This document shows positions 1 through 61,895 of a stretch of DNA of 61,895 nt, in pieces. Numbering within the stretch: position 1 is the first letter of the stretch; every line of letters starts with the position of its first letter. The stretch spans positions 1-61,895 of the forward strand of contig MEFP01000024.1 in NCBI GenBank assembly GCA_001725155.1, written 5' to 3'. This DNA is from Lysobacteraceae bacterium SCN 69-320. GTDB taxonomy: Bacteria > Pseudomonadota > Gammaproteobacteria > Xanthomonadales > Rhodanobacteraceae. Under the pieces are notes generated by a model, which did no database searches, was not told where the DNA came from, and saw only the letters and a list, made by a program, of their open reading frames with translations. A program made the position numbers and the translations under genes.

Positions 1-1
1 G

Positions 2-976
2 TCTTCGAGGACTGCATGCTTGACGCTCCGAGAAAGGGAGTGGCAAGCATTGGTCTGGCCATCGGGTTGCGGAATGTGGCTAGGCCGGACGCTTACGGCC
101 TATGACGAAGTCGACTATGACAAAGCACTCTTAGCCGGCGGACTCACTGCCAGCGGCAGCGTAGTATTCGGACCAACCGTGGGCGCCGCGTCGCCCTGGA
201 TATCCATACCTGCGAAGACTGCCGCCGTCTCACTCGGAGCCTATGGCGCCGCAGAGGGCGGAAAGAATCTGGGCACTGGTCTAGCGACCGGCAATTATGG
301 CCAAGCACTCTTTGGCGTAGGCGAAGGGCTTTTTGGCATAGCTGGTGCAACCGCGTCCGTCGCCACAACGGGGCAAGCATTAGCCAGCACGGAAGGAGCC
401 AACGGGAACCCAGAAATGCGGCTACAGCGGCGCATGGATCTGGATCCAGAAAATGATTTTCGTGGGGATGTAATGGCTGACGGTCGACGTGCAGAAACAC
501 TCGGACAAAACGTTAATACGACTGCCTATAGATTCTACGACCCGAACTACCCTCTTATGGCGAGCAATCCGCGCAATGAATACCGATTCTCTGACCCGGC
601 CGCCAGGAGCACTGGAGGGGATGTTTACTTTGCCGAACATCCTTCAGTTGCTTTTGCAGAAGTCCGCCAAAACACAAGAGGGAAGAATTTGTTTTCTAGT
701 GAGCTTCAGGCAACTAATGTACTGGATTTAACGAAACCCGAAATTGCACGCAGCTATGGCGTTGATCCCTCAAAAATTGGCTTGAGATTGGAGTCAAATA
801 AAGATGCCTACATCTATCCGCAGCAAGTAGCAAATCGTGCGGTAGTTGACGGATACTCAGCCATTCGCTACCCAAGCGTTCAAGCACCGGGAGGCCAGAA
901 CATAATGATCCTCAATGGAAAGCATGCCGATGTGAAGGTGCGGCCAATATTTGATGTTCCGGATGGTGAACAATGA
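2..976 (+). CDS. Polymorphic toxin C-terminal part with RES-like domain (5' partial)
   Basis: The reading frame is open to the left edge, so the start shown is the window edge; a TTG at 20 is the first start-like codon and the protein probably begins upstream. Numbering from that TTG, residues 35-115 are a glycine/alanine-rich hydrophobic stretch of the kind that precedes the toxic tip in polymorphic toxins. The C-terminus (about 168-310) resembles RES domains, which degrade NAD+: a YRF segment at 170-172, VYFAEHPSVAFAE at 202-214 with a conserved Tyr and Glu, and DGYSAIRYPS at 277-286 before GGQN. It overlaps the next gene by 4 bp (ATGA). Lower GC than the rest of the window suggests transfer. 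NAD+ hydrolysis is inferred from family resemblance; another ADP-ribosyl fold enzyme is possible. Confidence 0.62.
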   Translation, partial: SSRTACLTLREREWQALVWPSGCGMWLGRTLTAYDEVDYDKALLAGGLTASGSVVFGPTVGAASPWISIPAKTAAVSLGAYGAAEGGKNLGTGLATGNYGQALFGVGEGLFGIAGATASVATTGQALASTEGANGNPEMRLQRRMDLDPENDFRGDVMADGRRAETLGQNVNTTAYRFYDPNYPLMASNPRNEYRFSDPAARSTGGDVYFAEHPSVAFAEVRQNTRGKNLFSSELQATNVLDLTKPEIARSYGVDPSKIGLRLESNKDAYIYPQQVANRAVVDGYSAIRYPSVQAPGGQNIMILNGKHADVKVRPIFDVPDGEQ

Positions 977-1416
977 CCTCCCCTTTCGCCACCGCATATA
1001 CAAAAAAAAACATAAAGGAGGCTCACGTCGAACGATTTGAGTACAACTGCGGAGTGTGCAAATCAAACAATGTTACGTATTGTTCCACACCTCACTCGGA
1101 CACAGGTGGCGCCCGTTGCGGCCAGTGCAACACGTTTGTTTGGTTCAACTCGCGCAACTCGAAGATCCTGATGAATGAATATAGGGACGAGCTTGGCGAT
1201 TACAAAGCTTGGTTTGCGAGAACCACCGCCGAATTTCTGAAGAAGCTTCCATCCTGCCCTCAGTGCGATGCCGATGGGTTTTCTGAGTACAGAGCAGCCG
1301 TACCACGCTCACCATTATCATGCTATGCCTGTGGCGCACTTCACGATAACGGATGGAAGCTAGTTACTTCGAAGCATGAAGATCAAGAAATTTGGTGGCT
1401 CAACGAGCCTCCATAG
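973..1416 (+). CDS. Zinc-ribbon protein, candidate immunity protein for the RES-like toxin
   Basis: A 147-residue protein with four CxxC pairs (CGVC near 27, CGQC near 50, CPQC near 94, CYAC near 116), which would form two zinc ribbons or one split zinc-binding fold. No signal peptide or membrane segment, so it should be cytoplasmic. The ATG overlaps the stop of the toxin-like gene (ATGA), an arrangement typical of toxin-immunity pairs and translational coupling. I do not recognise the family. The immunity role is inferred from position and overlap; the rest of the protein could equally be an unrelated cargo gene of the same island. Confidence 0.6.
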   Translation: MTSPFATAYTKKNIKEAHVERFEYNCGVCKSNNVTYCSTPHSDTGGARCGQCNTFVWFNSRNSKILMNEYRDELGDYKAWFARTTAEFLKKLPSCPQCDADGFSEYRAAVPRSPLSCYACGALHDNGWKLVTSKHEDQEIWWLNEPP

Positions 1417-1445
1417 GAACCTGGCAGATGTGAAACAGCCATCCG

Positions 1446-1797
1446 TGAGGTGGCCCCGTCAGTCTGAACAGTTCTACCCGGTCCGATAAGCGGAATGCTC
1501 TGCGGTCAGTTATGCAGCCCGAGGTAGTTGCTGCCGATTGAAGTAGACCTCGTCGGGTCGTCGATCAAGGCTCGCGTGCGGTCGTTTGCTGTTGTAGATC
1601 TCGAAGTAAAGCGCCAAGGATTCACGCGCTTGCGAGACCGACTCATAGGCGTGCAGATAGACCTCCTCGTATTTAACCGTGCGCCAGAGTCGTTCGACGA
1701 ACACGTTGTCGCGCCAACAGCCCTTGCCGTCCATGCCGATCTGGATCGCGCGCTTCTTCAGCAGGCCAGTGAACGCCTCGCTGGTGAATTGACCGAC
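1446..1797 (-). mobile_element. IS3-family insertion sequence remnant
   Basis: Reading minus, the segment carries the last third of an IS3-family OrfB and ends in a short non-coding stretch. On the plus strand the outer edge starts TGAGGTGGCCCC at 1446, similar to IS3-family terminal repeats, so it is the likely right end of the element. The other end is missing: the transposase frame breaks off near 1797 and runs straight into the tail of a toxin gene on the opposite strand. OrfA, the first two catalytic aspartates and the left inverted repeat are absent, so the element cannot move by itself. Confidence 0.75.
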
Positions 1798-1803
1798 CAC
1801 CAA
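1510..1803 (-). pseudogene. Truncated IS3-family transposase (OrfB, C-terminal part)
   Basis: About 97 residues matching the end of the rve integrase core of IS3-family OrfB: GQFTSEAF at the truncated start, the segment FVERLWRTVKYEEVYL holding the last catalytic glutamate, and the typical tail YNSKRPHASLDRRPDEVYF. The upstream part, with OrfA, the helix-turn-helix and the two catalytic aspartates, is missing. In intact relatives GQFTS is preceded by a TD-type motif; here it is preceded by sequence that belongs to the toxin tail on the plus strand, which places the junction near 1790-1800. Confidence 0.85.
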
Positions 1804-1941
1804 GTTGTAGGATTCGACGCAAATGAACTTGTCGGAACCGGGCAGAAGTTCAAGGCGTCGGTACTGAGAAGTGCAAGCGATAACGGGATCACAATTTACA
1901 ATAACGTTGAATCGTTACTACAGGCGCTCGAGAAAAAGTAA
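1797..1941 (+). pseudogene. Orphan C-terminal tail of a second polymorphic toxin
   Basis: The plus-strand frame entering from the IS remnant encodes about 47 residues that do not belong to the insertion sequence: GFDANELVGTGQKFKASV, then NGITIYNNVESLLQALEKK and a TAA at 1939-1941. This reads like the last residues of a toxin domain. The stop is one base before the ATG of the next gene, again the spacing of a toxin-immunity pair. Most of the toxin was lost when the IS3 element inserted or recombined. The toxin family cannot be named from this fragment. Confidence 0.5.
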
Positions 1942-1942
1942 C

Positions 1943-2338
1943 ATGAGAGAGGTAATTCTCGTAACTCCAAGAGATTTCGGGTTGCAGTCAATTTTTTCAG
2001 AACTCCCGAAAAGCCTTGAAGCATCAATAAACGAGGCCGAAGGGCGTATCTCGATTTCGTCTAACGACAACGATGGATTTTTGGAATTTCATTTTGATGA
2101 ATCAATGAAAATCCACTATCAGACGACTGACGAGTTGAATTCCATTGCGGCAGCTGGTCAATTTCCAAATTTTTACACTATTAGCTTCAGGAATATCGAA
2201 AAGTTAAGATCAGTGCTCATGCTAGTGGCAAACAGGCATGACGTAGTCATCGACAATGACTTTGGAATTGTTGAGCGCGGCGATCGGTTTATCGAGCGTT
2301 GGGGCCGAAATCCAGATTGGGATTGGGCCCCAAGATGA
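1943..2338 (+). CDS. Probable orphan immunity protein, unknown family
   Basis: A 131-residue acidic soluble protein starting at the ATG at 1943, one base after the stop of the truncated toxin tail; a longer reading to 1871 would run back into that tail and is less likely. It has no signal peptide, membrane segment or cysteine cluster. It ends in an aromatic stretch with FIERWGRNPDWDWAPR. I do not recognise the family. Small size, lower GC than the core genome and position behind a toxin remnant fit an immunity gene that outlived its toxin, either by chance or because it still protects against siblings carrying the intact toxin. Confidence 0.6.
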   Translation: MREVILVTPRDFGLQSIFSELPKSLEASINEAEGRISISSNDNDGFLEFHFDESMKIHYQTTDELNSIAAAGQFPNFYTISFRNIEKLRSVLMLVANRHDVVIDNDFGIVERGDRFIERWGRNPDWDWAPR

Positions 2339-2486
2339 TCGAAGTCATCGACAGGCTCTCTAGCGAAGAGCAGCTACGCAGCCCAGCAGATCCCCGCGAC
2401 ACGGATACTCCAGATAACTCCGGGCGATCGTGTCATCGGAGCAGCTCACGACTGCTCGGCCTTGCGGATCCAGAAGTACAACAAAA

Positions 2487-2514
2487 GAAACGGGCCGCTC
2501 ACGCGGCCCGTTTC
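2487..2514 (-). terminator. Rho-independent terminator of the secreted nuclease gene
   Basis: A perfect 12-bp stem (GAAACGGGCCGC at 2487-2498 with its complement at 2503-2514) and a 4-base loop. Reading minus, the stem is followed by TTTCTTTTG, so it fits the end of the nuclease gene whose stop is at 2567. It may also block transcription leaving the toxin strip on the plus strand. Confidence 0.85.
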
Positions 2515-2566
2515 CGTTTCTGCTTCCGTGTCGCGCCGGCCTCGCGGCCGGCACGCACTCGATGGA

Positions 2567-4621
2567 TCACTGGAACCCGTTGGCAAAGATCGCGTCGACG
2601 ATGGTCGGGCAGTTCGTGTTGTCGATGACGCAGCGCGCCCATTCCGGGTGGTCGATGAACGGATTGCGGTTGCCCTGGAAGGTCTGGACCATGGCGTTGC
2701 GGTTGCGCTCGTAGTCGTCCGGCGGATCCTGATCGTTCCAGTCCAGCAGCACGGACTTCAGACCCATGTAGCCGATGCAGCCGCTGCAGGTCGTCGCGTC
2801 CTTGCCGACGATGAGGCTGCGGTTGTCGGTGACTTCCAGGCGCGGTTCGGGCGCGCCGCTGACGTTGGTGCCGCCCTGGTAGCGCACGACCATGTAGAGC
2901 ACCGCACGAGCCATGTCGCCCTTGCGGAAGTCCCAGACCTGGAACGTGCTCGCGTTGAAGTAGTTGCTGCTCGTGCCGCCGGTGCCGCCGACGCCGTGGT
3001 TGGCGGTGGTCGGACGCGCCGTGCAGCCCGAGCACAGGCCGTAGGGGCTGTTGCCGCGGTCGGAGTTGTAGCCCACGTGCGAGGCGTACAGCATGTGGCC
3101 GTCGGTATGCGGCGGGTTCGGGCGGCCGCTGGCGTCGGTCGGGTTCGGGAAGCCCAGCGACTTCGGCCAGGTGTGCTCGCGGTTGTAGTTGGCCGCGCCG
3201 CTGGTCTGCTTCGGATAGGTCTCGTTCTTGTAGACGTCCCAGACCTTGGTCGAATCGGTCGGATCCTCGTCCGCCTTGTTCATGACGGTGTAGGTGTCGC
3301 CGTAGAAGATCGAGGTGTGGTCCTTGATGCGGTTGTGCAGCCAGGCCTTCAGCGCGGGACCGCTGGAGGTATCCACACCGGCGTAGTAGTCGTTGATCGA
3401 CGAGGCGGTCTCGAAGCTGACGACGACGTTCGCGGTCATGTCCTGGATGGTGCCGTCCTGGTCGTGCACCTTGTTCGCGATGATGGTCAGCGTGCACTGC
3501 TCGAGCAGGCCGAGATCCACGTCGGGATTGATCTGGAACGTGACCGGACCGCCGCTGGTCTGCGCCGTGTGTGCACCGGTGTTGGCGCACGACAGCGTGT
3601 ACCAGCCGGCGTCGGCAGTGACCGCTTCAGAGAACGTGACGCTGAGGTTGGAAGCGCCCGGGAAGCCGTGCGCGCCGTTGGCCGGCGTGGTCGAAGCGAC
3701 GCCCGGCGGCAGGTCGCCGGCGGTGCTGAAGCTCAGCGTGTAGTCGGCGTCCATCGTTTCGATGGTGCCGTCCTGGTCGCTGACCTGGTCGCCGATGACG
3801 ATCAGGGTGCAGGTTTCGCCGCTGGCGAAATCGACGTCCGGGTTCAGGGTGCGCGTGGCTCCCGTGCCCGTCGTCACGGCCGAATGCGAGCCGCTGACGC
3901 TGCAACTCAGGGTGAACCAGCCGGCGGTCACGTCGACCGGTTCGCTGAAGGTCACCGTGATGTCGACGTTGTTGGCCTGGCCGGTTGCGCCGTTGGCCGG
4001 CGTGGTCGAGGCCACGGCCGGCGGCACGTCGACCGCGGCGCCGAAGCTCTGGTTATTGTTGCAGTTGCCGAAGGTCTGGGTGGCGCTGCCCTGCCAGGTG
4101 AACTGGCCGTACTCGGTGCCGCTGCCGCTGAGCTGCAGCGAGGTACCCGGTGCCGTGGAATTGGTTTCCGCCACGCCGATGTCGACGCTGGTCATGCCGG
4201 CGGCCGGGCCGTTGCTGGCCGTGGTCACGCCTTCATAGCTGAGGAACTGCACCACGCTGCCGCCGGCATCGACGAGCGCGATCGCGTCGTTGGAGCCGTT
4301 CTGGACGCCGTTGGTCGGATAGCTGAGCACCTTGACCTGCTTGCTGCCGCAGGTGCCCGAAGTGGCTTCCGACAGCGGACGGTCGCTGTAGCTGGTCGCC
4401 GACGCCGGCGTGTTGCCGTTGTACAGCACGACGCGCCAGCTGCTCAGATCCACGCCGACCGGCGCGACGATTTCGACGGCCTCGCCGACGTCGCCGGCTG
4501 CCGTGCTGTCGTCGTAATGCAGTTCATTGATGAAGACGGCGGTGTCGGCCATCGCCGAAGCGGCGAAACCCGACAGCAGCGCGACTAGGGCGCTGCTGAG
4601 CGCCCGGGAGCGAAACGACAT
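2567..4621 (-). CDS. Secreted multidomain endonuclease I (lamin-tail, two Ig-like domains, nuclease)
   Basis: A 684-residue protein. The start is set at the ATG at 4621 because it begins a clear signal peptide ending near AMADTA at residue 25; the longer open frame upstream is arginine-rich and unlike protein. Domains: lamin-tail-like domain (about 26-190, with INELHYDD), two similar Ig-like domains (about 200-300 and 303-405, each starting with a V(A)STTPANGA motif), and an endonuclease I domain (about 410-684) with the catalytic REHTWPKS at 481-488 and GNRNPFIDHPEW at 650-661. The family cuts DNA and RNA non-specifically with a metal ion. Export suggests nutrient scavenging or degradation of extracellular DNA. 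It has its own terminator. Confidence 0.9.
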   Translation of the reverse strand: MSFRSRALSSALVALLSGFAASAMADTAVFINELHYDDSTAAGDVGEAVEIVAPVGVDLSSWRVVLYNGNTPASATSYSDRPLSEATSGTCGSKQVKVLSYPTNGVQNGSNDAIALVDAGGSVVQFLSYEGVTTASNGPAAGMTSVDIGVAETNSTAPGTSLQLSGSGTEYGQFTWQGSATQTFGNCNNNQSFGAAVDVPPAVASTTPANGATGQANNVDITVTFSEPVDVTAGWFTLSCSVSGSHSAVTTGTGATRTLNPDVDFASGETCTLIVIGDQVSDQDGTIETMDADYTLSFSTAGDLPPGVASTTPANGAHGFPGASNLSVTFSEAVTADAGWYTLSCANTGAHTAQTSGGPVTFQINPDVDLGLLEQCTLTIIANKVHDQDGTIQDMTANVVVSFETASSINDYYAGVDTSSGPALKAWLHNRIKDHTSIFYGDTYTVMNKADEDPTDSTKVWDVYKNETYPKQTSGAANYNREHTWPKSLGFPNPTDASGRPNPPHTDGHMLYASHVGYNSDRGNSPYGLCSGCTARPTTANHGVGGTGGTSSNYFNASTFQVWDFRKGDMARAVLYMVVRYQGGTNVSGAPEPRLEVTDNRSLIVGKDATTCSGCIGYMGLKSVLLDWNDQDPPDDYERNRNAMVQTFQGNRNPFIDHPEWARCVIDNTNCPTIVDAIFANGFQ

Positions 4622-5251
4622 TGGAGAAATCCCCTGATCTGAAGACGGTCCCGCACATCCGGCACGGGCCCGACAAGGCAATAGCCGGAATCCCCGGCCG
4701 TCTGGATGGTAGTGAGCGTGGTTAGCCCGCTTGCGCCTCCACCGTGGAGCGCGCAGCCGGCTCGCGTATCCACAGCGAGCCCGGCAGTTCCGGGCAGCCA
4801 TGGCCCGGACATCGGGCGAATATAGCGGGACCGCATGACAACTGCACGGCACCCTGCAGCATCGACCTCGCCGCTGTGCTGGCCGCGCCGCGCAGTGTTT
4901 CGCGGCAACCCGCCTGACGCTTACGCGGCGAGCATCGGGCCGCCGCATCGACACGGGCTGGTCGGCCGGCCGGCGTTTTCGTGGTTTCGGCCCTCATTCG
5001 ACCGGCGGCGATGCGCATGAAGCGCGCAGCACTGCGTCAACGGTTGGACTACGGTCCGGCAACGATCCTCGCAATGCAGAGCGGAGTCCGAGCAGCCGCG
5101 CTCGCTTCGGCGAACCGCACCGGCCTCGACAGTGCGGACGTCTGCAATCCCGGTCGATTCCGACCCGTCGCCGCGCAAGATGCGGATGGTCGCGCGGGCG
5201 ACGGCGGCGCAGACTGCAGGCCAGCTATCCCGATCCGCGAGTCACGCCGCC
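4622..5251. other. Intergenic region between divergent nuclease and ada-like genes
   Basis: No convincing gene. It should contain the two divergent promoters. A frame on the plus strand stays open from a GTG at 5132 into the ada-like gene, but its 40 codons do not resemble the family. I see no strong repeat or operator here. Confidence 0.5.
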
Positions 5252-6109
5252 ATGTCGTTCAGCCACGCCGACCCCGTCGCCCGCGCCCACGAACTGCTCA
5301 GCAACGTCGAGGACGCGCCGAACCTGCAGACCCTGGCCGAGGAAGTCGGCCTGTCGCCAGGGCACCTGCAGCGGCGCTTCCGCGCACGCTACGGCATGAG
5401 CCCGGCCGAGTTCGCCGCGAGCCGGCGCCTGAACCGGCTCAAGAGCGCGCTGCGCGAAGGCGCCTCCGTCACCGACGCGGTCTATGCGGCCGGCTTCGGT
5501 TCGGGCAGCCGGGTCTACGAGCACAGCGACCGCCTGCTCGGCATGACACCGGCCGACTATCGCCGCGGCGGCAAGGGCGCGACCTTGCGCTACACCACGC
5601 TGACCACGCCGCTCGGCGAACTGCTGGTCGCCGCGACCGAGCGCGGCGTCTGCGCCATCCTGCTCGGCCAGGGCGAAGACGAACTGCTCGAAGAGCTCGC
5701 CGGCGAATTCCCGGCGGCCCGGCGCGAGCGCGTCGACGCCGGCCGCGACGAATGGCTGGCCCGCATCGTGGCCGAAGTGCATGCAGGCCTGGGCTGGGGC
5801 GAGCGCAGCAGCGCGCCGCTGCCGCCGTTCGATCTGCGCGCGACCGCGTTCCAGTGGCGCGTCTGGCAGGCGCTGACGCGCATCCCGGCCGGCGAGACGC
5901 GCAGCTACAGCGAAATCGCCGACGCGATCGGCGCGCCGCGCGCGGCCCGCGCCGTCGCGCGCGCCTGCGCCACGAACCGCCTCGCCGTGCTGGTGCCCTG
6001 CCATCGCGTCGTGCGCGAGGACGGCAGTCTCGGCGGCTACCGCTGGGGTCTGGCACGCAAGCGCCGGCTGCTCGCGCGCGAAGCGGAAGTGGCTCCGCAG
6101 GCCTCATGA
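5252..6109 (+). CDS. Ada-like protein: AraC-type DNA-binding domain plus O6-methylguanine methyltransferase
   Basis: A 285-residue protein from the ATG at 5252. Residues 10-105 form an AraC-type helix-turn-helix region, with LQTLAEEVGLSPGHLQRRF and a second helix pair. Residues 110-280 are an O6-alkylguanine-DNA alkyltransferase domain; Cys250 in PCHRVV is the methyl acceptor. It lacks the N-terminal zinc domain of E. coli Ada whose Cys38 takes methyl groups from phosphotriesters and switches the protein into an activator. Repair activity is therefore well supported, but a methylation-triggered switch must work differently or be absent. Gene partners of the adaptive response (ogt, alkA) lie at 28713-30104, far away. 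Confidence 0.88.
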   Translation: MSFSHADPVARAHELLSNVEDAPNLQTLAEEVGLSPGHLQRRFRARYGMSPAEFAASRRLNRLKSALREGASVTDAVYAAGFGSGSRVYEHSDRLLGMTPADYRRGGKGATLRYTTLTTPLGELLVAATERGVCAILLGQGEDELLEELAGEFPAARRERVDAGRDEWLARIVAEVHAGLGWGERSSAPLPPFDLRATAFQWRVWQALTRIPAGETRSYSEIADAIGAPRAARAVARACATNRLAVLVPCHRVVREDGSLGGYRWGLARKRRLLAREAEVAPQAS

Positions 6110-6191
6110 ACAGTGGCGCTATCGGCTGCGCCTGCGCGCGCCGTAGCATGCTTCACCTCGGGGACGGGGGGCCGCTCTTCCAAGTCTGGTC

Positions 6192-7100
6192 ATGACCGAT
6201 ATCCGCTCCGATGCACCTGTCACGGCGTCGCGCCTGGCCTCGCCGCGTGTGCTTGTCCCCCTGGCCCTGATCGCGCTGTATCTGGTCTGGGGCTCGACCT
6301 ATCTCGCGATCCGTATCGGTCTCGAAAGCTTCCCGCCGTTCACGATGGCCGCGCTGCGCTTCCTGATCACGGGCGTGGCGCTGTATGCGTTCCTGCGCTG
6401 GCGCGGCACGCCGAATCCGACGCCGCTGCAATGGCGCAACTGCGCCGTCACCGGCACCTTGCTGCTGGGTTTCGGCAACGGCTTCGTCTGCTGGGCGCAG
6501 CAGAGCGTGTCGTCGGGGCTCGCGGCGGTCGCGGTCGCGAGCATGCCGCTGTTCGCCGCGGTGTTCGGCACATTCTTCGGCCAGTGGCCGCGACGGCTGG
6601 AACTCGTTGGCCTGCTCGTCGGCTTCGCCGGCGTGATCCTGCTCAACCTCGGCGGCGACCTGGCCGGCTCGCGCCTGGGTGCGATGGCATTGCTCGCGGC
6701 CGCGGCGGCCTGGGCCTTCGGCTCGCTGTGGTCCAAGCGCCAGGACATGCCCGAGCCGATGATGAATACTGCGGCGCAGATGCTCTGCGGCGGTGTTGCG
6801 CTGACCCTGCTGGCCCTGCTCAATGGCAACGGCCTGCCGACCTCGCCGACCCTGCGCGCGACCCTGGCGCTGGCCTATCTCGCCGTGTTCGGCTCCATCA
6901 TCGGCTTCAGCGCGTACCTGTACCTGCTGCGCACGGTGCGACCGGCGCTGGCGACGAGCTATGCCTACGTCAATCCGCCGGTGGCCGTGCTGTTCGGCGC
7001 CTGGCTCGCGAACGAGCGCGTGCATGCGCTGGACATCGTCGGCATGGCGGTGATCCTCGGCGGTGTGGCGATCATCACTCTGGCGCGCGACAAGCGCTGA
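6192..7100 (+). CDS. EamA-family exporter (YedA-like)
   Basis: A 302-residue inner-membrane protein with about ten hydrophobic segments arranged as two EamA repeats. Family marks are LVWGSTYLAIRIGLESFPP near residue 30, RFLITG in the second helix and TSYAYVNPPVAVLFG in the second repeat. Members of the drug/metabolite transporter superfamily export amino acids or small metabolites; the substrate here cannot be read from the sequence. It follows the ada-like gene by 82 bp on the same strand and could share its transcript. Confidence 0.9.
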   Translation: MTDIRSDAPVTASRLASPRVLVPLALIALYLVWGSTYLAIRIGLESFPPFTMAALRFLITGVALYAFLRWRGTPNPTPLQWRNCAVTGTLLLGFGNGFVCWAQQSVSSGLAAVAVASMPLFAAVFGTFFGQWPRRLELVGLLVGFAGVILLNLGGDLAGSRLGAMALLAAAAAWAFGSLWSKRQDMPEPMMNTAAQMLCGGVALTLLALLNGNGLPTSPTLRATLALAYLAVFGSIIGFSAYLYLLRTVRPALATSYAYVNPPVAVLFGAWLANERVHALDIVGMAVILGGVAIITLARDKR

Positions 7101-7320
7101 GGCCGCACAACCGCTCGCGGCCCGGCAGGACGCCGAGGCCGCCTGCTGTTCGAGCGCGGCGCCGCAGTCGCGCTCGCTGGTGAGCGCGTATTCCCGCGGC
7201 GGCGCGAGCGCCGACGCTCCGGTGCCAGGACCTCGCGACCTGGCACCACGTCGGAATCGCATGCAGCGCAGATGCGACGTTGCACGCCTGCCTGCAGACG
7301 CCCGCCCTTCGCCTCGCGCC

Positions 7321-7830
7321 TCAGCGCCGCGTCAAGGTCGCATGCAGTTCCAGTACGACGTTGAAATAGTGCTTGCTCGCGAAGGTCTGCTCCTGCGGCG
7401 ACAGATGCTGGAATTCCGGCGCGACGACGCCGCCGAAGGTCGCGTCGAAATCGCAGCGGATGTCGTAGTGGCTGATCTGCAGGGTGTTGCGCGCCTGGGC
7501 GTTGAAATACAGATAGGACTGCTCGGCGATCGGCGGCCACTTGTGGGTCGGGTCCTGCACCGCGCCGGCCGAGGTCCAGTACGGCGTGATGATCAGCGCG
7601 GTCGCGCCAGGCTTGAGCACGCGGTAGAGCTCTTCCATGAACGCAATGCGTTCGGCGCCGTCGAGGTGTTCGAGAAAATGCGAGCAGTAGGCTTCATCGA
7701 CGCTGGCGTCGTCGAACGGCCACGGCGTGATGCGCAGGTCGTGCACGATGTCCGCGCCGCAGTCCGGCGACAGGTCGACGCCGACAAAACCCGCGCGCTT
7801 GCGCAGGCCACATCCCAGATCCAGTTTCAT
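7321..7830 (-). CDS. Small class I SAM-dependent methyltransferase
   Basis: A 169-residue protein from the ATG at 7830. It opens directly with the SAM-binding motif LDLGCGLRKRAGFVGVDLS, then the HD-rich segment ITPWPFDDASVDEAYCSHFLEHL and the VLKPGATALIITP strand typical of Methyltransf_11 proteins. The target is unknown. The gene lies downstream of the ABC transporter operon on the same strand but a strong terminator separates them, so it is probably transcribed from its own promoter. Confidence 0.85.
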   Translation of the reverse strand: MKLDLGCGLRKRAGFVGVDLSPDCGADIVHDLRITPWPFDDASVDEAYCSHFLEHLDGAERIAFMEELYRVLKPGATALIITPYWTSAGAVQDPTHKWPPIAEQSYLYFNAQARNTLQISHYDIRCDFDATFGGVVAPEFQHLSPQEQTFASKHYFNVVLELHATLTRR

Positions 7831-7842
7831 TGCGACTCCGAT

Positions 7843-7880
7843 AAACGAAAAACCCCGGGCCGCCTTGCGACGGCCCGGGG
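7843..7880 (-). terminator. Rho-independent terminator of the MacAB-like operon
   Basis: A 10-bp GC stem (CCCCGGGCCG at 7853-7862 pairing with 7871-7880) with an 8-base loop. Reading minus it is followed by TTTTTCGTTT. It stands 63 bases past the stop of the last permease gene (7944). Confidence 0.9.
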
Positions 7881-7943
7881 CGCAGCATAGCCCGGCGAGC
7901 GGCCGGGGTCCGCGACGCAACGCGCAGCGGGCCCCTGCCTGGA

Positions 7944-9443
7944 TTACAGCGCCTTGCTCATTTCCAGCAGCGGATCGCGCGAGAGGTTGCGCGGCTCGCC
8001 GCTCCAGATCAGGCGGAACGTCGCGACCATGAGCACCGGACCGAACAGCACGATGCCCGGGAAAACGGCGAGCACGCTGAGCACGAGGCGCACGAACGTC
8101 GAACGCGGGCCGCGCTCGGCGAACTTCAGCAGCGCGCCGGCGGCGAAGTACCAGATCGCGCTGTGTATCGCCGTCACCACGACGACCGTCAGCACCATGC
8201 GCAGCAGTCCCGCCGTGCTCATGCCGGTGACCACGCCGATCAGCGCGACCAGCGCCGCGACCAGCGGCACCGCGACGATGGCCCAGGTCTTGCGATACGA
8301 GTAGGCCGACTGGAACGCCGGCACCAGTGCGCCGACGAAGCCGATCAGCAATGCGATCGCGAGGCCGCGCAGCAGCAGCGTCGGCGTGATGCGGAAGCTG
8401 AAGACGACCTGGGTGAAGTTCGCGCTCAAGGTCGACAGCGACACGTTGTTGAACAGCACGTAGGCGATCAGCGCGCCGATCGCGCCGCCGATCAGGGCCA
8501 GCACGATCGCTTCGATCAGCACCGACACGGTCACCGGCATCGCGCCGAAGCCGATCGCACGCAGGGTCGCGATCTCGCGCGCCCGCGCCGACACCGCTGC
8601 GTACATGGTGTTCAGCGCGGCGAAGATCGCGCCGAGACCCATGATGATCGTGACGACTCCGGCGAGGATGCTGATCATCGTGCGGAACTGCTTGGTCTGG
8701 CCGCTGAAATAGGCCTGCTGCGTCTGCACGTCGACGTTGAGCCGCGGGTCGGCGCTGAGCCCGGCCTTGAGCTTGTCGATCGCATCGCTGCCGTCCAGTG
8801 CCGCGAGCACCGAGGAATAGCCACGCCGGCCGAACGTGCTCTGGGCCACTTCCGCGTCGGCCCACAGTTCGCTGTCGGTTGCGTCGCCGGCTTCGAATAC
8901 GCCGACCACGGTCCACTCCGAACCGCGCATGCGCAGCACCTTGCCGACGTCGGCACCTTCGAACTGGCGCTGCACGCCGCGGCCGACGACGAGTTCGCGC
9001 AAGCCGCTCTGGAACGTGCGGCCTTCGACGATCTTGAGCTTGGGCCGCAGGGTGAACGAGGCCGGCTCGACACCACGCAAGGTCATGTTGGAGCCGGTCT
9101 GGGTTTCGCCCTTCTTCAGGAGCTCGGTGATGACGATGAGCTCGGCCGCGGCTTCGGGCTTGCCGTCGGCGCCGCGCCTGATGCCCGGGCCGTCCTTGAT
9201 CAGCAGCGCCGAATCGCGGTCGAACGCGGAGTTGAGCTCGGCGCTGGAACCGCCGCGCATGATGATGGCCGCGTCGCTGCGGCCGCTGGCCTGCAGCGCG
9301 CTGGAGAAGCCTTCGGCCATGGCCAGCAGCGCCGTGAACACGGCGACGACGCCGGCCAGGCCGATGACGATGACCAGGGACGGGCCCCAGCGTTCGGGCA
9401 CGCTTTTGAGATTGATGCCGGTGATGGCGAGAGTCTGGCTCAT
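7944..9443 (-). CDS. ABC transporter permease, FtsX/MacB type, with C-terminal membrane extension
   Basis: A 499-residue inner-membrane protein: one N-terminal helix (about 20-45), a large periplasmic region (about 50-265) and the FtsX core helices (about 270-375) with the signature region ARAREIATLRAIGF. Ordinary members end soon after GALVPAF; this one continues for over 100 residues with further hydrophobic segments (from TWAIVAVPLVAALVAL to FPGIVLFGPVLMVATF). It is the fourth gene of the adaptor-ATPase-permease operon, 10 bp after the other permease. The two permeases probably pair as a heterodimer with the ATPase at 10634. Confidence 0.88.
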   Translation of the reverse strand: MSQTLAITGINLKSVPERWGPSLVIVIGLAGVVAVFTALLAMAEGFSSALQASGRSDAAIIMRGGSSAELNSAFDRDSALLIKDGPGIRRGADGKPEAAAELIVITELLKKGETQTGSNMTLRGVEPASFTLRPKLKIVEGRTFQSGLRELVVGRGVQRQFEGADVGKVLRMRGSEWTVVGVFEAGDATDSELWADAEVAQSTFGRRGYSSVLAALDGSDAIDKLKAGLSADPRLNVDVQTQQAYFSGQTKQFRTMISILAGVVTIIMGLGAIFAALNTMYAAVSARAREIATLRAIGFGAMPVTVSVLIEAIVLALIGGAIGALIAYVLFNNVSLSTLSANFTQVVFSFRITPTLLLRGLAIALLIGFVGALVPAFQSAYSYRKTWAIVAVPLVAALVALIGVVTGMSTAGLLRMVLTVVVVTAIHSAIWYFAAGALLKFAERGPRSTFVRLVLSVLAVFPGIVLFGPVLMVATFRLIWSGEPRNLSRDPLLEMSKAL

Positions 9444-9453
9444 GGAGTGTTCC

Positions 9454-10611
9454 TCAGCGTCCGGCCAATGCGTCGACGATCTTCAGCCGCTGCGCGCGCA
9501 AGGCCGGCAGCAGTCCCACCACGGTACCGACGACGACGATAGCGATCAGCCCGACCGACCAGACGCGCCAGTCCACGCTGATCGGCAGCATCGCACCGGC
9601 ATTCTTCTGCACCAGCACGCCGAGGCCGGTCGCCAGGCCCAGGCCGATCAGGCCGCCGAAGCCGACGATCAGCAGCGCCTCGGCCAGCACGAAGCCGAGC
9701 ACCGAGCCGTCGGAGAAACCCAGGGTCTTGAGCACGGCGAGCTCAGGCACCCGTTCGCGCACGCTCTGCGCCATGGTGTTGCCGACGACCAGCAGCAAGG
9801 TGAAGAACACCGCGAACAGGATCCAGCGCACGAGCATGCCGATGTCGCCCATCTGCTTGGCGAAGCCGGCATTCCAGTCCTTCTCGGTCTGGGTCTTGGT
9901 TTCCTCCGTCGAGTTCTCGTACTTCTTGTCGATCGTCAGCGCGACGTCCTTGGCCTTGTCCGGGTCGTTGAGCTTCAGCACGTAGATGCCGGCGCGGCCG
10001 CTGCCGAACTGGTTGGCCTCGTCGAAATAGGCAAAGTTGATGAATACCTGGCTGGTCTGGCGCTGCCATTCCTCGTCCTTGCCGTCGTAGATGCCGACGA
10101 GGTCGAAGCTCCAGGCCTTGCTGCCGTCCTTCTGCGGAAAGATCGACGACTTGATCGGCAGCTTCTGGCCGACCTGCCAGCCGTACTGCTTGGCGAGCTG
10201 GCGGCCGGCGATCATGCCGGTGCGGGTCTGGGCGAACTTCTGCCAGGCCTCTTCCGGCATGGTCCATTCCGGATAGACCTTGTGCAGGCGCTCCGGGTCC
10301 ACTGCGAAGGCGATCAGCTGCGTGTTTTCCTGCCAGACGCCGCCGAACCACTGCTCGTACATGACCGCCTCGACGCCGGGCACGGCTTCGAGCTCGGGCA
10401 GCTGACGCAGCGGCAGCGACTGGGTGAAGGACACACGCGACTGGGTGATCAGACGCGTCGCACCGACGAAATCGGCGCCGGCGTTGAACATCACGTTGAC
10501 GGCCTGCAGCAGGCCGAACAGCAGGAAGGCCATGATCACCGACAGCAGGGTGAGCACGGTGCGGGTCTTCTTGCGAAACAGGTTCGCAATGACGAAACCG
10601 GTCTTGGTCAT
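9454..10611 (-). CDS. ABC transporter permease, FtsX/MacB type
   Basis: A 385-residue permease with the standard plan: N-terminal helix within the first 45 residues ([20 protein letters not shown]), a periplasmic MacB-PCD-like domain, and three C-terminal helices with [20 protein letters not shown]. It ends in [18 protein letters not shown], the usual end of the family. It follows the ATPase gene by 22 bp and precedes the longer permease by 10 bp. Substrate unknown; the class works by mechanotransmission, moving periplasmic substrates rather than pumping through the membrane. Confidence 0.92.
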
Positions 10612-10633
10612 GGGGATGGGCTCCGTCGCGCGC

Positions 10634-11320
<687 letters not shown>

Positions 11321-11377
11321 GGGATGCTCCGTTTTTCGGAAAGCGATGAATGCGGGGGAGTGGAAAAAGCCACCGAG

Positions 11378-12616
11378 TTACTGCGCCTGGATCTCGACCT
11401 TGTCGCCGGCCTTGGCCTCGGCCGGCAGCGCGAGCGCGACGCGGTCGCCGAGGCTGATGCCGCTGAGCACCTGGCGCGAACTGGCCAGGGCCTGGCCGAC
11501 GGTGACCTTGCGTTCTTCGAGACGTCCGTCCTTGACCACATAGGCCAGGGTGGCGTCGCCGACAGTGCGGATCGCCTCGCTCGGCACGAGCACGCCCGGC
11601 AGCGGCTTGGGCGCGGCTTCGCCGACCGGACGGGCTTCGCCGAGGAAAGCCACACGCGCGCCCATGTCCGGCACGATGCGTGGATCCTTGACGTCCATGC
11701 CGATGCGTACCTTGACCGTGGCCTTGCCGCGGTCGGCGGTGGGGATGATCGCGATGACCTTGCCCGGAATCTTCCAGTCCGGATACGCGTTCAGCGTGCT
11801 CTCGACCGGCTGGCCCGGCTGCACGCGGCCGATGTAGGCCTCGTTGACGTCGACTTCGATCTCCAGCGAATTCATGTCGACGATGGTGCCTATGCCCGTG
11901 CGCGTGAAGCCGCCGCCGGCCGACATCGGCGAGACGATCTCGCCAGGCTGCGCTGCCTTGACCGTGATGACGCCGGCGAACGGCGCCTTGACCACGGTGT
12001 TCTCGAGATAGACGCGGGCCATTTCCACGCCGCTCTGGGCGACGGCGATCTGTCGCTCCTGGGCGGTGATGCGCGCCTTCAGCGTCGCGACGTCGGTGGC
12101 CGCGTTCTCGCTGAGCTGCTGGCTGGTCAGCTTGCGCTCGACCAGTTCCTGCTGTCGCTTGAGGTCGCGCTCGGCGCGCGCCAGCTGCACCTTGTGCTCG
12201 GCCAGCTGTGCGCGCGCGGCTTCGAGCTGAGTCTGGGCCTGGTCGAGCTGGGCCTGGGCGTCGATCGGATCCAGGCGCGCGAGCACTTCGCCTTCCTCGA
12301 CGCGCTGGCCTTCCTCGATATGCACCTCGGCCACGCGTCCGGTCACCTTGGCCGATACCGTGGCCTGGCGCCGCGCGGTGACGTAGCCGCTGGCGTCGAG
12401 CACGGAGGAGCCGGCCGCAGCGGTCGGCGTGACGGGCTGGGCGACCGCCGTGGCGACGACCCAGGTCGTGCCGCGGCCGAACAGAAACCAGGCGCCGATG
12501 CCGGCGATCGCGACGAGCGCGATCGCCAGGCCTATCCAGCGTCCCTTGCCGGACTCTTCCGGCGGCGGTGCGCTGCGGTCTATGCGCAGCTGCTTGAGCA
12601 TTTCGGTGTTGTCCAC
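11378..12616 (-). CDS. Periplasmic adaptor (membrane fusion protein) of the MacAB-like transporter
   Basis: A 412-residue protein if started at the GTG at 12616, chosen because GGTGG lies just upstream; an ATG at 12601 is the alternative. One membrane anchor (about residues 27-47), lipoyl-like halves around SGYVTARRQATVSAKVTGRV and VKAPFAGVI, a coiled-coil hairpin rich in Gln, Glu and Ala between them (about 125-190), then barrel and membrane-proximal domains. HlyD/MacA-type adaptors link an inner-membrane transporter to an outer-membrane channel. It is the first gene of the operon; no outer-membrane channel gene is present nearby. Confidence 0.92.
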   Translation of the reverse strand: MDNTEMLKQLRIDRSAPPPEESGKGRWIGLAIALVAIAGIGAWFLFGRGTTWVVATAVAQPVTPTAAAGSSVLDASGYVTARRQATVSAKVTGRVAEVHIEEGQRVEEGEVLARLDPIDAQAQLDQAQTQLEAARAQLAEHKVQLARAERDLKRQQELVERKLTSQQLSENAATDVATLKARITAQERQIAVAQSGVEMARVYLENTVVKAPFAGVITVKAAQPGEIVSPMSAGGGFTRTGIGTIVDMNSLEIEVDVNEAYIGRVQPGQPVESTLNAYPDWKIPGKVIAIIPTADRGKATVKVRIGMDVKDPRIVPDMGARVAFLGEARPVGEAAPKPLPGVLVPSEAIRTVGDATLAYVVKDGRLEERKVTVGQALASSRQVLSGISLGDRVALALPAEAKAGDKVEIQAQ

Positions 12617-12751
12617 GATTCCACCATGTCCTGCGGGAGGTCGACTGCACGCTTGCGGGCTGGCCGCTCGCTGCAACGGCGAAGTGTGCCATAGACTGCC
12701 GCGGCTGCCGGGCCGCCGACAGAGGCGTCGATCAGCAATAGGAGGTGACAG

Positions 12752-13174
12752 GTGTCAACTGGCGCAGGCGCAGGCTATTCCGGCACGCCGCTGGCGAAAA
12801 AGCTCGGCCTCAAGCCCGGTCTGCGCGTGCTCGTGCGCGGCGCCCCGGATGATTACGCCACGATTACCGGTTTCGACCTGAGCAGCTGCCGGGTGCTGGC
12901 ACGCGTCGCCGCATTCGACTTCGGCCATGCCTTCGTGCGTTCGCGCGCAGAACTGCAACAGACACTGGACGCGCTGGCGCCGGCGCTGGACGACCGCGGC
13001 ATGCTGTGGATGTCCTGGCCGAAGAAGGCGTCGAAGATCGCGACCGATCTGAACGAGGACGGCATCCGCGAACTCGCCCTGCCGCGTGGTCTGGTCGACG
13101 TCAAGGTCTGCGCCGTCGATGCGGTCTGGAGCGGGCTCAAGCTCGTGCGCCGCGTTGCGGAGCGGGGTCGCTGA
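12752..13174 (+). CDS. DUF3052 family protein
   Basis: A 140-residue soluble protein beginning GAGAGYSGTPLAKKLGLKPG and containing WPKKASKIATDLNEDGIRE and LVDVKVCAVDAVWSGLKLV, which are the conserved stretches of DUF3052. The start is GTG at 12752, fixed by a perfect GGAGG six bases upstream. The molecular function of the family is not known. It is divergent from the transporter operon. Confidence 0.9.
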   Translation: MSTGAGAGYSGTPLAKKLGLKPGLRVLVRGAPDDYATITGFDLSSCRVLARVAAFDFGHAFVRSRAELQQTLDALAPALDDRGMLWMSWPKKASKIATDLNEDGIRELALPRGLVDVKVCAVDAVWSGLKLVRRVAERGR

Positions 13175-13260
13175 TTTCGCGGCGTTGTTGCTGCCAAGCC
13201 CCGGCATCGGGGCGACGGGTACATGTGCGCCCGGCGGCTTGTCCTTTTTTCAACCGTAGA

Positions 13261-13427
13261 GGCAACCCCATCCCCACCCATACCCTCCCCTTGAAGGGGA
13301 GGGTTTGCCTGCGGCTCACCGTTGGGGTACTCGTTCGGATCGAACTTCTTCCGGGCAGAACTCATCGTCGTCGCCTGACACGAGCCCTCCCCTTCAAGGG
13401 GAGGGTATGGGTGGGGATGGGGTTGCC
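13261..13427. repeat. Inverted pair of 43-bp dispersed repeats (REP/MITE-like)
   Basis: The 43 bases at 13261-13303 recur as an exact reverse complement at 13385-13427, with 81 bp between. Each arm also contains its own palindrome (CCCTCCCCTT with AAGGGGAGGG around GA). Repeats with this CCCCACCC/CCCTCCCC theme are widespread in Xanthomonadales genomes. The whole would fold into a long hairpin between the DUF3052 gene and rsgA and may act as transcript end for one or both. The rest of the 13175-13571 gap shows no gene. Confidence 0.85.
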
Positions 13428-13571
13428 GTGCAGGCACGTCTCGTATGGCGGTGATCTTTGTCGGACGCGCTGCAAGGGCCTTGGACACAAGCCTAATCTG
13501 CCGGCAGAAACGCCGCAAAAACCGAACTGACGTCAGAACGACGATGAACCGGCGAACGCCGGTGACCGCTT

Positions 13572-14651
13572 TCAGCGGTGACCGTATTTCTCGTTGAGCC
13601 GCTTGCCCAGGGCCTTGTTCAGCACCTTCGCTTCGCCCTTGCGCTTGAGCTGGGCCTCGAGACTGCCGGCCTGCGCCTGCAGTTCGTCGCGCAGCTTCTG
13701 GTAGCTGGCCCAGCGCTCCGGATCGAGTTCGCCGCTGTCCAGCGCCGCGCGCACGGCGCAGCCGGGTTCGGAACGGTGCGCACAGTCGCCGAAGCGACAT
13801 TGCATCGCGAGGCTGTCGATGTCGGCGAACTGACCGGCTTCGAGGTCTTCCTCGCCGGTCAGCTTGAGCTCGCGCATGCCGGGCGTGTCGATCAGGCAGC
13901 CGCCCTGCGGCAACGCGATCAGCGCGCGGAATGTCGTCGTATGCCGGCCGCGGCTGTCATGCTCGCGCACCGCCTTGGTGGCCTGGCGCTCCTCGCCGAG
14001 CAGGGTATTGGTCAGGGTCGACTTGCCCACGCCCGAGGAACCGACCAGCACCGCCGTGCGCCCGGCACCGAGGTAGGGATGCAGCACGGCCACGCTCTGC
14101 GCGTCCTTGGCGTTGACCGCATGCACGATGATGTCCGGCGGCAGCACATCGCTCACGTCGGCCAGCAGCGTGTCGAGATCGTCATGCCGGTCGGCCTTGG
14201 TCAGCACGACGACGCAAGTCGCGCCCGAGGCCTGGATCAGTGCGAGATAGCGTTCGAGCCGGCGCGGATTGAAGTCGCCGTCGAGCCCCATGAGCACGAG
14301 CACGCTGTCGACGTTGGTCGCGATCAGCTGACGCTGGTAGCGCTCGCCGGCCGCGGCGCGCGACAGGGTCGCATGGCGCGGCAGCACGGTTTCGATCTGC
14401 GCGGGCTTGCCGGGCTTGAGCAGCACGAAGTCGCCGACCGCGGGGCGCTCGACCGGATCGAGGCTGCGTTTGAGAAAGCGCGGCGCCGGCTGCACGGTGA
14501 ATTCGCTTGCGCCGTCATGTACGACATAGCCGTTGCGGTGCTGGATGATCACGCGCGCCGGCAGATGGTCGGCCGGCGTGTTCTCGGGCAGCACGATGGC
14601 GTCGCTCCAGCCGATACGGGCCAGACGCGCGCGGGTCTCTGGGGTCAGCAT
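13572..14651 (-). CDS. rsgA: Ribosome small subunit-dependent GTPase A
   Basis: A 359-residue circularly permuted GTPase that helps late 30S maturation. Seen in order: an OB-fold N-terminal part, the G4 motif LTKAD before the P-loop GSSGVGKSTLTN, then G3 DTPG, and the zinc site CRFGDCAHRSEPGC near the C-terminus, followed by a basic tail. The permuted motif order (G4, G1, G3) and the zinc finger identify RsgA/YjeQ. Length agrees with the family. It stands alone on the minus strand. Confidence 0.96.
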   Translation of the reverse strand: MLTPETRARLARIGWSDAIVLPENTPADHLPARVIIQHRNGYVVHDGASEFTVQPAPRFLKRSLDPVERPAVGDFVLLKPGKPAQIETVLPRHATLSRAAAGERYQRQLIATNVDSVLVLMGLDGDFNPRRLERYLALIQASGATCVVVLTKADRHDDLDTLLADVSDVLPPDIIVHAVNAKDAQSVAVLHPYLGAGRTAVLVGSSGVGKSTLTNTLLGEERQATKAVREHDSRGRHTTTFRALIALPQGGCLIDTPGMRELKLTGEEDLEAGQFADIDSLAMQCRFGDCAHRSEPGCAVRAALDSGELDPERWASYQKLRDELQAQAGSLEAQLKRKGEAKVLNKALGKRLNEKYGHR

Positions 14652-14813
14652 GAGCGCATTCTAGGCAAGACCGGCGCCAGTGTCCGCAGCGGTTCGAGCA
14701 GGCGGATCACCGCTGCACGGCGGCACCGGCGGGCTCCCGGAAAGGAAGGGGGGCGGGCCCGGACCGCGCGACGGACCATCGCCCTTGGACAGACGCTGGT
14801 CCGGAGAAATGCT

Positions 14814-15899
14814 TCAGCGCCTGGCGACCGTCTCGGCCGGCGCATTCGCGCGCAGCGCCTGCACTTCGCTGCCCTCGTTCAGCGCGCTCTGGCCGGCAAC
14901 GACGACGTCGGCGCCCGGGCTCAGGCCCTGCAGCACCTGCACGTTGCGGCCCGCCTCGTAGCCGAGCTTGACCGCAACGCGCTGCACCTTGTTGTCGCGC
15001 ACGACGAACACGCTGCTGTCGCGATCACCGCTGAGCAGCGCGGTCTTCGGGATCAGGATCGCGCCGGCCACGTTGTCGTAGGCCACGTCCAGGCGCGAGA
15101 ACAGTCCCGGCCGCAGCTTGCCGCTGCTGTTGTCCACCGCCACGACGATGTCGACCGTGCCGCTGGCCGCGTCGACGACCGGACTCACGCGCTCGATCTC
15201 GGCGGCGAAGGTCTGCCCCGGCAGGGCGTCGGCCTGGTAGTCGACGAGCTGTCCCGGTTTCAGCGCCGCGCTGGCCCGCTCGGGCACGCGCAGGCGCGCC
15301 TTCAGTTCACCGAAGTCGGCCATCTCGAAGGCGACCTCGTTGACCTTCAGCAACTGGCCCTGCTTGACGCGACGGCGCGTGATGACGCCGTCGAACGGCG
15401 CGACCACGGCGCATTTGGACAGGCTCAGCCGTGCCATGTCGACCTCGGCCTTGCGCGTGGCCAGGTCGGACTTGTTCTGTTCATAGGTATTGCGCGCGAT
15501 CAGCTGGCGCTGGAACAGGCTCTCGTTGCGCGCGTCCTGATGCTTGAGGCGCTCCAGCTCGGTCTCGGCCTGGCGCAGCAGCACGCCGTGGCGTTCCGCA
15601 TCCAGGCGGGCGAGCACCTGGCCCTTGCGCACGAGCTGGCCTTCCTCGGCACCGAGCGACAGCACGACGCCGCCGATCTCGCTGACGACCTTGGCTTCGC
15701 GTTCGGCCTCCAGCACCGCGGTGCCGGCATAGCGCGCGGTGATGTCGCCCTGGACGACGGCCGCAATCTCCACCGGAACCGCTTCGGTCTTGGGCTTCTC
15801 GGCGGCGGGCTTGGATTGGGCCTCGCCGGCGCAGCCGCTCAGCAGCGGGGTCGCGGCGGCCGAGAGCAGGAGCAGGGAGACGAAGGCGGCGGTCTTCAT
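14814..15899 (-). CDS. Lipoprotein RND-type periplasmic adaptor, without a pump gene beside it
   Basis: A 361-residue protein from the ATG at 15899. A lipoprotein signal ends at LLSGC (Cys near residue 23). Then come the lipoyl half EIGGVVLSLGAEEGQLVRKG, a short coiled coil (about 115-165), the second half VVAPFDGVITRRR, a barrel and a membrane-proximal domain. Such proteins join an RND pump to an outer-membrane channel. Here the next gene downstream is rsgA and no pump or channel follows, so the partner is elsewhere or the cluster has decayed. A palindromic operator lies 20 bp upstream of the start. Confidence 0.9.
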   Translation of the reverse strand: MKTAAFVSLLLLSAAATPLLSGCAGEAQSKPAAEKPKTEAVPVEIAAVVQGDITARYAGTAVLEAEREAKVVSEIGGVVLSLGAEEGQLVRKGQVLARLDAERHGVLLRQAETELERLKHQDARNESLFQRQLIARNTYEQNKSDLATRKAEVDMARLSLSKCAVVAPFDGVITRRRVKQGQLLKVNEVAFEMADFGELKARLRVPERASAALKPGQLVDYQADALPGQTFAAEIERVSPVVDAASGTVDIVVAVDNSSGKLRPGLFSRLDVAYDNVAGAILIPKTALLSGDRDSSVFVVRDNKVQRVAVKLGYEAGRNVQVLQGLSPGADVVVAGQSALNEGSEVQALRANAPAETVARR

Positions 15900-15918
15900 G
15901 GCGATCTCTATTGAGATA

Positions 15919-15958
15919 GTGTTGTAGTAGACTACAACACCAATCACGGATGGGTCAA
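15919..15958 (-). promoter_or_regulatory. Promoter with palindromic operator for the lipoprotein adaptor gene
   Basis: GTGTTGTAGT at 15919-15928 and ACTACAACAC at 15931-15940 form a perfect 10-bp inverted repeat with a 2-bp spacer. Reading minus, TTGACC (15953-15958) and TAGTCT (15929-15934) make a -35/-10 pair 18 bp apart, so the palindrome covers the -10 element. This is a repressor-type geometry, as for TetR-family regulators of efflux genes; no regulator gene is adjacent. Confidence 0.65.
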
Positions 15959-16198
15959 GCGGATCCTAGCTGGCCTGTGTTACGGACCACATCTGCCGGA
16001 GGAAACAATGACTTCCGACGGAGTCTTCAGTGGCATTGCAAAGGCCGGGACCTGGAACGCCAGCATCCCTGTCCCCGGCGGCGAGCGTCTGCGACGCCCA
16101 TGGCCGGCTCAGATGCATGGCAGGCAGCAAAGGTTGCGCGCGGGGCAGCAGAAATTTCCGCCGTCCGATGCAGCGCAGCAAAACGCCCGTGTTCTGCC

Positions 16199-16231
16199 AC
16201 AAATGTGACGGACTGTTGTTTGGACATTTGT
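16199..16231. promoter_or_regulatory. Inverted repeat upstream of the aminotransferase gene
   Basis: ACAAATGT (16199-16206) and ACATTTGT (16224-16231) form an 8-bp inverted repeat with 17 bp between, 44 bp before the aminotransferase start. It lies in a 376-bp gap (15900-16275) without other genes. It could be an operator; a chance match is not excluded. Confidence 0.35.
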
Positions 16232-16275
16232 CTGCCAGCCGCTAGGATGCGGCGACCCGATCAGGACCCATCGCA

Positions 16276-17526
16276 ATGCCCCAGCGCACCGTGCCCGTCA
16301 GTTCCCGTCTCGGCGACGTTCGTTACGAGATCCGCGGGGCCTTGTCGCGTCGCGCCCGCGAGCTGGAGGCCGAAGGGCGCCAGATCGTCCGCCTGAACAT
16401 CGGCAACCCGGGTCTGTTCGGCTTCGCCGTGCCTGCGCATCTGCGTGAAACCATCGCCGCGCATCTGCCGCAGAGCGAAGCCTATTGCCATCAGCAGGGC
16501 CTGCAGCAGGCACGCGAGGCGATTGCCGCGCGCGAGAGCGCCCGCGGGGCGATCGGCGCGCATGCGGACAATGTCTTCATCGGCAACGGCGTGTCCGAAC
16601 TCATCGACCTGACCTTGCGCGCACTGCTCAACAGCGGCGAGGAAGTGCTGCTGCCGAGCCCCGACTATCCGCTGTGGAGCGCAGCCACCGTGCTCAATGG
16701 CGGACGCGCGCGCTACTACCCGTGTCCGGCCGCGCGCGGCCATCTGCCCGATCCCGACGAGATCGAGGCGCTGATCACGCCGCGCACCCGCGCGCTGGTG
16801 CTGATCAATCCGAACAATCCGACCGGCGCGGTGTATCCGCGCGAGCTGCTGCAGGCGCTGGTGCAGATCGCCGAGAGGCACCGCCTGCTGCTGCTGTCCG
16901 ACGAGATCTACGACGGCATCCTCTATGACGATGCCCGGTTCCATCCGCTGGCCCCGCTGGCCGGCGACACGCCGTGCATCACCTACGGCGGCCTGTCCAA
17001 GATGCATCGGGCCTGCGGCTATCGCGTCGGCTGGATCAGCCTGTCCGGCACGCCGGCGAAGATGACCGAATTCCGCGCCGCGCTGGATCTGCTGTCCGCG
17101 CTGCGCCTGTGCGCCAACGTGCCGGCACAGTGGGCCGTCGCGCCGGCGCTGCAGGGTCCCGACACCATCGGCCAACTCGTGCGCGAAGGCGGCCGCCTGC
17201 AGGCGGCGCGGCGCGCCGTCATCGACGGTGTCGCGCGCAGCGAATTCCTCGACGTGGTCGCGCCGCAGGGCGCGCTGTATGCGTTCCCGTCGGTGCGCAC
17301 CGAGCACCTCGGCCCGTTCGACGACGAGGACTTCGCGCTGGAGCTGCTCGAAAGCGAAAGCGTGCTGGTCGTGCCGGGCACCGGTTTCAACATCCGCGAG
17401 CGCAACCACTTCCGCCTGACCCTGCTGCCGCAGCCGGCGGAGATCGACGACGTGTTCGTGCGCATCGACCGCTGCCTGGGCCGCATCGCCGAACGTTCGG
17501 CGCCGCCCGCGCGGCACGTGGCCTGA
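16276..17526 (+). CDS. alaA: Class I/II aminotransferase, AlaA-like alanine transaminase
   Basis: A 416-residue fold-type I PLP enzyme. Seen: LNIGNPGLFGFAVP near residue 40, the substrate motif INPNNPTGAVYP near 177, LLSDEIYDGILYD, and the PLP lysine K242 in YGGLSKMHRACGYRVGW, with NHFRLTLLP near the end. The GNPGLFGF and SKMHRACGYR stretches are typical of AlaA/AlaC proteins that interconvert pyruvate and alanine using glutamate. The exact amino acid preference is inferred. An SGNH hydrolase gene follows after 16 bp. Confidence 0.88.
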   Translation: MPQRTVPVSSRLGDVRYEIRGALSRRARELEAEGRQIVRLNIGNPGLFGFAVPAHLRETIAAHLPQSEAYCHQQGLQQAREAIAARESARGAIGAHADNVFIGNGVSELIDLTLRALLNSGEEVLLPSPDYPLWSAATVLNGGRARYYPCPAARGHLPDPDEIEALITPRTRALVLINPNNPTGAVYPRELLQALVQIAERHRLLLLSDEIYDGILYDDARFHPLAPLAGDTPCITYGGLSKMHRACGYRVGWISLSGTPAKMTEFRAALDLLSALRLCANVPAQWAVAPALQGPDTIGQLVREGGRLQAARRAVIDGVARSEFLDVVAPQGALYAFPSVRTEHLGPFDDEDFALELLESESVLVVPGTGFNIRERNHFRLTLLPQPAEIDDVFVRIDRCLGRIAERSAPPARHVA

Positions 17527-17542
17527 ACGACCGCCGGACCGC

Positions 17543-18175
17543 ATGCACGCACGCGACCACGCCGAGCTGCGTTATCTCGCGCTCGGCGATTCCTACACCA
17601 TCGGCGAAGCGGTCGACCCGGCCTTGCGCTGGCCGCAGCAGCTCGTCGCGCGACTGCGCGAGGATGGCATGGCGATCGCCGATCCGCAGATCGTCGCGGT
17701 CACCGGCTGGACTACCGACGAACTGTCCGCCGGCATGGATGCGGCCACGCTGGTGCCGCCGTACGATCTCGTCAGCCTGTCGATCGGCGTGAACAACCAG
17801 TACCGCGGCCGCGATCCGCAGAATTACCGGCGCGAGTTCGCCGCACTGCTGCAGCGGGCGATCGCCCTGGCCGGGCGGCGCGCGGCACGCGTCTTCGTCG
17901 TGTCGATTCCGGACTGGGGCGTCACACGCTTCGGCCGTGAATCCGGCCGTGACGTCGCCGCGATCGGGCGCGAGCTCGACACATTCAACGCGATCAACCG
18001 CGACGAAGCCCTGCGCCAGCAGGTCGCCTGGGCCGACGTGGCGGCGATCTCGCGCACGGCCGGCGCTGCAGCAGCCGAGCTCGCCGACGACGGCCTGCAT
18101 CCGTCGGGCCGGCAATACACTGGCTGGCTGACGACGATCCTGCCGGCGGCGCTGACCGCGCTGTCATCGCCCTGA
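17543..18175 (+). CDS. SGNH/GDSL-family hydrolase
   Basis: A 210-residue protein with the four SGNH blocks: GDSYTIG with the catalytic Ser17, a glycine in block II (TGWTTDEL), GVNNQYRG with the oxyanion Asn, and DGLHPSGRQY with the Asp-His pair. It has no signal peptide from this start. Members are esterases, lipases or acylhydrolases; the substrate is not evident. It starts 16 bp after the aminotransferase stop and is probably cotranscribed with it. Confidence 0.9.
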   Translation: MHARDHAELRYLALGDSYTIGEAVDPALRWPQQLVARLREDGMAIADPQIVAVTGWTTDELSAGMDAATLVPPYDLVSLSIGVNNQYRGRDPQNYRREFAALLQRAIALAGRRAARVFVVSIPDWGVTRFGRESGRDVAAIGRELDTFNAINRDEALRQQVAWADVAAISRTAGAAAAELADDGLHPSGRQYTGWLTTILPAALTALSSP

Positions 18176-18244
18176 CCCGGTTCGGCAACGCGCGCGATAC
18201 CTGCGCCCTCTAGCCTTGTTGCGGCTTGGCTACCGGGGCGTCCC

Positions 18245-19075
18245 ATGGACCGCCTGCGCTTCCGCAGCATCTTCATTTCCGACGTGCACCTGGGCACGCG
18301 CGACTGCCGCGCGGATTTCCTGCTCGACTTCCTGCGCTCCACGCGCTGCGAACAGCTCTATCTCGTCGGCGACATCATCGACCTGGAAGCCATGGAACAG
18401 GCGCCGTACTGGCCGGCGCGGCACAGCGAGGTGCTGGCCGAGTTTCTCGACCTCGCCGCACGCGGCACCGCGGTCACCTACATCCCGGGCAATCACGACG
18501 CCAGCCTGCGCGGCCTGGCCGGCCAGCGCCTGGGCGCGATCGAAGTCGCGCTCGACGCGATCCACACCACCGCCGACGGCAAGCGCCTGCGCGTCAGCCA
18601 CGGCGACGAGTTCGATCCGGAACACCAGGGCAAGACCTGGCTGACCTGGTTCGGCGACTACGCCTATCGGCTGGTCTGCCTGGCCAACCGCAAGCTCAAC
18701 GCCGTGCGCAAACGCCTGCGCCTGCCGTATTTCGCGCTGTCGATTCTGGCCAAGTCGCGCATCGGCAAGGCGCTGGCCTATATCCGCCACTACGAATCGC
18801 TGGCGACGGCGCGGGCGCGCGAACTCGGCCTGGACGGGCAGATCTGCGGGCACATCCACTTCGGCCATCTGGCCGAACACGACGGCATGCTCTATCTGAA
18901 CGACGGCGACTGGGTCGAGCACTGCACGGCGCTGGTCGAGCATCTCGACGGCACCCTGGAACTGCTGCACTGGAGCGAGCGCCGCGCCGCGCTGATGCGC
19001 GCGGCCGCCGGCGAGTCGCGGCCCCAGCCGGCGCCGATTCCGGCCTGGGCGCAGATACTCAGCGCGCGCGGCTGA
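18245..19075 (+). CDS. Metallophosphoesterase, UDP-2,3-diacylglucosamine diphosphatase family
   Basis: A 276-residue calcineurin-type phosphoesterase: SDVHLG near residue 11, GDIIDLEAM near 40, PGNHD near 81, SHGDEFD near 118 and GHIHFG near 199 supply the two-metal site. Sequence and length match the COG2908 group (LpxH and relatives), which hydrolyses UDP-2,3-diacylglucosamine in lipid A synthesis. Whether this is the main lipid A enzyme or the related second copy seen in many gammaproteobacteria cannot be told here. Confidence 0.85.
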   Translation: MDRLRFRSIFISDVHLGTRDCRADFLLDFLRSTRCEQLYLVGDIIDLEAMEQAPYWPARHSEVLAEFLDLAARGTAVTYIPGNHDASLRGLAGQRLGAIEVALDAIHTTADGKRLRVSHGDEFDPEHQGKTWLTWFGDYAYRLVCLANRKLNAVRKRLRLPYFALSILAKSRIGKALAYIRHYESLATARARELGLDGQICGHIHFGHLAEHDGMLYLNDGDWVEHCTALVEHLDGTLELLHWSERRAALMRAAAGESRPQPAPIPAWAQILSARG

Positions 19076-19178
19076 GGAAATCCGGGAGCGGGCACATCGC
19101 CCACATGACGGCGCGGCAGTCTCGCCACCCCGCACCGACGGCGCGCGGCGATCATGCCGCACGCCGTCTGCGTGGCGC

Positions 19179-21503
19179 TTACGGAATCTCGGTCACGTTG
19201 ACCGTGACGAGCGCCGAGGCCTCGTGGCCGTGGTCGTCGGTGATCGTGTAGCGGATCTGTCCCGGGCCGTTGGTACCGTGGATGTGCTCGAAGCGGATCG
19301 TGCCGTTCGCGTTGATCGTCAGCGTGGCCTGGTGCGGGCCGAGGTTCTGCACCGCGATCACGCGCAGGGTATCGCCGTCCGGATCGCTGTCGTTGGCCAG
19401 CACCGGAATATCCACACCGCCGCCCTTGAGCACGCCGATCTCGTCGTTCACGGCGATCGGCGGCCGGTTCGCGCCGGCACCGACCAACACGCTGACGCGC
19501 GCCGTGGCCGTCCCGCCACGGCCGTCGCTGACCACGTAGGTGAAGCCGTCGCTGCCCTCGAAGCCCGCAGCCGGCACATAGGTCACGCTGCCGTCGTCGT
19601 TGATTGCGGCCGTGCCGTGGGCCGGCATGCTGACCGAAGTCACGCTGAGCACATCGCCGTCGGGATCGCTGTCGTTGCGCAGCACGCCGATGCGCACGGG
19701 CGTGGCCGGTGGCGTCTGCGCCGAATCGTCGGCGGCGACCGGCGGACGATTGCCGGCCGTGCCTATCGTGACGGTCACCGTGGCGGTGTCGCTGCCGCCA
19801 CGGCCGTCGCTGATCGTGTAAGTGAAGCTGTCGACGCCGACATAGCCCGGCGCCGGCGTATAGCTGACCTGACCGGCGCTGAAGCTGACCGTGCCGTGGG
19901 CCGGCATCGAGGTGCCGGTGATCGTCAGGGGATCGTTCTCGGGGTCGGTGTCGTTGGACAGCACCGGGATGCTGGTCGCCGCCGCATCGCGCGCGATCGT
20001 GACCGCATCGTCGACCGCATTCGGCGCGGTGTTGGCGTAGACGCGCGGACTCAAGCTCGTCGTCGTCGTGCTGCGTTCGAAGCGATAGACGTCGACCGTG
20101 CGCTTGTGCTGTGCCGGATTGCGCAGCGCGCGCTCGATCCAGGCCGCCGGCGCGGCCACCGGCTCGCGCCGCCATTCGGTCGGCTGGGCCGTCGTCACCG
20201 GCTTGTCGGCCGGCACTTCGGTCTCCTCGACACTGAGGAAACCAATGTCGACGCGACGGTTCTTCTGCCGGTCCACCGCGCTGTCGTTCGGGAATTCCGG
20301 ATTCAGCTCGCCCTCGCCGCGCGCGTCGATCTGCTCGGCCGGAATGCCGTGCGCGACCAGATAGGCCTTGGCACTCGCCGCGCGACGCTCCGACAGGCGC
20401 TGGTTGTAGGCCACGCTGCCGACGCTGTCGGTATGACCGACGACGGTGATGCGGCTGACGCGCGAATTGCCGTTGAGCTTGACCAGCAGTTCGTCCAGCG
20501 CGGCGACCGCATCGGGGCGCAGATCCGACTTGTCGAAGTCGAAGAACGCATCGCCGTTCAGGCGCACGTCGTTGCGCACGAGGCGGACCTTGGGCGTCTC
20601 GGCGTCGGCGACCGCGGTCGGCGCGCCCTGTACGGCGCGATATTCGAACGGTGCCTGCGGCCGGTAGGTCTGGCCGAACTCATAGCGCAGGCTCAGCCAG
20701 CCGCGCGTGTCGTTCTTGTCGATCTCGAAATCGCCGGACTTCTTCAGCTGTTCCCCGTCCAGCGACAGGCTCCAGCCGGTGTTGCGGAAATACTTGTCCG
20801 CACCGAGGGACAGGGTGACCTGATCGGAACTGAACTTGCCGCGCTCGTAGTCCAGGCCGCCGCGCAGGCGCCAGAGACCGCCGTCGAAATAACGGCCGAG
20901 GCGCACGCCGACGCCCTTCTCGTACGGGTGCTCGAACGCGTCGACGACCGTGCTGACGGTCTGGGTCTGGGTATACGCGTGGCCGTTCTCGACGCCGGTC
21001 AGCAAGGTATTCGTGACGTCGGTGCGACTGCCGACCTGGCGCTCGCCGGTCAGCGCGCCGGAAACGTAGCCATCGACGAAGAAATCGTTCTTCTGGTAGC
21101 CGACGCCGAGTGTGGCCTTGCGGTCGTGCCAGATGTTCTGGTCGACGGCGACGAAAGCCTTGGCCACGCGCACGTCGTCGGGATGGTCGATGCTGTCCTG
21201 CCGCGTCTTGCCGCCGAGCAGCCAGTGGTAATCCAGCTGCGCGCCGCCGGCACCGTGCTCGGCCAGCCAGAGCTGGGCGATCCAGGCCGAGTCGCCGTCG
21301 AAGCCGAAGATGCCCAGTGCCTCGCCGTTGACGTCGCCGTCCTGGTCGATGCCGAGGCTCACGCGCGCGTTCGACCCCACGTAGGTGATCGGAATGCTCG
21401 GATCGTTCGCCGCGGGCTTGGGCGGCATCCCGGGCTCTTGGGCGGAAACGGCGGTGGCGGACAGGGCCAGGGAAATGCTCAGGGCGAGCAGCGAGCGGCG
21501 CAT
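19179..21503 (-). CDS. OmpA-domain outer-membrane protein with three C-terminal Ig/cadherin-like repeats
   Basis: A 774-residue protein. The start at 21503 has GGAG seven bases upstream and opens a signal peptide ending near VSAQ (residue 21). Residues 40-280 are rich in alternating aromatic/glycine strands and look like a beta-barrel. Residues 315-425 form an OmpA-type peptidoglycan-binding domain: FFDFDKSDLRPDAV, VVGHTDSVGS and NRRVDI. After a linker come three repeats (about 490-585, 586-680, 681-774), each with an RPPVAADD or PNAVDDA start, a NDSDPDGD motif and DSFTYTISDGRGG, matching Big_9/cadherin-like domains. OmpA domains usually end the protein, so the added repeats are unusual. Confidence 0.88.
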   Translation of the reverse strand: MRRSLLALSISLALSATAVSAQEPGMPPKPAANDPSIPITYVGSNARVSLGIDQDGDVNGEALGIFGFDGDSAWIAQLWLAEHGAGGAQLDYHWLLGGKTRQDSIDHPDDVRVAKAFVAVDQNIWHDRKATLGVGYQKNDFFVDGYVSGALTGERQVGSRTDVTNTLLTGVENGHAYTQTQTVSTVVDAFEHPYEKGVGVRLGRYFDGGLWRLRGGLDYERGKFSSDQVTLSLGADKYFRNTGWSLSLDGEQLKKSGDFEIDKNDTRGWLSLRYEFGQTYRPQAPFEYRAVQGAPTAVADAETPKVRLVRNDVRLNGDAFFDFDKSDLRPDAVAALDELLVKLNGNSRVSRITVVGHTDSVGSVAYNQRLSERRAASAKAYLVAHGIPAEQIDARGEGELNPEFPNDSAVDRQKNRRVDIGFLSVEETEVPADKPVTTAQPTEWRREPVAAPAAWIERALRNPAQHKRTVDVYRFERSTTTTSLSPRVYANTAPNAVDDAVTIARDAAATSIPVLSNDTDPENDPLTITGTSMPAHGTVSFSAGQVSYTPAPGYVGVDSFTYTISDGRGGSDTATVTVTIGTAGNRPPVAADDSAQTPPATPVRIGVLRNDSDPDGDVLSVTSVSMPAHGTAAINDDGSVTYVPAAGFEGSDGFTYVVSDGRGGTATARVSVLVGAGANRPPIAVNDEIGVLKGGGVDIPVLANDSDPDGDTLRVIAVQNLGPHQATLTINANGTIRFEHIHGTNGPGQIRYTITDDHGHEASALVTVNVTEIP

Positions 21504-21794
21504 AAGGGTTCTCCGAAATCCATGGACAGGGGCCGAGCGGCGGCGATTATCGCGCAGTGCTGCGCTGCAAAGATCCCGCAACATGCAGCAGAAACGTGAA
21601 AACGACCGCAAAGCGAAGGGCATGGCCGGCATCGGGCACGGCGGAAAACCCTCAGCGGCACCGGCATCGCCCCCGACAGGGCCGAGGCCGGTCCACACCG
21701 ACCAGGGCGTCCGCCCCCTTGCCCGGCGCCGCGGGCGCCCGCATCTAGCCGGCGTTATCATCCCGCGCTTGCCCGCCTCGCTTCCCGGAATGCC

Positions 21795-22718
21795 ATGAAC
21801 CTCGACCCCGCTCTCCGCTCGCGCATTGACGCCCTGCTGCAGCAAAACCGCATCGTGCTGTTCATGAAGGGCACGCGCAGCGCGCCGCGCTGCGGCTTCT
21901 CGGCCGGCACGGCCGGCATCCTCAACAGCCTGCTCGACGACTACCTCAGCGTCGACGTGCTGGCCGATCCGGAGATCCGCGAAGGCATCAAGGCCTACGG
22001 CAACTGGCCGACGATTCCGCAGCTTTACGTAGCCGGGGAACTGGTCGGCGGCGCCGACATCGTTGCCGGCATGGCCAACAGCGGCGAGCTGCACGAACTG
22101 TTCGGCCTGCCCAAGCCCGACCGCACGCCGCCGACGATCACGATCACCGAGGCGGCCGCCGAAGCCATGCGCGCCGGCCTGGCCGACAGCGGCGGAGCGG
22201 CCCTGCATCTGGCCATCGACGCGCGCTTCCAGGCGCAGTTCTTCCTGCGCGAAGCCGAAGGCCACGAGATCCGCGCCCACGCCAACGGTATCGACATCCT
22301 CATGGACGTGACCACGGCGCAGCGCGCACGCGGCATCGTCATCGACTGGGTCGACACGGTGCAGGGCAGCGGCCTGTCCATCAGCAACCCGAACGCGCCG
22401 CCGACGGTACAGCCGCTGGACGTGCACGGCCTCGAGGCGCGGATGGCGCGCGGCGACATCACCGTCATCGACGTGCGTCCGGCCGCCGACCGCGCGCTCG
22501 CGCCGTTCGCCGCGGCGCAGGTGCTGGACGAGGACAGCCTCGCGCAACTGTCGGCGCTGCCGAAAGACCAGCCGCTGGCGTTCCTGTGCCATCACGGCAA
22601 CTCCAGCCGCAGCGCGGCCGAGCATTTCCGCAGCCTGGGCTTCCGCCAGGTGTTCAACGTCGAAGGCGGCATCGACGCCTGGTCGCGCCTGATCGACGCG
22701 TCGGTCCCGCGTTACTGA
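21795..22718 (+). CDS. Monothiol glutaredoxin fused to degenerate IscA-like and rhodanese domains
   Basis: A 307-residue fusion. Residues 1-105 are a Grx4-type monothiol glutaredoxin with CGFS in APRCGFSAG and WPTIPQLYVAGELVGG; such proteins carry iron-sulfur clusters with glutathione. Residues 112-205 resemble the A-type carrier fold (GSGLSISNPNAPP), but the three cluster-binding cysteines of IscA are absent. Residues 212-307 are a rhodanese domain with the catalytic Cys in FLCHHGNSSRSA. Combining a cluster carrier with a sulfurtransferase suggests a role in cluster assembly or sulfur handling. Similar fusions are known in Xanthomonadales. Confidence 0.9.
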   Translation: MNLDPALRSRIDALLQQNRIVLFMKGTRSAPRCGFSAGTAGILNSLLDDYLSVDVLADPEIREGIKAYGNWPTIPQLYVAGELVGGADIVAGMANSGELHELFGLPKPDRTPPTITITEAAAEAMRAGLADSGGAALHLAIDARFQAQFFLREAEGHEIRAHANGIDILMDVTTAQRARGIVIDWVDTVQGSGLSISNPNAPPTVQPLDVHGLEARMARGDITVIDVRPAADRALAPFAAAQVLDEDSLAQLSALPKDQPLAFLCHHGNSSRSAAEHFRSLGFRQVFNVEGGIDAWSRLIDASVPRY

Positions 22719-22917
22719 GTGTTTCTCCGGGGAACCGTCCTTGCGGAAATCCCCCGATGACGTTCATGTTGCAGCGGATCGCCGTTGCGCCCGCCGTCGC
22801 TCCGGCGACGGCCGAGCGGCTGCATGAGCCGCTGTTATACTCGATCGCATCGTTCGCATCGGGTCCTCTCGATCGGATCCGCTGCACCCAGTCTGGCTTC
22901 AACAGGGGAGACAGTCG

Positions 22918-23247
22918 ATGCGCGCAGCAATGATGACAATGGCGCTTGCGGTGTTGCTCACCGCCTGCGGCGGCGGCCGTGAACTGACCGCTGCCCGCGT
23001 CTGCGAGGCCGCGGTCAAGAACAAACTCGCCGGACGCACGTTCGAGCTCGACCCCAAGGCGCTGGCCGCGCGCGCGAAGGCCGAGAGCGGCGACATCCTC
23101 TCGCTGAATTCCGAGATCGTGTTCGACCGGGGCCTGACCAGCGAGTACAAGCAGACCTTCGACTGCAAGGTCCGCTTCGAAGGCGACAAGGAACCCGCCG
23201 TGATCCTGCTCCAGTTCAACTGGAGCATGGAAGAGCCCAAGAAGTAA
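22918..23247 (+). CDS. Small putative lipoprotein
   Basis: A 109-residue protein. The ATG at 22918 is preceded by GGGGAGA at a good distance. The lipobox LLTAC places the modified Cys at residue 17. The mature part has two further cysteines (VCEAA, FDCKV) that may form a disulfide, and ends NWSMEEPKK. I do not recognise the family; it is probably anchored in the outer membrane on the periplasmic side. Confidence 0.75.
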   Translation: MRAAMMTMALAVLLTACGGGRELTAARVCEAAVKNKLAGRTFELDPKALAARAKAESGDILSLNSEIVFDRGLTSEYKQTFDCKVRFEGDKEPAVILLQFNWSMEEPKK

Positions 23248-23316
23248 CCATCGCGCCGATCCTGCGCGAGCCGCCGGCGACGCGGCGCAGACGGTCCGCG
23301 CGCGCCGCCGTGGCGG

Positions 23317-24087
23317 TCAGAAGCGCAGGTGCTTGACCGACTTGCCCTCGTCGCGGATTTCCTTGAGCGCGTCGATGCCGATGCGGATCTGCGCCTCGAC
23401 GAATTCGCCGGTGACCTTGCGATCGCTTTCCTCGGTCTTCACGCCCTCGGGAATCATCGGCTGGTCGGACACCAGCAGCAGCGCGCCGGTCGGAATCTTG
23501 TTGGCGAAGCCGACGCTGAACACCGTCGCGGTTTCCATGTCGATGGCCATGCAGCGCGTGCGCCGCAGGTAGGACTTGAACGCGTCGTCGTGCTCCCAAA
23601 CGCGGCGGTTCGTCGTGTAGACCGTGCCGGTCCAGTAGTCGCGGCCGTGGTCGCGCACCGTCGAGGATACGGCGCGCTGCAGGGTAAACGCCGGCAGTGC
23701 CGGCACTTCCGGCGGAAAGTAGTCGTTGGACGTGCCTTCGCCGCGCAGTGCCGCGATCGGCAGGATCAGGTCGCCGAGCTGGTTCTTTCTCTTGAGACCG
23801 CCGCACTTGCCGAGGAACAGGACGGCACGCGGCATGATCGCCGACAGCAGGTCCATGATCGTGGCGGCCGTCGGGCTGCCCATGCCGAAGTTGATGATGC
23901 TGAGACCGTCGGCGTGGGCGCTGGGCATGGCCTTGTCGCGTCCGCGGACTTCGACCCCATGCCACTGTGCAAACATTTCCACATAGTTACTGAAATTGGT
24001 CAGCAACACGTACTTGCCGAAGTCTTCCAGCGGCACGCCGGTATAGCGCGGCAGCCAATTGCTGACGATGTCTTTCTTGTCTTTCAT
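23317..24087 (-). CDS. amn: AMP nucleosidase
   Basis: A 256-residue protein from the ATG at 24087, which has GGGGAAAG upstream. It shows the nucleoside phosphorylase fold marks: INFGMGSPTAATIMDLL, FLGKCGGL, and CMAIDMETATVFSVGF with the catalytic region near the end of the core. This is the short form that lacks the N-terminal regulatory domain of the E. coli enzyme (about 480 residues). It splits AMP into adenine and ribose 5-phosphate. It stands alone on the minus strand. Confidence 0.88.
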   Translation of the reverse strand: MKDKKDIVSNWLPRYTGVPLEDFGKYVLLTNFSNYVEMFAQWHGVEVRGRDKAMPSAHADGLSIINFGMGSPTAATIMDLLSAIMPRAVLFLGKCGGLKRKNQLGDLILPIAALRGEGTSNDYFPPEVPALPAFTLQRAVSSTVRDHGRDYWTGTVYTTNRRVWEHDDAFKSYLRRTRCMAIDMETATVFSVGFANKIPTGALLLVSDQPMIPEGVKTEESDRKVTGEFVEAQIRIGIDALKEIRDEGKSVKHLRF

Positions 24088-24349
24088 GCTTTCCCCGTAG
24101 TTACCCGCGTGGCGGGACAGGGTTACCGGCGACGCCACGCCGGCGATGTTCTCGTTATAAGCGCGCGCATGATAGCACGCCGGCACCCCCGACCCGGCTG
24201 CCGCGGCATCGCGGTCGATGGCAGCTATACCCCGTTGCCGTCGTCCGGTACCGCGGCGGATGCGGCACGCTGCCTGGCGGCGCGACCGCTGGCACCGGCG
24301 CGGCCGATCGCGCAAGCTGGGCCCTCGTCTGTCTGCCGCCGGAGGCGCC

Positions 24350-24979
24350 ATGAACGTGCAGTGGTATTTCGACTTCATTTCGCCGTTCGCCTGGCTGCAG
24401 CTGCCCAAGGTGCTCGCCTTGCGCGAGCGGATCGAGATCGAGCCCGTGCCCATCCTGTTCGCGGCGGTACTCGACAAGCTGGGCCAGCTCGGCCCGGCGG
24501 AGATTCCGGGCAAGCGCGATTTCACCTACCGCTTCGTGCTGTGGCAGGCCGCACGCGACGGCGTGCCGTTGCGTTTTCCGCCGGCGCATCCGTTCAATCC
24601 GCTGGCGGCGCTGCGCCTGTGCATCGCCGCCGGCGGCGGCTGGGATGCGGTGCAGGCCCTGTTCGCGCAGATCTGGCAGCGTGGCGAAGCCGCGGATACG
24701 CCCGATTCCCTGCGCGCGACGGCGGCGGCGCTCGGCGTTGCCGAACTCGAAAGCGCGCTGGCCGATGCAGCCGTCAAGCAGCGCCTGCGCGAGAACACCG
24801 AGCAGGCGCTGGCGCATGGCGTGTTCGGCGTGCCGACCCTGCGCATCGCCGGCGAACTGTTCTGGGGCAACGACGCCACGGCGATGGCGCTGGACTATCT
24901 GGCCGATCCGCAGCGCTTTTGCACGGCCGAATTCCGGCGCATCGCGGCACTGCCCGAAGCGGTACGCCGCGTGCGCTGA
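24350..24979 (+). CDS. 2-hydroxychromene-2-carboxylate isomerase (DsbA family)
   Basis: A 209-residue protein from the ATG at 24350 with GGAGG four bases upstream. It opens with WYFDFISPFAWLQLP, where Ser of SPF replaces the CxxC of DsbA, and carries the GVFGVPTLRIAGELFWG cis-proline region near residue 160. This pattern fits the kappa-class isomerases of naphthalene-type degradation, which need glutathione. No other aromatic catabolism gene is nearby, so the physiological substrate is open. Confidence 0.85.
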   Translation: MNVQWYFDFISPFAWLQLPKVLALRERIEIEPVPILFAAVLDKLGQLGPAEIPGKRDFTYRFVLWQAARDGVPLRFPPAHPFNPLAALRLCIAAGGGWDAVQALFAQIWQRGEAADTPDSLRATAAALGVAELESALADAAVKQRLRENTEQALAHGVFGVPTLRIAGELFWGNDATAMALDYLADPQRFCTAEFRRIAALPEAVRRVR

Positions 24980-25008
24980 AGCGCCCCGCCGCCACGGCGG
25001 GGCGCTTC
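24978..25008. terminator. Bidirectional terminator between convergent genes
   Basis: A perfect 14-bp stem (24978-24991 with 24995-25008) and a 3-base loop, placed between the stops of the isomerase gene (plus) and the secreted protein gene (minus). There is no long T-run on either side. Confidence 0.75.
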
Positions 25009-25027
25009 GTTCGATCCCGTTCCGGGC

Positions 25028-25483
25028 TTATTCCTTCGGCGGATTCTTGGCCGCCTCGGCACCCTTGGGATTCGGCGTGCGCGCGGCTTCGCTCATTTCC
25101 GCGCTCTCGGTGGTACCCGGTTCCTGGCACTTCACGCCGAACGTCGTGCCCCAGGTCTGGAACGTCACCGAGGACGGGCTGGCCGCGACGCGCTTGATGT
25201 TCTCCGGCGAGCACTTCTTGGTCTCGCCGGCCAGCGCGTGCACTTCGACCGTGAAGTTCTTGCCGTCGGTGACGTCCTTGAGCGACTGGCACTTGGTCTG
25301 GCCGATCGCGAAGGAGTCGGACCACTGGGTCGCGAAATCCCCCGAGACAATGCGCATTTTTGCCGCGAAGCCGGCGCCGACGAGCAGGTGCACGCAGGCA
25401 TTGGACTGCGCCATCGCGGGAGCGGCGACGGTAGCGCCGATGGCCGCGGCCAGGACCACGCCGAACAGACGGAAGCTGAGCAT
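25028..25483 (-). CDS. Small secreted protein of unknown function
   Basis: A 151-residue protein from the ATG at 25483, behind AAGGGG. A signal peptide ends at AMAQSN (about residue 26). The mature part has four cysteines (ACVHLL, TKCQSL, KKCSPE, VKCQEP), enough for two disulfides, and a charged Ala/Pro/Lys-rich tail without secondary-structure signs. I do not recognise the family. It should be periplasmic or secreted. Confidence 0.75.
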   Translation of the reverse strand: MLSFRLFGVVLAAAIGATVAAPAMAQSNACVHLLVGAGFAAKMRIVSGDFATQWSDSFAIGQTKCQSLKDVTDGKNFTVEVHALAGETKKCSPENIKRVAASPSSVTFQTWGTTFGVKCQEPGTTESAEMSEAARTPNPKGAEAAKNPPKE

Positions 25484-25609
25484 GATGTACCCCTTTGCTT
25501 GTGCGCGCGAGTTCGGCGCCGACGGACGGCGGCTCCGGCGGAACCCGCCGCGCGAGCGATCCGACTGGATCAGGGGACCGGAGCGCGGACGATGGTAGGC
25601 CGCGCAACG

Positions 25610-25689
25610 GCAATTGGTATACAACTATATTTCATGATAGTTGCCAACTCGCATTTGCGCATTGAACGGAAAAGTGCAATTGGATATAC
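25610..25689. promoter_or_regulatory. AT-rich segment with repeated GCAATTGG motif and palindrome
   Basis: Within the 428-bp gap 25484-25911 this stretch is much richer in AT than its surroundings. GCAATTGGTATAC (25610-25622) recurs as GCAATTGGATATAC (25676-25689), and CAACTAT/ATAGTTG (25622-25628 and 25637-25643) form an inverted repeat with 8 bp between. It probably carries the promoter of the secreted protein gene and operator sites. The rest of the gap is GC-rich and shows no gene. Confidence 0.45.
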
Positions 25690-25911
25690 CGCAACAAGCC
25701 GGCGCAGCGGCCGTTTGCCGCAGCTTTTCCGCGTCCGCCTCGTACGCGCAGTGCCGGCGCCGACGCGTATCCGGCGCCAGCCGGCCCCGCCCGCGGCCGG
25801 TACCTGCTCTCGCGTTGCCGCCGCGCATTCGCACGACAGGCATGCGGCAACGCGTGCCGGCGCGCACCGCGAGCCGTGGCCGGCGCGGTCCCGCCCGCAG
25901 CGCCGCCGGTT

Positions 25912-26958
25912 TCAGGCCAGCAGTTCGCGCAGCGCCGCGAGCGCCTTGTCCACGGCCGCCGCATCGACGTCGAGATGGGTGACCGCACGCACCGTGCGCG
26001 GCCCCATCTCGCCCATGCGCACGCCGCGGTCGAGCAGCGCGGCGCAAAGGCGCGGCGCGTCGAAGCCGGCATGCATCACGGCGAAATAGACCAGGTTGGT
26101 CTCGACGCTCGCGAGATCGATCTCGAGCCCGGCTATCTGCGCGATGCCGCGCGCGAGCGCCGCGGCGTTGGCGTGATCGTCGGCCAGCCGCTCGACGTGG
26201 TGATCCAGCGCGTAGTCGCAGGCCGCGGCGATGATGCCGCTCTGGCGCATCGCGCCGCCCCAGCGCAGCTTGAGACGATTGGCCTCGTGGATGAATTCGG
26301 CGCTGCCGGCCAGTATCGCGCCGCCGGGCGCGCCGAGTCCCTTGGAAAAATCGATCCAGACCGAATCGAAGTCGCGCGCGTAGTCGGCCGCGGACACGCC
26401 GGTCGCGACCGCGGCATTGAGCAGGCGCGCGCCGTCCATGTGGGTCAGCAGCCCGCGCCCGTGCGCCGCCGCCGCGACGGCCTGCAGCTGGGCCAGCGGC
26501 CAGATCGTGCCGCCGCCGAGGTTGGCCGTCTGCTCGACCTCGACCAGACGCTGGCGCGGCGCGTACGGCCGGTCCGGACGCAGGGCCGCGGCCAGCTGGC
26601 CGGCATCGAAGCGACCGCGGTCGCCGGTCAGCGGATTCAGCATGACGCCGGCCAGCGCGGCCGGGCCGCCGCCCTCGAAACCGATCAGGTGCGAGGTGCG
26701 GTCGCAGATCACCTCGTCGCCGGGGCGGCAATGCACGGCCAGCGCGATCTCGTTGCACATGGTTCCCGACGGCAGGAACAGCGCCGCCGGCTTGCCGAGC
26801 AGGGCCGCGCAGCGCTCGACCAGGCGATTGACGCTGGGATCCTCGCCGGCGCGCTCGTCGCCGACCTCGGCGCCGGCCATGACGGCGCGCATCGCCGGCG
26901 TGGGCCGGGTCTTGGTGTCGCTGAAGAAATCCACGAAGTCGGGCATGACGCTGTCCAT
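25912..26958 (-). CDS. ltaE: Low-specificity L-threonine aldolase
   Basis: A 348-residue fold-type I PLP enzyme (344 if started at the ATG at 26946). Seen: FFSDTKTRPTPAMRAVM near the start, SGTMCNEIALAVH, HMDGARLLNAAVATG, and FSKGLGAPGGAIL with the PLP lysine. It splits threonine or allo-threonine to glycine and acetaldehyde. Family length is about 340 residues. It is divergent from the DUF4124 gene at 27030. Confidence 0.92.
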   Translation of the reverse strand: MDSVMPDFVDFFSDTKTRPTPAMRAVMAGAEVGDERAGEDPSVNRLVERCAALLGKPAALFLPSGTMCNEIALAVHCRPGDEVICDRTSHLIGFEGGGPAALAGVMLNPLTGDRGRFDAGQLAAALRPDRPYAPRQRLVEVEQTANLGGGTIWPLAQLQAVAAAAHGRGLLTHMDGARLLNAAVATGVSAADYARDFDSVWIDFSKGLGAPGGAILAGSAEFIHEANRLKLRWGGAMRQSGIIAAACDYALDHHVERLADDHANAAALARGIAQIAGLEIDLASVETNLVYFAVMHAGFDAPRLCAALLDRGVRMGEMGPRTVRAVTHLDVDAAAVDKALAALRELLA

Positions 26959-27029
26959 GGGCAAAAGGAGGCCAAGCATTGCGGCAGGCGTCGCGCCCGG
27001 CAAGCGCAGCCGCGTAGTATCGTCGCGCC

Positions 27030-27692
27030 ATGACCTTGCTGCCCCGCCTCGTCCTCATCGCCGCTGCCGCCCTGGCGGCCGGTCCGCTGGCCGCCGCCAC
27101 CAAGACCGCCTATCGCTGCACCGACGAGCACGGCGCGATCGCGTTCCAGGACAAGCCCTGTCGCGGCGACCAGAAGAGCCAGTCGTTCGAGTACGAACCC
27201 GCGCCGCCACCGCCGCCGGCCGATGCGCAGGAGCCGGTGCCGGAGGAGCCGACCGCCGCCGTCCCGCCTCCGCCCGAGCCGAGCAGCCTGCCGGCACCGC
27301 CGCCGCCGCGACCGCCGGCGCCGACCCTGTTCCGCTGCGTGCGCGCCGACAACGACAAGGTCTATTACAGCGAGACCGGCGAGACCCCGCCCTACCGGGT
27401 GCCGGCCGGCATACTCGGCCTGCCCGGCAGCCGGCCGGGAACGCCCGAGCACATGTCGGCACCGGAGGCCAACCGGCCCCCGGTATCCGAACCCGGCGGC
27501 GCCGACGCGCTCGCGGCGACCTATGTCGAAGTGCGCGACCGCTGCGAACGGCTGTCGCCGGCAGAAGCCTGCCGCGCCCTGCGCGCGCAGCTCGACGACA
27601 ACCTCTCGCGCCAACGCAACGTCGGCCAGGCGGAACGCACGGGCCTGAGCAGCGAGGCGCGCGTGCTCGCCGACAAGCTTGCCGGCTGCTGA
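27030..27692 (+). CDS. DUF4124 domain secreted protein with proline-rich linker
   Basis: A 220-residue protein with a signal peptide (about 1-24). Residues 27-46 hold the DUF4124 motif (YRCTDEHGAIAFQDKPC), common in periplasmic proteins of beta- and gammaproteobacteria. A proline/alanine/glutamate linker covers 56-100, followed by FRCVRADNDKVYYSETG, which resembles a second copy of the motif. The C-terminal part has three cysteines (DRCERL, EACRAL and the final Cys). Function unknown. The DnaA-box region begins just after its stop. Confidence 0.8.
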   Translation: MTLLPRLVLIAAAALAAGPLAAATKTAYRCTDEHGAIAFQDKPCRGDQKSQSFEYEPAPPPPPADAQEPVPEEPTAAVPPPPEPSSLPAPPPPRPPAPTLFRCVRADNDKVYYSETGETPPYRVPAGILGLPGSRPGTPEHMSAPEANRPPVSEPGGADALAATYVEVRDRCERLSPAEACRALRAQLDDNLSRQRNVGQAERTGLSSEARVLADKLAGC

Positions 27693-27699
27693 CGCAAAT

Positions 27700-28340
27700 T
27701 CGCGCAAACCGGCCGGATGCGAGCCGCAGCGCGGCCTGCGGCGATTCATCCACAGGCTTTTCCGCGCGCTTGTCCACAGCGGCTGTGGACAAGTCACAAC
27801 GACATTTATTTTTGTATATTTAAATATAAATAAACACCCGATCCGGCGACACTGAGCAAGATTTGCGCAAACCGGGCAGAGCCCGCACCGTTGCTCGCGC
27901 TGCGGCGCCTGTGCACAGACTTGTCACCACGCTTGTCCACAGCCCCTGTGGACAGCGCGCAGCCCGCTGGCGATTTCTTGCGCAAACCGGGCGGAAGCCA
28001 ACTGGCGCAAGGCCTGCAGCAATTCATCCACAGGCTTGTTCCGGGTAGTTTCCACAGCCGCTGTGGATAGACGGCGACGCGCTTCATCCACAGGCGCGCG
28101 CAGCACCTCGCGCCGCCGCAGCGATCAGGAATTGCGCAAAGCGGGCGCAGGCCGCGCCGTTGCTCGCGCTGCCGCGCCTGTGCACAGACTTGTCACCATG
28201 CTTGTCCACAGGCTCTGTGGATAGCGCAGACGGCCCTGGCGATTTCTTGCGCAAAGTGGGCGCGAGCCAGGCGGCCCAAGGCCTGCAGCGATTCATCCAC
28301 AGACTTGTGCGCGCGGTTTCCACAGACGCTGTGGACAGAG
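27700..28340. other. Origin-like region: DnaA-box cluster with AT-rich element
   Basis: Non-coding. I count 14 nonamers close to the DnaA box: TTGTCCACA at 27770, 27933, 28202 and reversed at 27784; TCATCCACA at 27746, 28024, 28084, 28293; CTATCCACA reversed at 28062 and 28216; CTGTCCACA reversed at 27947 and 28330; GTTTCCACA at 28048 and 28316. Many are paired face to face a few bases apart. An AT-rich stretch at 27803-27834 with a single G could serve as unwinding element. This is the layout of a bacterial oriC or a DnaA-titration locus. dnaA, dnaN, rpmH and gidA are not in the window, so the assignment rests on the boxes alone. Confidence 0.65.
27858..28340. repeat. 269-bp direct repeat within the DnaA-box region
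   Basis: The palindrome TTGCGCAA occurs at 27863, 27978, 28132 and 28247. The steps are 115, 154 and 115 bp, so 27863 to 28132 and 27978 to 28247 are both exactly 269 bp. Flanking sequence repeats too: GTTGCTCGCGCTG, CCTGTGCACAGACTTGTCACCA, CTGGCGATTTCTTGCGCAAA and AAGGCCTGCAGC each occur twice at this distance. The unit is present nearly twice (from about 27858 and about 28127). Confidence 0.8.
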
Positions 28341-28363
28341 ACCGCGATGCGATGTCCGCCGAC

Positions 28364-28590
28364 CGCGGGGTGCGGCGAGCGCAGCGAACCGCGACGTCGA
28401 GGTGTCCCTGTCCCGACAACTCCCTGTCGCAGGGATCGCACCCGGCACCGGGGGTTGCGGCACGCTCGCCGCAGACAGGCTTTGCTCGAGGCCGCTGGCG
28501 ATGCCAGGGCCGCGACATCGCTTCGATCGGGGCCGTTCGCGACCGGAAGACCGCGATGTTGCGGTTCGCTGCGCCCACCGCAATCTACGG
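28364..28590. repeat. Inverted pair of dispersed GCGAGCGCAGCGAACCGC-type repeats
   Basis: GGTGCGGCGAGCGCAGCGAA... at 28364-28394 recurs in reverse orientation at 28557-28590 (TTGCGGTTCGCTGCGCCCAC...), 162 bp apart. Sequences of this type are scattered through many Lysobacterales and pseudomonad genomes. Apart from this pair, the region between the DnaA boxes and ogt (28341-28712) shows no gene. Confidence 0.65.
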
Positions 28591-28712
28591 CGCGTTTTCA
28601 CCGATGCTGTGGACGGATGTCGCAGTCGGATCGACTCGCTCGTGCGAGGCATCAGCGCGCCGGCAATGGCCAGATGACTCGGCCGGTCAAAGCGAGAGGA
28701 CGAACCCGCCGA

Positions 28713-29225
28713 TTACGGCTGCAGCTCCAGCGGCGGCCGCGGCGCGTAACGGCGTTCGTGGTCGAGCAGCCAGCGCTTGGTCGGCAGGCCGCCGCCGAAG
28801 CCGGTCAGGTTGCCGTTGCTGCCGATCACACGGTGGCAGGGCACGATGATCGGCAGCGGATTGGCGCCGTTGGCGGCGCCGACGGCGCGGCTCGCGTTGG
28901 GCCGGTCGAGCCGGCGCGCGAGTTCGCCGTAGCTGATCGTCTCGCCGAGCGGAATCTCGCCGAGCGCATCCCAGACTTCGTGCTGGAACGGCGTGCCCTG
29001 GGCGTCGCGGGCGAAGTCCAGGGTCAGGCAGTCGCCGGCGAAATACGCCCGCAGCTGCGCCGTCGCTTCGGCCAGCCGCGCTGCGTCGCGCGGCAGGCCG
29101 ACCTCGGGCATGACCACGCGGCCGTTGTGCGGAAACTCGATGTTGCGCACGCCGCGCGGGCTTGCGATCAGCAGCAGCGGGCCGATCGGCGTATCGACGA
29201 CGTCATAGGCCAGATCCTCGTACAT
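28713..29225 (-). CDS. ogt: Methylated-DNA-[protein]-cysteine S-methyltransferase
   Basis: A 170-residue DNA repair protein that takes methyl groups from O6-methylguanine onto Cys130 in VPCHRVIG. Also seen: GETISYGELARRLDRPNASRAVG, with the DNA-binding helix and arginine finger, and NLTGFGGGLPTKRWLL. Length fits Ogt. It starts 21 bp after the alkA-like gene stops on the same strand, so both lesions (O6-methylguanine and 3-methyladenine) are handled by one likely operon. Confidence 0.95.
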   Translation of the reverse strand: MYEDLAYDVVDTPIGPLLLIASPRGVRNIEFPHNGRVVMPEVGLPRDAARLAEATAQLRAYFAGDCLTLDFARDAQGTPFQHEVWDALGEIPLGETISYGELARRLDRPNASRAVGAANGANPLPIIVPCHRVIGSNGNLTGFGGGLPTKRWLLDHERRYAPRPPLELQP

Positions 29226-29246
29226 AAGGTCTCCGTATCCGGGCGC

Positions 29247-30104
29247 TCAGGCCGCGCGCCAGAGCAACAGTACCGCATAGGCGCGGTAGGGCCGCCAGGG
29301 CTGGCTCGCGGCCTCCAGTTCCTTGACGCTGAGCGTGGTGCCCGGTCGCAGTACCTTGCGCAGGACGATGTCGCCGGCCGGAAATGCGTCGCTGTCGCGC
29401 AGCGCGCGCATGGCCATGTAGTGCGCCGTCCACGGGCCGATGCCGCGCACGGCCGTGCAGCGCGCGACGAACTGCGCGCCGCCCTGGGCCGGATCGAAAT
29501 CCACTGCGCCGCCGGCCACGGCGTCGGCCAGCGCGCGCAGGGTCGCGATGCGCGCGCCGGTCAGGCCGAGGCCGTCCAGATCGGCCGTGGTGAACGCGGC
29601 CGCCTCCGGAAACAGGCTGTGGCAAGGCTCCTCTTCCGCAGCGCCGGCAATGCGCGGCGCATGCCGCGCGACGATGCGCGAGGCGATCGTGCGCGCGGCG
29701 GCGACCGTGATCTGCTGGCCGAGCACGGCGCGCACGCCGAGCTCGAAACCGTCCCAGCAGCCCGGCACGCGGATGTCGCCGTGTTCGCGCAGCAGCGGGC
29801 CCAGGCGCGCGTCGCGCGCGAAGCAGCGGCGGATGCCGGCGCGCGGCGCGTCGAGATCGAACAGATGCCGCGAACGCGCCGCGACCTCGCTCGCGGCGGC
29901 CGGGTCCGCATGCTGCACGTCGAGCACGCCGCGAGCGAGATCGGCCTCCAGCCAGCCCGGCGTGCCGTTGAACGCGAAGCTGCGCCGGTAGCTGGTCGCA
30001 GTGATGTGTTCCACACCCGGAATCGCGCGGCGTGCGAAGAACGCAAGCACCGCCTCGGCCGGATAGCCCGGCGGCAGAGCGAGATCGAGGCGGATGGGCG
30101 GCAT
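29247..30104 (-). CDS. alkA: DNA-3-methyladenine glycosylase II
   Basis: A 285-residue glycosylase from the ATG at 30104 (an ATG at 30140 is possible). An N-terminal AlkA domain covers about 1-105. The helix-hairpin-helix and catalytic region reads TAVRGIGPWTAHYMAMRAL followed by GDIVLRKVL, with Asp in the position of AlkA Asp238. WDGFELGVRAVLGQQITVAAA is the conserved block before it. It removes alkylated purines. It lies between the SDR gene (47 bp) and ogt (21 bp). Confidence 0.92.
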   Translation of the reverse strand: MPPIRLDLALPPGYPAEAVLAFFARRAIPGVEHITATSYRRSFAFNGTPGWLEADLARGVLDVQHADPAAASEVAARSRHLFDLDAPRAGIRRCFARDARLGPLLREHGDIRVPGCWDGFELGVRAVLGQQITVAAARTIASRIVARHAPRIAGAAEEEPCHSLFPEAAAFTTADLDGLGLTGARIATLRALADAVAGGAVDFDPAQGGAQFVARCTAVRGIGPWTAHYMAMRALRDSDAFPAGDIVLRKVLRPGTTLSVKELEAASQPWRPYRAYAVLLLWRAA

Positions 30105-30151
30105 CGGCGCAGTCTGCCGGCGCGGGGGGGCGGCTGCCATCCGTTTCCTGC

Positions 30152-30931
30152 TCAGAAGCCGTAGCGCAGGAAGCCGCCGTCGACGGCGATGCATTCGCCG
30201 CTGACGTAGCTCGCCGCCGGCAGGCACAGGAAGGCCACGGCCGCGGCAACCTCTTCGGGCTCGCCGATGCGCGCCAGCGGCGTGCGCGCGAGCACCTCCT
30301 CCAGATAGTCCGGATCGGCCAGCGCCTGCTCGGAGCGCTGGGTGCGGATGTACCAGGGCGCGACCGCATTCACGCGTATGCCGTCGCCGGCCCATTCGCA
30401 GGCCAGGTTGCGCGTGAGCTGATGCAGCGCGGCCTTGGTCATGCCGTAGGGCGAGCCGGTGCGCACATGGGTCAGGCCCGACACCGAGCCGACGTTGACG
30501 ATGGCCGCAGCGCCGTGCTCGGCGAGCTGCGGATGCGCCAGCCGGCACAGCTCGAACGCACTGAACAGGTTGGTCTCGAACAGCGCGCGGTAGTCGTCCT
30601 CGGCATAGTCCAGCGTCGGCCGGGGCCGGTTGGTGCCGACGTTGTTGATCAGCACGGACAGGCTGCTGCCGCGGTCGACGATCCAGTCGAACAGTTCCAG
30701 CCGCTGCTCGCGTTCGGCCATGTCGCCGGCGAACGCGGCGATGTCCTGCTGCGGGAATTCGTCGGCCAGCTCGCCGCGCACGCCGTCCAGGTGCGCCTCG
30801 TCGCGGGCCACCAGCAGCACGTCGGCGCCGAGCCCGGCGAGTTCGCGCGCGCAGGCCAGGCCTATGCCCTTGCTGGCGCCGGTCACCAGCGCGGTGCGCC
30901 CGTCGAGTCGCCAGCGTGATGCGGTCGTCAT
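30152..30931 (-). CDS. Short-chain dehydrogenase/reductase (tropinone-reductase-like)
   Basis: A 259-residue classical SDR: cofactor motif TGASKGIG near residue 18, NNVG near 95, catalytic Ser in VGSVSGL near 148 and YGMTKAA near 161, ending with SGECIAVDGGFLRYGF. It resembles plant tropinone reductases, which is a common annotation for bacterial SDRs of unknown substrate. It is the first gene of the SDR-alkA-ogt run on the minus strand; a link to DNA repair is not obvious. Confidence 0.9.
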   Translation of the reverse strand: MTTASRWRLDGRTALVTGASKGIGLACARELAGLGADVLLVARDEAHLDGVRGELADEFPQQDIAAFAGDMAEREQRLELFDWIVDRGSSLSVLINNVGTNRPRPTLDYAEDDYRALFETNLFSAFELCRLAHPQLAEHGAAAIVNVGSVSGLTHVRTGSPYGMTKAALHQLTRNLACEWAGDGIRVNAVAPWYIRTQRSEQALADPDYLEEVLARTPLARIGEPEEVAAAVAFLCLPAASYVSGECIAVDGGFLRYGF

Positions 30932-31005
30932 GGCAGCGAGGCTCCGCTTGTTGTGGTTGGGATCGGGGCGCAGACTTTAGCGCAGCCCTCATCCTGGAGA
31001 AGCCG

Positions 31006-31221
31006 ATGATCCGCGTGACCCTGCTCGCCGCCGTCCTGCTGCTGCTCGGCGCCTGCGCCGCCGACGACAAGCCCGCCGCGCAGCAGACGCCGCCGCCGCG
31101 CCAGCCCACGGTCATAGATCCGCAGCTGCAGGCGCTGCAGCGCGCCAAGGCCGTGCAGGACACGGTCGATGCGCACAAGGCCGAAACCGACGCCAAGCTG
31201 CGCGAAGCCGAAGGTCAGTAA
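31006..31221 (+). CDS. Small lipoprotein of unknown function
   Basis: A 71-residue protein from the ATG at 31006 with GGAG ahead of it. The lipobox LLGAC puts the lipid anchor at Cys16. The mature chain has a proline/glutamine-rich start and a charged helix (QALQRAKAVQDTVDAHKAE) that could pair as a coiled coil. No family recognised. Confidence 0.7.
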   Translation: MIRVTLLAAVLLLLGACAADDKPAAQQTPPPRQPTVIDPQLQALQRAKAVQDTVDAHKAETDAKLREAEGQ

Positions 31222-31337
31222 CGCTCCTCACCCTACGCCGCCGCCGGGATCGCGCGCCGGGGCCATCGGTTACCATCGCCGCGCCCTGTCCGCCGCCGCA
31301 GCGGCGCGACAGTTCCGTCCACTCAGGAGACATGCAG

Positions 31338-32207
31338 ATGCTTTGGCAGAAAGGTCGACGCAGCGACAACGTCGTCTCGGCCGACGGCGGCGGCGGCCCG
31401 CGCCGTCTCGGCGGCGGTCCGGGACTGGGCATCGGCGGCATCATCATCGTCTTCCTGATCAGCTGGGCGCTGGGCAAGAACCCGCTGGAAATCCTCTCGC
31501 TGCTCAGCCAGGGCGACGGCGGCCCGGCGCCGCAGGCGCAGACCGAGCGCGCGCCCGAAGCGACCCAGACCAACGAATTCGTGCGCGCCGTGCTCGGCAG
31601 CACCGAAGACGTCTGGAGCCAGATCTACCGCGCGGCCGGCGGCCAGTACAAACAGCCGCGTCTCGTGCTGTTCCAGGGCGGCGTGAATTCCGCCTGCGGC
31701 ATGGCCAACTCGGCCGTCGGACCGTTCTACTGTCCGGGCGACCAGCAGGTCTATCTCGACACGAGCTTCTTCGACGAACTGTCGAACCGCTTCAAGGCCA
31801 GCGGCGACTTCGCCCGCGCCTACGTGATCGCGCACGAGGTCGGCCATCACGTGCAGAACCTCATGGGCGTCATGCGCAAGACCGAAGACATGCGCCGTCG
31901 CGGCGCACCGATGGAAGGCGCCGACGGCCTGTCGGTGCGGCAGGAACTGCAGGCCGACTGCTTCGCCGGCGTCTGGGCCAACCAGGCGCAGCGCCAGCTG
32001 CAGTGGCTGGAAGCCGGCGACGTGGAGTCGGCCCTGGCCGCAGCCACGGCGATCGGCGACGACAAGCTGCAGAAGCAGGCGCGCGGCTACGTGGTGCCCG
32101 ACTCCTTCACCCACGGCAGCTCGGCCCAGCGCGTGCGCTGGTTCCGCCAGGGTTTCCAGCGCGGCGACGTCAACGCCTGCGACACCTTCGGCCAGCAGCC
32201 GCTCTGA
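31338..32207 (+). CDS. ypfJ: Neutral zinc metallopeptidase, YpfJ family
   Basis: A 289-residue protein. Two ATGs lie in frame; the one at 31338 is preferred because AGGAG at 31325-31329 is eight bases upstream, against two for the ATG at 31332. One membrane helix (about 31-47, GIGGIIIVFLISWALG) anchors the chain. The zinc site is AHEVGHHVQ near residue 174, with the third ligand in ELQADCFAGVW; VYLDTSFFDEL precedes it. The family is conserved, but its substrate is not well defined. Confidence 0.93.
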   Translation: MLWQKGRRSDNVVSADGGGGPRRLGGGPGLGIGGIIIVFLISWALGKNPLEILSLLSQGDGGPAPQAQTERAPEATQTNEFVRAVLGSTEDVWSQIYRAAGGQYKQPRLVLFQGGVNSACGMANSAVGPFYCPGDQQVYLDTSFFDELSNRFKASGDFARAYVIAHEVGHHVQNLMGVMRKTEDMRRRGAPMEGADGLSVRQELQADCFAGVWANQAQRQLQWLEAGDVESALAAATAIGDDKLQKQARGYVVPDSFTHGSSAQRVRWFRQGFQRGDVNACDTFGQQPL

Positions 32208-32253
32208 ACCCGTCAGGCCGACCGTACTGACACCCGACCGCGCCGGACCGTCA

Positions 32254-32325
32254 CGGTCGCACCGCCAGCAGATCCGCACCGGCGCGGGGCCCCTGCAGTG
32301 GGGCAACTGCAGGGAGGTGCGACCG
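32254..32325. terminator. Nested hairpin between convergent genes
   Basis: CGGTCGCACC (32254-32263) pairs with 32316-32325, and inside it CCCTGCAGT (32291-32299) pairs with 32306-32314. The two-level hairpin lies between the stops of ypfJ and the lysoplasmalogenase-like gene. No T-run, so termination is likely but not certain. Confidence 0.5.
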
Positions 32326-32396
32326 GGGGGGGTCGCTGGCCTGACGCCGCCGGCACGGATCTGCTCCCCGAGTACGGAAAGCGGGCCGTTCCTGCC

Positions 32397-33074
32397 TCAC
32401 CCGCGACTTTGCCAGACCGACCGTCCGATCAGGAACTGGGCCAGCCAGTAGCTCGCCAGTACCCACAGCGCCGCATACGGCAGCGGCGTGTGAAAGCGGT
32501 CTATCGCCAGCAGCGCATCCGATACGACGAAACTGAGCCCGCCGATGGCTGCCGCGATCCGGCTGGCCGTAATCCGCTGCACGGCGACGACTGCGGCCTG
32601 CGCCGCCATCGTCGCGAGCGCCGCGACGTAGACCAGCACCGGCGCGCGCAGCGGCGCCGGCAGATGGCTCCAGAGCAGCAGCACCACGCCGGCCGCGAGC
32701 AGCGCATAAGCCGCGAACGGCCAGCGCAGCGGCGCCAGCGCGGCAAGCCGCGTGAATGCATACAGATAAGCCAGATGTGCGAGCAGGAAGCTCACGAGGC
32801 CGGCGACGAACAGATCCCGCGGCAGCATCAGCCAGATGTCGCCGAGGGTCGACAGCAGCAGGCCGGCGAGCACGGCGCGGCGGTAGGCCGGCTGCGCATC
32901 GACGGCGCGCCAGACCAGCAGCGCGACGAGCAGGGTCGCCGCGGGCTTGGCGAGGTAATGCAACGCGTGCAGCGGCGGCCACAGCGCCGCCACGATGGCC
33001 AGCGCGGCCACGACGGCGACGGACCAGGCCCAGCGCGGCGACGGCGCAGTGTTCGAGGGAACGGCGGCAGGCAT
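32397..33074 (-). CDS. Lysoplasmalogenase-like membrane protein (YhhN/TMEM86 family)
   Basis: A 225-residue inner-membrane protein from the ATG at 33074 with about eight hydrophobic segments. Family marks are LLLSTLGDIWLMLP near residue 78, with the conserved Asp, AHLAYLYAF near 100, and FVVSDALLAIDRF near 185. Animal TMEM86 proteins hydrolyse lysoplasmalogens; the bacterial role is less clear. Confidence 0.88.
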   Translation of the reverse strand: MPAAVPSNTAPSPRWAWSVAVVAALAIVAALWPPLHALHYLAKPAATLLVALLVWRAVDAQPAYRRAVLAGLLLSTLGDIWLMLPRDLFVAGLVSFLLAHLAYLYAFTRLAALAPLRWPFAAYALLAAGVVLLLWSHLPAPLRAPVLVYVAALATMAAQAAVVAVQRITASRIAAAIGGLSFVVSDALLAIDRFHTPLPYAALWVLASYWLAQFLIGRSVWQSRG

Positions 33075-33270
33075 GGCGAGGCTCCGGACACGACAGCCGC
33101 GCAGCCTAGGAGCGGGCGGGCCGATGCGCAACCGCCTCGACTCGCCGTCGGTCCGTCGACCGCCGGACACGCCGCCCGGCCGCAACGGCTCGGCGAACCG
33201 GCCGCGGCCTGATCCGTCGCCGGCTCGGTTTGCGTACATCATCGCGATACCGTCGCTGCCGGCCACCGCC

Positions 33271-33804
33271 ATGCTCGCCACCCTGCCCCTGCTGCTGTTG
33301 CCACTGTCGGCGACCGATACCGACTGCGCCGCGCTGTACCGGCAACACCGGCTCAGCGATCTGGACCTGCCCGTGGACCAGTTCGACCAGACCGAGGGCC
33401 GCGGCTTCCGCGTGCTCGCTGCGGCAGGCTGCATGCGCGAGGCCGGCGACCTGCTCGAAGCCTGGGCCGCGCGCCACGATCCGATACCGCGCAGCGTGCA
33501 TTGGCACATCGCGCAGATGCGCGCCGAGCACGACGACCGGCCGGCCGCGATCGCCGCGGCGCGGCGGGCGCTGGCGGCGCCGGAAGCCGCCGACGCCGTA
33601 TTCCGCTGGAACGACTATGTACTGGCGACGATCGCCTTCCTCGAACGCGACCGCAGCGCATTCGACCGCCATCGCGACGCGGTGGCCGCGGCAGCCGGCA
33701 GCCACGCCGGCAACGCGCTCAACCTGCAGCTGCTCGACAAGCTCGGCCGCCATTTCGACCTGGACTACCGCCAGGCGCAGCAGGCCGACCGCACGCCGCC
33801 GTAA
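33271..33804 (+). CDS. Secreted protein with helical repeats, unknown function
   Basis: A 177-residue protein from the ATG at 33271. A short signal peptide ends around ATDTD. The mature part is alanine-rich and helical, with TPR-like pairs (AAAGCMREAGDLLEAWAARH, MRAEHDDRPAAIAAARRAL, NALNLQLLDKLGRHFDLDY). Two cysteines may bond. A periplasmic scaffold is possible; the family is not recognised. Confidence 0.6.
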   Translation: MLATLPLLLLPLSATDTDCAALYRQHRLSDLDLPVDQFDQTEGRGFRVLAAAGCMREAGDLLEAWAARHDPIPRSVHWHIAQMRAEHDDRPAAIAAARRALAAPEAADAVFRWNDYVLATIAFLERDRSAFDRHRDAVAAAAGSHAGNALNLQLLDKLGRHFDLDYRQAQQADRTPP

Positions 33805-33825
33805 CGCGAGCGCCGTGCGCCGGCC

Positions 33826-34860
33826 TCAGCTCCAGCCCACGTCGACGACGAGACGGCCGCCGGAGCAAACGAGCCGTTCGGCGCGGATGTAGTCGCGCTC
33901 GCGCAGCGCCGACAGATCGGCCGGCCAATTCAATGGACGCTGCCAGCAGCGCAGCGCGAAGCCGCGTTCGACGAGAAACTGCAGCAGCGCCGGCAGTGCG
34001 ACGAGATCGAACTCGACTTTCAGATCCATGTCCGCCGGTACCACGCGGCGGTCGCCGGCGAGCCAGCGCGCGAGGCTGCCGCGCAACAGGGCGGGATGGC
34101 CGGCCGACTGTATCTCCTGCCACAGCGCCAGCGCCGCGGCGATGTCCAGCGGTTCGCGGCGGACCTCGGCGATCAGTGCATATTCGTGGCTGCGGTTGCT
34201 CTGCCATTGACCCGGCGCCAGTTCCGCCGCGTCGCGGCGATACAGCAGCACGCGTTCCTCGCGCAGCACGAACAGGCCGGCCAGCACGCGCGCGGCGTCC
34301 CAGGCCAGCGGCACGAAGCGGCCGTCCAGACGCAGATTCTCGGCCATCACGACGACCTGGCCGCCGGGCCTCATGCACTGCCGCACCGTGCGGAAGATCT
34401 CGTGCAACTGCTCGAGAAACGGCTCGTACTGCGTCTGCCCGTAGAGCTGCTGCGGCGACGCGTCCGGCGGCGCCGGCGCGCCGAAGTACGGCAGGCTGGT
34501 CAGGCACAGATCCACCGGCGGCAGTTGCTCGCGCAGGCTGCGCAGATCGCCGCTCAGCAGCTGCGCGCCGTCGGCATGCGCAAGCCGCAGCCGCTCGCGC
34601 GCGAGTCCGGCGCGCGCCGCATCCAGCTCGATGCCGATGCTGCGGCGTCCTTCGAGATGCGCCGCAAGCAGGGTCGTGCCGAAGCCGGCGAACGGATCGA
34701 GCACGAACCCGCCGGGCATGCAGAAATGACGCACGAACGGGCGCATCTGCTCGACCCAGCCGATGTCGCGGGCACCGAACGGGTCGCGCGCGCGCAACGC
34801 CGCCGGAAGGCGATGACGCGGATCTTCGTGCTCCAGCAGCAGCCAGCTGTTGCTATCCAC
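33826..34860 (-). CDS. DNA-methylase-like protein paired with a radical SAM protein
   Basis: A 344-residue protein starting at GTG 34860, inside the end of the radical SAM gene (8-bp overlap). SAM motif I is VLDPFAGFGTT at 53-63, followed by GRRSIGIELD; the catalytic-type motif IV is TSLPYF at 121-126, where DNA methylases of this group have TSPPY. Motif I comes before IV, the reverse of the common beta class. MAENLRLDGRFVPLAWD follows. The C-terminal 130 residues have no recognised domain. It may modify DNA, tRNA or another nucleic acid; the tight coupling to the radical SAM enzyme suggests a joint pathway. Confidence 0.75.
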   Translation of the reverse strand: MDSNSWLLLEHEDPRHRLPAALRARDPFGARDIGWVEQMRPFVRHFCMPGGFVLDPFAGFGTTLLAAHLEGRRSIGIELDAARAGLARERLRLAHADGAQLLSGDLRSLREQLPPVDLCLTSLPYFGAPAPPDASPQQLYGQTQYEPFLEQLHEIFRTVRQCMRPGGQVVVMAENLRLDGRFVPLAWDAARVLAGLFVLREERVLLYRRDAAELAPGQWQSNRSHEYALIAEVRREPLDIAAALALWQEIQSAGHPALLRGSLARWLAGDRRVVPADMDLKVEFDLVALPALLQFLVERGFALRCWQRPLNWPADLSALRERDYIRAERLVCSGGRLVVDVGWS

Positions 34861-35983
34861 CCGATGCGCTCCAGATCACGCGACGGCCGGGCTCCCAGCC
34901 GCCGCACAGTTCGCCGTTGGCGAACCAGACGAGCTTGTACAGCCGGCCCGAATCGTGGCGCGCGTGCATGGCCGTGTAGTCGGCCGCCTCGAATACGATG
35001 TCGAGGCGATCGCGCCAGCGGCAGACCAGGTTCCAGAAGTAATAGCCTTCGGTCAGGCGCAGCGGCTGCAGCGCCGCGGCCAGCGCCGCATCGGCGAACA
35101 CCGCGTCGAGCGTCGCGTCCATCCGCACGCGCTGCTGCGCGATCAGCCGCGCGGTCGCGTTGACGCGATAGTCCGGCCCGATCTGCGCGAGCTCGCGGAA
35201 GATCACGCCGGTGACCCCCAGATTCGCCGCCGCGTCGAGATATGCGCCGAGATCCGCCGCCGTCGCGATGCCGTCGCGCTGCAGCAGACAGACCAGCATG
35301 ACCGGCACGCGCGCCGCCACGGCCCGCACCGTGCGTGCGAAGACGGCTTCGTCGCGCACGGCGACACCGTCGCGGAAGCGCATCAGCGCCTGATTGCGCG
35401 CGGCGTCGAAATGATGCCGCGACAGCTCGACGCGGCTCAGGCCGAAATCGCCGAGCGCTTGCAGCAATTCCTCGCCGCGCGCCGCGGCGAGTCCGGCGCC
35501 GTTGCTGTACAGCACGCGCTGTTCCACCGGCTGCCCGGCGCGTTCGGCCGCGCTCAGCACCGCGAGCAGGCGCAGCAGCCAGTCGGCATCGTCGGTGTTT
35601 TCCAGGCCTGACAGCGACCAGGACAGCGGCAGGCCGCGCAGCAGTTCCAGCGCACGCGCCAGTCCGTCGAAATAGTCGGCAGCGGGCCGCAAGGTCGCTG
35701 CGGGCGCGGCCGCCGCGGCATGACGCAGATTCTCCGAACAGAAACCGCAGCGCGCCGAGCAAGGCTGTGCCGAGGCGTACGGCGTGAACGTGATCGGCTG
35801 CGCGCAGAGCCAGCGCCGCGCGCCGATCTGCAGCGGCCGCCAGCGCGATTCGTCGTCGCCGGGCGGCGCGCGCAGCGCGAGCTCGGCCAGGCGCGCACGC
35901 AGCGCCGGCGGCAGCTGCGCCGCGTCGACGAGCGGCCGCGCGGCCGCGGCGACGCGGTTCAACGCAAGCAGGGGAACCGGCAT
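34853..35983 (-). CDS. Radical SAM protein of unknown pathway
   Basis: A 376-residue protein with the 4Fe-4S motif CSARCGFC (Cys75, Cys79, Cys82), preceded by ITFTPYASAQP. A TIM-barrel-like body follows: SLSGLENTDDADWL, YSNGAGLA, GLSRVELSRHHFD and VPVMLVCLLQRDGI. The C-terminus (LTEGYYFWNLVCRWRDRLDIVFE, then WFANGELCGGWEPG) looks like a substrate region without extra iron-sulfur cysteines. No close family is recognised. It overlaps the methylase-like gene by 8 bp, indicating coupled translation. Confidence 0.85.
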   Translation of the reverse strand: MPVPLLALNRVAAAARPLVDAAQLPPALRARLAELALRAPPGDDESRWRPLQIGARRWLCAQPITFTPYASAQPCSARCGFCSENLRHAAAAAPAATLRPAADYFDGLARALELLRGLPLSWSLSGLENTDDADWLLRLLAVLSAAERAGQPVEQRVLYSNGAGLAAARGEELLQALGDFGLSRVELSRHHFDAARNQALMRFRDGVAVRDEAVFARTVRAVAARVPVMLVCLLQRDGIATAADLGAYLDAAANLGVTGVIFRELAQIGPDYRVNATARLIAQQRVRMDATLDAVFADAALAAALQPLRLTEGYYFWNLVCRWRDRLDIVFEAADYTAMHARHDSGRLYKLVWFANGELCGGWEPGRRVIWSASGG

Positions 35984-36418
35984 GCGCTAGACCCAGGACG
36001 CACGATTGCAGGCCGGCGGCGGCGCAGCGCCCATGGCGCGGCACGGCGCGACGCCGATACGCGGTCGCGCGCGCGGCACGGCGCGCGACCGCGTACCGTG
36101 CGAATGCGGGATCCGATACGACAGGTCAGGTTGCATGGCTTCGCTCGTCGACACTCCAGCCCAGGTTATACCGGCCGCGGATCGCGCCGGCGTCCGCAAC
36201 GCCGGCGCAGCGGCATCTGCGGAGAACCGTGGACGCAGCCGGAACCGAACAGGCGCGGGCCGGCAGCGGCACGACAAGATTCGCAGGCGGCAGGTTGCCG
36301 CTGGCCGCAGCCGCGGCTTTCGCTTCCGCATGAACCGCAGCGCCCGCGCTTCGCCGCACTGGCAACGCCGCGCCGCTCCGGGCAGGCTGCAGCGGTCCGT
36401 ATCGCCGGAGCCTGCGCC
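35984..36418. other. Intergenic region with a long GC hairpin
   Basis: Between the divergent radical SAM and methyltransferase genes. ACGCGGTCGCGCGC at 36059-36072 pairs perfectly with 36081-36094 across an 8-base loop, 75 bp upstream of the radical SAM start. It may be an operator or an attenuator-like hairpin. No gene is seen in the rest. Confidence 0.5.
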
Positions 36419-37153
36419 ATGACCACGCCGCTGCATCCTTCCGCTGCGACCGGCTTCGACCAGGGCGCGGCCACCTATGCGCGCGGCCGGCCCGACTATC
36501 CGCCGGCCATCGTCGACTGGCTGCGCGAAGCGCTCGGGCTGGCGCCGCAACGGCGCGTCGTCGATCTGGGCGCCGGCACCGGCAAGTTCATGCCGAGCCT
36601 GCTCGCGACCGGCGCCGACATCGTCGCGATCGAGCCGGTCGCCGGCATGCGCGCGCAGTTCGCCGCGGACTTTCCGCAGCTCGCCATCCTCGACGGCACG
36701 GCCGAGGCGATGCCGCTGGCCGACACGAGCGTCGATGCCGTGGTCTGCGCGACGGCGTTCCACTGGTTCGCGACTGCCGCCGCACTGGCCGAGATCCGCC
36801 GCGTGCTGCGGCCCGGCGGCCGGCTTGGTCTGGTCTGGAACGTGCGCGACGAACGCGTGGCCTGGGTCGCGCGCCTGGCCGACCTGGTTCGCGGCTACGC
36901 GGGCGATACGCCGCGGCAGGCCGACGACGCCTGGCGCCGGGTGTTCCCGGCCGACGGCTTCGGACCGCTGCAGCACAGCGAATTCGCTCACGCTCACGAA
37001 GGACCGGCGGAAACCGTGATCGTCGGCCGGCTGCTGTCGACCAGTTTCATCGCCGCGCAGCCGGCGCCGGCGCGCGAGGAACTCGCGCAGCGCATCCGCG
37101 CGCTGAGCCGGCGCCGGCGCGCGAGGAACTCGCGCAGCGCATCCGCGCGCTGA
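36419..37153 (+). CDS. SAM-dependent methyltransferase with frameshifted C-terminus
   Basis: A 244-residue class I methyltransferase: ARGRPDYPPAIVDWL at the start, motif I VVDLGAGTGKFMPSL near residue 43, DGTAEAMPLADTSVDAVVCA, and VLRPGGRLGLVWNVRDE. It resembles UbiE/Methyltransf_11 proteins acting on small molecules. A 47-bp tandem duplication (37060-37153) shifts the frame, so the protein now ends at 37153 in an arginine/serine-rich tail. Without the duplication the frame would continue as IAAEPELAGRGRV and PYRTMAYVTRKIA to a stop at 37239. The lost part is about 29 residues; activity may survive. Confidence 0.85.
   Translation: MTTPLHPSAATGFDQGAATYARGRPDYPPAIVDWLREALGLAPQRRVVDLGAGTGKFMPSLLATGADIVAIEPVAGMRAQFAADFPQLAILDGTAEAMPLADTSVDAVVCATAFHWFATAAALAEIRRVLRPGGRLGLVWNVRDERVAWVARLADLVRGYAGDTPRQADDAWRRVFPADGFGPLQHSEFAHAHEGPAETVIVGRLLSTSFIAAQPAPAREELAQRIRALSRRRRARNSRSASAR
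37060..37153 (+). repeat. 47-bp exact tandem duplication inside the methyltransferase gene
   Basis: Bases 37060-37106 are repeated without change at 37107-37153. Because 47 is not a multiple of three, the second copy is read in another frame and stops at its own TGA. The exact match means the event is recent or an assembly error. Confidence 0.95.
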
Positions 37154-37239
37154 TCGCCGCCGAACCGGAGTTGGCCGGCCGCGGCCGCGTCGCCATGCCG
37201 TATCGCACGATGGCTTATGTGACGCGGAAGATCGCCTGA

Positions 37240-37598
37240 CGCCGCGGTCGCCGTCGCGGCATCGCCGGCATGCGCAGGCGCGGAGACGGCCACATCGGCA
37301 CCATGGGCGCCATGGGCGCGGCAAGCGTGCCGTCTCCGGATTTCGGCACCGCCGAAACCGATGCAGCGGCAGCCCCGGCTCGCGGCTCCGTGTTCGCGCG
37401 CACTTCCAACACCTACGAACGAGCCCGGCCTGACCCCGCCGCCACCGCGGCCTGTCGATTTCGCCGGCGCTCATTCGTCGCCGTGCCAGGAAAGGACGGC
37501 GGAGACGAAGCGATGAGCGCGGCGATGCGGCAGACACGACCGACGAACGAGCGCCGGCAGCCGTCGGCACAGCGACCCGGCCGGCACGGAGACGCGCG
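37240..37598. other. Intergenic region upstream of the MFS gene
   Basis: No gene with coding character, no strong hairpin and no repeat recognised. The promoter of the MFS gene should lie here. Confidence 0.4.
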
Positions 37599-38810
37599 AT
37601 GACACTGCCCTACCGCTGGATCATCGTCGCGGTCGGCGCCCTGCTCGGCTGCGTCGCGCTCGGCGCAATGTTCTCGCTGGCCGTCTTTCTCGCGCCGATC
37701 GCGACGTCGACCGGCTGGTCGCGCACCGGCATTTCCAGCGCGATGACCTTGAACTTCCTGTTCATGGGTGCCGGCGCGCTGGTCTGGGGCGCCGCCAGCG
37801 ACCGCTACGGCGCGCGGCCCGTGGTCGCAACGGGCGTCGTGCTGCTCGGCCTCGCGCTGACCCTGGCCAGCCGCGCGGCCACCCTGACGCAGTTCCAGCT
37901 GGTCTACGGCGTGCTCGTCGGTCTGGCCGCCAGCGCGTTCTTCGCGCCGCTGATGGCGCTGACCACGGCCTGGTTCGATCGTCATCGCGCGCTGGCCGTA
38001 GCGCTGGTTTCCGCCGGCATGGGCGTCGCGCCGATGACGATCTCGCCGCTGGCGCGCTGGCTCATCGACGCCTGCGAATGGCGCACGGCGATGCTGCTCA
38101 TCGGCCTGGGCACCTGGCTGCTGCTGCCGGTCGCACTGCTGCTGCGCCGCGCGCCGCCGGCCGTTGCCGCAACGGCAACGGCGGCCGACACACCGCTCGC
38201 CATCGCCGGCATGACGGCCAGGCAGGCGCTGGGCTCGCGCGAATTCCTCGTGCTCGGCCTGACTTTTTTCGCCTGCTGCGCGGCGCATTCGGGGCCGATC
38301 TTCCATATGGTCAGCTACGCGATCGTCTGCGGCATCGGACCGATGGCCGCGGTCAGCATCTACAGCGTCGAAGGCCTGGCCGGACTGGCCGGGCGGCTGC
38401 TGCTCGGCGCGCTGGCCGACCGGCTCGGCGTCAAGCACGTCATCGTCGCGGGCCTGCTGCTGCAGGCACTCGCGATCGCCGGCTATCTGTTCGCGAGAGA
38501 ATTGCGCGACTTCTATCTGCTGGCCCTGGTCTTCGGCACGGCCTACGGCGGCGTCATGCCGTTGTACGCCGTGCTCGCGCGCGACTACTTCGGGCCGCGC
38601 GCGCTGGGTACGGTGCTCGGCGCGGCGATGATGCTGTCGAGCCTCGGCATGGCGTTCGGTCCGCTGGCCGGCGGCTGGCTGTTCGACACCTGGGGCGGCT
38701 ACGGCTGGCTGTTCATCGGCTCGTGCCTGGTCGGCGTGGCGGCCGCGGCGATGGCGCTCGCGTTTCCGCCGCTGCGGCCACGACCCGCTGCCGCGGCACA
38801 GCCGGCCTGA
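37599..38810 (+). CDS. MFS transporter (monocarboxylate/oxalate-type)
   Basis: A 403-residue inner-membrane protein with twelve hydrophobic segments in two halves joined by a polar loop near residue 190-210. The motif-A loop of the first half reads WGAASDRYGARPVV, and the second half has GALADRLGVKHVI. GWSRTGISSAMTLNFLFMG and GGVMPLYAVLARDYFG are typical of the MCT/OFA-like branch that carries organic acids. The substrate is inferred only at that level. Confidence 0.9.
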   Translation: MTLPYRWIIVAVGALLGCVALGAMFSLAVFLAPIATSTGWSRTGISSAMTLNFLFMGAGALVWGAASDRYGARPVVATGVVLLGLALTLASRAATLTQFQLVYGVLVGLAASAFFAPLMALTTAWFDRHRALAVALVSAGMGVAPMTISPLARWLIDACEWRTAMLLIGLGTWLLLPVALLLRRAPPAVAATATAADTPLAIAGMTARQALGSREFLVLGLTFFACCAAHSGPIFHMVSYAIVCGIGPMAAVSIYSVEGLAGLAGRLLLGALADRLGVKHVIVAGLLLQALAIAGYLFARELRDFYLLALVFGTAYGGVMPLYAVLARDYFGPRALGTVLGAAMMLSSLGMAFGPLAGGWLFDTWGGYGWLFIGSCLVGVAAAAMALAFPPLRPRPAAAAQPA

Positions 38811-38882
38811 GCGCCGTCGCGACAGACGGTGGCGTTATTGCGAGCGCCGCCGTCGGGCCGTCGCCCCACCCGGGATTTCGCG

Positions 38883-39830
38883 ATGCCCGCTACCGGCCCT
38901 GTTCCGCAACCCGTGGTCTCGCCGCTGACGCGCGCGGCGATCTGCCTCGTGCTGTGCCTGCAGGCGGACGCCGACGGTGCCGCCGTGCGCGACCTGGCAG
39001 CCGACCTCGCCGCACTCGTGCGCAGCGTCGGTTTCCGCGATCCGCAGGACGGGCTTTGCTGCGTGCTCGGTTCCGGCGCCGATGCCTGGGATCGCCTGTT
39101 CGGTCCGCCGCGGCCGGCCGAACTGCATCCGTTCCGGGAAATTCGCGCCGACGCGCGGCATGCGCCGGCGACGCCGGGCGACCTGCTGTTCCACATCCGC
39201 GCCGAGCGCATGGACCTGTGCTTCGAGCTCGCGAGCCGCATCATGGTACGCCTCGGCGATCAGGTATCCGCCGCCGACGAAGTGCACGGCTTCCGCTATT
39301 TCGACGCACGCGATCTGCTCGGCTTCGTCGACGGCACCGAGAACCCGGTCGGCCAGCTCGCCGCCGACGCGGTGCTGATCGGCGCGGAGGACGCCGCGTT
39401 CGCCGGCGGCAGCTACGTGATCGTGCAGAAATACCTGCACGACCTGCGCGGATGGAACGCGCTGCCGACCGAGACCCAGGAGCGCATCGTCGGCCGGCGC
39501 AAGCTGTCGGACATCGGACTCGACGATACGGTCAAGCCGAGCTACGCGCACAACGCGCTGACGACGATCGAAGAGAACGGCAAGGAGGTGAAGATCCTGC
39601 GCGAGAACATGCCGTTCGGCCGCGCCGGCCAGGCCGGGTTCGGCACTTGCTTCATCGGCTACTCGCGCTCGCCGCGGACCATCGAGCAGATGCTGCAGAA
39701 CATGTTCGTCGGCCGCCCGGCCGGCAACTACGACCGGCTGCTGGATTTCAGCCGCGCCGTGACCGGCGGCCTGTTCTTCGTGCCGAACGCCGACTTTCTC
39801 GACGACCCGCCGGCGCCGGCCGCGGGCTGA
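38883..39830 (+). CDS. DyP-type haem peroxidase
   Basis: A 315-residue protein from the ATG at 38883. It has the distal motif GFVDGTENP (about residues 150-158), whose Asp acts in peroxide cleavage, then SYVIVQKYLHDLRGWNALP, the proximal region with SYAHNALTT carrying the probable haem-ligand His, and GTCFIGYSRSPRTIEQML. No signal peptide is present, so it fits the cytosolic YfeX-like group. The family oxidises dyes, lignin fragments or porphyrins; the natural substrate is unknown. It follows the MFS gene by 72 bp. Confidence 0.92.
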   Translation: MPATGPVPQPVVSPLTRAAICLVLCLQADADGAAVRDLAADLAALVRSVGFRDPQDGLCCVLGSGADAWDRLFGPPRPAELHPFREIRADARHAPATPGDLLFHIRAERMDLCFELASRIMVRLGDQVSAADEVHGFRYFDARDLLGFVDGTENPVGQLAADAVLIGAEDAAFAGGSYVIVQKYLHDLRGWNALPTETQERIVGRRKLSDIGLDDTVKPSYAHNALTTIEENGKEVKILRENMPFGRAGQAGFGTCFIGYSRSPRTIEQMLQNMFVGRPAGNYDRLLDFSRAVTGGLFFVPNADFLDDPPAPAAG

Positions 39831-39846
39831 CCCGCGCCGCCGGCGC

Positions 39847-40260
39847 TCAGCGCACGCGCACGCCGTGCGCGTAGACGAGACGGCCGCCGAACCAGCCGGC
39901 CACGGCCAGCGCGGCGAAACCGACGATACTGAGCGCGAGCGCCGCCGCGCCCGGCGTGCGCAGCGAAAGACCGTCCAGACGCAGCAGCAGACTGGCTGCG
40001 TACGCGCTCCAGGCCCCGCTGACCCAGAGCAGATGGCGCTGCGCATCGCGCGTGGCCGCGTGCTCCGGCGGCAGCGCGAGCAGATCGACGAAGCCGGCGG
40101 CCATCGCCGCCAGCGCGCTCACGCTGCCGATTGCATGCAGCAGACCGGCGAACTGCCAGGCCGGGGCGCCGGTCACGAGACCGAGCAGATCGGCCGCCGT
40201 GGCCAGCGACCAGCTCGCGATCGGGAAATGCACCAGCGCCGGATGCAGCGGATGGCTCAT
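39847..40260 (-). CDS. DUF2231 membrane protein
   Basis: A 137-residue protein with four hydrophobic segments, opening with HPLHPALVHFPIASW, the DUF2231 hallmark with conserved histidines. The start codon overlaps the stop of the preceding gene by 4 bp. It is the last gene of the run folE, sigma factor, small membrane protein, DUF2231. Function unknown; haem or metal binding by the histidines has been suggested for such proteins but is not shown here. Confidence 0.85.
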   Translation of the reverse strand: MSHPLHPALVHFPIASWSLATAADLLGLVTGAPAWQFAGLLHAIGSVSALAAMAAGFVDLLALPPEHAATRDAQRHLLWVSGAWSAYAASLLLRLDGLSLRTPGAAALALSIVGFAALAVAGWFGGRLVYAHGVRVR

Positions 40261-40601
40261 AGCCCGAGCACTGCGCTGAGCAGGGTCAGGAAGCCAGTGA
40301 CTGCGACGCCGGCATGCACGAACACGATGGCCTTCGGCGCGATCGCGCCGCGCCAGTGCAGCGACGCGAGATAGAACCCGCCGAGCGCCGCAACGACGAA
40401 CAGCGCCAGCGCCGCGACGACACGGCCGGGCGCAGCGCCCTGCAGCACGACGAACAGCAGCAGCACGATACCCGAGGCGCCCAGCGCCGCGTGTGCCGCG
40501 GACAGCGCCCAGGGCGCGATGCGTCCGCGCAGCACGCTGGCGGCGAGCGCGAGGCCGCCGACGGCGCCGATCGCAAATATCAGCAGGGCGATTTTCAGCA
40601 T
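40257..40601 (-). CDS. Small four-helix membrane protein
   Basis: A 114-residue protein from the ATG at 40601 with four predicted membrane helices and very few charged residues. It contains HAALGASGIVLLLFVVLQG and KAIVFVHAGVAVTGFLTLLS, with histidines at similar positions in two helices. It follows the sigma factor gene by 40 bp and overlaps the DUF2231 gene by 4 bp. No family recognised. A membrane-bound regulator of the sigma factor is conceivable, but nothing in the sequence proves it. Confidence 0.75.
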   Translation of the reverse strand: MLKIALLIFAIGAVGGLALAASVLRGRIAPWALSAAHAALGASGIVLLLFVVLQGAAPGRVVAALALFVVAALGGFYLASLHWRGAIAPKAIVFVHAGVAVTGFLTLLSAVLGL

Positions 40602-40641
40602 GATCTTCTCCGCAGTGAGCGGCCGGATCGGCCGCGGGGTT

Positions 40642-41346
40642 TCAGTCGCTACCGGGCGGCAGCGAGGCAAGGCGCTGCATCACCGCCTCGGTCATGCGCT
40701 CGCAGCGCGCGCCCAGAAACGGAAATGCGTCATTCAGAGTCGTCGCCAGCGTGTCGCTGAGCGCCGCGTGCAGTTGCCGGCGCGCGCGGTGCAGCCGCGT
40801 CTTGACGGTTTCGGCGCGCAGGCTCAGCGCGGTCGCGGTTTCCTCGACCGTACAGCCCTCGATCTCGCGCAGTACGAACACGACGCGGAACGGTTCGGGC
40901 AGCGCGTCGACGGCTTTCTCGATCAGGCGGCGGATCTGTTCCCGCGCGACCGCGGCGGCCGGATCGGCGGCGGCGCCCGGAAACGCGACGATGCGCCCCG
41001 GATCGAGCTGCGCGGCTTCGATCTGTTCGACCTCCACGAGGCTGCGCCGGCAGCGCAGGCGGCCGTAGGACGCGTTCAGCACGATGCGCGTGAGCCAGGT
41101 CAGCAGCGAGGCTTCGCCGCGGAACGTCGCGAGGTTCGCATAGGCCTCCATATAGGCCTCCTGCACCACGTCCTCGGCTTCGCCGTCGCTGCCGAGCACG
41201 CCGCGCGCGACGCGGAACAGGCGCCGGTTGCTGCGCTGCATGAGTTCGCGGAACGCGGTGCGGTCGCCGCGCTGCAGCAGCAGGGTCAGCGCGGGATCGT
41301 CCAGCGCAGCGTAGTCGACGGTGCGCGAGGTAGCGCTTGCGGTCAT
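40642..41346 (-). CDS. ECF-type RNA polymerase sigma factor
   Basis: A 234-residue sigma-70-family protein from the ATG at 41346, with AGGAG seven bases upstream. Region 2 includes GSDGEAEDVVQEAYMEAY and FRGEASLLTWLTRIVLN; region 4 includes LPEPFRVVFVLREIEG and CTVEETATALSLRAETVKTRLHRAR read as a helix-turn-helix. No region 1 or 3 is present, so it belongs to the extracytoplasmic-function group. A promoter copy (41366-41395) matching those of folE and the Rieske gene indicates self-regulation. No classical anti-sigma gene is adjacent. Confidence 0.93.
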   Translation of the reverse strand: MTASATSRTVDYAALDDPALTLLLQRGDRTAFRELMQRSNRRLFRVARGVLGSDGEAEDVVQEAYMEAYANLATFRGEASLLTWLTRIVLNASYGRLRCRRSLVEVEQIEAAQLDPGRIVAFPGAAADPAAAVAREQIRRLIEKAVDALPEPFRVVFVLREIEGCTVEETATALSLRAETVKTRLHRARRQLHAALSDTLATTLNDAFPFLGARCERMTEAVMQRLASLPPGSD

Positions 41347-41365
41347 CTCGAATCTCCTTTGCCCT

Positions 41366-41395
41366 GACGGATGCAGCAGTGCGCGCAAGGTTCCC
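41366..41395 (-). promoter_or_regulatory. ECF-type promoter of the sigma factor gene
   Basis: Reading minus, GGGAACCT (41388-41395), 14 bp, then CATCCGTC (41366-41373), 20 bp before the ATG. The same two blocks at the same spacing precede the Rieske gene and, with a weaker second block, folE. GGAAC is the usual -35 core of ECF promoters. It lies in the short gap between folE and the sigma gene. Confidence 0.75.
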
Positions 41396-41397
41396 GC

Positions 41398-42027
41398 TCA
41401 GGCGGCGAGTGCCGCAAGAATGTCGCTGCGCCAGGGTTCGCGGCTGAATTCGCCGAGCAGCCGGCGGGTGACCAGATTCACCCCGTGCAGGCCGATGCCG
41501 CGTGAAGCGATGCAGTCGTGCGTGGCACGCAGCACCACGACCACGCCGCGCGGCTGCAGCGCCTGCTGCAAGGCATCGGCGATTTCGCCGGTCAGCCGCT
41601 CCTGGATCTGCAGGCGCCGCGCATAGGCGTCGACGAGGCGCGCGAGCTTGGAGATGCCGACCACGCGCGTGCCCGGCAGATAGGCGACATGGGCGACGCC
41701 GCGGATCGGCGCCATGTGGTGTTCGCAGACCGAACGCAACGGGATGTCGCGCAGCAGCACGAGGTCGTCGTAGCCGGCGCCGTCGAAGTCGCGCGCGAGC
41801 AGCTGCAGCGGGTCGAGCGCATAGCCGCCGAACCATTCCTCATAGGCGCGCAGCACGCGGGCCGGTGTATCGCGCAGGCCTTCGCGGGACGGCGAGTCGC
41901 CGGCCCAGCCAATCAGCGTGCGCACGGCAGCCTCGGCCTCCGCACGTGACGGGCGCGGCGAGGCGTGTTGGGCGATCGGTGCGGCCGCGGGACGGACGGG
42001 CGGCAGTGGCAGGGTCGTGTCGAACAT
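41398..42027 (-). CDS. folE: GTP cyclohydrolase I
   Basis: A 209-residue enzyme from the ATG at 42027, chosen for GGAG eight bases upstream. The zinc site is VCEHHMAP near residue 103 plus Cys in ATHDCIASRG near 172. GDSPSREGLRDTPARVLRAYEEWF and VVGISKLARLVDAYARRLQIQERLT are conserved blocks. It turns GTP into dihydroneopterin triphosphate for folate or pterin synthesis. Its promoter belongs to the ECF set, so this may be a stress-induced copy beside a housekeeping one. Confidence 0.95.
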   Translation of the reverse strand: MFDTTLPLPPVRPAAAPIAQHASPRPSRAEAEAAVRTLIGWAGDSPSREGLRDTPARVLRAYEEWFGGYALDPLQLLARDFDGAGYDDLVLLRDIPLRSVCEHHMAPIRGVAHVAYLPGTRVVGISKLARLVDAYARRLQIQERLTGEIADALQQALQPRGVVVVLRATHDCIASRGIGLHGVNLVTRRLLGEFSREPWRSDILAALAA

Positions 42028-42053
42028 GGCGGCGCTCCTCAAGGACATGAGCG

Positions 42054-42083
42054 CGCAGATGCGGCACGGCGCGCGAGGTTCCC
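42054..42083 (-). promoter_or_regulatory. ECF-type promoter of folE
   Basis: Reading minus, GGGAACCT (42076-42083), 14 bp, then CATCTGCG (42054-42061), 27 bp before the folE start. The -35 block is identical to the sigma and Rieske promoters; the second block keeps only CATC. It forms one arm of an inverted repeat with the divergent Rieske promoter. Confidence 0.6.
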
Positions 42084-42105
42084 GCCACTGCAGGCACGGT
42101 CAGGC

Positions 42106-42135
42106 GGGAACCTCGCGCCGTCTCATGCATCCGTC
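42106..42135 (+). promoter_or_regulatory. ECF-type promoter of the Rieske/FAD oxidoreductase gene
   Basis: GGGAACCT (42106-42113), 14 bp, then CATCCGTC (42128-42135), 52 bp before the ATG at 42188. Both blocks are identical to those before the sigma factor gene. The two divergent promoters form a palindrome (arms around GCGAGGTTCCCGCC and GGCGGGAACCTCGC). Confidence 0.75.
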
Positions 42136-42187
42136 GGAGCAAACGCGCAAGATAAGCCGGCCCGACGGCATTCCGGAGGATTCCACA

Positions 42188-43705
42188 ATGGCGCATACCG
42201 ATGCACTGCCGCCCGGCCCCGACCTGGCGGCCGGCGTAGCCCTGAGCGACGTACCGACGAATGGCGTGCTGGCCGGACATGTGGCCGGCGAAGCCGTATT
42301 GCTGACACGGCTCGACGACGGCTTCGCCGCGGTCAGCGGCAGCTGCACGCACTACGGCGCGCCGCTGGCGCAGGGTCTCGTCGTGGGCGAGGAAATCCGC
42401 TGCCCCTGGCATCACGCCTGCTTCAGCCTGCGCAGCGGCGCGGCGCTGAAGGCACCGGCCTTCGCCGCGCTGGCCTGCTGGCAGGTCGAGGTCGCCGGCG
42501 AGCGCGTGTTCGTGCGCGCCAAGACCACGCCGACGCGGCCGCCGGCGCCGCGACCACGGCGCCCGCGCGAACGCATCGTCATCGTCGGCGGCGGCGCCGC
42601 CGGATTCGCCGCGGCCGGGCGCTTGCGCGAACTCGGTCATGCGGGATCGCTGACGATGCTCAGCGCCGACGCGAGCGCGCCCTACGACCGACCGAACCTG
42701 TCCAAGGACTATCTCGCCGGCACCGCGCCCGAGGACTGGATTCCGCTGCAGGGCGACGCGTTCTATGCGGAACGCCGGATAGACCTGCAGCTGGACTGCG
42801 AGGTGATCGGCATCGACAGCCCAGCGCGCGAGGTGCATGCGCGCAACGGCGCACGCTACGCTTACGATGCATTGCTGCTGGCCACCGGCGCCGAACCGCG
42901 GCGCCTGGATCTGCCGGGCCTGGACCATCCACACGTCTTCACTCTGCGCACCCTGGCCGATGCGCGCGCCGTGATCGCCGCGAGCGGCGAGGCGCGCTCG
43001 GTCGTGCTGATCGGTGCCGGCTTCATCGGTCTGGAAGCGGCCGGCGCATTGCGCGCGCGCGGTCTCGATGTACACGTGGTGGCGCCCGGCAAAGTGCCGA
43101 TGGAACGCGTGCTCGGCGCCGAACTCGGCGGCTTCCTCGCTGCGCTGCATGCGGCGCAGGGCGTGCAGTTCCACATGGGCGCGACGCCGGCCGGATTCGA
43201 CGGCCGGTCGCTGGCGCTGGCCGACGGCCGTGCCATTCCCGCCGGCCTCGTCGTCGTCGGCACCGGCGTGACGCCGCGCACCGCGCTCGCGGCGCAGGCC
43301 GGACTCGCGATCGACGACGGCATTCTCGTCGACGCCACCCTGCAGACCTCGCTGCCGGACCATTACGCCGCCGGCGACGTCGCGCGCTATCCGCTGGCCG
43401 GCGAAACCGCCCGCGTCGAGCATTGGGTACATGCGCAGCGCCAGGGCCAGGTCGCCGCGGCCAATCTGCTGGGCGCCGGCCAGCGCTATGCCGAAGTGCC
43501 GTTCTTCTGGACCCATCACCAGGGCGTCGATCTGCGCTACTGCGGCCATGCCGGGCGCTGGGACGACGTGCGCATCGACGGCGACCTGCCGGCGCGCGAC
43601 TTCACCGCGCGCTATTTCCGCGGCGGCCGGCTCGTCGCCGCGGCATCCATGGGCCGCGACCTGGAAAACCTCGCGATCGAAGCGCAGCTGCGCGACGGCA
43701 TCTGA
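42188..43705 (+). CDS. Rieske-domain NAD(P)H:FAD oxidoreductase (AIFM3/BphA4-like)
   Basis: A 505-residue fusion from the ATG at 42188, with GGAGG seven bases upstream. Residues 20-115 are a Rieske domain with the ligands in CTHYG and CPWHHACF. Then FAD binding IVGGGAAGFAAAGRL near 130, LLATGAEPRRLDLPG, NAD binding VVLIGAGFIGLEAAG near 275, and the second FAD block HYAAGDVARYPL near 395; a reductase C-terminal domain ends the chain. It can move electrons from NAD(P)H through FAD to the Rieske cluster. The partner is unknown. It is controlled by the ECF-type promoter. Confidence 0.92.
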   Translation: MAHTDALPPGPDLAAGVALSDVPTNGVLAGHVAGEAVLLTRLDDGFAAVSGSCTHYGAPLAQGLVVGEEIRCPWHHACFSLRSGAALKAPAFAALACWQVEVAGERVFVRAKTTPTRPPAPRPRRPRERIVIVGGGAAGFAAAGRLRELGHAGSLTMLSADASAPYDRPNLSKDYLAGTAPEDWIPLQGDAFYAERRIDLQLDCEVIGIDSPAREVHARNGARYAYDALLLATGAEPRRLDLPGLDHPHVFTLRTLADARAVIAASGEARSVVLIGAGFIGLEAAGALRARGLDVHVVAPGKVPMERVLGAELGGFLAALHAAQGVQFHMGATPAGFDGRSLALADGRAIPAGLVVVGTGVTPRTALAAQAGLAIDDGILVDATLQTSLPDHYAAGDVARYPLAGETARVEHWVHAQRQGQVAAANLLGAGQRYAEVPFFWTHHQGVDLRYCGHAGRWDDVRIDGDLPARDFTARYFRGGRLVAAASMGRDLENLAIEAQLRDGI

Positions 43706-43726
43706 CGCGCCGGAAACGAGCGGGCG

Positions 43727-43745
43727 GCGCCGCATCACGCGGCGC
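43727..43745. terminator. Short hairpin between convergent genes
   Basis: GCGCCGC (43727-43733) pairs with GCGGCGC (43739-43745) across five bases, between the Rieske gene stop and the protease gene stop. No T-run, so it is a weak candidate. Confidence 0.4.
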
Positions 43746-43780
43746 TGCGAACCAGCTCCGGGACGAGCGATGCGACGAAA

Positions 43781-44776
43781 CTAGTCGGTCAGTTCCGTCG
43801 GCCGCACGGTCAGCGCGACTTCGCGATCGTGGCGCAGCACCGACAGCGTGCAGTCCCGGTCGATGCGTTCCAGATCGAGCAGCCGGTGCAGGTCGTCGAT
43901 GCTGCCGCAGGGACTGCCGGCGAAACCCACGATCAGATCGCCGACCCGCAAGCCGGCGCGATCGGCCGGCCCGCCCGCGATGATCTCCATCACGCGCACG
44001 GCACCGCTCTGTTCGAGCTGGAAATGCCGCAGGTAACGCTGCGGCAAATGCGCGTTCTGGCCGGCCAGACCCAGGCTCGCGCGACGCACGCGGCCGTGCT
44101 GCAGCAACTGCAGCACGACGCGCTGCACCGAATCTATCGACGTCGCGAAACAGATGCCCTGCGCACCGGCGATGATCGCCGTATTGACGCCGACGACCCG
44201 GCCCCGGGCATCGAGCAGCGGCCCGCCGGAATTGCCGGGATTGAGCGCGGCGTCGGTCTGGATGACATCGTCGATGAGCCGGCCGGTCGTCGCGCGCAGA
44301 CTGCGCCCGAGCGCGCTGACCACGCCCGCGGTCACGGTCGAGGCAAATCCCATGGGATTGCCGATCGCGACCACGAGCTGGCCGACGTGCAAGGTTCCCG
44401 CCGAGCCGAGGGTCAGGCTCGGCAGCGCGGACGCCGCGGCGATCTTGAGCAGCGCCAGATCGGTATGCGGATCGTCGCCGAGCACGGCGGCCTCATGCCT
44501 GCCGCCGCCGGTCGTCTGCACGGTCACGCGGCGCGCGCCGCGTACGACGTGGGAGTTCGTCAGGATCAGGCCGTCGGACGTGAACAGGAAGCCCGAACCG
44601 GCCCCCATGGCCGGCCCTTCGCGCTCGCGGCCGACTTCGATGGCGACCACGGCCGGATTGGCCGCGTCGTAGATGCCGGTGACCACGCGCGAGTAGGCGT
44701 CCAGCGCCGAGACTTCGTCGGCGCCGGCCGATGCATCTTCGCGATCTCGGTCGGTATCGAAAACAGGAATGTCCAT
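43781..44776 (-). CDS. HtrA-like serine protease without signal peptide
   Basis: A 331-residue S1C-type protease with one PDZ domain. The triad is seen in LTNSHVVRG (His near 75), DPHTDLALLKI (Asp near 106) and NPGNSGGPL (Ser near 182). The PDZ domain covers about 245-325 (GGPADRAGLRVGDLIVGF). The N-terminus is acidic (DTDRDREDASAGADE) with no export signal or membrane helix, so unlike DegP it should act in the cytoplasm. A GC-rich gap with a long hairpin separates it from the divergent CBS gene. Confidence 0.9.
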   Translation of the reverse strand: MDIPVFDTDRDREDASAGADEVSALDAYSRVVTGIYDAANPAVVAIEVGREREGPAMGAGSGFLFTSDGLILTNSHVVRGARRVTVQTTGGGRHEAAVLGDDPHTDLALLKIAAASALPSLTLGSAGTLHVGQLVVAIGNPMGFASTVTAGVVSALGRSLRATTGRLIDDVIQTDAALNPGNSGGPLLDARGRVVGVNTAIIAGAQGICFATSIDSVQRVVLQLLQHGRVRRASLGLAGQNAHLPQRYLRHFQLEQSGAVRVMEIIAGGPADRAGLRVGDLIVGFAGSPCGSIDDLHRLLDLERIDRDCTLSVLRHDREVALTVRPTELTD

Positions 44777-44902
44777 GGCCGCCCAGATGGGGCCGCAGGC
44801 GACGCAAACAAGCGCGCAGCGGTAGCCCCCGATGAGCCTGGCAAACCGGGCGTGCGGCGGTTGAGCGCGGGCAAAGCGGAGCTAGCGCGCCGCTGCGCGC
44901 GA

Positions 44903-44970
44903 AGCACCGGCAATGAGAAGGCTCAGCGCCGAAGACGAGATCTCCCGCAGCTGAGCCTTCCACCGGTGCT
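44903..44970. other. Long imperfect hairpin in the protease/CBS intergenic region
   Basis: AGCACCGG (44903-44910) pairs with CCGGTGCT (44963-44970), and GAAGGCTCAGC (44917-44927) pairs with GCTGAGCCTTC (44950-44960), with a 22-base loop and a small asymmetric bulge. It lies in the 351-bp gap 44777-45127, which has no gene. It may be a mobile repeat or part of a small RNA. Confidence 0.55.
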
Positions 44971-45127
44971 CTGAACTGAAACTCCGAGCGTTCCGGCGGA
45001 GCAGTGCTCGCACGATGCGCGTTGCGACGCGGTGAGGAAGCGCCGTCGCCGCGTTCACGGGACTGCAACCGCGGCGACGCGAGCATGGCGACCCGTTTCG
45101 GACGACGCAGCAAGGAAGGAGGTAGAC

Positions 45128-45553
45128 ATGGCCAACGTAAGCACGGTGATGACGCCGAACCCGGCGGCATGCGATGCGAGCACGCCGGTGCGCGACGTGG
45201 CGCGCCTGATGCTGGACAACGACTGCGGCGAGATTCCGATCGTCGACGACCAGGGCAGACCGGTCGGCGTCGTGACCGATCGCGACATTTGCCTGCGCGT
45301 CGTCGCCAACGGCGGCGACGGCACGGTCACGGCCGGCGACGCGATGAGTGCGCCGGTGCGGACTGTACAAATGGACAGCAGCCTGCGCGACTGCGTGACC
45401 TTGATGGAAAACGCGCGCATACGCCGCGTACCCGTCGTCGACGGCGACGGCAAGCTGACCGGCATCGTCGCGCTGGCCGACATCGCGCTGGCGGGCAAGG
45501 ACAAGGAAACCGCGAAGGTGGTCAGGGAAGTATCGGCACCGGTACCGAACTGA
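45128..45553 (+). CDS. CBS-domain protein
   Basis: A 141-residue protein from the ATG at 45128, with a strong AGGAGG upstream. It consists of two CBS motifs: VMTPNPAACDASTPVRDVAR with IPIVDDQGRPVGVVTDRDI, and DAMSAPVRTVQMDSSLRD with VPVVDGDGKLTGIVALADI. Such paired domains bind adenine nucleotides such as AMP, ATP or NADH and report energy state. There is no attached enzyme or transporter. It could act on another protein as a free sensor. Confidence 0.93.
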   Translation: MANVSTVMTPNPAACDASTPVRDVARLMLDNDCGEIPIVDDQGRPVGVVTDRDICLRVVANGGDGTVTAGDAMSAPVRTVQMDSSLRDCVTLMENARIRRVPVVDGDGKLTGIVALADIALAGKDKETAKVVREVSAPVPN

Positions 45554-45610
45554 GCGCCGCAAGCGCGCCGCCGCCGGCTTCGGCCGCGGCGGCGCGAAAC
45601 GCCGAACCGT

Positions 45611-46060
45611 TCAACCTGCTGCCGCGCGCCGCGGCGGCGCGACGTACTCACGCCATACATAGCCCCACGGCACGACCGCCGCCAGCAGCGGCACGATCGC
45701 GAACACGTAAGTCATTTCTTCCGCGTTGGAACCGGCCAATGTCCCGGCGCGCCACAGCGGCCAGGCGACGAAGGCCAGCCAGAGCGTCTTGTAGCCGATC
45801 GTGAACACCATCAGCGGCAGCCAGCGCAGCGGGCGCGCGAGTCCGAACAGCGCGAGCGCCGGATACGTGGCCCAGACGCAGAAAGCGACGGCGCGGACGG
45901 GGTCCCAGGGACCTTCGTGGCGCAACAAGGCTTCCCAGGCGTCGGGTACGACGAACAGCAGCATCAGCAGATAGAACAGCCGCAGGCCCCAGATCTGCAC
46001 GGGGCGCACGCCTTCCCGGCGAGCCGGATCGGAAGCGAAAAAACCGGCGAATGCAGGCAT
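45611..46060 (-). CDS. Four-helix membrane protein in the XRE/DUF2975 operon
   Basis: A 149-residue protein with four hydrophobic segments (LWGLRLFYLL-like near 25, AFCVWATYPALALFGLA near 60, WLPLMVFTIGYKTLWLAFVA near 80, YVFAIVPLLAAVVPWGYVW near 118). It starts 3 bp after the XRE regulator stop and is the last gene of that operon. No family recognised. Confidence 0.75.
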   Translation of the reverse strand: MPAFAGFFASDPARREGVRPVQIWGLRLFYLLMLLFVVPDAWEALLRHEGPWDPVRAVAFCVWATYPALALFGLARPLRWLPLMVFTIGYKTLWLAFVAWPLWRAGTLAGSNAEEMTYVFAIVPLLAAVVPWGYVWREYVAPPRRAAAG

Positions 46061-46063
46061 TGC

Positions 46064-46285
46064 TCACTCCTCGGGTGGAAGCGAAGGATCGAATACGAGC
46101 AGGTCGCCGGGCTGGCACTCGAGCACGGCACAGATCGATTCGAGTGTGGAGAAGCGCATGGCCTTCGCCTTGCCGGTCTTCAGGATCGACAGATTGGCAA
46201 CGGTGATGCCGATGCGGGCGGACAGCTCGGTCAACGTCATGCGGCGCTCGTGCAACCGCTCGTCGAGACGGACGACGATGGCCAT
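46064..46285 (-). CDS. XRE-family (YozG-like) transcriptional regulator
   Basis: A 73-residue one-domain helix-turn-helix protein: MTLTELSARIGITVANLSIL is the DNA-binding pair, and STLESICAVLECQPGDLLV the following helices. It matches the short regulators usually found beside DUF2975 membrane proteins. It starts 1 bp after the DUF2975 gene and is followed by a membrane protein gene after 3 bp. The paired palindromes upstream of the operon (46826-46866) are its likely binding sites. Confidence 0.9.
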   Translation of the reverse strand: MAIVVRLDERLHERRMTLTELSARIGITVANLSILKTGKAKAMRFSTLESICAVLECQPGDLLVFDPSLPPEE

Positions 46286-46286
46286 T

Positions 46287-46808
46287 TCAGACCGTGCCTT
46301 CGAGATCGGCGCGCATGCGCGCGCCCTCGGCGAAGACGCGGGCGAGCACGAACAACAGCAGCACCGCCAGCCACGGCGCGAACGAGAAGCCCACGTGGAC
46401 GTCGAGCGCCTGGGCTTTCGTGGTCGCGGCCCAGGCGATTGCGCCGATCACGAGCCGCAGGATCTCGCCGGCGAACACCCACCACGCGATGAGCTGAAGA
46501 CGGCGGGCATTGCTCGCGACGAACGGATCGCCGGCACGCACGGTGTCGACGATCGCCGCCAGCTGCCGCAGCACGCGATCGACGACGCCTGCGGCGACCA
46601 GACCAACGATCACCATCGCACGCATGCCCAGGACCAGACGCGGACGGTGCTCGCCGGACCGCACGCCGAGCGCATTGAAAACCCAGTCCTCGGCAAGCAG
46701 GCCGGCGACGAACAGCACGAGCAGTCCAAGCGCGTAGAGCAGGTTGAGGACGATCAGACCGTGCAGCAGAGGACGCGACAGGGTCACGGCATCGGAGGGA
46801 GCATTCAT
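46287..46808 (-). CDS. DUF2975 membrane protein
   Basis: A 173-residue inner-membrane protein from the ATG at 46808 with four hydrophobic segments (about 15-40, 62-80, 107-130, 145-163). RAGDPFVASNARRLQLIAWW is the conserved block of DUF2975, and RVFAEGARMRADLEGTV closes it. These proteins occur together with YozG-like regulators, perhaps as a signal-receiving membrane partner. First gene of a tight three-gene operon. Confidence 0.9.
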   Translation of the reverse strand: MNAPSDAVTLSRPLLHGLIVLNLLYALGLLVLFVAGLLAEDWVFNALGVRSGEHRPRLVLGMRAMVIVGLVAAGVVDRVLRQLAAIVDTVRAGDPFVASNARRLQLIAWWVFAGEILRLVIGAIAWAATTKAQALDVHVGFSFAPWLAVLLLFVLARVFAEGARMRADLEGTV

Positions 46809-46825
46809 GGCGAAGTGTCCACTGG

Positions 46826-46866
46826 CATATCGTGAGACGATATTAACCATATCGAAAAACGATATG
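46826..46866 (-). promoter_or_regulatory. Double palindromic operator and promoter of the DUF2975 operon
   Basis: Four half-sites alternate: CATATCG (46826), CGATATT (46838), CATATCG (46848), CGATATG (46860). They make two inverted repeats with 5-bp spacers, exactly 22 bp apart. Reading minus, TTGCAT and TTAATA with 17 bp between give a plausible promoter inside the sites. Autoregulation by the XRE-type protein of the operon is the simplest reading. Confidence 0.75.
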
Positions 46867-47073
46867 CAACTGGCAAAATTCGCCGATTGGCGAGGTGCCC
46901 GAAACAGGAGGCAGCTCGACGTCGCCGCCCCGGACGGCCCACGGCACAACCGGCAAGACGAGCGGCCTCCTGTCGGGACAGAGCGCTCGACGGTCGCCGG
47001 CCTTTGCTTTCCGATGCGCCACACGCGGCGGAGCCGCGCAGGCGGACGCAACCACGACGAAACGGGACTGCGG

Positions 47074-47105
47074 CCGAAACGAAACGGGGCTCCGCAGAGC
47101 CCCGT
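47074..47105 (-). terminator. Terminator of the nrdJb-like gene
   Basis: ACGGGGCTC (47084-47092) pairs with GAGCCCCGT (47097-47105) across four bases. Reading minus it is followed by TTCGTTTCGG. It lies 100 bp past the nrdJb stop. No gene is present between it and the operator at 46826-46866. Confidence 0.75.
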
Positions 47106-47205
47106 GCAGCTATCCGTTCACAGCGCCCGCATTGTCTGCGGTGTCGGCTTGCACACCCTCAGGCGATATCGCCGGCATGCACGCCCGAATGCCAGGCCAG
47201 GCGGC

Positions 47206-47988
47206 TCAGCCGCACTTGGAATAGCCGCAATTCAGGCAGGTCGCGCAGCCGTCCATGAGGATCGTCGCGGCGACGTTGCACTTCTGGCACAGGGTAGCGC
47301 CGGGCGGAAACGCGCCGGAGGACGCCGCGGAATCGCGCGTGCCGGCGGCGGCCGGGCCGGCGGAAGTCTCGGCCGGACGCGTGTCGGCGCCTACCTCAGG
47401 CTTTTTTTTTGCGCCCTGCTCGTAGGCCGCGCGCTTCTCGGCGATCAGTGCGCGCTGCTCGGGGCTGAGTTCCGGATCGTGGATCAGGCCGATCATCTTC
47501 ATGTGCTGTTCGATGACGGCGCCGAGCTCGGCCACGATCGACGGCATGTAGACGCCGCCGGCCTTGAAGTAGCCGCCGCGCGGATCGAACACGGCCTTGA
47601 GCTCCTCGACGAGGAAGGTCACGTCGCCGCCCTTGCGGAACACGGCCGACATGATCCGCGTCAGCGCCACGATCCACTGGAAGTGGTCCATGTTCTTGGA
47701 GTTGATGAAGATCTCGAACGGCCGGCGCGACTCGTGCGGCGTACCCTGGTTCAGCACGATGTCGTTGATCGTCACGTACAGCGCATGCTCGAACAGCGGC
47801 GACTTGATCTTGTAGGTGGCGCCGATCAGGGTGTCGGGGCGCTCGACCTTCTCGTGCATCTGGATGACTTCGGCCATCGGCGGCTCTGCCGCGGCGACGG
47901 GTGCCAGCACGGTACTGACCTGAGCCGCCTTGTCGTTCGGCTTCTCGACGCTGTAGCCCTTGATCTTCTTGCCGATCTTGATCGTCAT
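47206..47988 (-). CDS. nrdJb: Class II ribonucleotide reductase subunit NrdJb-like
   Basis: A 260-residue protein from the ATG at 47988. The core (about 45-185) matches the TSCPD-type C-terminal part of vitamin B12-dependent reductases: MHEKVERPDTLIGATYKIKS, FEIFINSKNMDHFQWIVALT and GGDVTFLVEELKAVFDP. The end carries CQKCN, GCATCLNCG and a final KCG: a zinc finger and probably the cysteine pair that re-reduces the active site. In Pseudomonas aeruginosa the split enzyme consists of adjacent nrdJa and nrdJb; here a histone-like gene lies between them. Confidence 0.85.
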   Translation of the reverse strand: MTIKIGKKIKGYSVEKPNDKAAQVSTVLAPVAAAEPPMAEVIQMHEKVERPDTLIGATYKIKSPLFEHALYVTINDIVLNQGTPHESRRPFEIFINSKNMDHFQWIVALTRIMSAVFRKGGDVTFLVEELKAVFDPRGGYFKAGGVYMPSIVAELGAVIEQHMKMIGLIHDPELSPEQRALIAEKRAAYEQGAKKKPEVGADTRPAETSAGPAAAGTRDSAASSGAFPPGATLCQKCNVAATILMDGCATCLNCGYSKCG

Positions 47989-48405
47989 GACGCAATTCCG
48001 CTGCTGCTCGCACCGCTCCGGGCTTGCGCTGGTGCCGCGCCGGAAGCGAAGCGCGGCGGCGGCGATGCGGAACGCTCCGGCCGGGCGGAGCTGCCGGCGC
48101 GCATCGCGGCGTCCGGGCGAACGAGGCTTGCGGCGCCGCGGGCGGCGTCGAAAGGGTCTCCGCGCCGGGTTACCGACGCGGAGTGGAAACAAGGCTGTGG
48201 CGCGTTGTCGCGCGTACTTGGCAGTGGGTCTTGCGTGATGCGGAAGCGGCAAGGCCGGGGCGGCCGAAGCGCCTGAGCGCTGCACGGACCGCCGGGCCGC
48301 ACACTTTCACACCGCCAGTAAATGCCGCGACGCAGCCTCGCCACCGCGGCATCACTTCCGTCCGGCCCCTTATCCAGGGTTGGTGCGGACGGAAGCCTGG
48401 GTTGC
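47989..48405. other. Intergenic region between histone-like gene and nrdJb
   Basis: No gene seen. CTTCCGTCCG (48355-48364) pairs with CGGACGGAAG (48386-48395), a 10-bp stem just past the histone-like stop codon; it is a possible terminator, without T-run. If it works, nrdJb needs its own promoter in the remaining 360 bp. Confidence 0.45.
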
Positions 48406-48954
48406 TCAGCGGCGCTTGGCTGCCTTCTTGGCGGCCTTCCTGGCCGGGGCCTTCTTCGTCGCGACCTTCTTGGCGACCTTCTTCGCGGCGACCTTCCTGG
48501 CCGGCGCCTTCTTGCCTGCCGCCTTGCGGGCCGGCGCCTTCTTCACGGCCGCCTTCTTCGCGACCTTCTTGGCGGCCGGCTTCTTCGCCGGTGCCTTCTT
48601 GGCGGCCGCCTTCTTGGCCGGAGCCGCCTTCTTGGTCGCGGCCTTCTTCACCGCAGCGACTTTCTTCGCGACCTTCTTGGCCGCCTTCTTCGCCGCCGGC
48701 TTGGCCTTGCTGACCGCCTTCCTGGCCTTGGCGACGGCAGTCTTCACCGTTTCCTGGGCGGCTTCCCTCACTTCCTTGACCTTCTTCACCGCGGCCTTGG
48801 CACGCTTGGTCACGGCTTCCTTTGCGTCCGAAGCAGCCGCGCTGACCGTGGCGACAGCGGCCTCGGTCTTCTCGGCCACGGCTTCGCCGACGTTCTGCGC
48901 GGTCTCTTTGACCGCTTCGATCGCATTGCTTACAGCTTCACCTACGGTGTGCAT
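48406..48954 (-). CDS. Histone H1-like lysine/alanine-rich protein
   Basis: A 182-residue protein with GGAGGG upstream of the ATG. Residues 1-75 are a charged amphipathic helix region (EAVKETAQNVGEAVAEKTEA). Residues 85-182 are nearly only Lys, Ala, Pro, Val and Arg in repeats such as AAKKAPAKK and KKVAKKVA, like the C-terminal tail of histone H1 and the AlgP/Hc1 proteins. It should bind DNA without sequence specificity and compact it. It lies 81 bp downstream of nrdJa on the same strand. Confidence 0.9.
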   Translation of the reverse strand: MHTVGEAVSNAIEAVKETAQNVGEAVAEKTEAAVATVSAAASDAKEAVTKRAKAAVKKVKEVREAAQETVKTAVAKARKAVSKAKPAAKKAAKKVAKKVAAVKKAATKKAAPAKKAAAKKAPAKKPAAKKVAKKAAVKKAPARKAAGKKAPARKVAAKKVAKKVATKKAPARKAAKKAAKRR

Positions 48955-49035
48955 AGAACCCTCCAGCTCCTCGTACGGGTTGTGGTCAGATGATCGGGGT
49001 GTTGCGGTGTGGACATTACTCCATTCCGCGCCCGC

Positions 49036-51183
49036 TCAAAACTTGCCGTAGTAACCCTCTTTGAGCGCATCGAACAGATTGGCGGCCGTGTGGGTCTCGC
49101 CGTCGTACTCGATCTGCTCGTTGCCCTTGACCTCGACGATGCTGCCGTCATCGAGCTCGAAGCGGTAGATGGTGTTCTCCAGGTCCGCTTCCTTGACCAG
49201 CACGCCCTGGAAGGCGGCCGGGTTGAAGCGGAACGTGGTGCAGCCCTTGAGCCCCTGTGCGTGGGCGTAGGTGTAGATGTTCTTGAAGTCTTCGTACGGG
49301 TAGTCGGTCGGCACGTTGGCTGTCTTGGAGATCGACGAGTCGATCCATTTCTGCGCCGCCGCCTGGATGTCGACGTGTTCGGTCGGCGTGATGTCGTCGG
49401 CCGAGACGAAGTAGTCCGGCAGCTTTTCCTCGGGCTTGTCCGACAGCGGCATGGCCTTGGCGTTGATGAGCTCGCGGTAGGCCAGCAGCTCGAAGCTGAA
49501 CACCTCGACCTTTTCCTTGGTCTTCTTGCCTTCGCGGATCACGTTGCGCGAATAGTGGTGGGCGAACGACGGCTCGATGCCGTTGGAGGCGTTGTTGGCC
49601 AGCGACAGCGAGATCGTGCCGGTCGGCGCGATCGAGGAATGGTGAGTAAAGCGCGAGCCGTGCTCGGCCAGCGCGTTGACCAGGGCCGGGGCGACCGTCG
49701 CGATGCGCTGCATGTAGCGGCTGTAGTGGGCATGCAGCACGCGGCCCGGAATGCTGTCGCCGACCTTCCAGCCGTCGCGCTCCATTTCCGGACGGCAGCG
49801 CAGCATGGCGGCGGTGACCTCGTAGTCGCGCGCCAGCACCGGCGCCGGTCCCTTTTCCTGGGCCAGGGCCAGACCGACTTCCCAGCCGGCCAGCGCCATT
49901 TCGCGGCTGACTTCCTCGGTGAACGCGCAGGCTTCCCTGGAGCCGTAGCGCAGCTTGAGCATGGTCAGGGTCGAACCCAGGCCGAGATAGCCCATGCCGT
50001 GGCGGCGCTTGGACAGGATTTCCTCGCGCTGCTGCGGGAGCGGCAGGCCGTTGATTTCGACCACGTTGTCGAGCATGCGCGTGAACACGCGCACGACTTC
50101 CTTGTATTCGTCCCAGTCGAACCGCGCCTTCGGACCGAACGGGTCGCGCACGAACACGGTCAGGTTGATCGAGCCGAGCAGGCAGGAACCGTACGGCGGC
50201 AGCGGCTGCTCGCCGCAGGGATTGGTCGCGCGGATGTTCTCGCACCACCAGTTGTTGTTCATCTCGTTGACGCGGTCGATCAGGATGAAGCCCGGCTCGG
50301 CGTAGTCATACGTCGAGACCATGATCATGTCCCAGAGATGACGCGCGCGGATGTGGCCGTAGATCTTGCAGGCGACCAGGCCGTCGTCGCGCGCGACGTA
50401 GTTGGCCGTCGTCGGCCACTCGCGCCAGACCACCGCGGCCGGGTCGGTCAGGTCGACCTCGTCGCGTTCCTTGATGTTGATCGGGAACACCAGCGGCCAG
50501 TCGCCGTCGGAATGCACGGCGCTCATGAAGTCGTCGGTGATCAGCAGGCTCAGGTTGAACTGGCGCAGGCGGCCGTCTTCGCGCTTGGCGCGGATGAAAT
50601 CCTTGACGTCCGGATGGCTCACGTCGAACGTGCCCATCTGCGCTCCGCGCCGGCCGCCGGCCGAAGACACGGTGAAACACATCTTGTCGTAGATGTCCAT
50701 GAAGGACATAGGGCCGGACGTGTACGCACCGGCGCCGGAAACATAGGCGCCGCGCGGACGCAGGGTCGAGAACTCGTAGCCGATGCCGCAGCCGGCCTTC
50801 AGGGTCAGGCCGGCCTCGTGCACCTTCTGCAGGATGCCGTCCATCGAGTCCTCGATGGTGCCCGACACCGTGCAGTTGATCGTCGAGGTCGCCGGCTTGT
50901 GTTCCAGCGCACCGGCGTTGGACGTGATGCGGCCGGCCGGAATCGCGCCGTGGCGCAGCGCCCAGAGGAAGCGGTCGTTCCAGTACTGCTGCTTGTCCGG
51001 CGTGGCTTCCACTTCGGACAGCGCGCGGGCGATGCGCTGGTAGCTGTGGTCTATCGACAGGTCTACCGGCTCGCCCTGCTTGGTCTTGAGGCGGTATTTC
51101 TTGTCCCAGATGTCCTGCGAGGCAGGCTGTAGCGGAATCGCGGCGGCGCCGCGCGCGAGGTCTTCAAGGCGCACCGTACTCAT
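49036..51183 (-). CDS. nrdJa: Adenosylcobalamin-dependent ribonucleoside-diphosphate reductase, catalytic subunit
   Basis: A 715-residue class II enzyme from the ATG at 51183. Seen: AGCGIGYEFSTLRPRGA near residue 130, SSAGGRRGAQMGTFDVSHPD near 174, the finger-loop region NPCGEQPLPPYGSCLLGSIN near 320, and SIAPTGTISLSLANNASNG near 505. It makes deoxynucleotides with a radical from vitamin B12, with or without oxygen. The C-terminal redox part is on the separate NrdJb protein. Candidate NrdR sites lie about 160-200 bp upstream. Confidence 0.95.
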   Translation of the reverse strand: MSTVRLEDLARGAAAIPLQPASQDIWDKKYRLKTKQGEPVDLSIDHSYQRIARALSEVEATPDKQQYWNDRFLWALRHGAIPAGRITSNAGALEHKPATSTINCTVSGTIEDSMDGILQKVHEAGLTLKAGCGIGYEFSTLRPRGAYVSGAGAYTSGPMSFMDIYDKMCFTVSSAGGRRGAQMGTFDVSHPDVKDFIRAKREDGRLRQFNLSLLITDDFMSAVHSDGDWPLVFPINIKERDEVDLTDPAAVVWREWPTTANYVARDDGLVACKIYGHIRARHLWDMIMVSTYDYAEPGFILIDRVNEMNNNWWCENIRATNPCGEQPLPPYGSCLLGSINLTVFVRDPFGPKARFDWDEYKEVVRVFTRMLDNVVEINGLPLPQQREEILSKRRHGMGYLGLGSTLTMLKLRYGSREACAFTEEVSREMALAGWEVGLALAQEKGPAPVLARDYEVTAAMLRCRPEMERDGWKVGDSIPGRVLHAHYSRYMQRIATVAPALVNALAEHGSRFTHHSSIAPTGTISLSLANNASNGIEPSFAHHYSRNVIREGKKTKEKVEVFSFELLAYRELINAKAMPLSDKPEEKLPDYFVSADDITPTEHVDIQAAAQKWIDSSISKTANVPTDYPYEDFKNIYTYAHAQGLKGCTTFRFNPAAFQGVLVKEADLENTIYRFELDDGSIVEVKGNEQIEYDGETHTAANLFDALKEGYYGKF

Positions 51184-51339
51184 ATCTGCTCTCGTCCTCC
51201 CGAGTCCCTTTTGTCGGCCGAACGTAGTCGGTCTGGACGCTCGTACTCCCGTGCGGTCGCGAACGGTCCGGTCGCCATGGCCGGACTGCTGCGCCAAGGC
51301 CGCGAACGGTACAGGGACCGCCACAGCCTGCCTGATTGA

Positions 51340-51387
51340 CCCCAAGTTTTGGGGCTACCCCCCGGTGGTCAGGCACAACATCTTGTG
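51340..51387. promoter_or_regulatory. Candidate NrdR-type operator region upstream of nrdJa
   Basis: CACAACATCTTGTG (51374-51387) is a near palindrome similar to NrdR boxes, and CCCCAAGTTTTGGGG (51340-51354) is a second palindrome, their centres 33-34 bp (about three turns) apart. They lie in the 405-bp gap 51184-51588 between divergent nrdJa and degQ. The rest of this gap shows no gene. Confidence 0.5.
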
Positions 51388-51588
51388 ATTGCGAGCGGCG
51401 GCTAACCTACGCCCGGCCTCCCCCGGTGTCAATCGCAAGAACGTGAAGAAGGTCATGCCAACGGCATGGCGACAACGGAGTTTGCAGTTGCTTACGTCTG
51501 CCATGCCTGACTGAATACGTCATCCGCAACCGGAAACCGCCAGCCCCGCGCGCGGTCAATGTCGCGAATCTTCTTGCAGGGAGTACCC

Positions 51589-52980
51589 ATGTCCTCGCTG
51601 ACCCGACTCGTGCTCGTTTCCGCCATCACCCTCGGTCTGGGCGTTTCCGCCGGCCTGCTCGCGACGGCGCATCAGCCGGCGCAGGCCGCGCTGCCGCCGG
51701 TCGTCGACGGCCAGGCCCTGCCGTCACTGGCGCCGATGATCGAACGCGTGACGCCGGCCGTCGTGAACATCTCGTCCAAGACGCATACGCGCGTACGCGA
51801 TCCGCTGCTCGACGATCCGTTCTTCCGCCGCTTCTTCGGCGTGCCGAACATGCCGCAGGAGCGCGTCGAGCAGTCGCTGGGCTCCGGCGTCATCGTCGAC
51901 GCCGGCAAGGGCTATGTGCTGACCAACAACCATGTCGTGCAGGGCGCCGACGACATCGGCGTGACCTTGAGCGACGGCCGCACCCTGAAGGCCAGGCTCG
52001 TCGGCACCGATCCGGACACCGACGTCGCGGTGATCCAGATTCCGGCCGAGAACCTCAAGGCGGTCAGCCTGGCCGATTCGACGCGGCTGCGCGTCGGCGA
52101 CTTCGTCGTCGCGATCGGCAATCCGTTCGGACTGAACCAGACCGTGACTTCGGGCATCGTCTCGGCACTGGGCCGCTCCGGCCTGCGCGGCCTGGGCTAT
52201 CAGAACTTCATCCAGACCGACGCGTCGATCAATCCGGGCAATTCCGGCGGCGCGCTGGTCAATCTCAACGGCGAACTCGTCGGCATCAATACGGCGATCT
52301 TCTCGCCCTCGGGCGGCAACGTCGGCATCGGCTTCGCGATTCCGTCGACCCTGGCCGGCGACGTCATGCAGCAGCTGATCAAGACCGGCACGGTCAAGCG
52401 CGGCTCGCTCGGCATAGAAACGCAGAACCTCACCCCCGACATCGCGCAGATGCTCGACGTGCCCGCCGGCCGCGGCGCCGTGGTCACGCGCGTGCAGAGC
52501 GATTCGGCCGCCGAAACCGCCGGGCTGCGTCTCGGCGACGTCGTCGTCGGCGTCAACGGCAAGCCGGTCAACAACCAGCAGGATCTGCACAACGCCGAGG
52601 GCCTGCTGCCGATCGGCAGCGACGTCGAACTCAAGGTGCTGCGCGACGGCCGCGAGACCACCGTCACGGCCAAGCTGGTCGGCCGCAACACGGCCAGTGC
52701 GGAAGGACAGAACCTCGATCCACGCCTGGGCGGCGCGCAGTTCGCCGACCTCGGCGAACGCCAGCGCCAGCAGGGTCTGCGCGGCGTGACCATCGCACGC
52801 GTCACCGGCGGCAGCCGCGCCGAGTCGAACAACCTGCGCAGCGGCGACGTCGTCGTCGCGGTCAACCAGGTCGACATCCGCTCGCTGGATGATCTGACCG
52901 CACTGACCAAGCGTCGGCCGCGCCAGCTGCTGCTGACCGTCGTGCGCGGCCAGAACGCGTTCTTCGTGATGTGCGAATGA
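51589..52980 (+). CDS. degQ: Periplasmic serine endoprotease, Do family
   Basis: A 463-residue protein. The ATG at 51589 is chosen for GGGAG seven bases upstream and starts a signal peptide ending at QAALPP (about residue 34). The triad lies in LTNNHVVQGA, DPDTDVAVIQI and NPGNSGGALV. Two PDZ domains follow (about 270-360 and 380-463). The loop around FFRRFFGVPN is shorter than in DegP, which fits DegQ/MucD. It removes misfolded envelope proteins. Confidence 0.93.
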   Translation: MSSLTRLVLVSAITLGLGVSAGLLATAHQPAQAALPPVVDGQALPSLAPMIERVTPAVVNISSKTHTRVRDPLLDDPFFRRFFGVPNMPQERVEQSLGSGVIVDAGKGYVLTNNHVVQGADDIGVTLSDGRTLKARLVGTDPDTDVAVIQIPAENLKAVSLADSTRLRVGDFVVAIGNPFGLNQTVTSGIVSALGRSGLRGLGYQNFIQTDASINPGNSGGALVNLNGELVGINTAIFSPSGGNVGIGFAIPSTLAGDVMQQLIKTGTVKRGSLGIETQNLTPDIAQMLDVPAGRGAVVTRVQSDSAAETAGLRLGDVVVGVNGKPVNNQQDLHNAEGLLPIGSDVELKVLRDGRETTVTAKLVGRNTASAEGQNLDPRLGGAQFADLGERQRQQGLRGVTIARVTGGSRAESNNLRSGDVVVAVNQVDIRSLDDLTALTKRRPRQLLLTVVRGQNAFFVMCE

Positions 52981-53006
52981 GGTTGTGCGTCGACGATGTC
53001 GCCCGC

Positions 53007-53029
53007 CCGCGCCGGTCATGCCGGCGCGG
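53007..53029 (+). terminator. Hairpin after degQ
   Basis: CCGCGCCGG (53007-53015) and CCGGCGCGG (53021-53029) form a 9-bp stem with a 5-base loop, 26 bp past the degQ stop. A T-run is lacking. Confidence 0.5.
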
Positions 53030-53178
53030 TTACGGCTGCCGCGAGGCATCGAAAAAAGCAGGCAGCGGGCCGGACAGCGGTTTCGTGACGGCCTTCAACA
53101 GTGAACGCTGCCGTCGCGCCATCGCCGCGGAACGCGTGGTATCGTGAGCCGATTCAGCATTTTGTCGGGTTCCCAACG

Positions 53179-54402
53179 GTGACTATCTCGCGTCCGTTCC
53201 GCGCTCTGCCGCGCGCCCTGTTCCTGGCCTGCGCCGCTTTCTGGCTGGTCCCGGCCTTCGCTGCCGAGCCCGCCGCAAAGCCGGCGCCAGCCAAGCCCGC
53301 GGCCGCCAAGCCGGCCGCCGCACCGACGGCAAAGCCCGCCGCGGCGAAACCCGCCGCACCGGCCGCAGCCAAGCCGGCCGCCGCGGCCGCCAGGCCCAGT
53401 CAGAGCCTGATCTGGCGCGGCGACATCGCCAGCGCGCGCGGCCTGATGTCCGAGCTCGCCAAACTCTATGAACGCGAAAAGAAGGTCCGCATCCAGCTGA
53501 CGCCGTTCAGCACGGTCTCGGGCATTGATGCCGTGACGCAAGGCAGCGCGGACTTCGCCGGCAGCCTGCGGCCGAACCATCCCAAGCGCAACGAGGAGTC
53601 GGGCCTGACCTTCGTGCCGGTGGCCTGGGACGGACTGGTCATGATCACCTCGCCGGCCAATCCGGTATCGAACATCTCGATCAAGGACATCTGGCGCGTC
53701 TACTACGGCCGTGCCGACAACTGGAAGCTGCTCGGCGGCAACGACAAGGCGATCAACATGTACGCCGTGGCAGGCCCGCTCGACGGCGTCGAATACGCGC
53801 TGCGCTGGCTGATCTTCCGCAACGGCGACCAGCGCGTGGCCGTGCCGCGGGTCTATCTGAACACCTCCAAGCTCGAAGAAGCCGTCACCCTGGACCCGTC
53901 GGGTCTGGGCGTCAGCACGCTGTCCAACACGGCCGGCAATCCCAAGCTCAAGCTGCTGAACGTCGAAGGCGTGGTGCCGTCGACGGCGAGCGTGCGCGAC
54001 GGCAGCTACGCGCTGTACACGCCGGTCTACGTCGTGCTGCGCGAGGACGGCAGCAATGCCGCGGCAGTGAAGGACTTCATCGCCTGGCTCGAAACGCCGA
54101 ACGCCAAGGCGCTGCTGCTCAAGCGCCAGCTGCTGCCGTATGCCGACGGCCTCGCGCTCAAGGACGCCGACGCGGCGCGCCTGGCCCTGATCGAGACCAA
54201 GGTCAATGAAACGCCGCTGGCCGCGCCGGCCGCGACGGCCGCCGCGCTGACACGCGTCGCGCCGACCTCGGCCCTGACCCAGGAAGCCAAGGCCGAGGCG
54301 GTCGAATCGCGCGAGAAGAAGATCTCGGCCAAGAAGGCCAAGGCCGACGCGAAAGCCGAAGCCAAGGCCGCCGGCGCCGCCACGGAGGCCGGCGGCGGCT
54401 GA
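53179..54402 (+). CDS. PstS-like periplasmic substrate-binding protein with Ala/Pro/Lys-rich arms
   Basis: A 407-residue protein if started at GTG 53179, which opens a signal peptide (PRALFLACAAFWLVPAFA). Residues 30-75 are AKPAAAKP-type repeats, a flexible arm. Residues 76-345 resemble PBP-like phosphate-binding proteins: GSADFAGSLRPN, VPVAWDGLVMITSPANPVSNI and DIWRVYYGRADNWKLLGG. The C-terminus is alanine/lysine-rich (KKISAKKAKADAKAEAKA). No ABC transporter genes are nearby. It may sense rather than import its ligand. The HAD gene begins 1 bp later. Confidence 0.82.
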   Translation: MTISRPFRALPRALFLACAAFWLVPAFAAEPAAKPAPAKPAAAKPAAAPTAKPAAAKPAAPAAAKPAAAAARPSQSLIWRGDIASARGLMSELAKLYEREKKVRIQLTPFSTVSGIDAVTQGSADFAGSLRPNHPKRNEESGLTFVPVAWDGLVMITSPANPVSNISIKDIWRVYYGRADNWKLLGGNDKAINMYAVAGPLDGVEYALRWLIFRNGDQRVAVPRVYLNTSKLEEAVTLDPSGLGVSTLSNTAGNPKLKLLNVEGVVPSTASVRDGSYALYTPVYVVLREDGSNAAAVKDFIAWLETPNAKALLLKRQLLPYADGLALKDADAARLALIETKVNETPLAAPAATAAALTRVAPTSALTQEAKAEAVESREKKISAKKAKADAKAEAKAAGAATEAGGG

Positions 54403-54403
54403 C

Positions 54404-55096
54404 ATGCAGATCCGGGCGATCAGCCTCGACCTCGACGATACGCTCTGGCCGATAGCGCCGATCGTGCAGCGCGCCGAACAGCGCCTGCACGACTGGCTGC
54501 TGCAGCACTGCCCGCCGGTCGCGGCGGCCTATCCGATCGCCGGCATGCGTGCGCTGCGCGAGCGCATCGCCGAGGAGAACCCGCAGCTCGCCCACGACTA
54601 CACCGCCCAGCGCAAGCTCAGCCTGAGCGCCGCACTGCGGCCGCACGGCTACGGCGAGGACACGATGGAAGCCGCCTTCGACGCCTTCTATGCGGCGCGC
54701 AACGAGGTCGAGCTCTACGCCGACGCATTGCCCGCGCTGCAGCGTCTGGCCGCGCGCCTGCCGCTGGTCAGCCTGTCCAACGGCAACGCCGATCTGGGCC
54801 GCATCGGCCTGCGCCACCTGTTCGCCGACTGCGTCAGCGCGCGCGAGTTCGGCACGGCCAAGCCGGCGCCGGAAATCTTCCACGAAGCCTGCCGCCGCCT
54901 CGGCCTGGCGCCGCAGCAGGTGCTGCACGTCGGCGACGATCCGCTGCTGGACGTGCACGGCGCACGCGGTGCCGGACTGCCGACGGTCTGGCTCAACCGC
55001 GACGGCCTGGCCTGGTCGCAGCCGCAGCGCGCCGACCTGGAATTCCGCACCCTGACCGAGCTCGCCGACTGGCTGGAGCTGCGCCAGGCCGCCTGA
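54404..55096 (+). CDS. HAD-superfamily hydrolase (YigB-like)
   Basis: A 230-residue phosphatase: motif I DLDDTLWP near residue 9, motif II LVSLSNGN near 123, Lys in GTAKPAPEIF near 149 and motif IV HVGDDPLLDVHGA near 175. A helical cap lies between motifs I and II (subclass IA). The closest known type is YigB, a phosphatase of riboflavin synthesis with broad activity. It starts 1 bp after the binding-protein stop, so the two are translated together. Confidence 0.9.
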   Translation: MQIRAISLDLDDTLWPIAPIVQRAEQRLHDWLLQHCPPVAAAYPIAGMRALRERIAEENPQLAHDYTAQRKLSLSAALRPHGYGEDTMEAAFDAFYAARNEVELYADALPALQRLAARLPLVSLSNGNADLGRIGLRHLFADCVSAREFGTAKPAPEIFHEACRRLGLAPQQVLHVGDDPLLDVHGARGAGLPTVWLNRDGLAWSQPQRADLEFRTLTELADWLELRQAA

Positions 55097-55166
55097 CCCC
55101 CTTCGCGGCACGGGACTTGCTGCCGCCTGCTCCGAATTCCGCCACGCCACTCCCGCAGGAACCCGC

Positions 55167-56549
55167 ATGCAAGGACTGATCGAACTGCGCCGCAACAGCC
55201 GGGCCACCGAGCTGGTCGCGCTGACCCCGGACACACTGGATGCGCAGCTCAAGCCGCTCGGCGCCAAGGCCCGGCGCTGGGTCGAAAGCCAGGGCTTCAA
55301 GGCCGAACCCGGCAGCCTGCTGCACGTGCCCGGCGACGACGGCAGCCTGCGCTGCGTGCTGCTGGGCGCCGGCCGCCGCGACGACATCTATGCGCTCGCG
55401 AGCCTGCCGCAGCGCCTGCCCGCCGGCGACTACCGCCTGAGCGGCGACGCGATCGACGCCGAGCGCGCCGCACTGGGCTGGGCGCTGGGCGCCTATCAGT
55501 TCACGCGCTACAAGAAGCCGCGCCGCGCACCGGCGAAGCTGGCCGTCGACGCCAGCGTCATCGCCGCGGTCGCGCCGCAGGTCGAAGCCGCCACGCGCGT
55601 GCGCGATCTCATCAACACGCCGACCGAAGACCTCGGCCCGGCCGAGCTCTGCGCGGCGATGCGCGACCTCGGCAAGGCGCATGGCGCGAAATACCGCGAA
55701 TGGGTCGGCGACGCGCTGCTCAAGAACAATTTCCCGACGATCCACGCCGTCGGCCGCGCCAGCCACCGGCCGCCGCGCCTGGCCGAGCTGAACTGGGGCC
55801 GCAAGGGGCCGCACCTCGTCATCGTCGGCAAGGGCGTCTGCTTCGACACGGGCGGCCTGGATCTCAAGCCCGCCGACGGCATGCGCTGGATGAAGAAGGA
55901 CATGGGCGGTGCGGCGCATGCGATCGCGCTGGCCGGCCTGGTCATGCAGGCCAAGCTGCCGCTACGCCTGACCCTGCTGATTCCGGCCGTCGAGAACGCC
56001 GTCGCCGGCAACGCCTACCGGCCCGGCGAAGTCATCACCACGCGCGCCGGCATCAGCGTGGAGATCGACAACACCGACGCCGAAGGCCGCCTCGTGCTCT
56101 GCGATGCACTGGCCTACGCGGCCGAGCAGAAGCCCGACCTGATCCTCGATTTCGCGACGTTGACGGGTGCGGCGCGCATCGCGCTGGGCCCGGATCTGCC
56201 GGCGCTGTTCTGCAACCGCGACGACATCGCCCAGCAATTGCTCGACGCCGGCCTCGCGCAGCAGGATCCGCTCTGGCGCATGCCGCTATGGCGTCCGTAC
56301 CTGACCATGCTCGACTCCGGCATCGCCGATCTGGCCAACGCCGGTCCGTCGCGCCACGCCGGCGCGATCACCGCGGCGCTCTACCTCGAACGCTTCGTGC
56401 CCGACGCGATCGCCTGGGCACATCTGGACGTCTATTCCTGGAACGACGGCGAGCGCCCCGGCAAGCCCAAGGGCGGCGAGGCCCAGGGTCTGCGCGCGTA
56501 TTTCGACTTCCTGCGCCGGCGCTACGGCGGCGAACGCAAGAGCGGCTGA
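55167..56549 (+). CDS. Leucyl aminopeptidase family protein (M17)
   Basis: A 460-residue protein with an N-terminal domain (1-140) that is weakly conserved and a catalytic M17 domain. Metal-binding and signature residues are in IVGKGVCFDTGGLDLKP near 220, MRWMKKDMGGAAHA and NTDAEGRLVLCDAL near 300. It resembles the PepB/PepA-like group that splits leucine and other N-terminal residues with two metal ions. Length agrees. It follows the HAD gene by 70 bp, and a hairpin closes it. Confidence 0.93.
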   Translation: MQGLIELRRNSRATELVALTPDTLDAQLKPLGAKARRWVESQGFKAEPGSLLHVPGDDGSLRCVLLGAGRRDDIYALASLPQRLPAGDYRLSGDAIDAERAALGWALGAYQFTRYKKPRRAPAKLAVDASVIAAVAPQVEAATRVRDLINTPTEDLGPAELCAAMRDLGKAHGAKYREWVGDALLKNNFPTIHAVGRASHRPPRLAELNWGRKGPHLVIVGKGVCFDTGGLDLKPADGMRWMKKDMGGAAHAIALAGLVMQAKLPLRLTLLIPAVENAVAGNAYRPGEVITTRAGISVEIDNTDAEGRLVLCDALAYAAEQKPDLILDFATLTGAARIALGPDLPALFCNRDDIAQQLLDAGLAQQDPLWRMPLWRPYLTMLDSGIADLANAGPSRHAGAITAALYLERFVPDAIAWAHLDVYSWNDGERPGKPKGGEAQGLRAYFDFLRRRYGGERKSG

Positions 56550-56559
56550 GAAACGGCGT

Positions 56560-56588
56560 TGCCTTCCGCTCGCGACGAGCGGAAGGCA
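56560..56588 (+). terminator. Terminator of the aminopeptidase gene
   Basis: A perfect 13-bp stem (56560-56572 with 56576-56588) and a 3-base loop, 10 bp past the stop codon. No T-run follows. Confidence 0.7.
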
Positions 56589-56673
56589 CGCAGTCGGGAG
56601 CCTGTGGAACTCCCGCAACACGCGACCCGGCACAGCGTCGGCGAGGTCCGTGCCGTGAAACATCATCGAGGTA

Positions 56674-56718
56674 GCTGCTTCGCGCACCTATCCCATCGGG
56701 AAGAAAGCGCGAAGCAGC
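56674..56718 (-). terminator. Inverted repeat downstream of the RTX gene
   Basis: GCTGCTTCGCGC (56674-56685) pairs with GCGCGAAGCAGC (56707-56718) across 21 bases. Reading minus, a TTTCTTCC stretch lies within the loop. It may end the RTX transcript, whose stop is 35 bases upstream of it. Confidence 0.5.
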
Positions 56719-56752
56719 CCGCCGGCATCCGCCGGCGAGCTGCCTGCCTCGC

Positions 56753-59700
56753 TTACTGACAGGTCAGATTGCCGATCCAGGACACGCTGAACGCACTGGC
56801 CGGCACGTAGGTCTGGTTCCAGACCTTGGTGTCGCTGCCGCTGCCGCCCATGCGCAGATCCTTCTGGCTGGACTGGTTGCCCGTGATCATGTCGTTGTCG
56901 CTGTTGCCGAACAGGAAGTCGCGGTTGTCGCTGCCCGAGCCCTGGTAGCCGTCGACACGATCGTCGCCCTTGTTGCCGAACGCGAAGTTCGTGCCTTCGA
57001 CCGCGCGCAGATGATCGTTGCCGGCGTTGCCGAAGCTGAAGTCCGTGCCGCTGCCGGAATTGATCTTGTCGTCGCCGGCGCCGCCGAACAGCAGGTCGCT
57101 GCCGTCGCCGCCGTCGAGCACGTCGTTGTCGGCGCCGCCGAACGCGAAGTCGGCACCCACACCGCCACCGAGGTAGTCGTTGCCGCCGTTGCCCAGGAGC
57201 ACGTCGAGACTGTCGCCGCCGACGAGGTAGTCGTCGCCGGACTGGCCCAGGATCACGTCGAACGCATCACCGCCGTCGATGTAGTCGTGATCGTCGCCGC
57301 CGAACAGGAAGTCGGGGCTGCCGCTGCCCAGGATGTGATCCTGGCTCTTGCCGCCGAACACGATGTCGAGGCTGTCGCCGCCGTCGATCTTGTCCTTGCC
57401 GTCGTTGCCGAAGATCAGGTCGGGGGCGTCGCCGCCGGCGATCGTGTCGCAGTCGCTGCCGCCGAAGATCACGTCGGTGTCCGCACCGCCGTCGATGGTG
57501 TCACGGCCGCCGCCGCCGAACAGGATGTCGAGACCGGCGTTGCCGTTGACGACGTCGTAGCCGTCGCCGCCGAACACCAGGTCGGTACCGTCGTTGCCGT
57601 CGATGCGGTCGTCGCCGCGGTTGCCGAACAGCAGGTCGAGATCGGCGCCGCCTTCGATCACGTCGTTGCCGGCGTTACCGAACACCAGGTCGAAGCCGGC
57701 TTCGCCGTAGAGGAACTCGTCCTTCTTCTCGGTGTTGCCGCCGCCGAGGATCACGTCGGTGGCGCTGCCGCCGCGGATCGTGTCGGACTGGGCCTGGCCC
57801 ATCAGCAGGTCGATGCCGTCGTTGCCGTTGATGCGGTCTTCGCCGTCGCCGCCGAAGGCGAGGTCGGTGGCGTCATTGCCGTCGATGACGTCGTTGTCGC
57901 TGCCGCCGAGCAGCAGGTCGATGCCGTTGCCGCCGGAGATCGTATCGGCGCCGCTACGGCCGAACACCAGGTCCATGCCGTCGTCGCCGAACAGCGCATC
58001 GTCGCCGTCGCCGCCGAACACCAGGTCGAAGCCGGCCGAGCCGCGTACCGTGTCGTTGCCGTCGTTGCCGGTCACGAGATCGAAGCCGTCGCCGCCGACG
58101 ACGGAGTCGTTGCCGCCGGAGCCGAACGCGAAGTCCATGCCGGCACCGCCGTCGATGCGGTCGTTGCCGTCGGCGCCGAACACGAAGTCCATGCCGCGGT
58201 TGGCGGCGATGACGTCGTCGCCGGCGTTGCCGAAGATGAAATCGCCGAGCAGCGGCAAGGTGCCGGCGACGTCGGTGTTGCTGCCGACGATCACGTCGTT
58301 GCCGGGGCCGCCGAAGAACCAGCTGCCGAACGACACGTCGAGGCCCGCGATGCCGATGACACCCGGCTCGATGTTGACGATCTGGTCGTTGCCGTCGTTG
58401 CCGAACAGGAAGTCGATGCCCATCTCGCCGTCGATGAAGTCGTTGCCGGCCGGCTGGCCGAACAGCAGCGCGTCGCCGAAGATGAAGTCCATATAGCCGT
58501 GGTCGTCGACGGCGCCGTCGGCGCCGCGGTCGGCGTCGACTTCGCCGCCGAAGAGGCGGTCATCGCCGGACTGGCCGATCAGCAGGTTGCCGAGGTCGAA
58601 CTCGACCTCCACGCCGTCGATGGTGATCGTGTAGGTGTGGCCGGAGCCGCCGTGGATCTCGTCGTCGCCGCGGCCGCCGAGCACGAAGTCGTGGTCTTCG
58701 CCCGCGTACACGGTGTCGTTGCCGCGGCCGGCCAGTACGAAGTCGTAGCCGGCATGGCTTTCGATGCAGTCGTCACCGCTGAAGGAGACGACCACGTCAT
58801 TGTCGTCGCCGGTCACGATGCGGTCGTTCCACGGCGTGCCGATGACGACGTTGAGCGAGCCGAGCGCGAACTCGAGATTCCAGGTCTCGTCGTCGCAGAG
58901 CACTTCCATGCCCTTGGCCTGCGCGAGGGCCTTGGCTTCGGCCTTGGCTTTCGCGGCGGCTTCGGCTTCCGGCGTGCCGGCGTCGGCCTGCTTGTTGCGC
59001 GAGCCGGGCAGCACCGGCACGACCGGCGGATCGCTTTCGTCGGAATAGACCGGGCTGACCCAGGCGCTGAAATAGTCCTGCGCCGCCAAGGTGTTCGCCG
59101 CGAGCGCGCTGTCCTCGATGCGCGAAGCCTTGGCCGCGCCGGCGGCTTCGAGCGCGAGGCGCCAGGCCTCCACGCGCGGTTCGAGATCGTCGACCAGCGC
59201 CTGTGCGGCGTTGGCGATGGCTTCGTAGCTGGCACCGTTCTCGTCGACGCCGACCGTCGGCGCGTAGTCTTCGAGGCCCTGCGTGTCGACGCAGCTCATC
59301 AGCATCGCCTCGTTGGTTTCGAGCGCGCTTTCGGTCGCGTCGATCTCGGCTTCGATCTGAGCGTTGTAGGACTCGTCGTCGGGCCAGTTGGTCAGGCGCG
59401 CTTCGAGACTCTTGAGTCGGCTGCTGATGCGGGTGAGCTGGCCGTTGATGCACTCGGTCACCGGACCGGCGAAGCGTTTGATCTGCTCGTTGCCTTTCGC
59501 GAGGATCTCGTCGGCGGCCGCCTGCGCGGTCGCCACGTCGTTCGTGACGCGCGCGATGAACTGGTCGTGCAGCGTCTGCACGGTCGTCTCGGCCTGGTTG
59601 AGGAACGCGGTGCCGGTCGCGCCTTCATGGATCTGCGTGGTGTAGGCGTCGGCCAGTTCCTGCTCGGCGAGCAGGCGGAACAGCTCGACCTGGTCGGCCT

Positions 59701-60352
59701 GCAGCGGCGCGATTTCCTGCACGCGCTGGTAGATCGCGCGCTGGTTGTCGAGCAAGGTCATCAGATCGACCTGCACCGGCGAGACCGTGACGACGTCGTC
59801 GGGCACGCTGACATCCTGCAGCGCCGCGAGCGCCTGCGCCGCGAGCGGCATCGCCGCGCCGCCCTGCGGCAGCTGGCCGCGGAAGGAGATGCGGAACTGG
59901 TCGCCGGTCGCGCGGAGGTTGTCCGCATAGAACAGGCCGGTCACATTGTCGCCGAGCTCGACGAACACGGTGTTCGCGACGGTCGGATCGACCGTAACGG
60001 ACGCCTTGCGCACGATCGTATTGTCGGCGGTATTGGCGACCCAGAACTGCAGGCTGGTGCCGGCGCGATTGACGTAGACCGCACCCGCGCCGTTCACGGC
60101 GACGCTGACGTCGGTGGACTTCGGCGCCGGTGCCGCCGGCTTGGCCGACGGCTTCGCGGCCACGGCGGTCGCAACTGCCGGCTGCGCGGAAGACGCCGCC
60201 GGATAGACGGACGACACGGCGCCGTGCACGCCGGCGCCGCAGGTCAGGGTCGCGGTGAAGACCGCGGCCGCGAGCAGGCCACGACGCAGACGGCCGCCGG
60301 ACGACGGCCGGCCCACGGCCTGGGGTACAGGGGAATGGATGGTGCTGGACAT
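56753..60352 (-). CDS. Large RTX-type calcium-binding repeat protein
   Basis: A 1199-residue acidic protein. The N-terminus has a basic stretch and a hydrophobic segment (RRGLLAAAVFTATLTCGAGV, about 23-43) like a signal peptide, then an Ala/Pro arm. Residues 80-190 look like a beta domain, and 195-440 a helical, coiled-coil-like region with few conserved cysteines. From about 505 to 1175 it is an array of nonapeptide RTX motifs (GNDGNDQI-, GGDGDDAL-like) in an 18-residue rhythm that alternates with DLVFGG/DFLFGN. Each turn can bind calcium. No enzyme domain is recognised. It may be a surface or matrix protein. Confidence 0.88.
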   Translation of the reverse strand: MSSTIHSPVPQAVGRPSSGGRLRRGLLAAAVFTATLTCGAGVHGAVSSVYPAASSAQPAVATAVAAKPSAKPAAPAPKSTDVSVAVNGAGAVYVNRAGTSLQFWVANTADNTIVRKASVTVDPTVANTVFVELGDNVTGLFYADNLRATGDQFRISFRGQLPQGGAAMPLAAQALAALQDVSVPDDVVTVSPVQVDLMTLLDNQRAIYQRVQEIAPLQADQVELFRLLAEQELADAYTTQIHEGATGTAFLNQAETTVQTLHDQFIARVTNDVATAQAAADEILAKGNEQIKRFAGPVTECINGQLTRISSRLKSLEARLTNWPDDESYNAQIEAEIDATESALETNEAMLMSCVDTQGLEDYAPTVGVDENGASYEAIANAAQALVDDLEPRVEAWRLALEAAGAAKASRIEDSALAANTLAAQDYFSAWVSPVYSDESDPPVVPVLPGSRNKQADAGTPEAEAAAKAKAEAKALAQAKGMEVLCDDETWNLEFALGSLNVVIGTPWNDRIVTGDDNDVVVSFSGDDCIESHAGYDFVLAGRGNDTVYAGEDHDFVLGGRGDDEIHGGSGHTYTITIDGVEVEFDLGNLLIGQSGDDRLFGGEVDADRGADGAVDDHGYMDFIFGDALLFGQPAGNDFIDGEMGIDFLFGNDGNDQIVNIEPGVIGIAGLDVSFGSWFFGGPGNDVIVGSNTDVAGTLPLLGDFIFGNAGDDVIAANRGMDFVFGADGNDRIDGGAGMDFAFGSGGNDSVVGGDGFDLVTGNDGNDTVRGSAGFDLVFGGDGDDALFGDDGMDLVFGRSGADTISGGNGIDLLLGGSDNDVIDGNDATDLAFGGDGEDRINGNDGIDLLMGQAQSDTIRGGSATDVILGGGNTEKKDEFLYGEAGFDLVFGNAGNDVIEGGADLDLLFGNRGDDRIDGNDGTDLVFGGDGYDVVNGNAGLDILFGGGGRDTIDGGADTDVIFGGSDCDTIAGGDAPDLIFGNDGKDKIDGGDSLDIVFGGKSQDHILGSGSPDFLFGGDDHDYIDGGDAFDVILGQSGDDYLVGGDSLDVLLGNGGNDYLGGGVGADFAFGGADNDVLDGGDGSDLLFGGAGDDKINSGSGTDFSFGNAGNDHLRAVEGTNFAFGNKGDDRVDGYQGSGSDNRDFLFGNSDNDMITGNQSSQKDLRMGGSGSDTKVWNQTYVPASAFSVSWIGNLTCQ

Positions 60353-60734
60353 GAGTGAACGCTCTCCCTTGGGTGGTGAGCCCGGTCATGCGGCGCGGCG
60401 GCGAGCGCGCCGCCGCACGGTCGGGGCCAGCGCACTACAGCGCCGGGCCGTCGTTGCGGCGAGCGAAAAGCCGGGGAGAAATGGGATAGGCGCGGGAAGG
60501 ACGCAGGCTGAAAGCCAAGGCAAGCGACTGACGGAACAGGGAATTGTGGAGAGCGTGCGAGGCGTGCCCCTGGCTGCCGGCCGGCCTGCGCGGCAGGCCA
60601 AACCGAACATCGGCCACGCCATCGATGGCCTCGTTCGCCCGTGGAACTTGAGACCGTCCGAGCCGAGAGGTTGCCCGCTGTTCCGACAGTAGACGCGACT
60701 GAACCATCCGGTTCGACACGCGAGGACTGCAGAT
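60353..60734. other. Intergenic region between RTX gene and small conserved protein
   Basis: Promoters of the two divergent genes should lie here. I see no repeat, riboswitch-like element or additional gene. Confidence 0.4.
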
Positions 60735-60941
60735 ATGGCCACGTACTATGTCAGCAAGATCAAGCAGAACAACGGCGATCACGAGGTTCACACGGGGAGC
60801 TGCACCTACCTGCCCACTTCGGAGAATCGGATCTACCTGGGCGAATATGCCTCGTGCGCCGACGCGGTGAAGGCGGCGCGTCTGCACTATTCGCAGGTCA
60901 ACGGCTGCTACTTCTGCAGCCGCGCCTGTCACACGTCCTGA
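60735..60941 (+). CDS. Small conserved cysteine-containing protein
   Basis: A 68-residue protein: MATYYVSKIKQNNGDHEVH at the start, then TGSCTYLPTSENRIYLG, ASCADAVKAAR and NGCYFCSRACHTS. Five cysteines are spaced like a small metal-binding or redox fold, with CYFC and ACH near the end. Similar short proteins occur in many bacteria, but no function is established that I know of. It has no signal peptide. Confidence 0.8.
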   Translation: MATYYVSKIKQNNGDHEVHTGSCTYLPTSENRIYLGEYASCADAVKAARLHYSQVNGCYFCSRACHTS

Positions 60942-61056
60942 CATCGACCTCCAGACAGGTTTTCCATGGTGGCATCCGTCGAGCCCATCCGACGAGCATC
61001 GCCGACGCAGACCAGGGCGATGCCGGAACGGCTCGGCCGTCCCGGCATCAACTTGC

Positions 61057-61335
61057 TTACGGCCCCGGCTGGAAACTCGCCTCCATCAGGCCGCGCACGT
61101 CACGCGAGAGGATGGCGAGTGCCTCGAGGACGCCGCCGTGCGAGCGCGAATCCGGCGCTTCGAGCTGCGCCGTCGCCACCGTCTCGCTGAGCGCCTGGAT
61201 CGCGGCGATGCGACCTAGGATTTCTTCCTGCAAGGCCTCGCGCTGGGCCGGCGTGTCGAGCACATACGCAAACATTACCGGCTCGGCCGACGGCACGTCG
61301 CGGCGCAGCGGATAGAACGAACCTTGATAGCTCAT
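61057..61335 (-). CDS. Small helical protein of unknown function
   Basis: A 92-residue soluble protein, GGGAGG upstream of its ATG at 61335. After a short start (SYQGSFYPLRRDVPSAEPV) it is mostly helical (TPAQREALQEEILGRIAAIQ, VLEALAILSRDVRGLMEASF). No family recognised. A structured non-coding segment lies about 120 bp upstream. Confidence 0.65.
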   Translation of the reverse strand: MSYQGSFYPLRRDVPSAEPVMFAYVLDTPAQREALQEEILGRIAAIQALSETVATAQLEAPDSRSHGGVLEALAILSRDVRGLMEASFQPGP

Positions 61336-61453
61336 GGCACGCGCCTCCCGAAGCCGGAAACGACGCGACCAACGCGGACAAAGCGACCGGGACTCCGCCC
61401 GGCGCCGCAGAACGCATACCGAATATCCATGGACAACTCCCTTTGCGTGGAGT

Positions 61454-61542
61454 CGCCACCCGGAACGGCGAAAGGGTGGCGAACGGTGTGCGGGTAGCAG
61501 ACCGGCTCAAGGACCGGCGAGCCTTGCGGCTCCCCGCACACC
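61454..61542 (-). ncRNA. Structured element resembling phage C4 antisense RNA regions
   Basis: Three stems can be drawn: CGCCACCC (61454-61461) with 61474-61481; GGTGTGCGGG (61485-61494) with 61533-61542; and inside it GAGCC (61519-61523) with 61528-61532. The sequence recalls the region upstream of ash-type genes in P4-like elements, where C4 antisense RNA acts. The strand is inferred from the terminator at 61586-61614 and the minus-strand gene that follows. The identification is from memory of the motif and is tentative. Confidence 0.4.
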
Positions 61543-61585
61543 GCCGCCAGAAATCGGCAGACGACGCCGCACGAAATTCGGGCAT

Positions 61586-61614
61586 GAAAAAGCGCCGGCT
61601 TTCGGTGCGGCGCT
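61586..61614 (-). terminator. Minus-strand rho-independent terminator near the right end
   Basis: AGCGCCG (61591-61597) and CGGCGCT (61608-61614) form a stem with a 10-base loop; reading minus it runs into TTTTTC. It would end a transcript coming from the right, but no gene is visible between 61615 and the window edge at 61895. Confidence 0.6.
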
Positions 61615-61895
61615 GTGTGCGCCTTGAGATTCGGGCTGCTATTCCCGGTTGCCGAATTGGCGGCAACGGGGGGATTGTTCACTTGGTTGCGGGATGCGTC
61701 AAGAGTGCGGATATGTGGCTTGTCGGTAGCCGGACACAGCAATGTCCGGTGCACGAAGACCATTGCCGGCGTCGTTGAGCATGCGATTCACGCTAAGGAA
61801 GATCTGAACAAGCCTCGAAGATTGCTCGCCAGAAGACTCAATCGCATGTTGGTGGTGATGAAAATCGACGCGAAGCAAGCCAGACGAGGTTGCGG

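Follow-up and report, generated by a model that had tools for sequence, protein, structure and literature searches.

Tandem DnaA-box units beside a DUF4124-like gene as a candidate off-origin DnaA-control site in a gammaproteobacterial family

The described systems closest to the locus analysed here are the DnaA-reactivating sites DARS1 and DARS2 of Escherichia coli, together with datA of the same organism. DARS1 is described as having no need of a protein factor (PMC4585315), and DARS2 as being activated by IHF and Fis, with a core that E. coli is said to share with related gammaproteobacteria (PMC4245941). DARS sites are stated to have been identified in a number of gammaproteobacteria (PMC4451416), and in Bacillus subtilis and Streptomyces coelicolor untimely initiation is reported to be repressed by clusters of DnaA boxes outside oriC (PMC4585315). 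Among the matches listed in the open-access literature, taken by their titles and abstract openings, no paper dealt with DARS or DnaA-box-cluster sites in the present family.

Here we consider a cluster of DnaA boxes on a contig of Lysobacteraceae bacterium SCN 69-320; the window, below, is the whole stretch of 61,895 nucleotides that was analysed. We estimate a probability of roughly 85% that the locus, as judged from its sequence and that of its relatives, is an off-origin DnaA-control site of the DARS/datA class, and the array may help to time DNA replication. What appears to be new is a DARS-like spacing with an additional box, in tandem and at a genomic place of its own.

Units of the array and their spacing

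Positions 27700-28340 hold 12 matches to TTRTCCACA at up to one mismatch and 20 at up to two. An earlier note on this DNA had counted 14 DnaA-box-like nonamers there, a figure that lies in between, and the cluster is real. When 27693-28720 was shuffled 300 times by mononucleotides, the mean was 0.2 boxes and the maximum 2 at up to one mismatch; the entire window has 25 box matches against 6.7 expected, the highest shuffle giving 13. The boxes are arranged as five tandem units (starts at 27746, 27909, 28024, 28178 and 28293), each with a plus-strand box B1, a second plus-strand box B2 23-24 bp on and an inverted minus-strand box B3 14 bp past B2. The close face-to-face pairs that had also been noticed correspond to this B2/B3 pair, whose starts lie 14 bp apart in all five units, with B2 carrying up to two mismatches. 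Another box, 12 bp ahead of B2, departs from the consensus at two positions in units 2 and 4 and at three in unit 1. The array region is a tandem repeat (186 nt in two copies, 84%, 269 bp apart), and the motif TTGCGCAAA occurs once in each of the four spacers between units. All five matches to TCCACAGNNNCTGTGGA in the genome fall inside the array, where exact palindromic pairs are thus densest. The 32-bp stretch with a single G is present as claimed, and it also has a single C; no second stretch as AT-rich was found elsewhere within the window. As a separate observation, the DARS2 gap of E. coli also contains a single copy of TTGCGCAA, which may be compared with the spacer motif.

The features of the locus are given below. 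The DARS geometry mentioned there consists of boxes at positions +0/-14/-26, with mismatches summed, and is taken from the E. coli DARS1 and DARS2 cores.

27030..27692, plus strand: left gene, DUF4124-like, 220 aa; its 3' end abuts the array; syntenic in relatives
27746..27792: unit 1; boxes at 27746(+), 27758(+, weak), 27770(+) and 27784(-); DARS geometry on the minus strand, 3 mismatches in total
27805..27836: AT-rich stretch by base composition, 30 of 32 positions A/T, one G and one C
27863..27871, 27978-27986, 28132-28140 and 28247-28255: TTGCGCAAA spacer motif
27909..27955: unit 2; boxes at 27909(+), 27921(+), 27933(+) and 27947(-); DARS geometry, 3 mismatches in total
28024..28070: unit 3; boxes at 28024(+), 28048(+, two mismatches) and 28062(-); more than 6 mismatches in the DARS geometry
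28084..28092, plus strand: extra lone DnaA box TCATCCACA
28178..28224: unit 4; boxes at 28178(+), 28190(+), 28202(+) and 28216(-); DARS geometry, 3 mismatches in total
28293..28338: unit 5; boxes at 28293(+), 28316(+, two mismatches) and 28330(-); more than 6 mismatches in the DARS geometry
28713..29225, minus strand: right gene, 6-O-methylguanine DNA methyltransferase (ogt-like; Pfam PF01035, E 9.2e-35), ending towards the array

The geometry was scanned over 200 kb of E. coli DNA picked to contain DARS1, DARS2, datA, oriC and dnaA; in this selection DARS1 (3 mismatches) and DARS2 (5) were the top two sites, with datA at 7, the region upstream of dnaA at 10 and oriC at 11. The window has three sites with a score of 3 and two with a score of 7, and none in between. 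The three best sites are units 1, 2 and 4, which tie with DARS1 and beat DARS2; three of the five units accordingly have the core spacing of a DARS, 14 bp face-to-face and then 12 bp. Among 512 geometries tried on the array, the best combined the 14-bp pair with a further box at 24 bp (4 sites) or 12 bp (3 sites). E. coli DnaA is described as favouring, in vivo, boxes separated by 2 or 3 bp (PMC11317965), which is the register of the array's 12-bp boxes. No IHF consensus at up to one mismatch occurs in 27693-28720, which argues against an IHF dependence of the DARS2 kind; E. coli DARS1 is also without such a consensus.

The same boxes could be read as a device for titration or for datA-like inactivation, in which the replicated array would bind much DnaA or promote its ATP hydrolysis and so delay re-initiation, the number of units tuning the sink. 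Many boxes in little space and a variable unit number are what this would lead one to expect. However, E. coli datA, at a geometry score of 7, is without the 14-bp face-to-face pair and has the exact IHF consensus that the array lacks, and titration as such would not require the fixed spacing of 14 and 12 bp. We regard this reading as the chief alternative to DARS-like reactivation, if rather unlikely, and an identity with datA was rejected on box spacing and on the IHF consensus. The earlier suggestion of a DnaA-titrating locus thus survives in so far as it places DnaA control away from the origin, although the spacing favours a DARS-type core over plain titration.

Flanking genes and conservation of the locus

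The left gene falls under the Pfam cut-off for DUF4124 (E 0.072), and its relative in G129 passes it (E 1.2e-7). The two flanking genes are convergent, so that no gene start or promoter to be regulated is expected in the gap. Neither the DUF4124-like nor the ogt-like gene belongs to the neighbourhoods of the E. coli sites, which are bioD-uvrB for DARS1 and rppH-mutH for DARS2.

The DUF4124-like protein was matched in 96 of 117 family genomes, and its 3' side was read at 91 of these matches (those in G048, G079, G105, G106 and G125 being left out, and the sequence of G005 stopping 63 bp past the gene). The 91 loci contain 80 units, distributed over 34 loci and 13 of 25 genera; the other 57 loci are without a unit, and none was found in the surveyed loci of genera g5, g6, g38 and g40. 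One or two units are present in 24 genomes and three to seven in ten, namely six of the same genus (G000, G001, G003, G004, G006 and G007) plus G041, G056, G108 and G129. The first plus-strand box starts 47-108 bp past the gene match in 29 of the 33 genomes having such a box. The spacing of the boxes is kept across genera, and the sequence surrounding them differs. On these comparisons the array locus is syntenic and old. Units of other genera depart in part from the DARS plan: B2 often matches poorly (2.5-3.0 mismatches on average in g8, g10, g14, g15, g17, g36 and g37), the box at 12 bp is weak (3.5-6.8 mismatches on average, by genus), and the strongest spacing is that of B1 and B3 at 37-38 bp, which is missing from the E. 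coli DARS cores.

Alternatively, the array might be a DnaA-dependent gene-control region or a functionless spreading repeat. DnaA is described as regulating genes in E. coli (PMC11317965), and both the repetitive nature of the array and the many genera without units would suit a spreading repeat. Promoter control was nevertheless rejected on account of the convergent flanking genes, and a spreading repeat does not sit well with a spacing that persists across genera despite differing sequence around the boxes. Both possibilities therefore appear improbable.

A scan of genome contigs for two palindromes starting 101-131 bp apart returned 13 contigs, four of which share the window's flanking genes (L131, L135, L136 and L141); in the other nine these genes were not found within the 8 kb examined. 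Of these nine, three from Dyella (L137, L140 and L143) have the array next to an accD-like gene, with a PAP2-like gene adjoining it as well in two cases, and three from Arenimonas (L133, L138 and L142) have it near a folP-like gene; all these gene names were assigned by eye from translations. G018 carries a perfect outer-box pair with a 28-bp gap (G018:C2:551071-551116) and, 117 bp away, another with a 27-bp gap (551188-551232), both on a different contig from its DUF4124 locus.

Position relative to dnaA and the origin

The earlier note had taken the cluster for a possible chromosomal origin in an unusual place and had stated that dnaA is not found beside it. The latter holds: the assembly comprises 30 contigs, with the window corresponding to contig C24 and dnaA located on a separate one, C15. 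The former was contradicted in a relative. Since the genome itself is a draft, the proposed skew minimum was sought in a complete genome from its genus, G004 (a single contig of 6,458,662 bp), by means of 40 GC-skew samples of 20 kb each. In this genome dnaA lies at 455.6 kb and the syntenic array at 1,350.0-1,350.8 kb, 895 kb away (0.139 of the genome). The skew is negative from 4.1 Mb round to 440-460 kb, apart from samples at 1 and 80 kb that are positive and samples at 290 and 330 kb that are near zero, and it is positive in all samples between 460 kb and 3.6 Mb. The switch coincides with dnaA, and no change of skew was seen among the 20-kb samples at the array (1.35 Mb). Contig 18 of G007 carries the array at 78 kb and dnaA at 877 kb. 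Its skew has mixed signs up to the 890-kb sample and is positive from 960 kb onwards (five samples); this noisier profile agrees only loosely with an origin at dnaA. The GC-skew profile of the window itself has no clear switch, and counts of KOPS-like motifs were too sparse for use.

Immediately 3' of dnaA, two perfect divergent boxes 34-35 bp apart are common to G000, G003, G004 and G129, and this two-box site is a plausible origin to judge from its boxes; the gene adjoining dnaA was called dnaN from its position. The proposal that the main origin has been relocated to the array could draw on the fact that the genome's exact palindromic pairs are densest there, but the skew switch of G004, 895 kb off, and the box pair kept beside dnaA in four relatives leave it with hardly any credibility, and it was dropped.

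The note had also raised the possibility of a second origin, which would fire rarely or under stress and be opened at the AT-rich stretch by unit 1. The boxes do adjoin such a stretch, and in five of seven arrays of the genus a 40-mer of at least 70% A/T is found just past unit 1; in six of the seven, the 40-mer with the highest A/T content begins 91-114 bp after the gene. However, G004 (0.60) and G007 (0.625) have only a weak form of the stretch, the arrays of other genera lack it (0.525-0.65 in G041, G056, G108 and G129), and the skew of G004 is unchanged at the array. What stands of this proposal is the AT-rich stretch in most arrays of the genus, which is why a backup origin was retained, highly improbable and little supported as it appears.

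The array is non-coding DNA and probably off the origin, with convergent genes on either side and 895 kb between it and dnaA in G004, as would suit an off-origin control site. In 15 genomes, some with rounded sizes, dnaA and the DUF4124 locus are separated by 0.030-0.202 of the genome. The E. coli sites lie at 0.101 (datA), 0.206 (DARS2) and 0.329 (DARS1) from oriC, so that the range is comparable to datA and DARS2, a likeness that is merely suggestive because the genomes are related. Closeness to the distance of datA may also be counted in favour of titration or datA-like inactivation. The locus lies upstream of dnaA in eight genomes and downstream in seven, as expected from inversions around the origin.

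A possible DARS-like mechanism and comparison with known systems

A second element of the family bears on the preferred reading of the array as a DnaA-control site. The exact 14-bp pair TTATCCACANNNNNTGTGGATAA is found in 108 of the 117 family genomes, once in 107 of them and twice in G096, and its reversed control pattern is absent from all 117. When gaps of 0-30 bp were allowed, the gap was 5 in 56 of 61 pairs (59 genomes). A third box at up to two mismatches lies 12 bp out in 10 of 11 loci (eight from the family and three from other families of the order), and none was found in these 11 loci at any other distance of 9-30 bp. The pair directly precedes a PriA-aligning gene in five family loci (L048, L050, L051, L056 and L058), and in L054 it precedes a piece of such a gene at a contig end. 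In the genome of the window, a single perfect pair is located on contig C3, about 3.3 kb before priA (positions 5333-5355 of L238, which is C3:131500-142500). In ten of 14 complete or nearly complete genomes, 6-14 kb separate the pair from the DUF4124 locus, and in the other four at least 23 kb; the distance of the pair to dnaA is 0.034-0.207 of the genome (14 genomes, some sizes rounded). In the wider class, the exact pair occurs in 84 of 185 genomes. Within genus g36 the exact-pattern pair is missing in several sampled genomes (e.g. G044, G088 and G100) and present in G062 and G074. A distant gammaproteobacterium, G312, has two perfect 14-bp pairs 401 bp apart (G312:C1:2379301 and 2379702), perhaps also in tandem.

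That the array reactivates DnaA in the manner of a DARS is the most likely of the readings, and one to which we would assign even odds. In favour of such a role are the geometry, which at up to 6 mismatches singles out DARS1 and DARS2 in the E. coli scan and only array sites in the window, and the convergent flanks, the synteny and the 14-bp pair with its 12-bp third box kept in the family. Against it speak units 3 and 5, which lie beyond 6 mismatches, the poor B2 or weak 12-bp box of other genera, the lack of an IHF consensus, the 57 of 91 loci without a unit, flanks unlike those of DARS1 and DARS2, and a side of dnaA that is not conserved. On the minus strand each unit has the layout of an extended DARS-type core: box I (+) is followed after 14 bp by box II (-) and, some 12 bp beyond that, by a weaker box III (-), and a fourth box (-) lies at 37-38 bp, counted from box I. 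If the array is DARS-like, DnaA-ADP remaining after initiation may bind the strong boxes, assemble through the 12-bp register and meet its face-to-face partner. This contact would cause release of ADP, whereupon apo-DnaA could reload ATP and active DnaA would be regenerated for the origin at dnaA; several units would provide a greater capacity. A site part-way along the replichore doubles some time after initiation, and would thus tie reactivation to the progress of replication.

It is tempting to speculate further, albeit at somewhat less than even odds, that the family controls DnaA by means of a near-universal single DARS core near priA and, linked to it, a companion beside the DUF4124-like gene that was amplified into tandem arrays on several occasions. 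This would imply that the number of tandem units (three to seven) sets the capacity for regenerating DnaA-ATP, as in an adjustable multi-core DARS. A core of strict spacing that occurs once in 107 of 117 genomes, taken together with a syntenic tandem companion, would show DnaA reactivation to be a broader and more flexible control, and the natural series of one to seven units makes the effect of dosage testable. There is also a caution here for origin predictors, since the densest DnaA-box cluster in a genome need not be oriC.

With oriC the array has in common clustered boxes adjoining an AT-rich stretch, but it lies away from dnaA and, in G004, away from the skew switch as well. The clusters of B. 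subtilis and S. coelicolor near oriC are likewise found outside oriC; they belong to other phyla, and the likeness is one of description. Like the array, datA is a non-coding cluster of DnaA boxes, with 0.101 of the genome between it and oriC; it differs in lacking the 14-bp face-to-face pair and in having an exact IHF consensus. DARS2, in the rppH-mutH gap, shares the 14/12 spacing, and its distance from oriC is 0.206 of the genome as compared with 0.139 for the array of G004; it is activated by IHF and Fis, an IHF consensus at up to one mismatch being absent from the array, and its flanking genes are different. DARS1, in the bioD-uvrB gap, has boxes face-to-face 14 bp apart with a third 12 bp on, at the same 3 mismatches as three units of the window. 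It is, however, a single core as compared with five units, without a further box at 37-38 bp, set between other genes and 0.329 of the genome from oriC.
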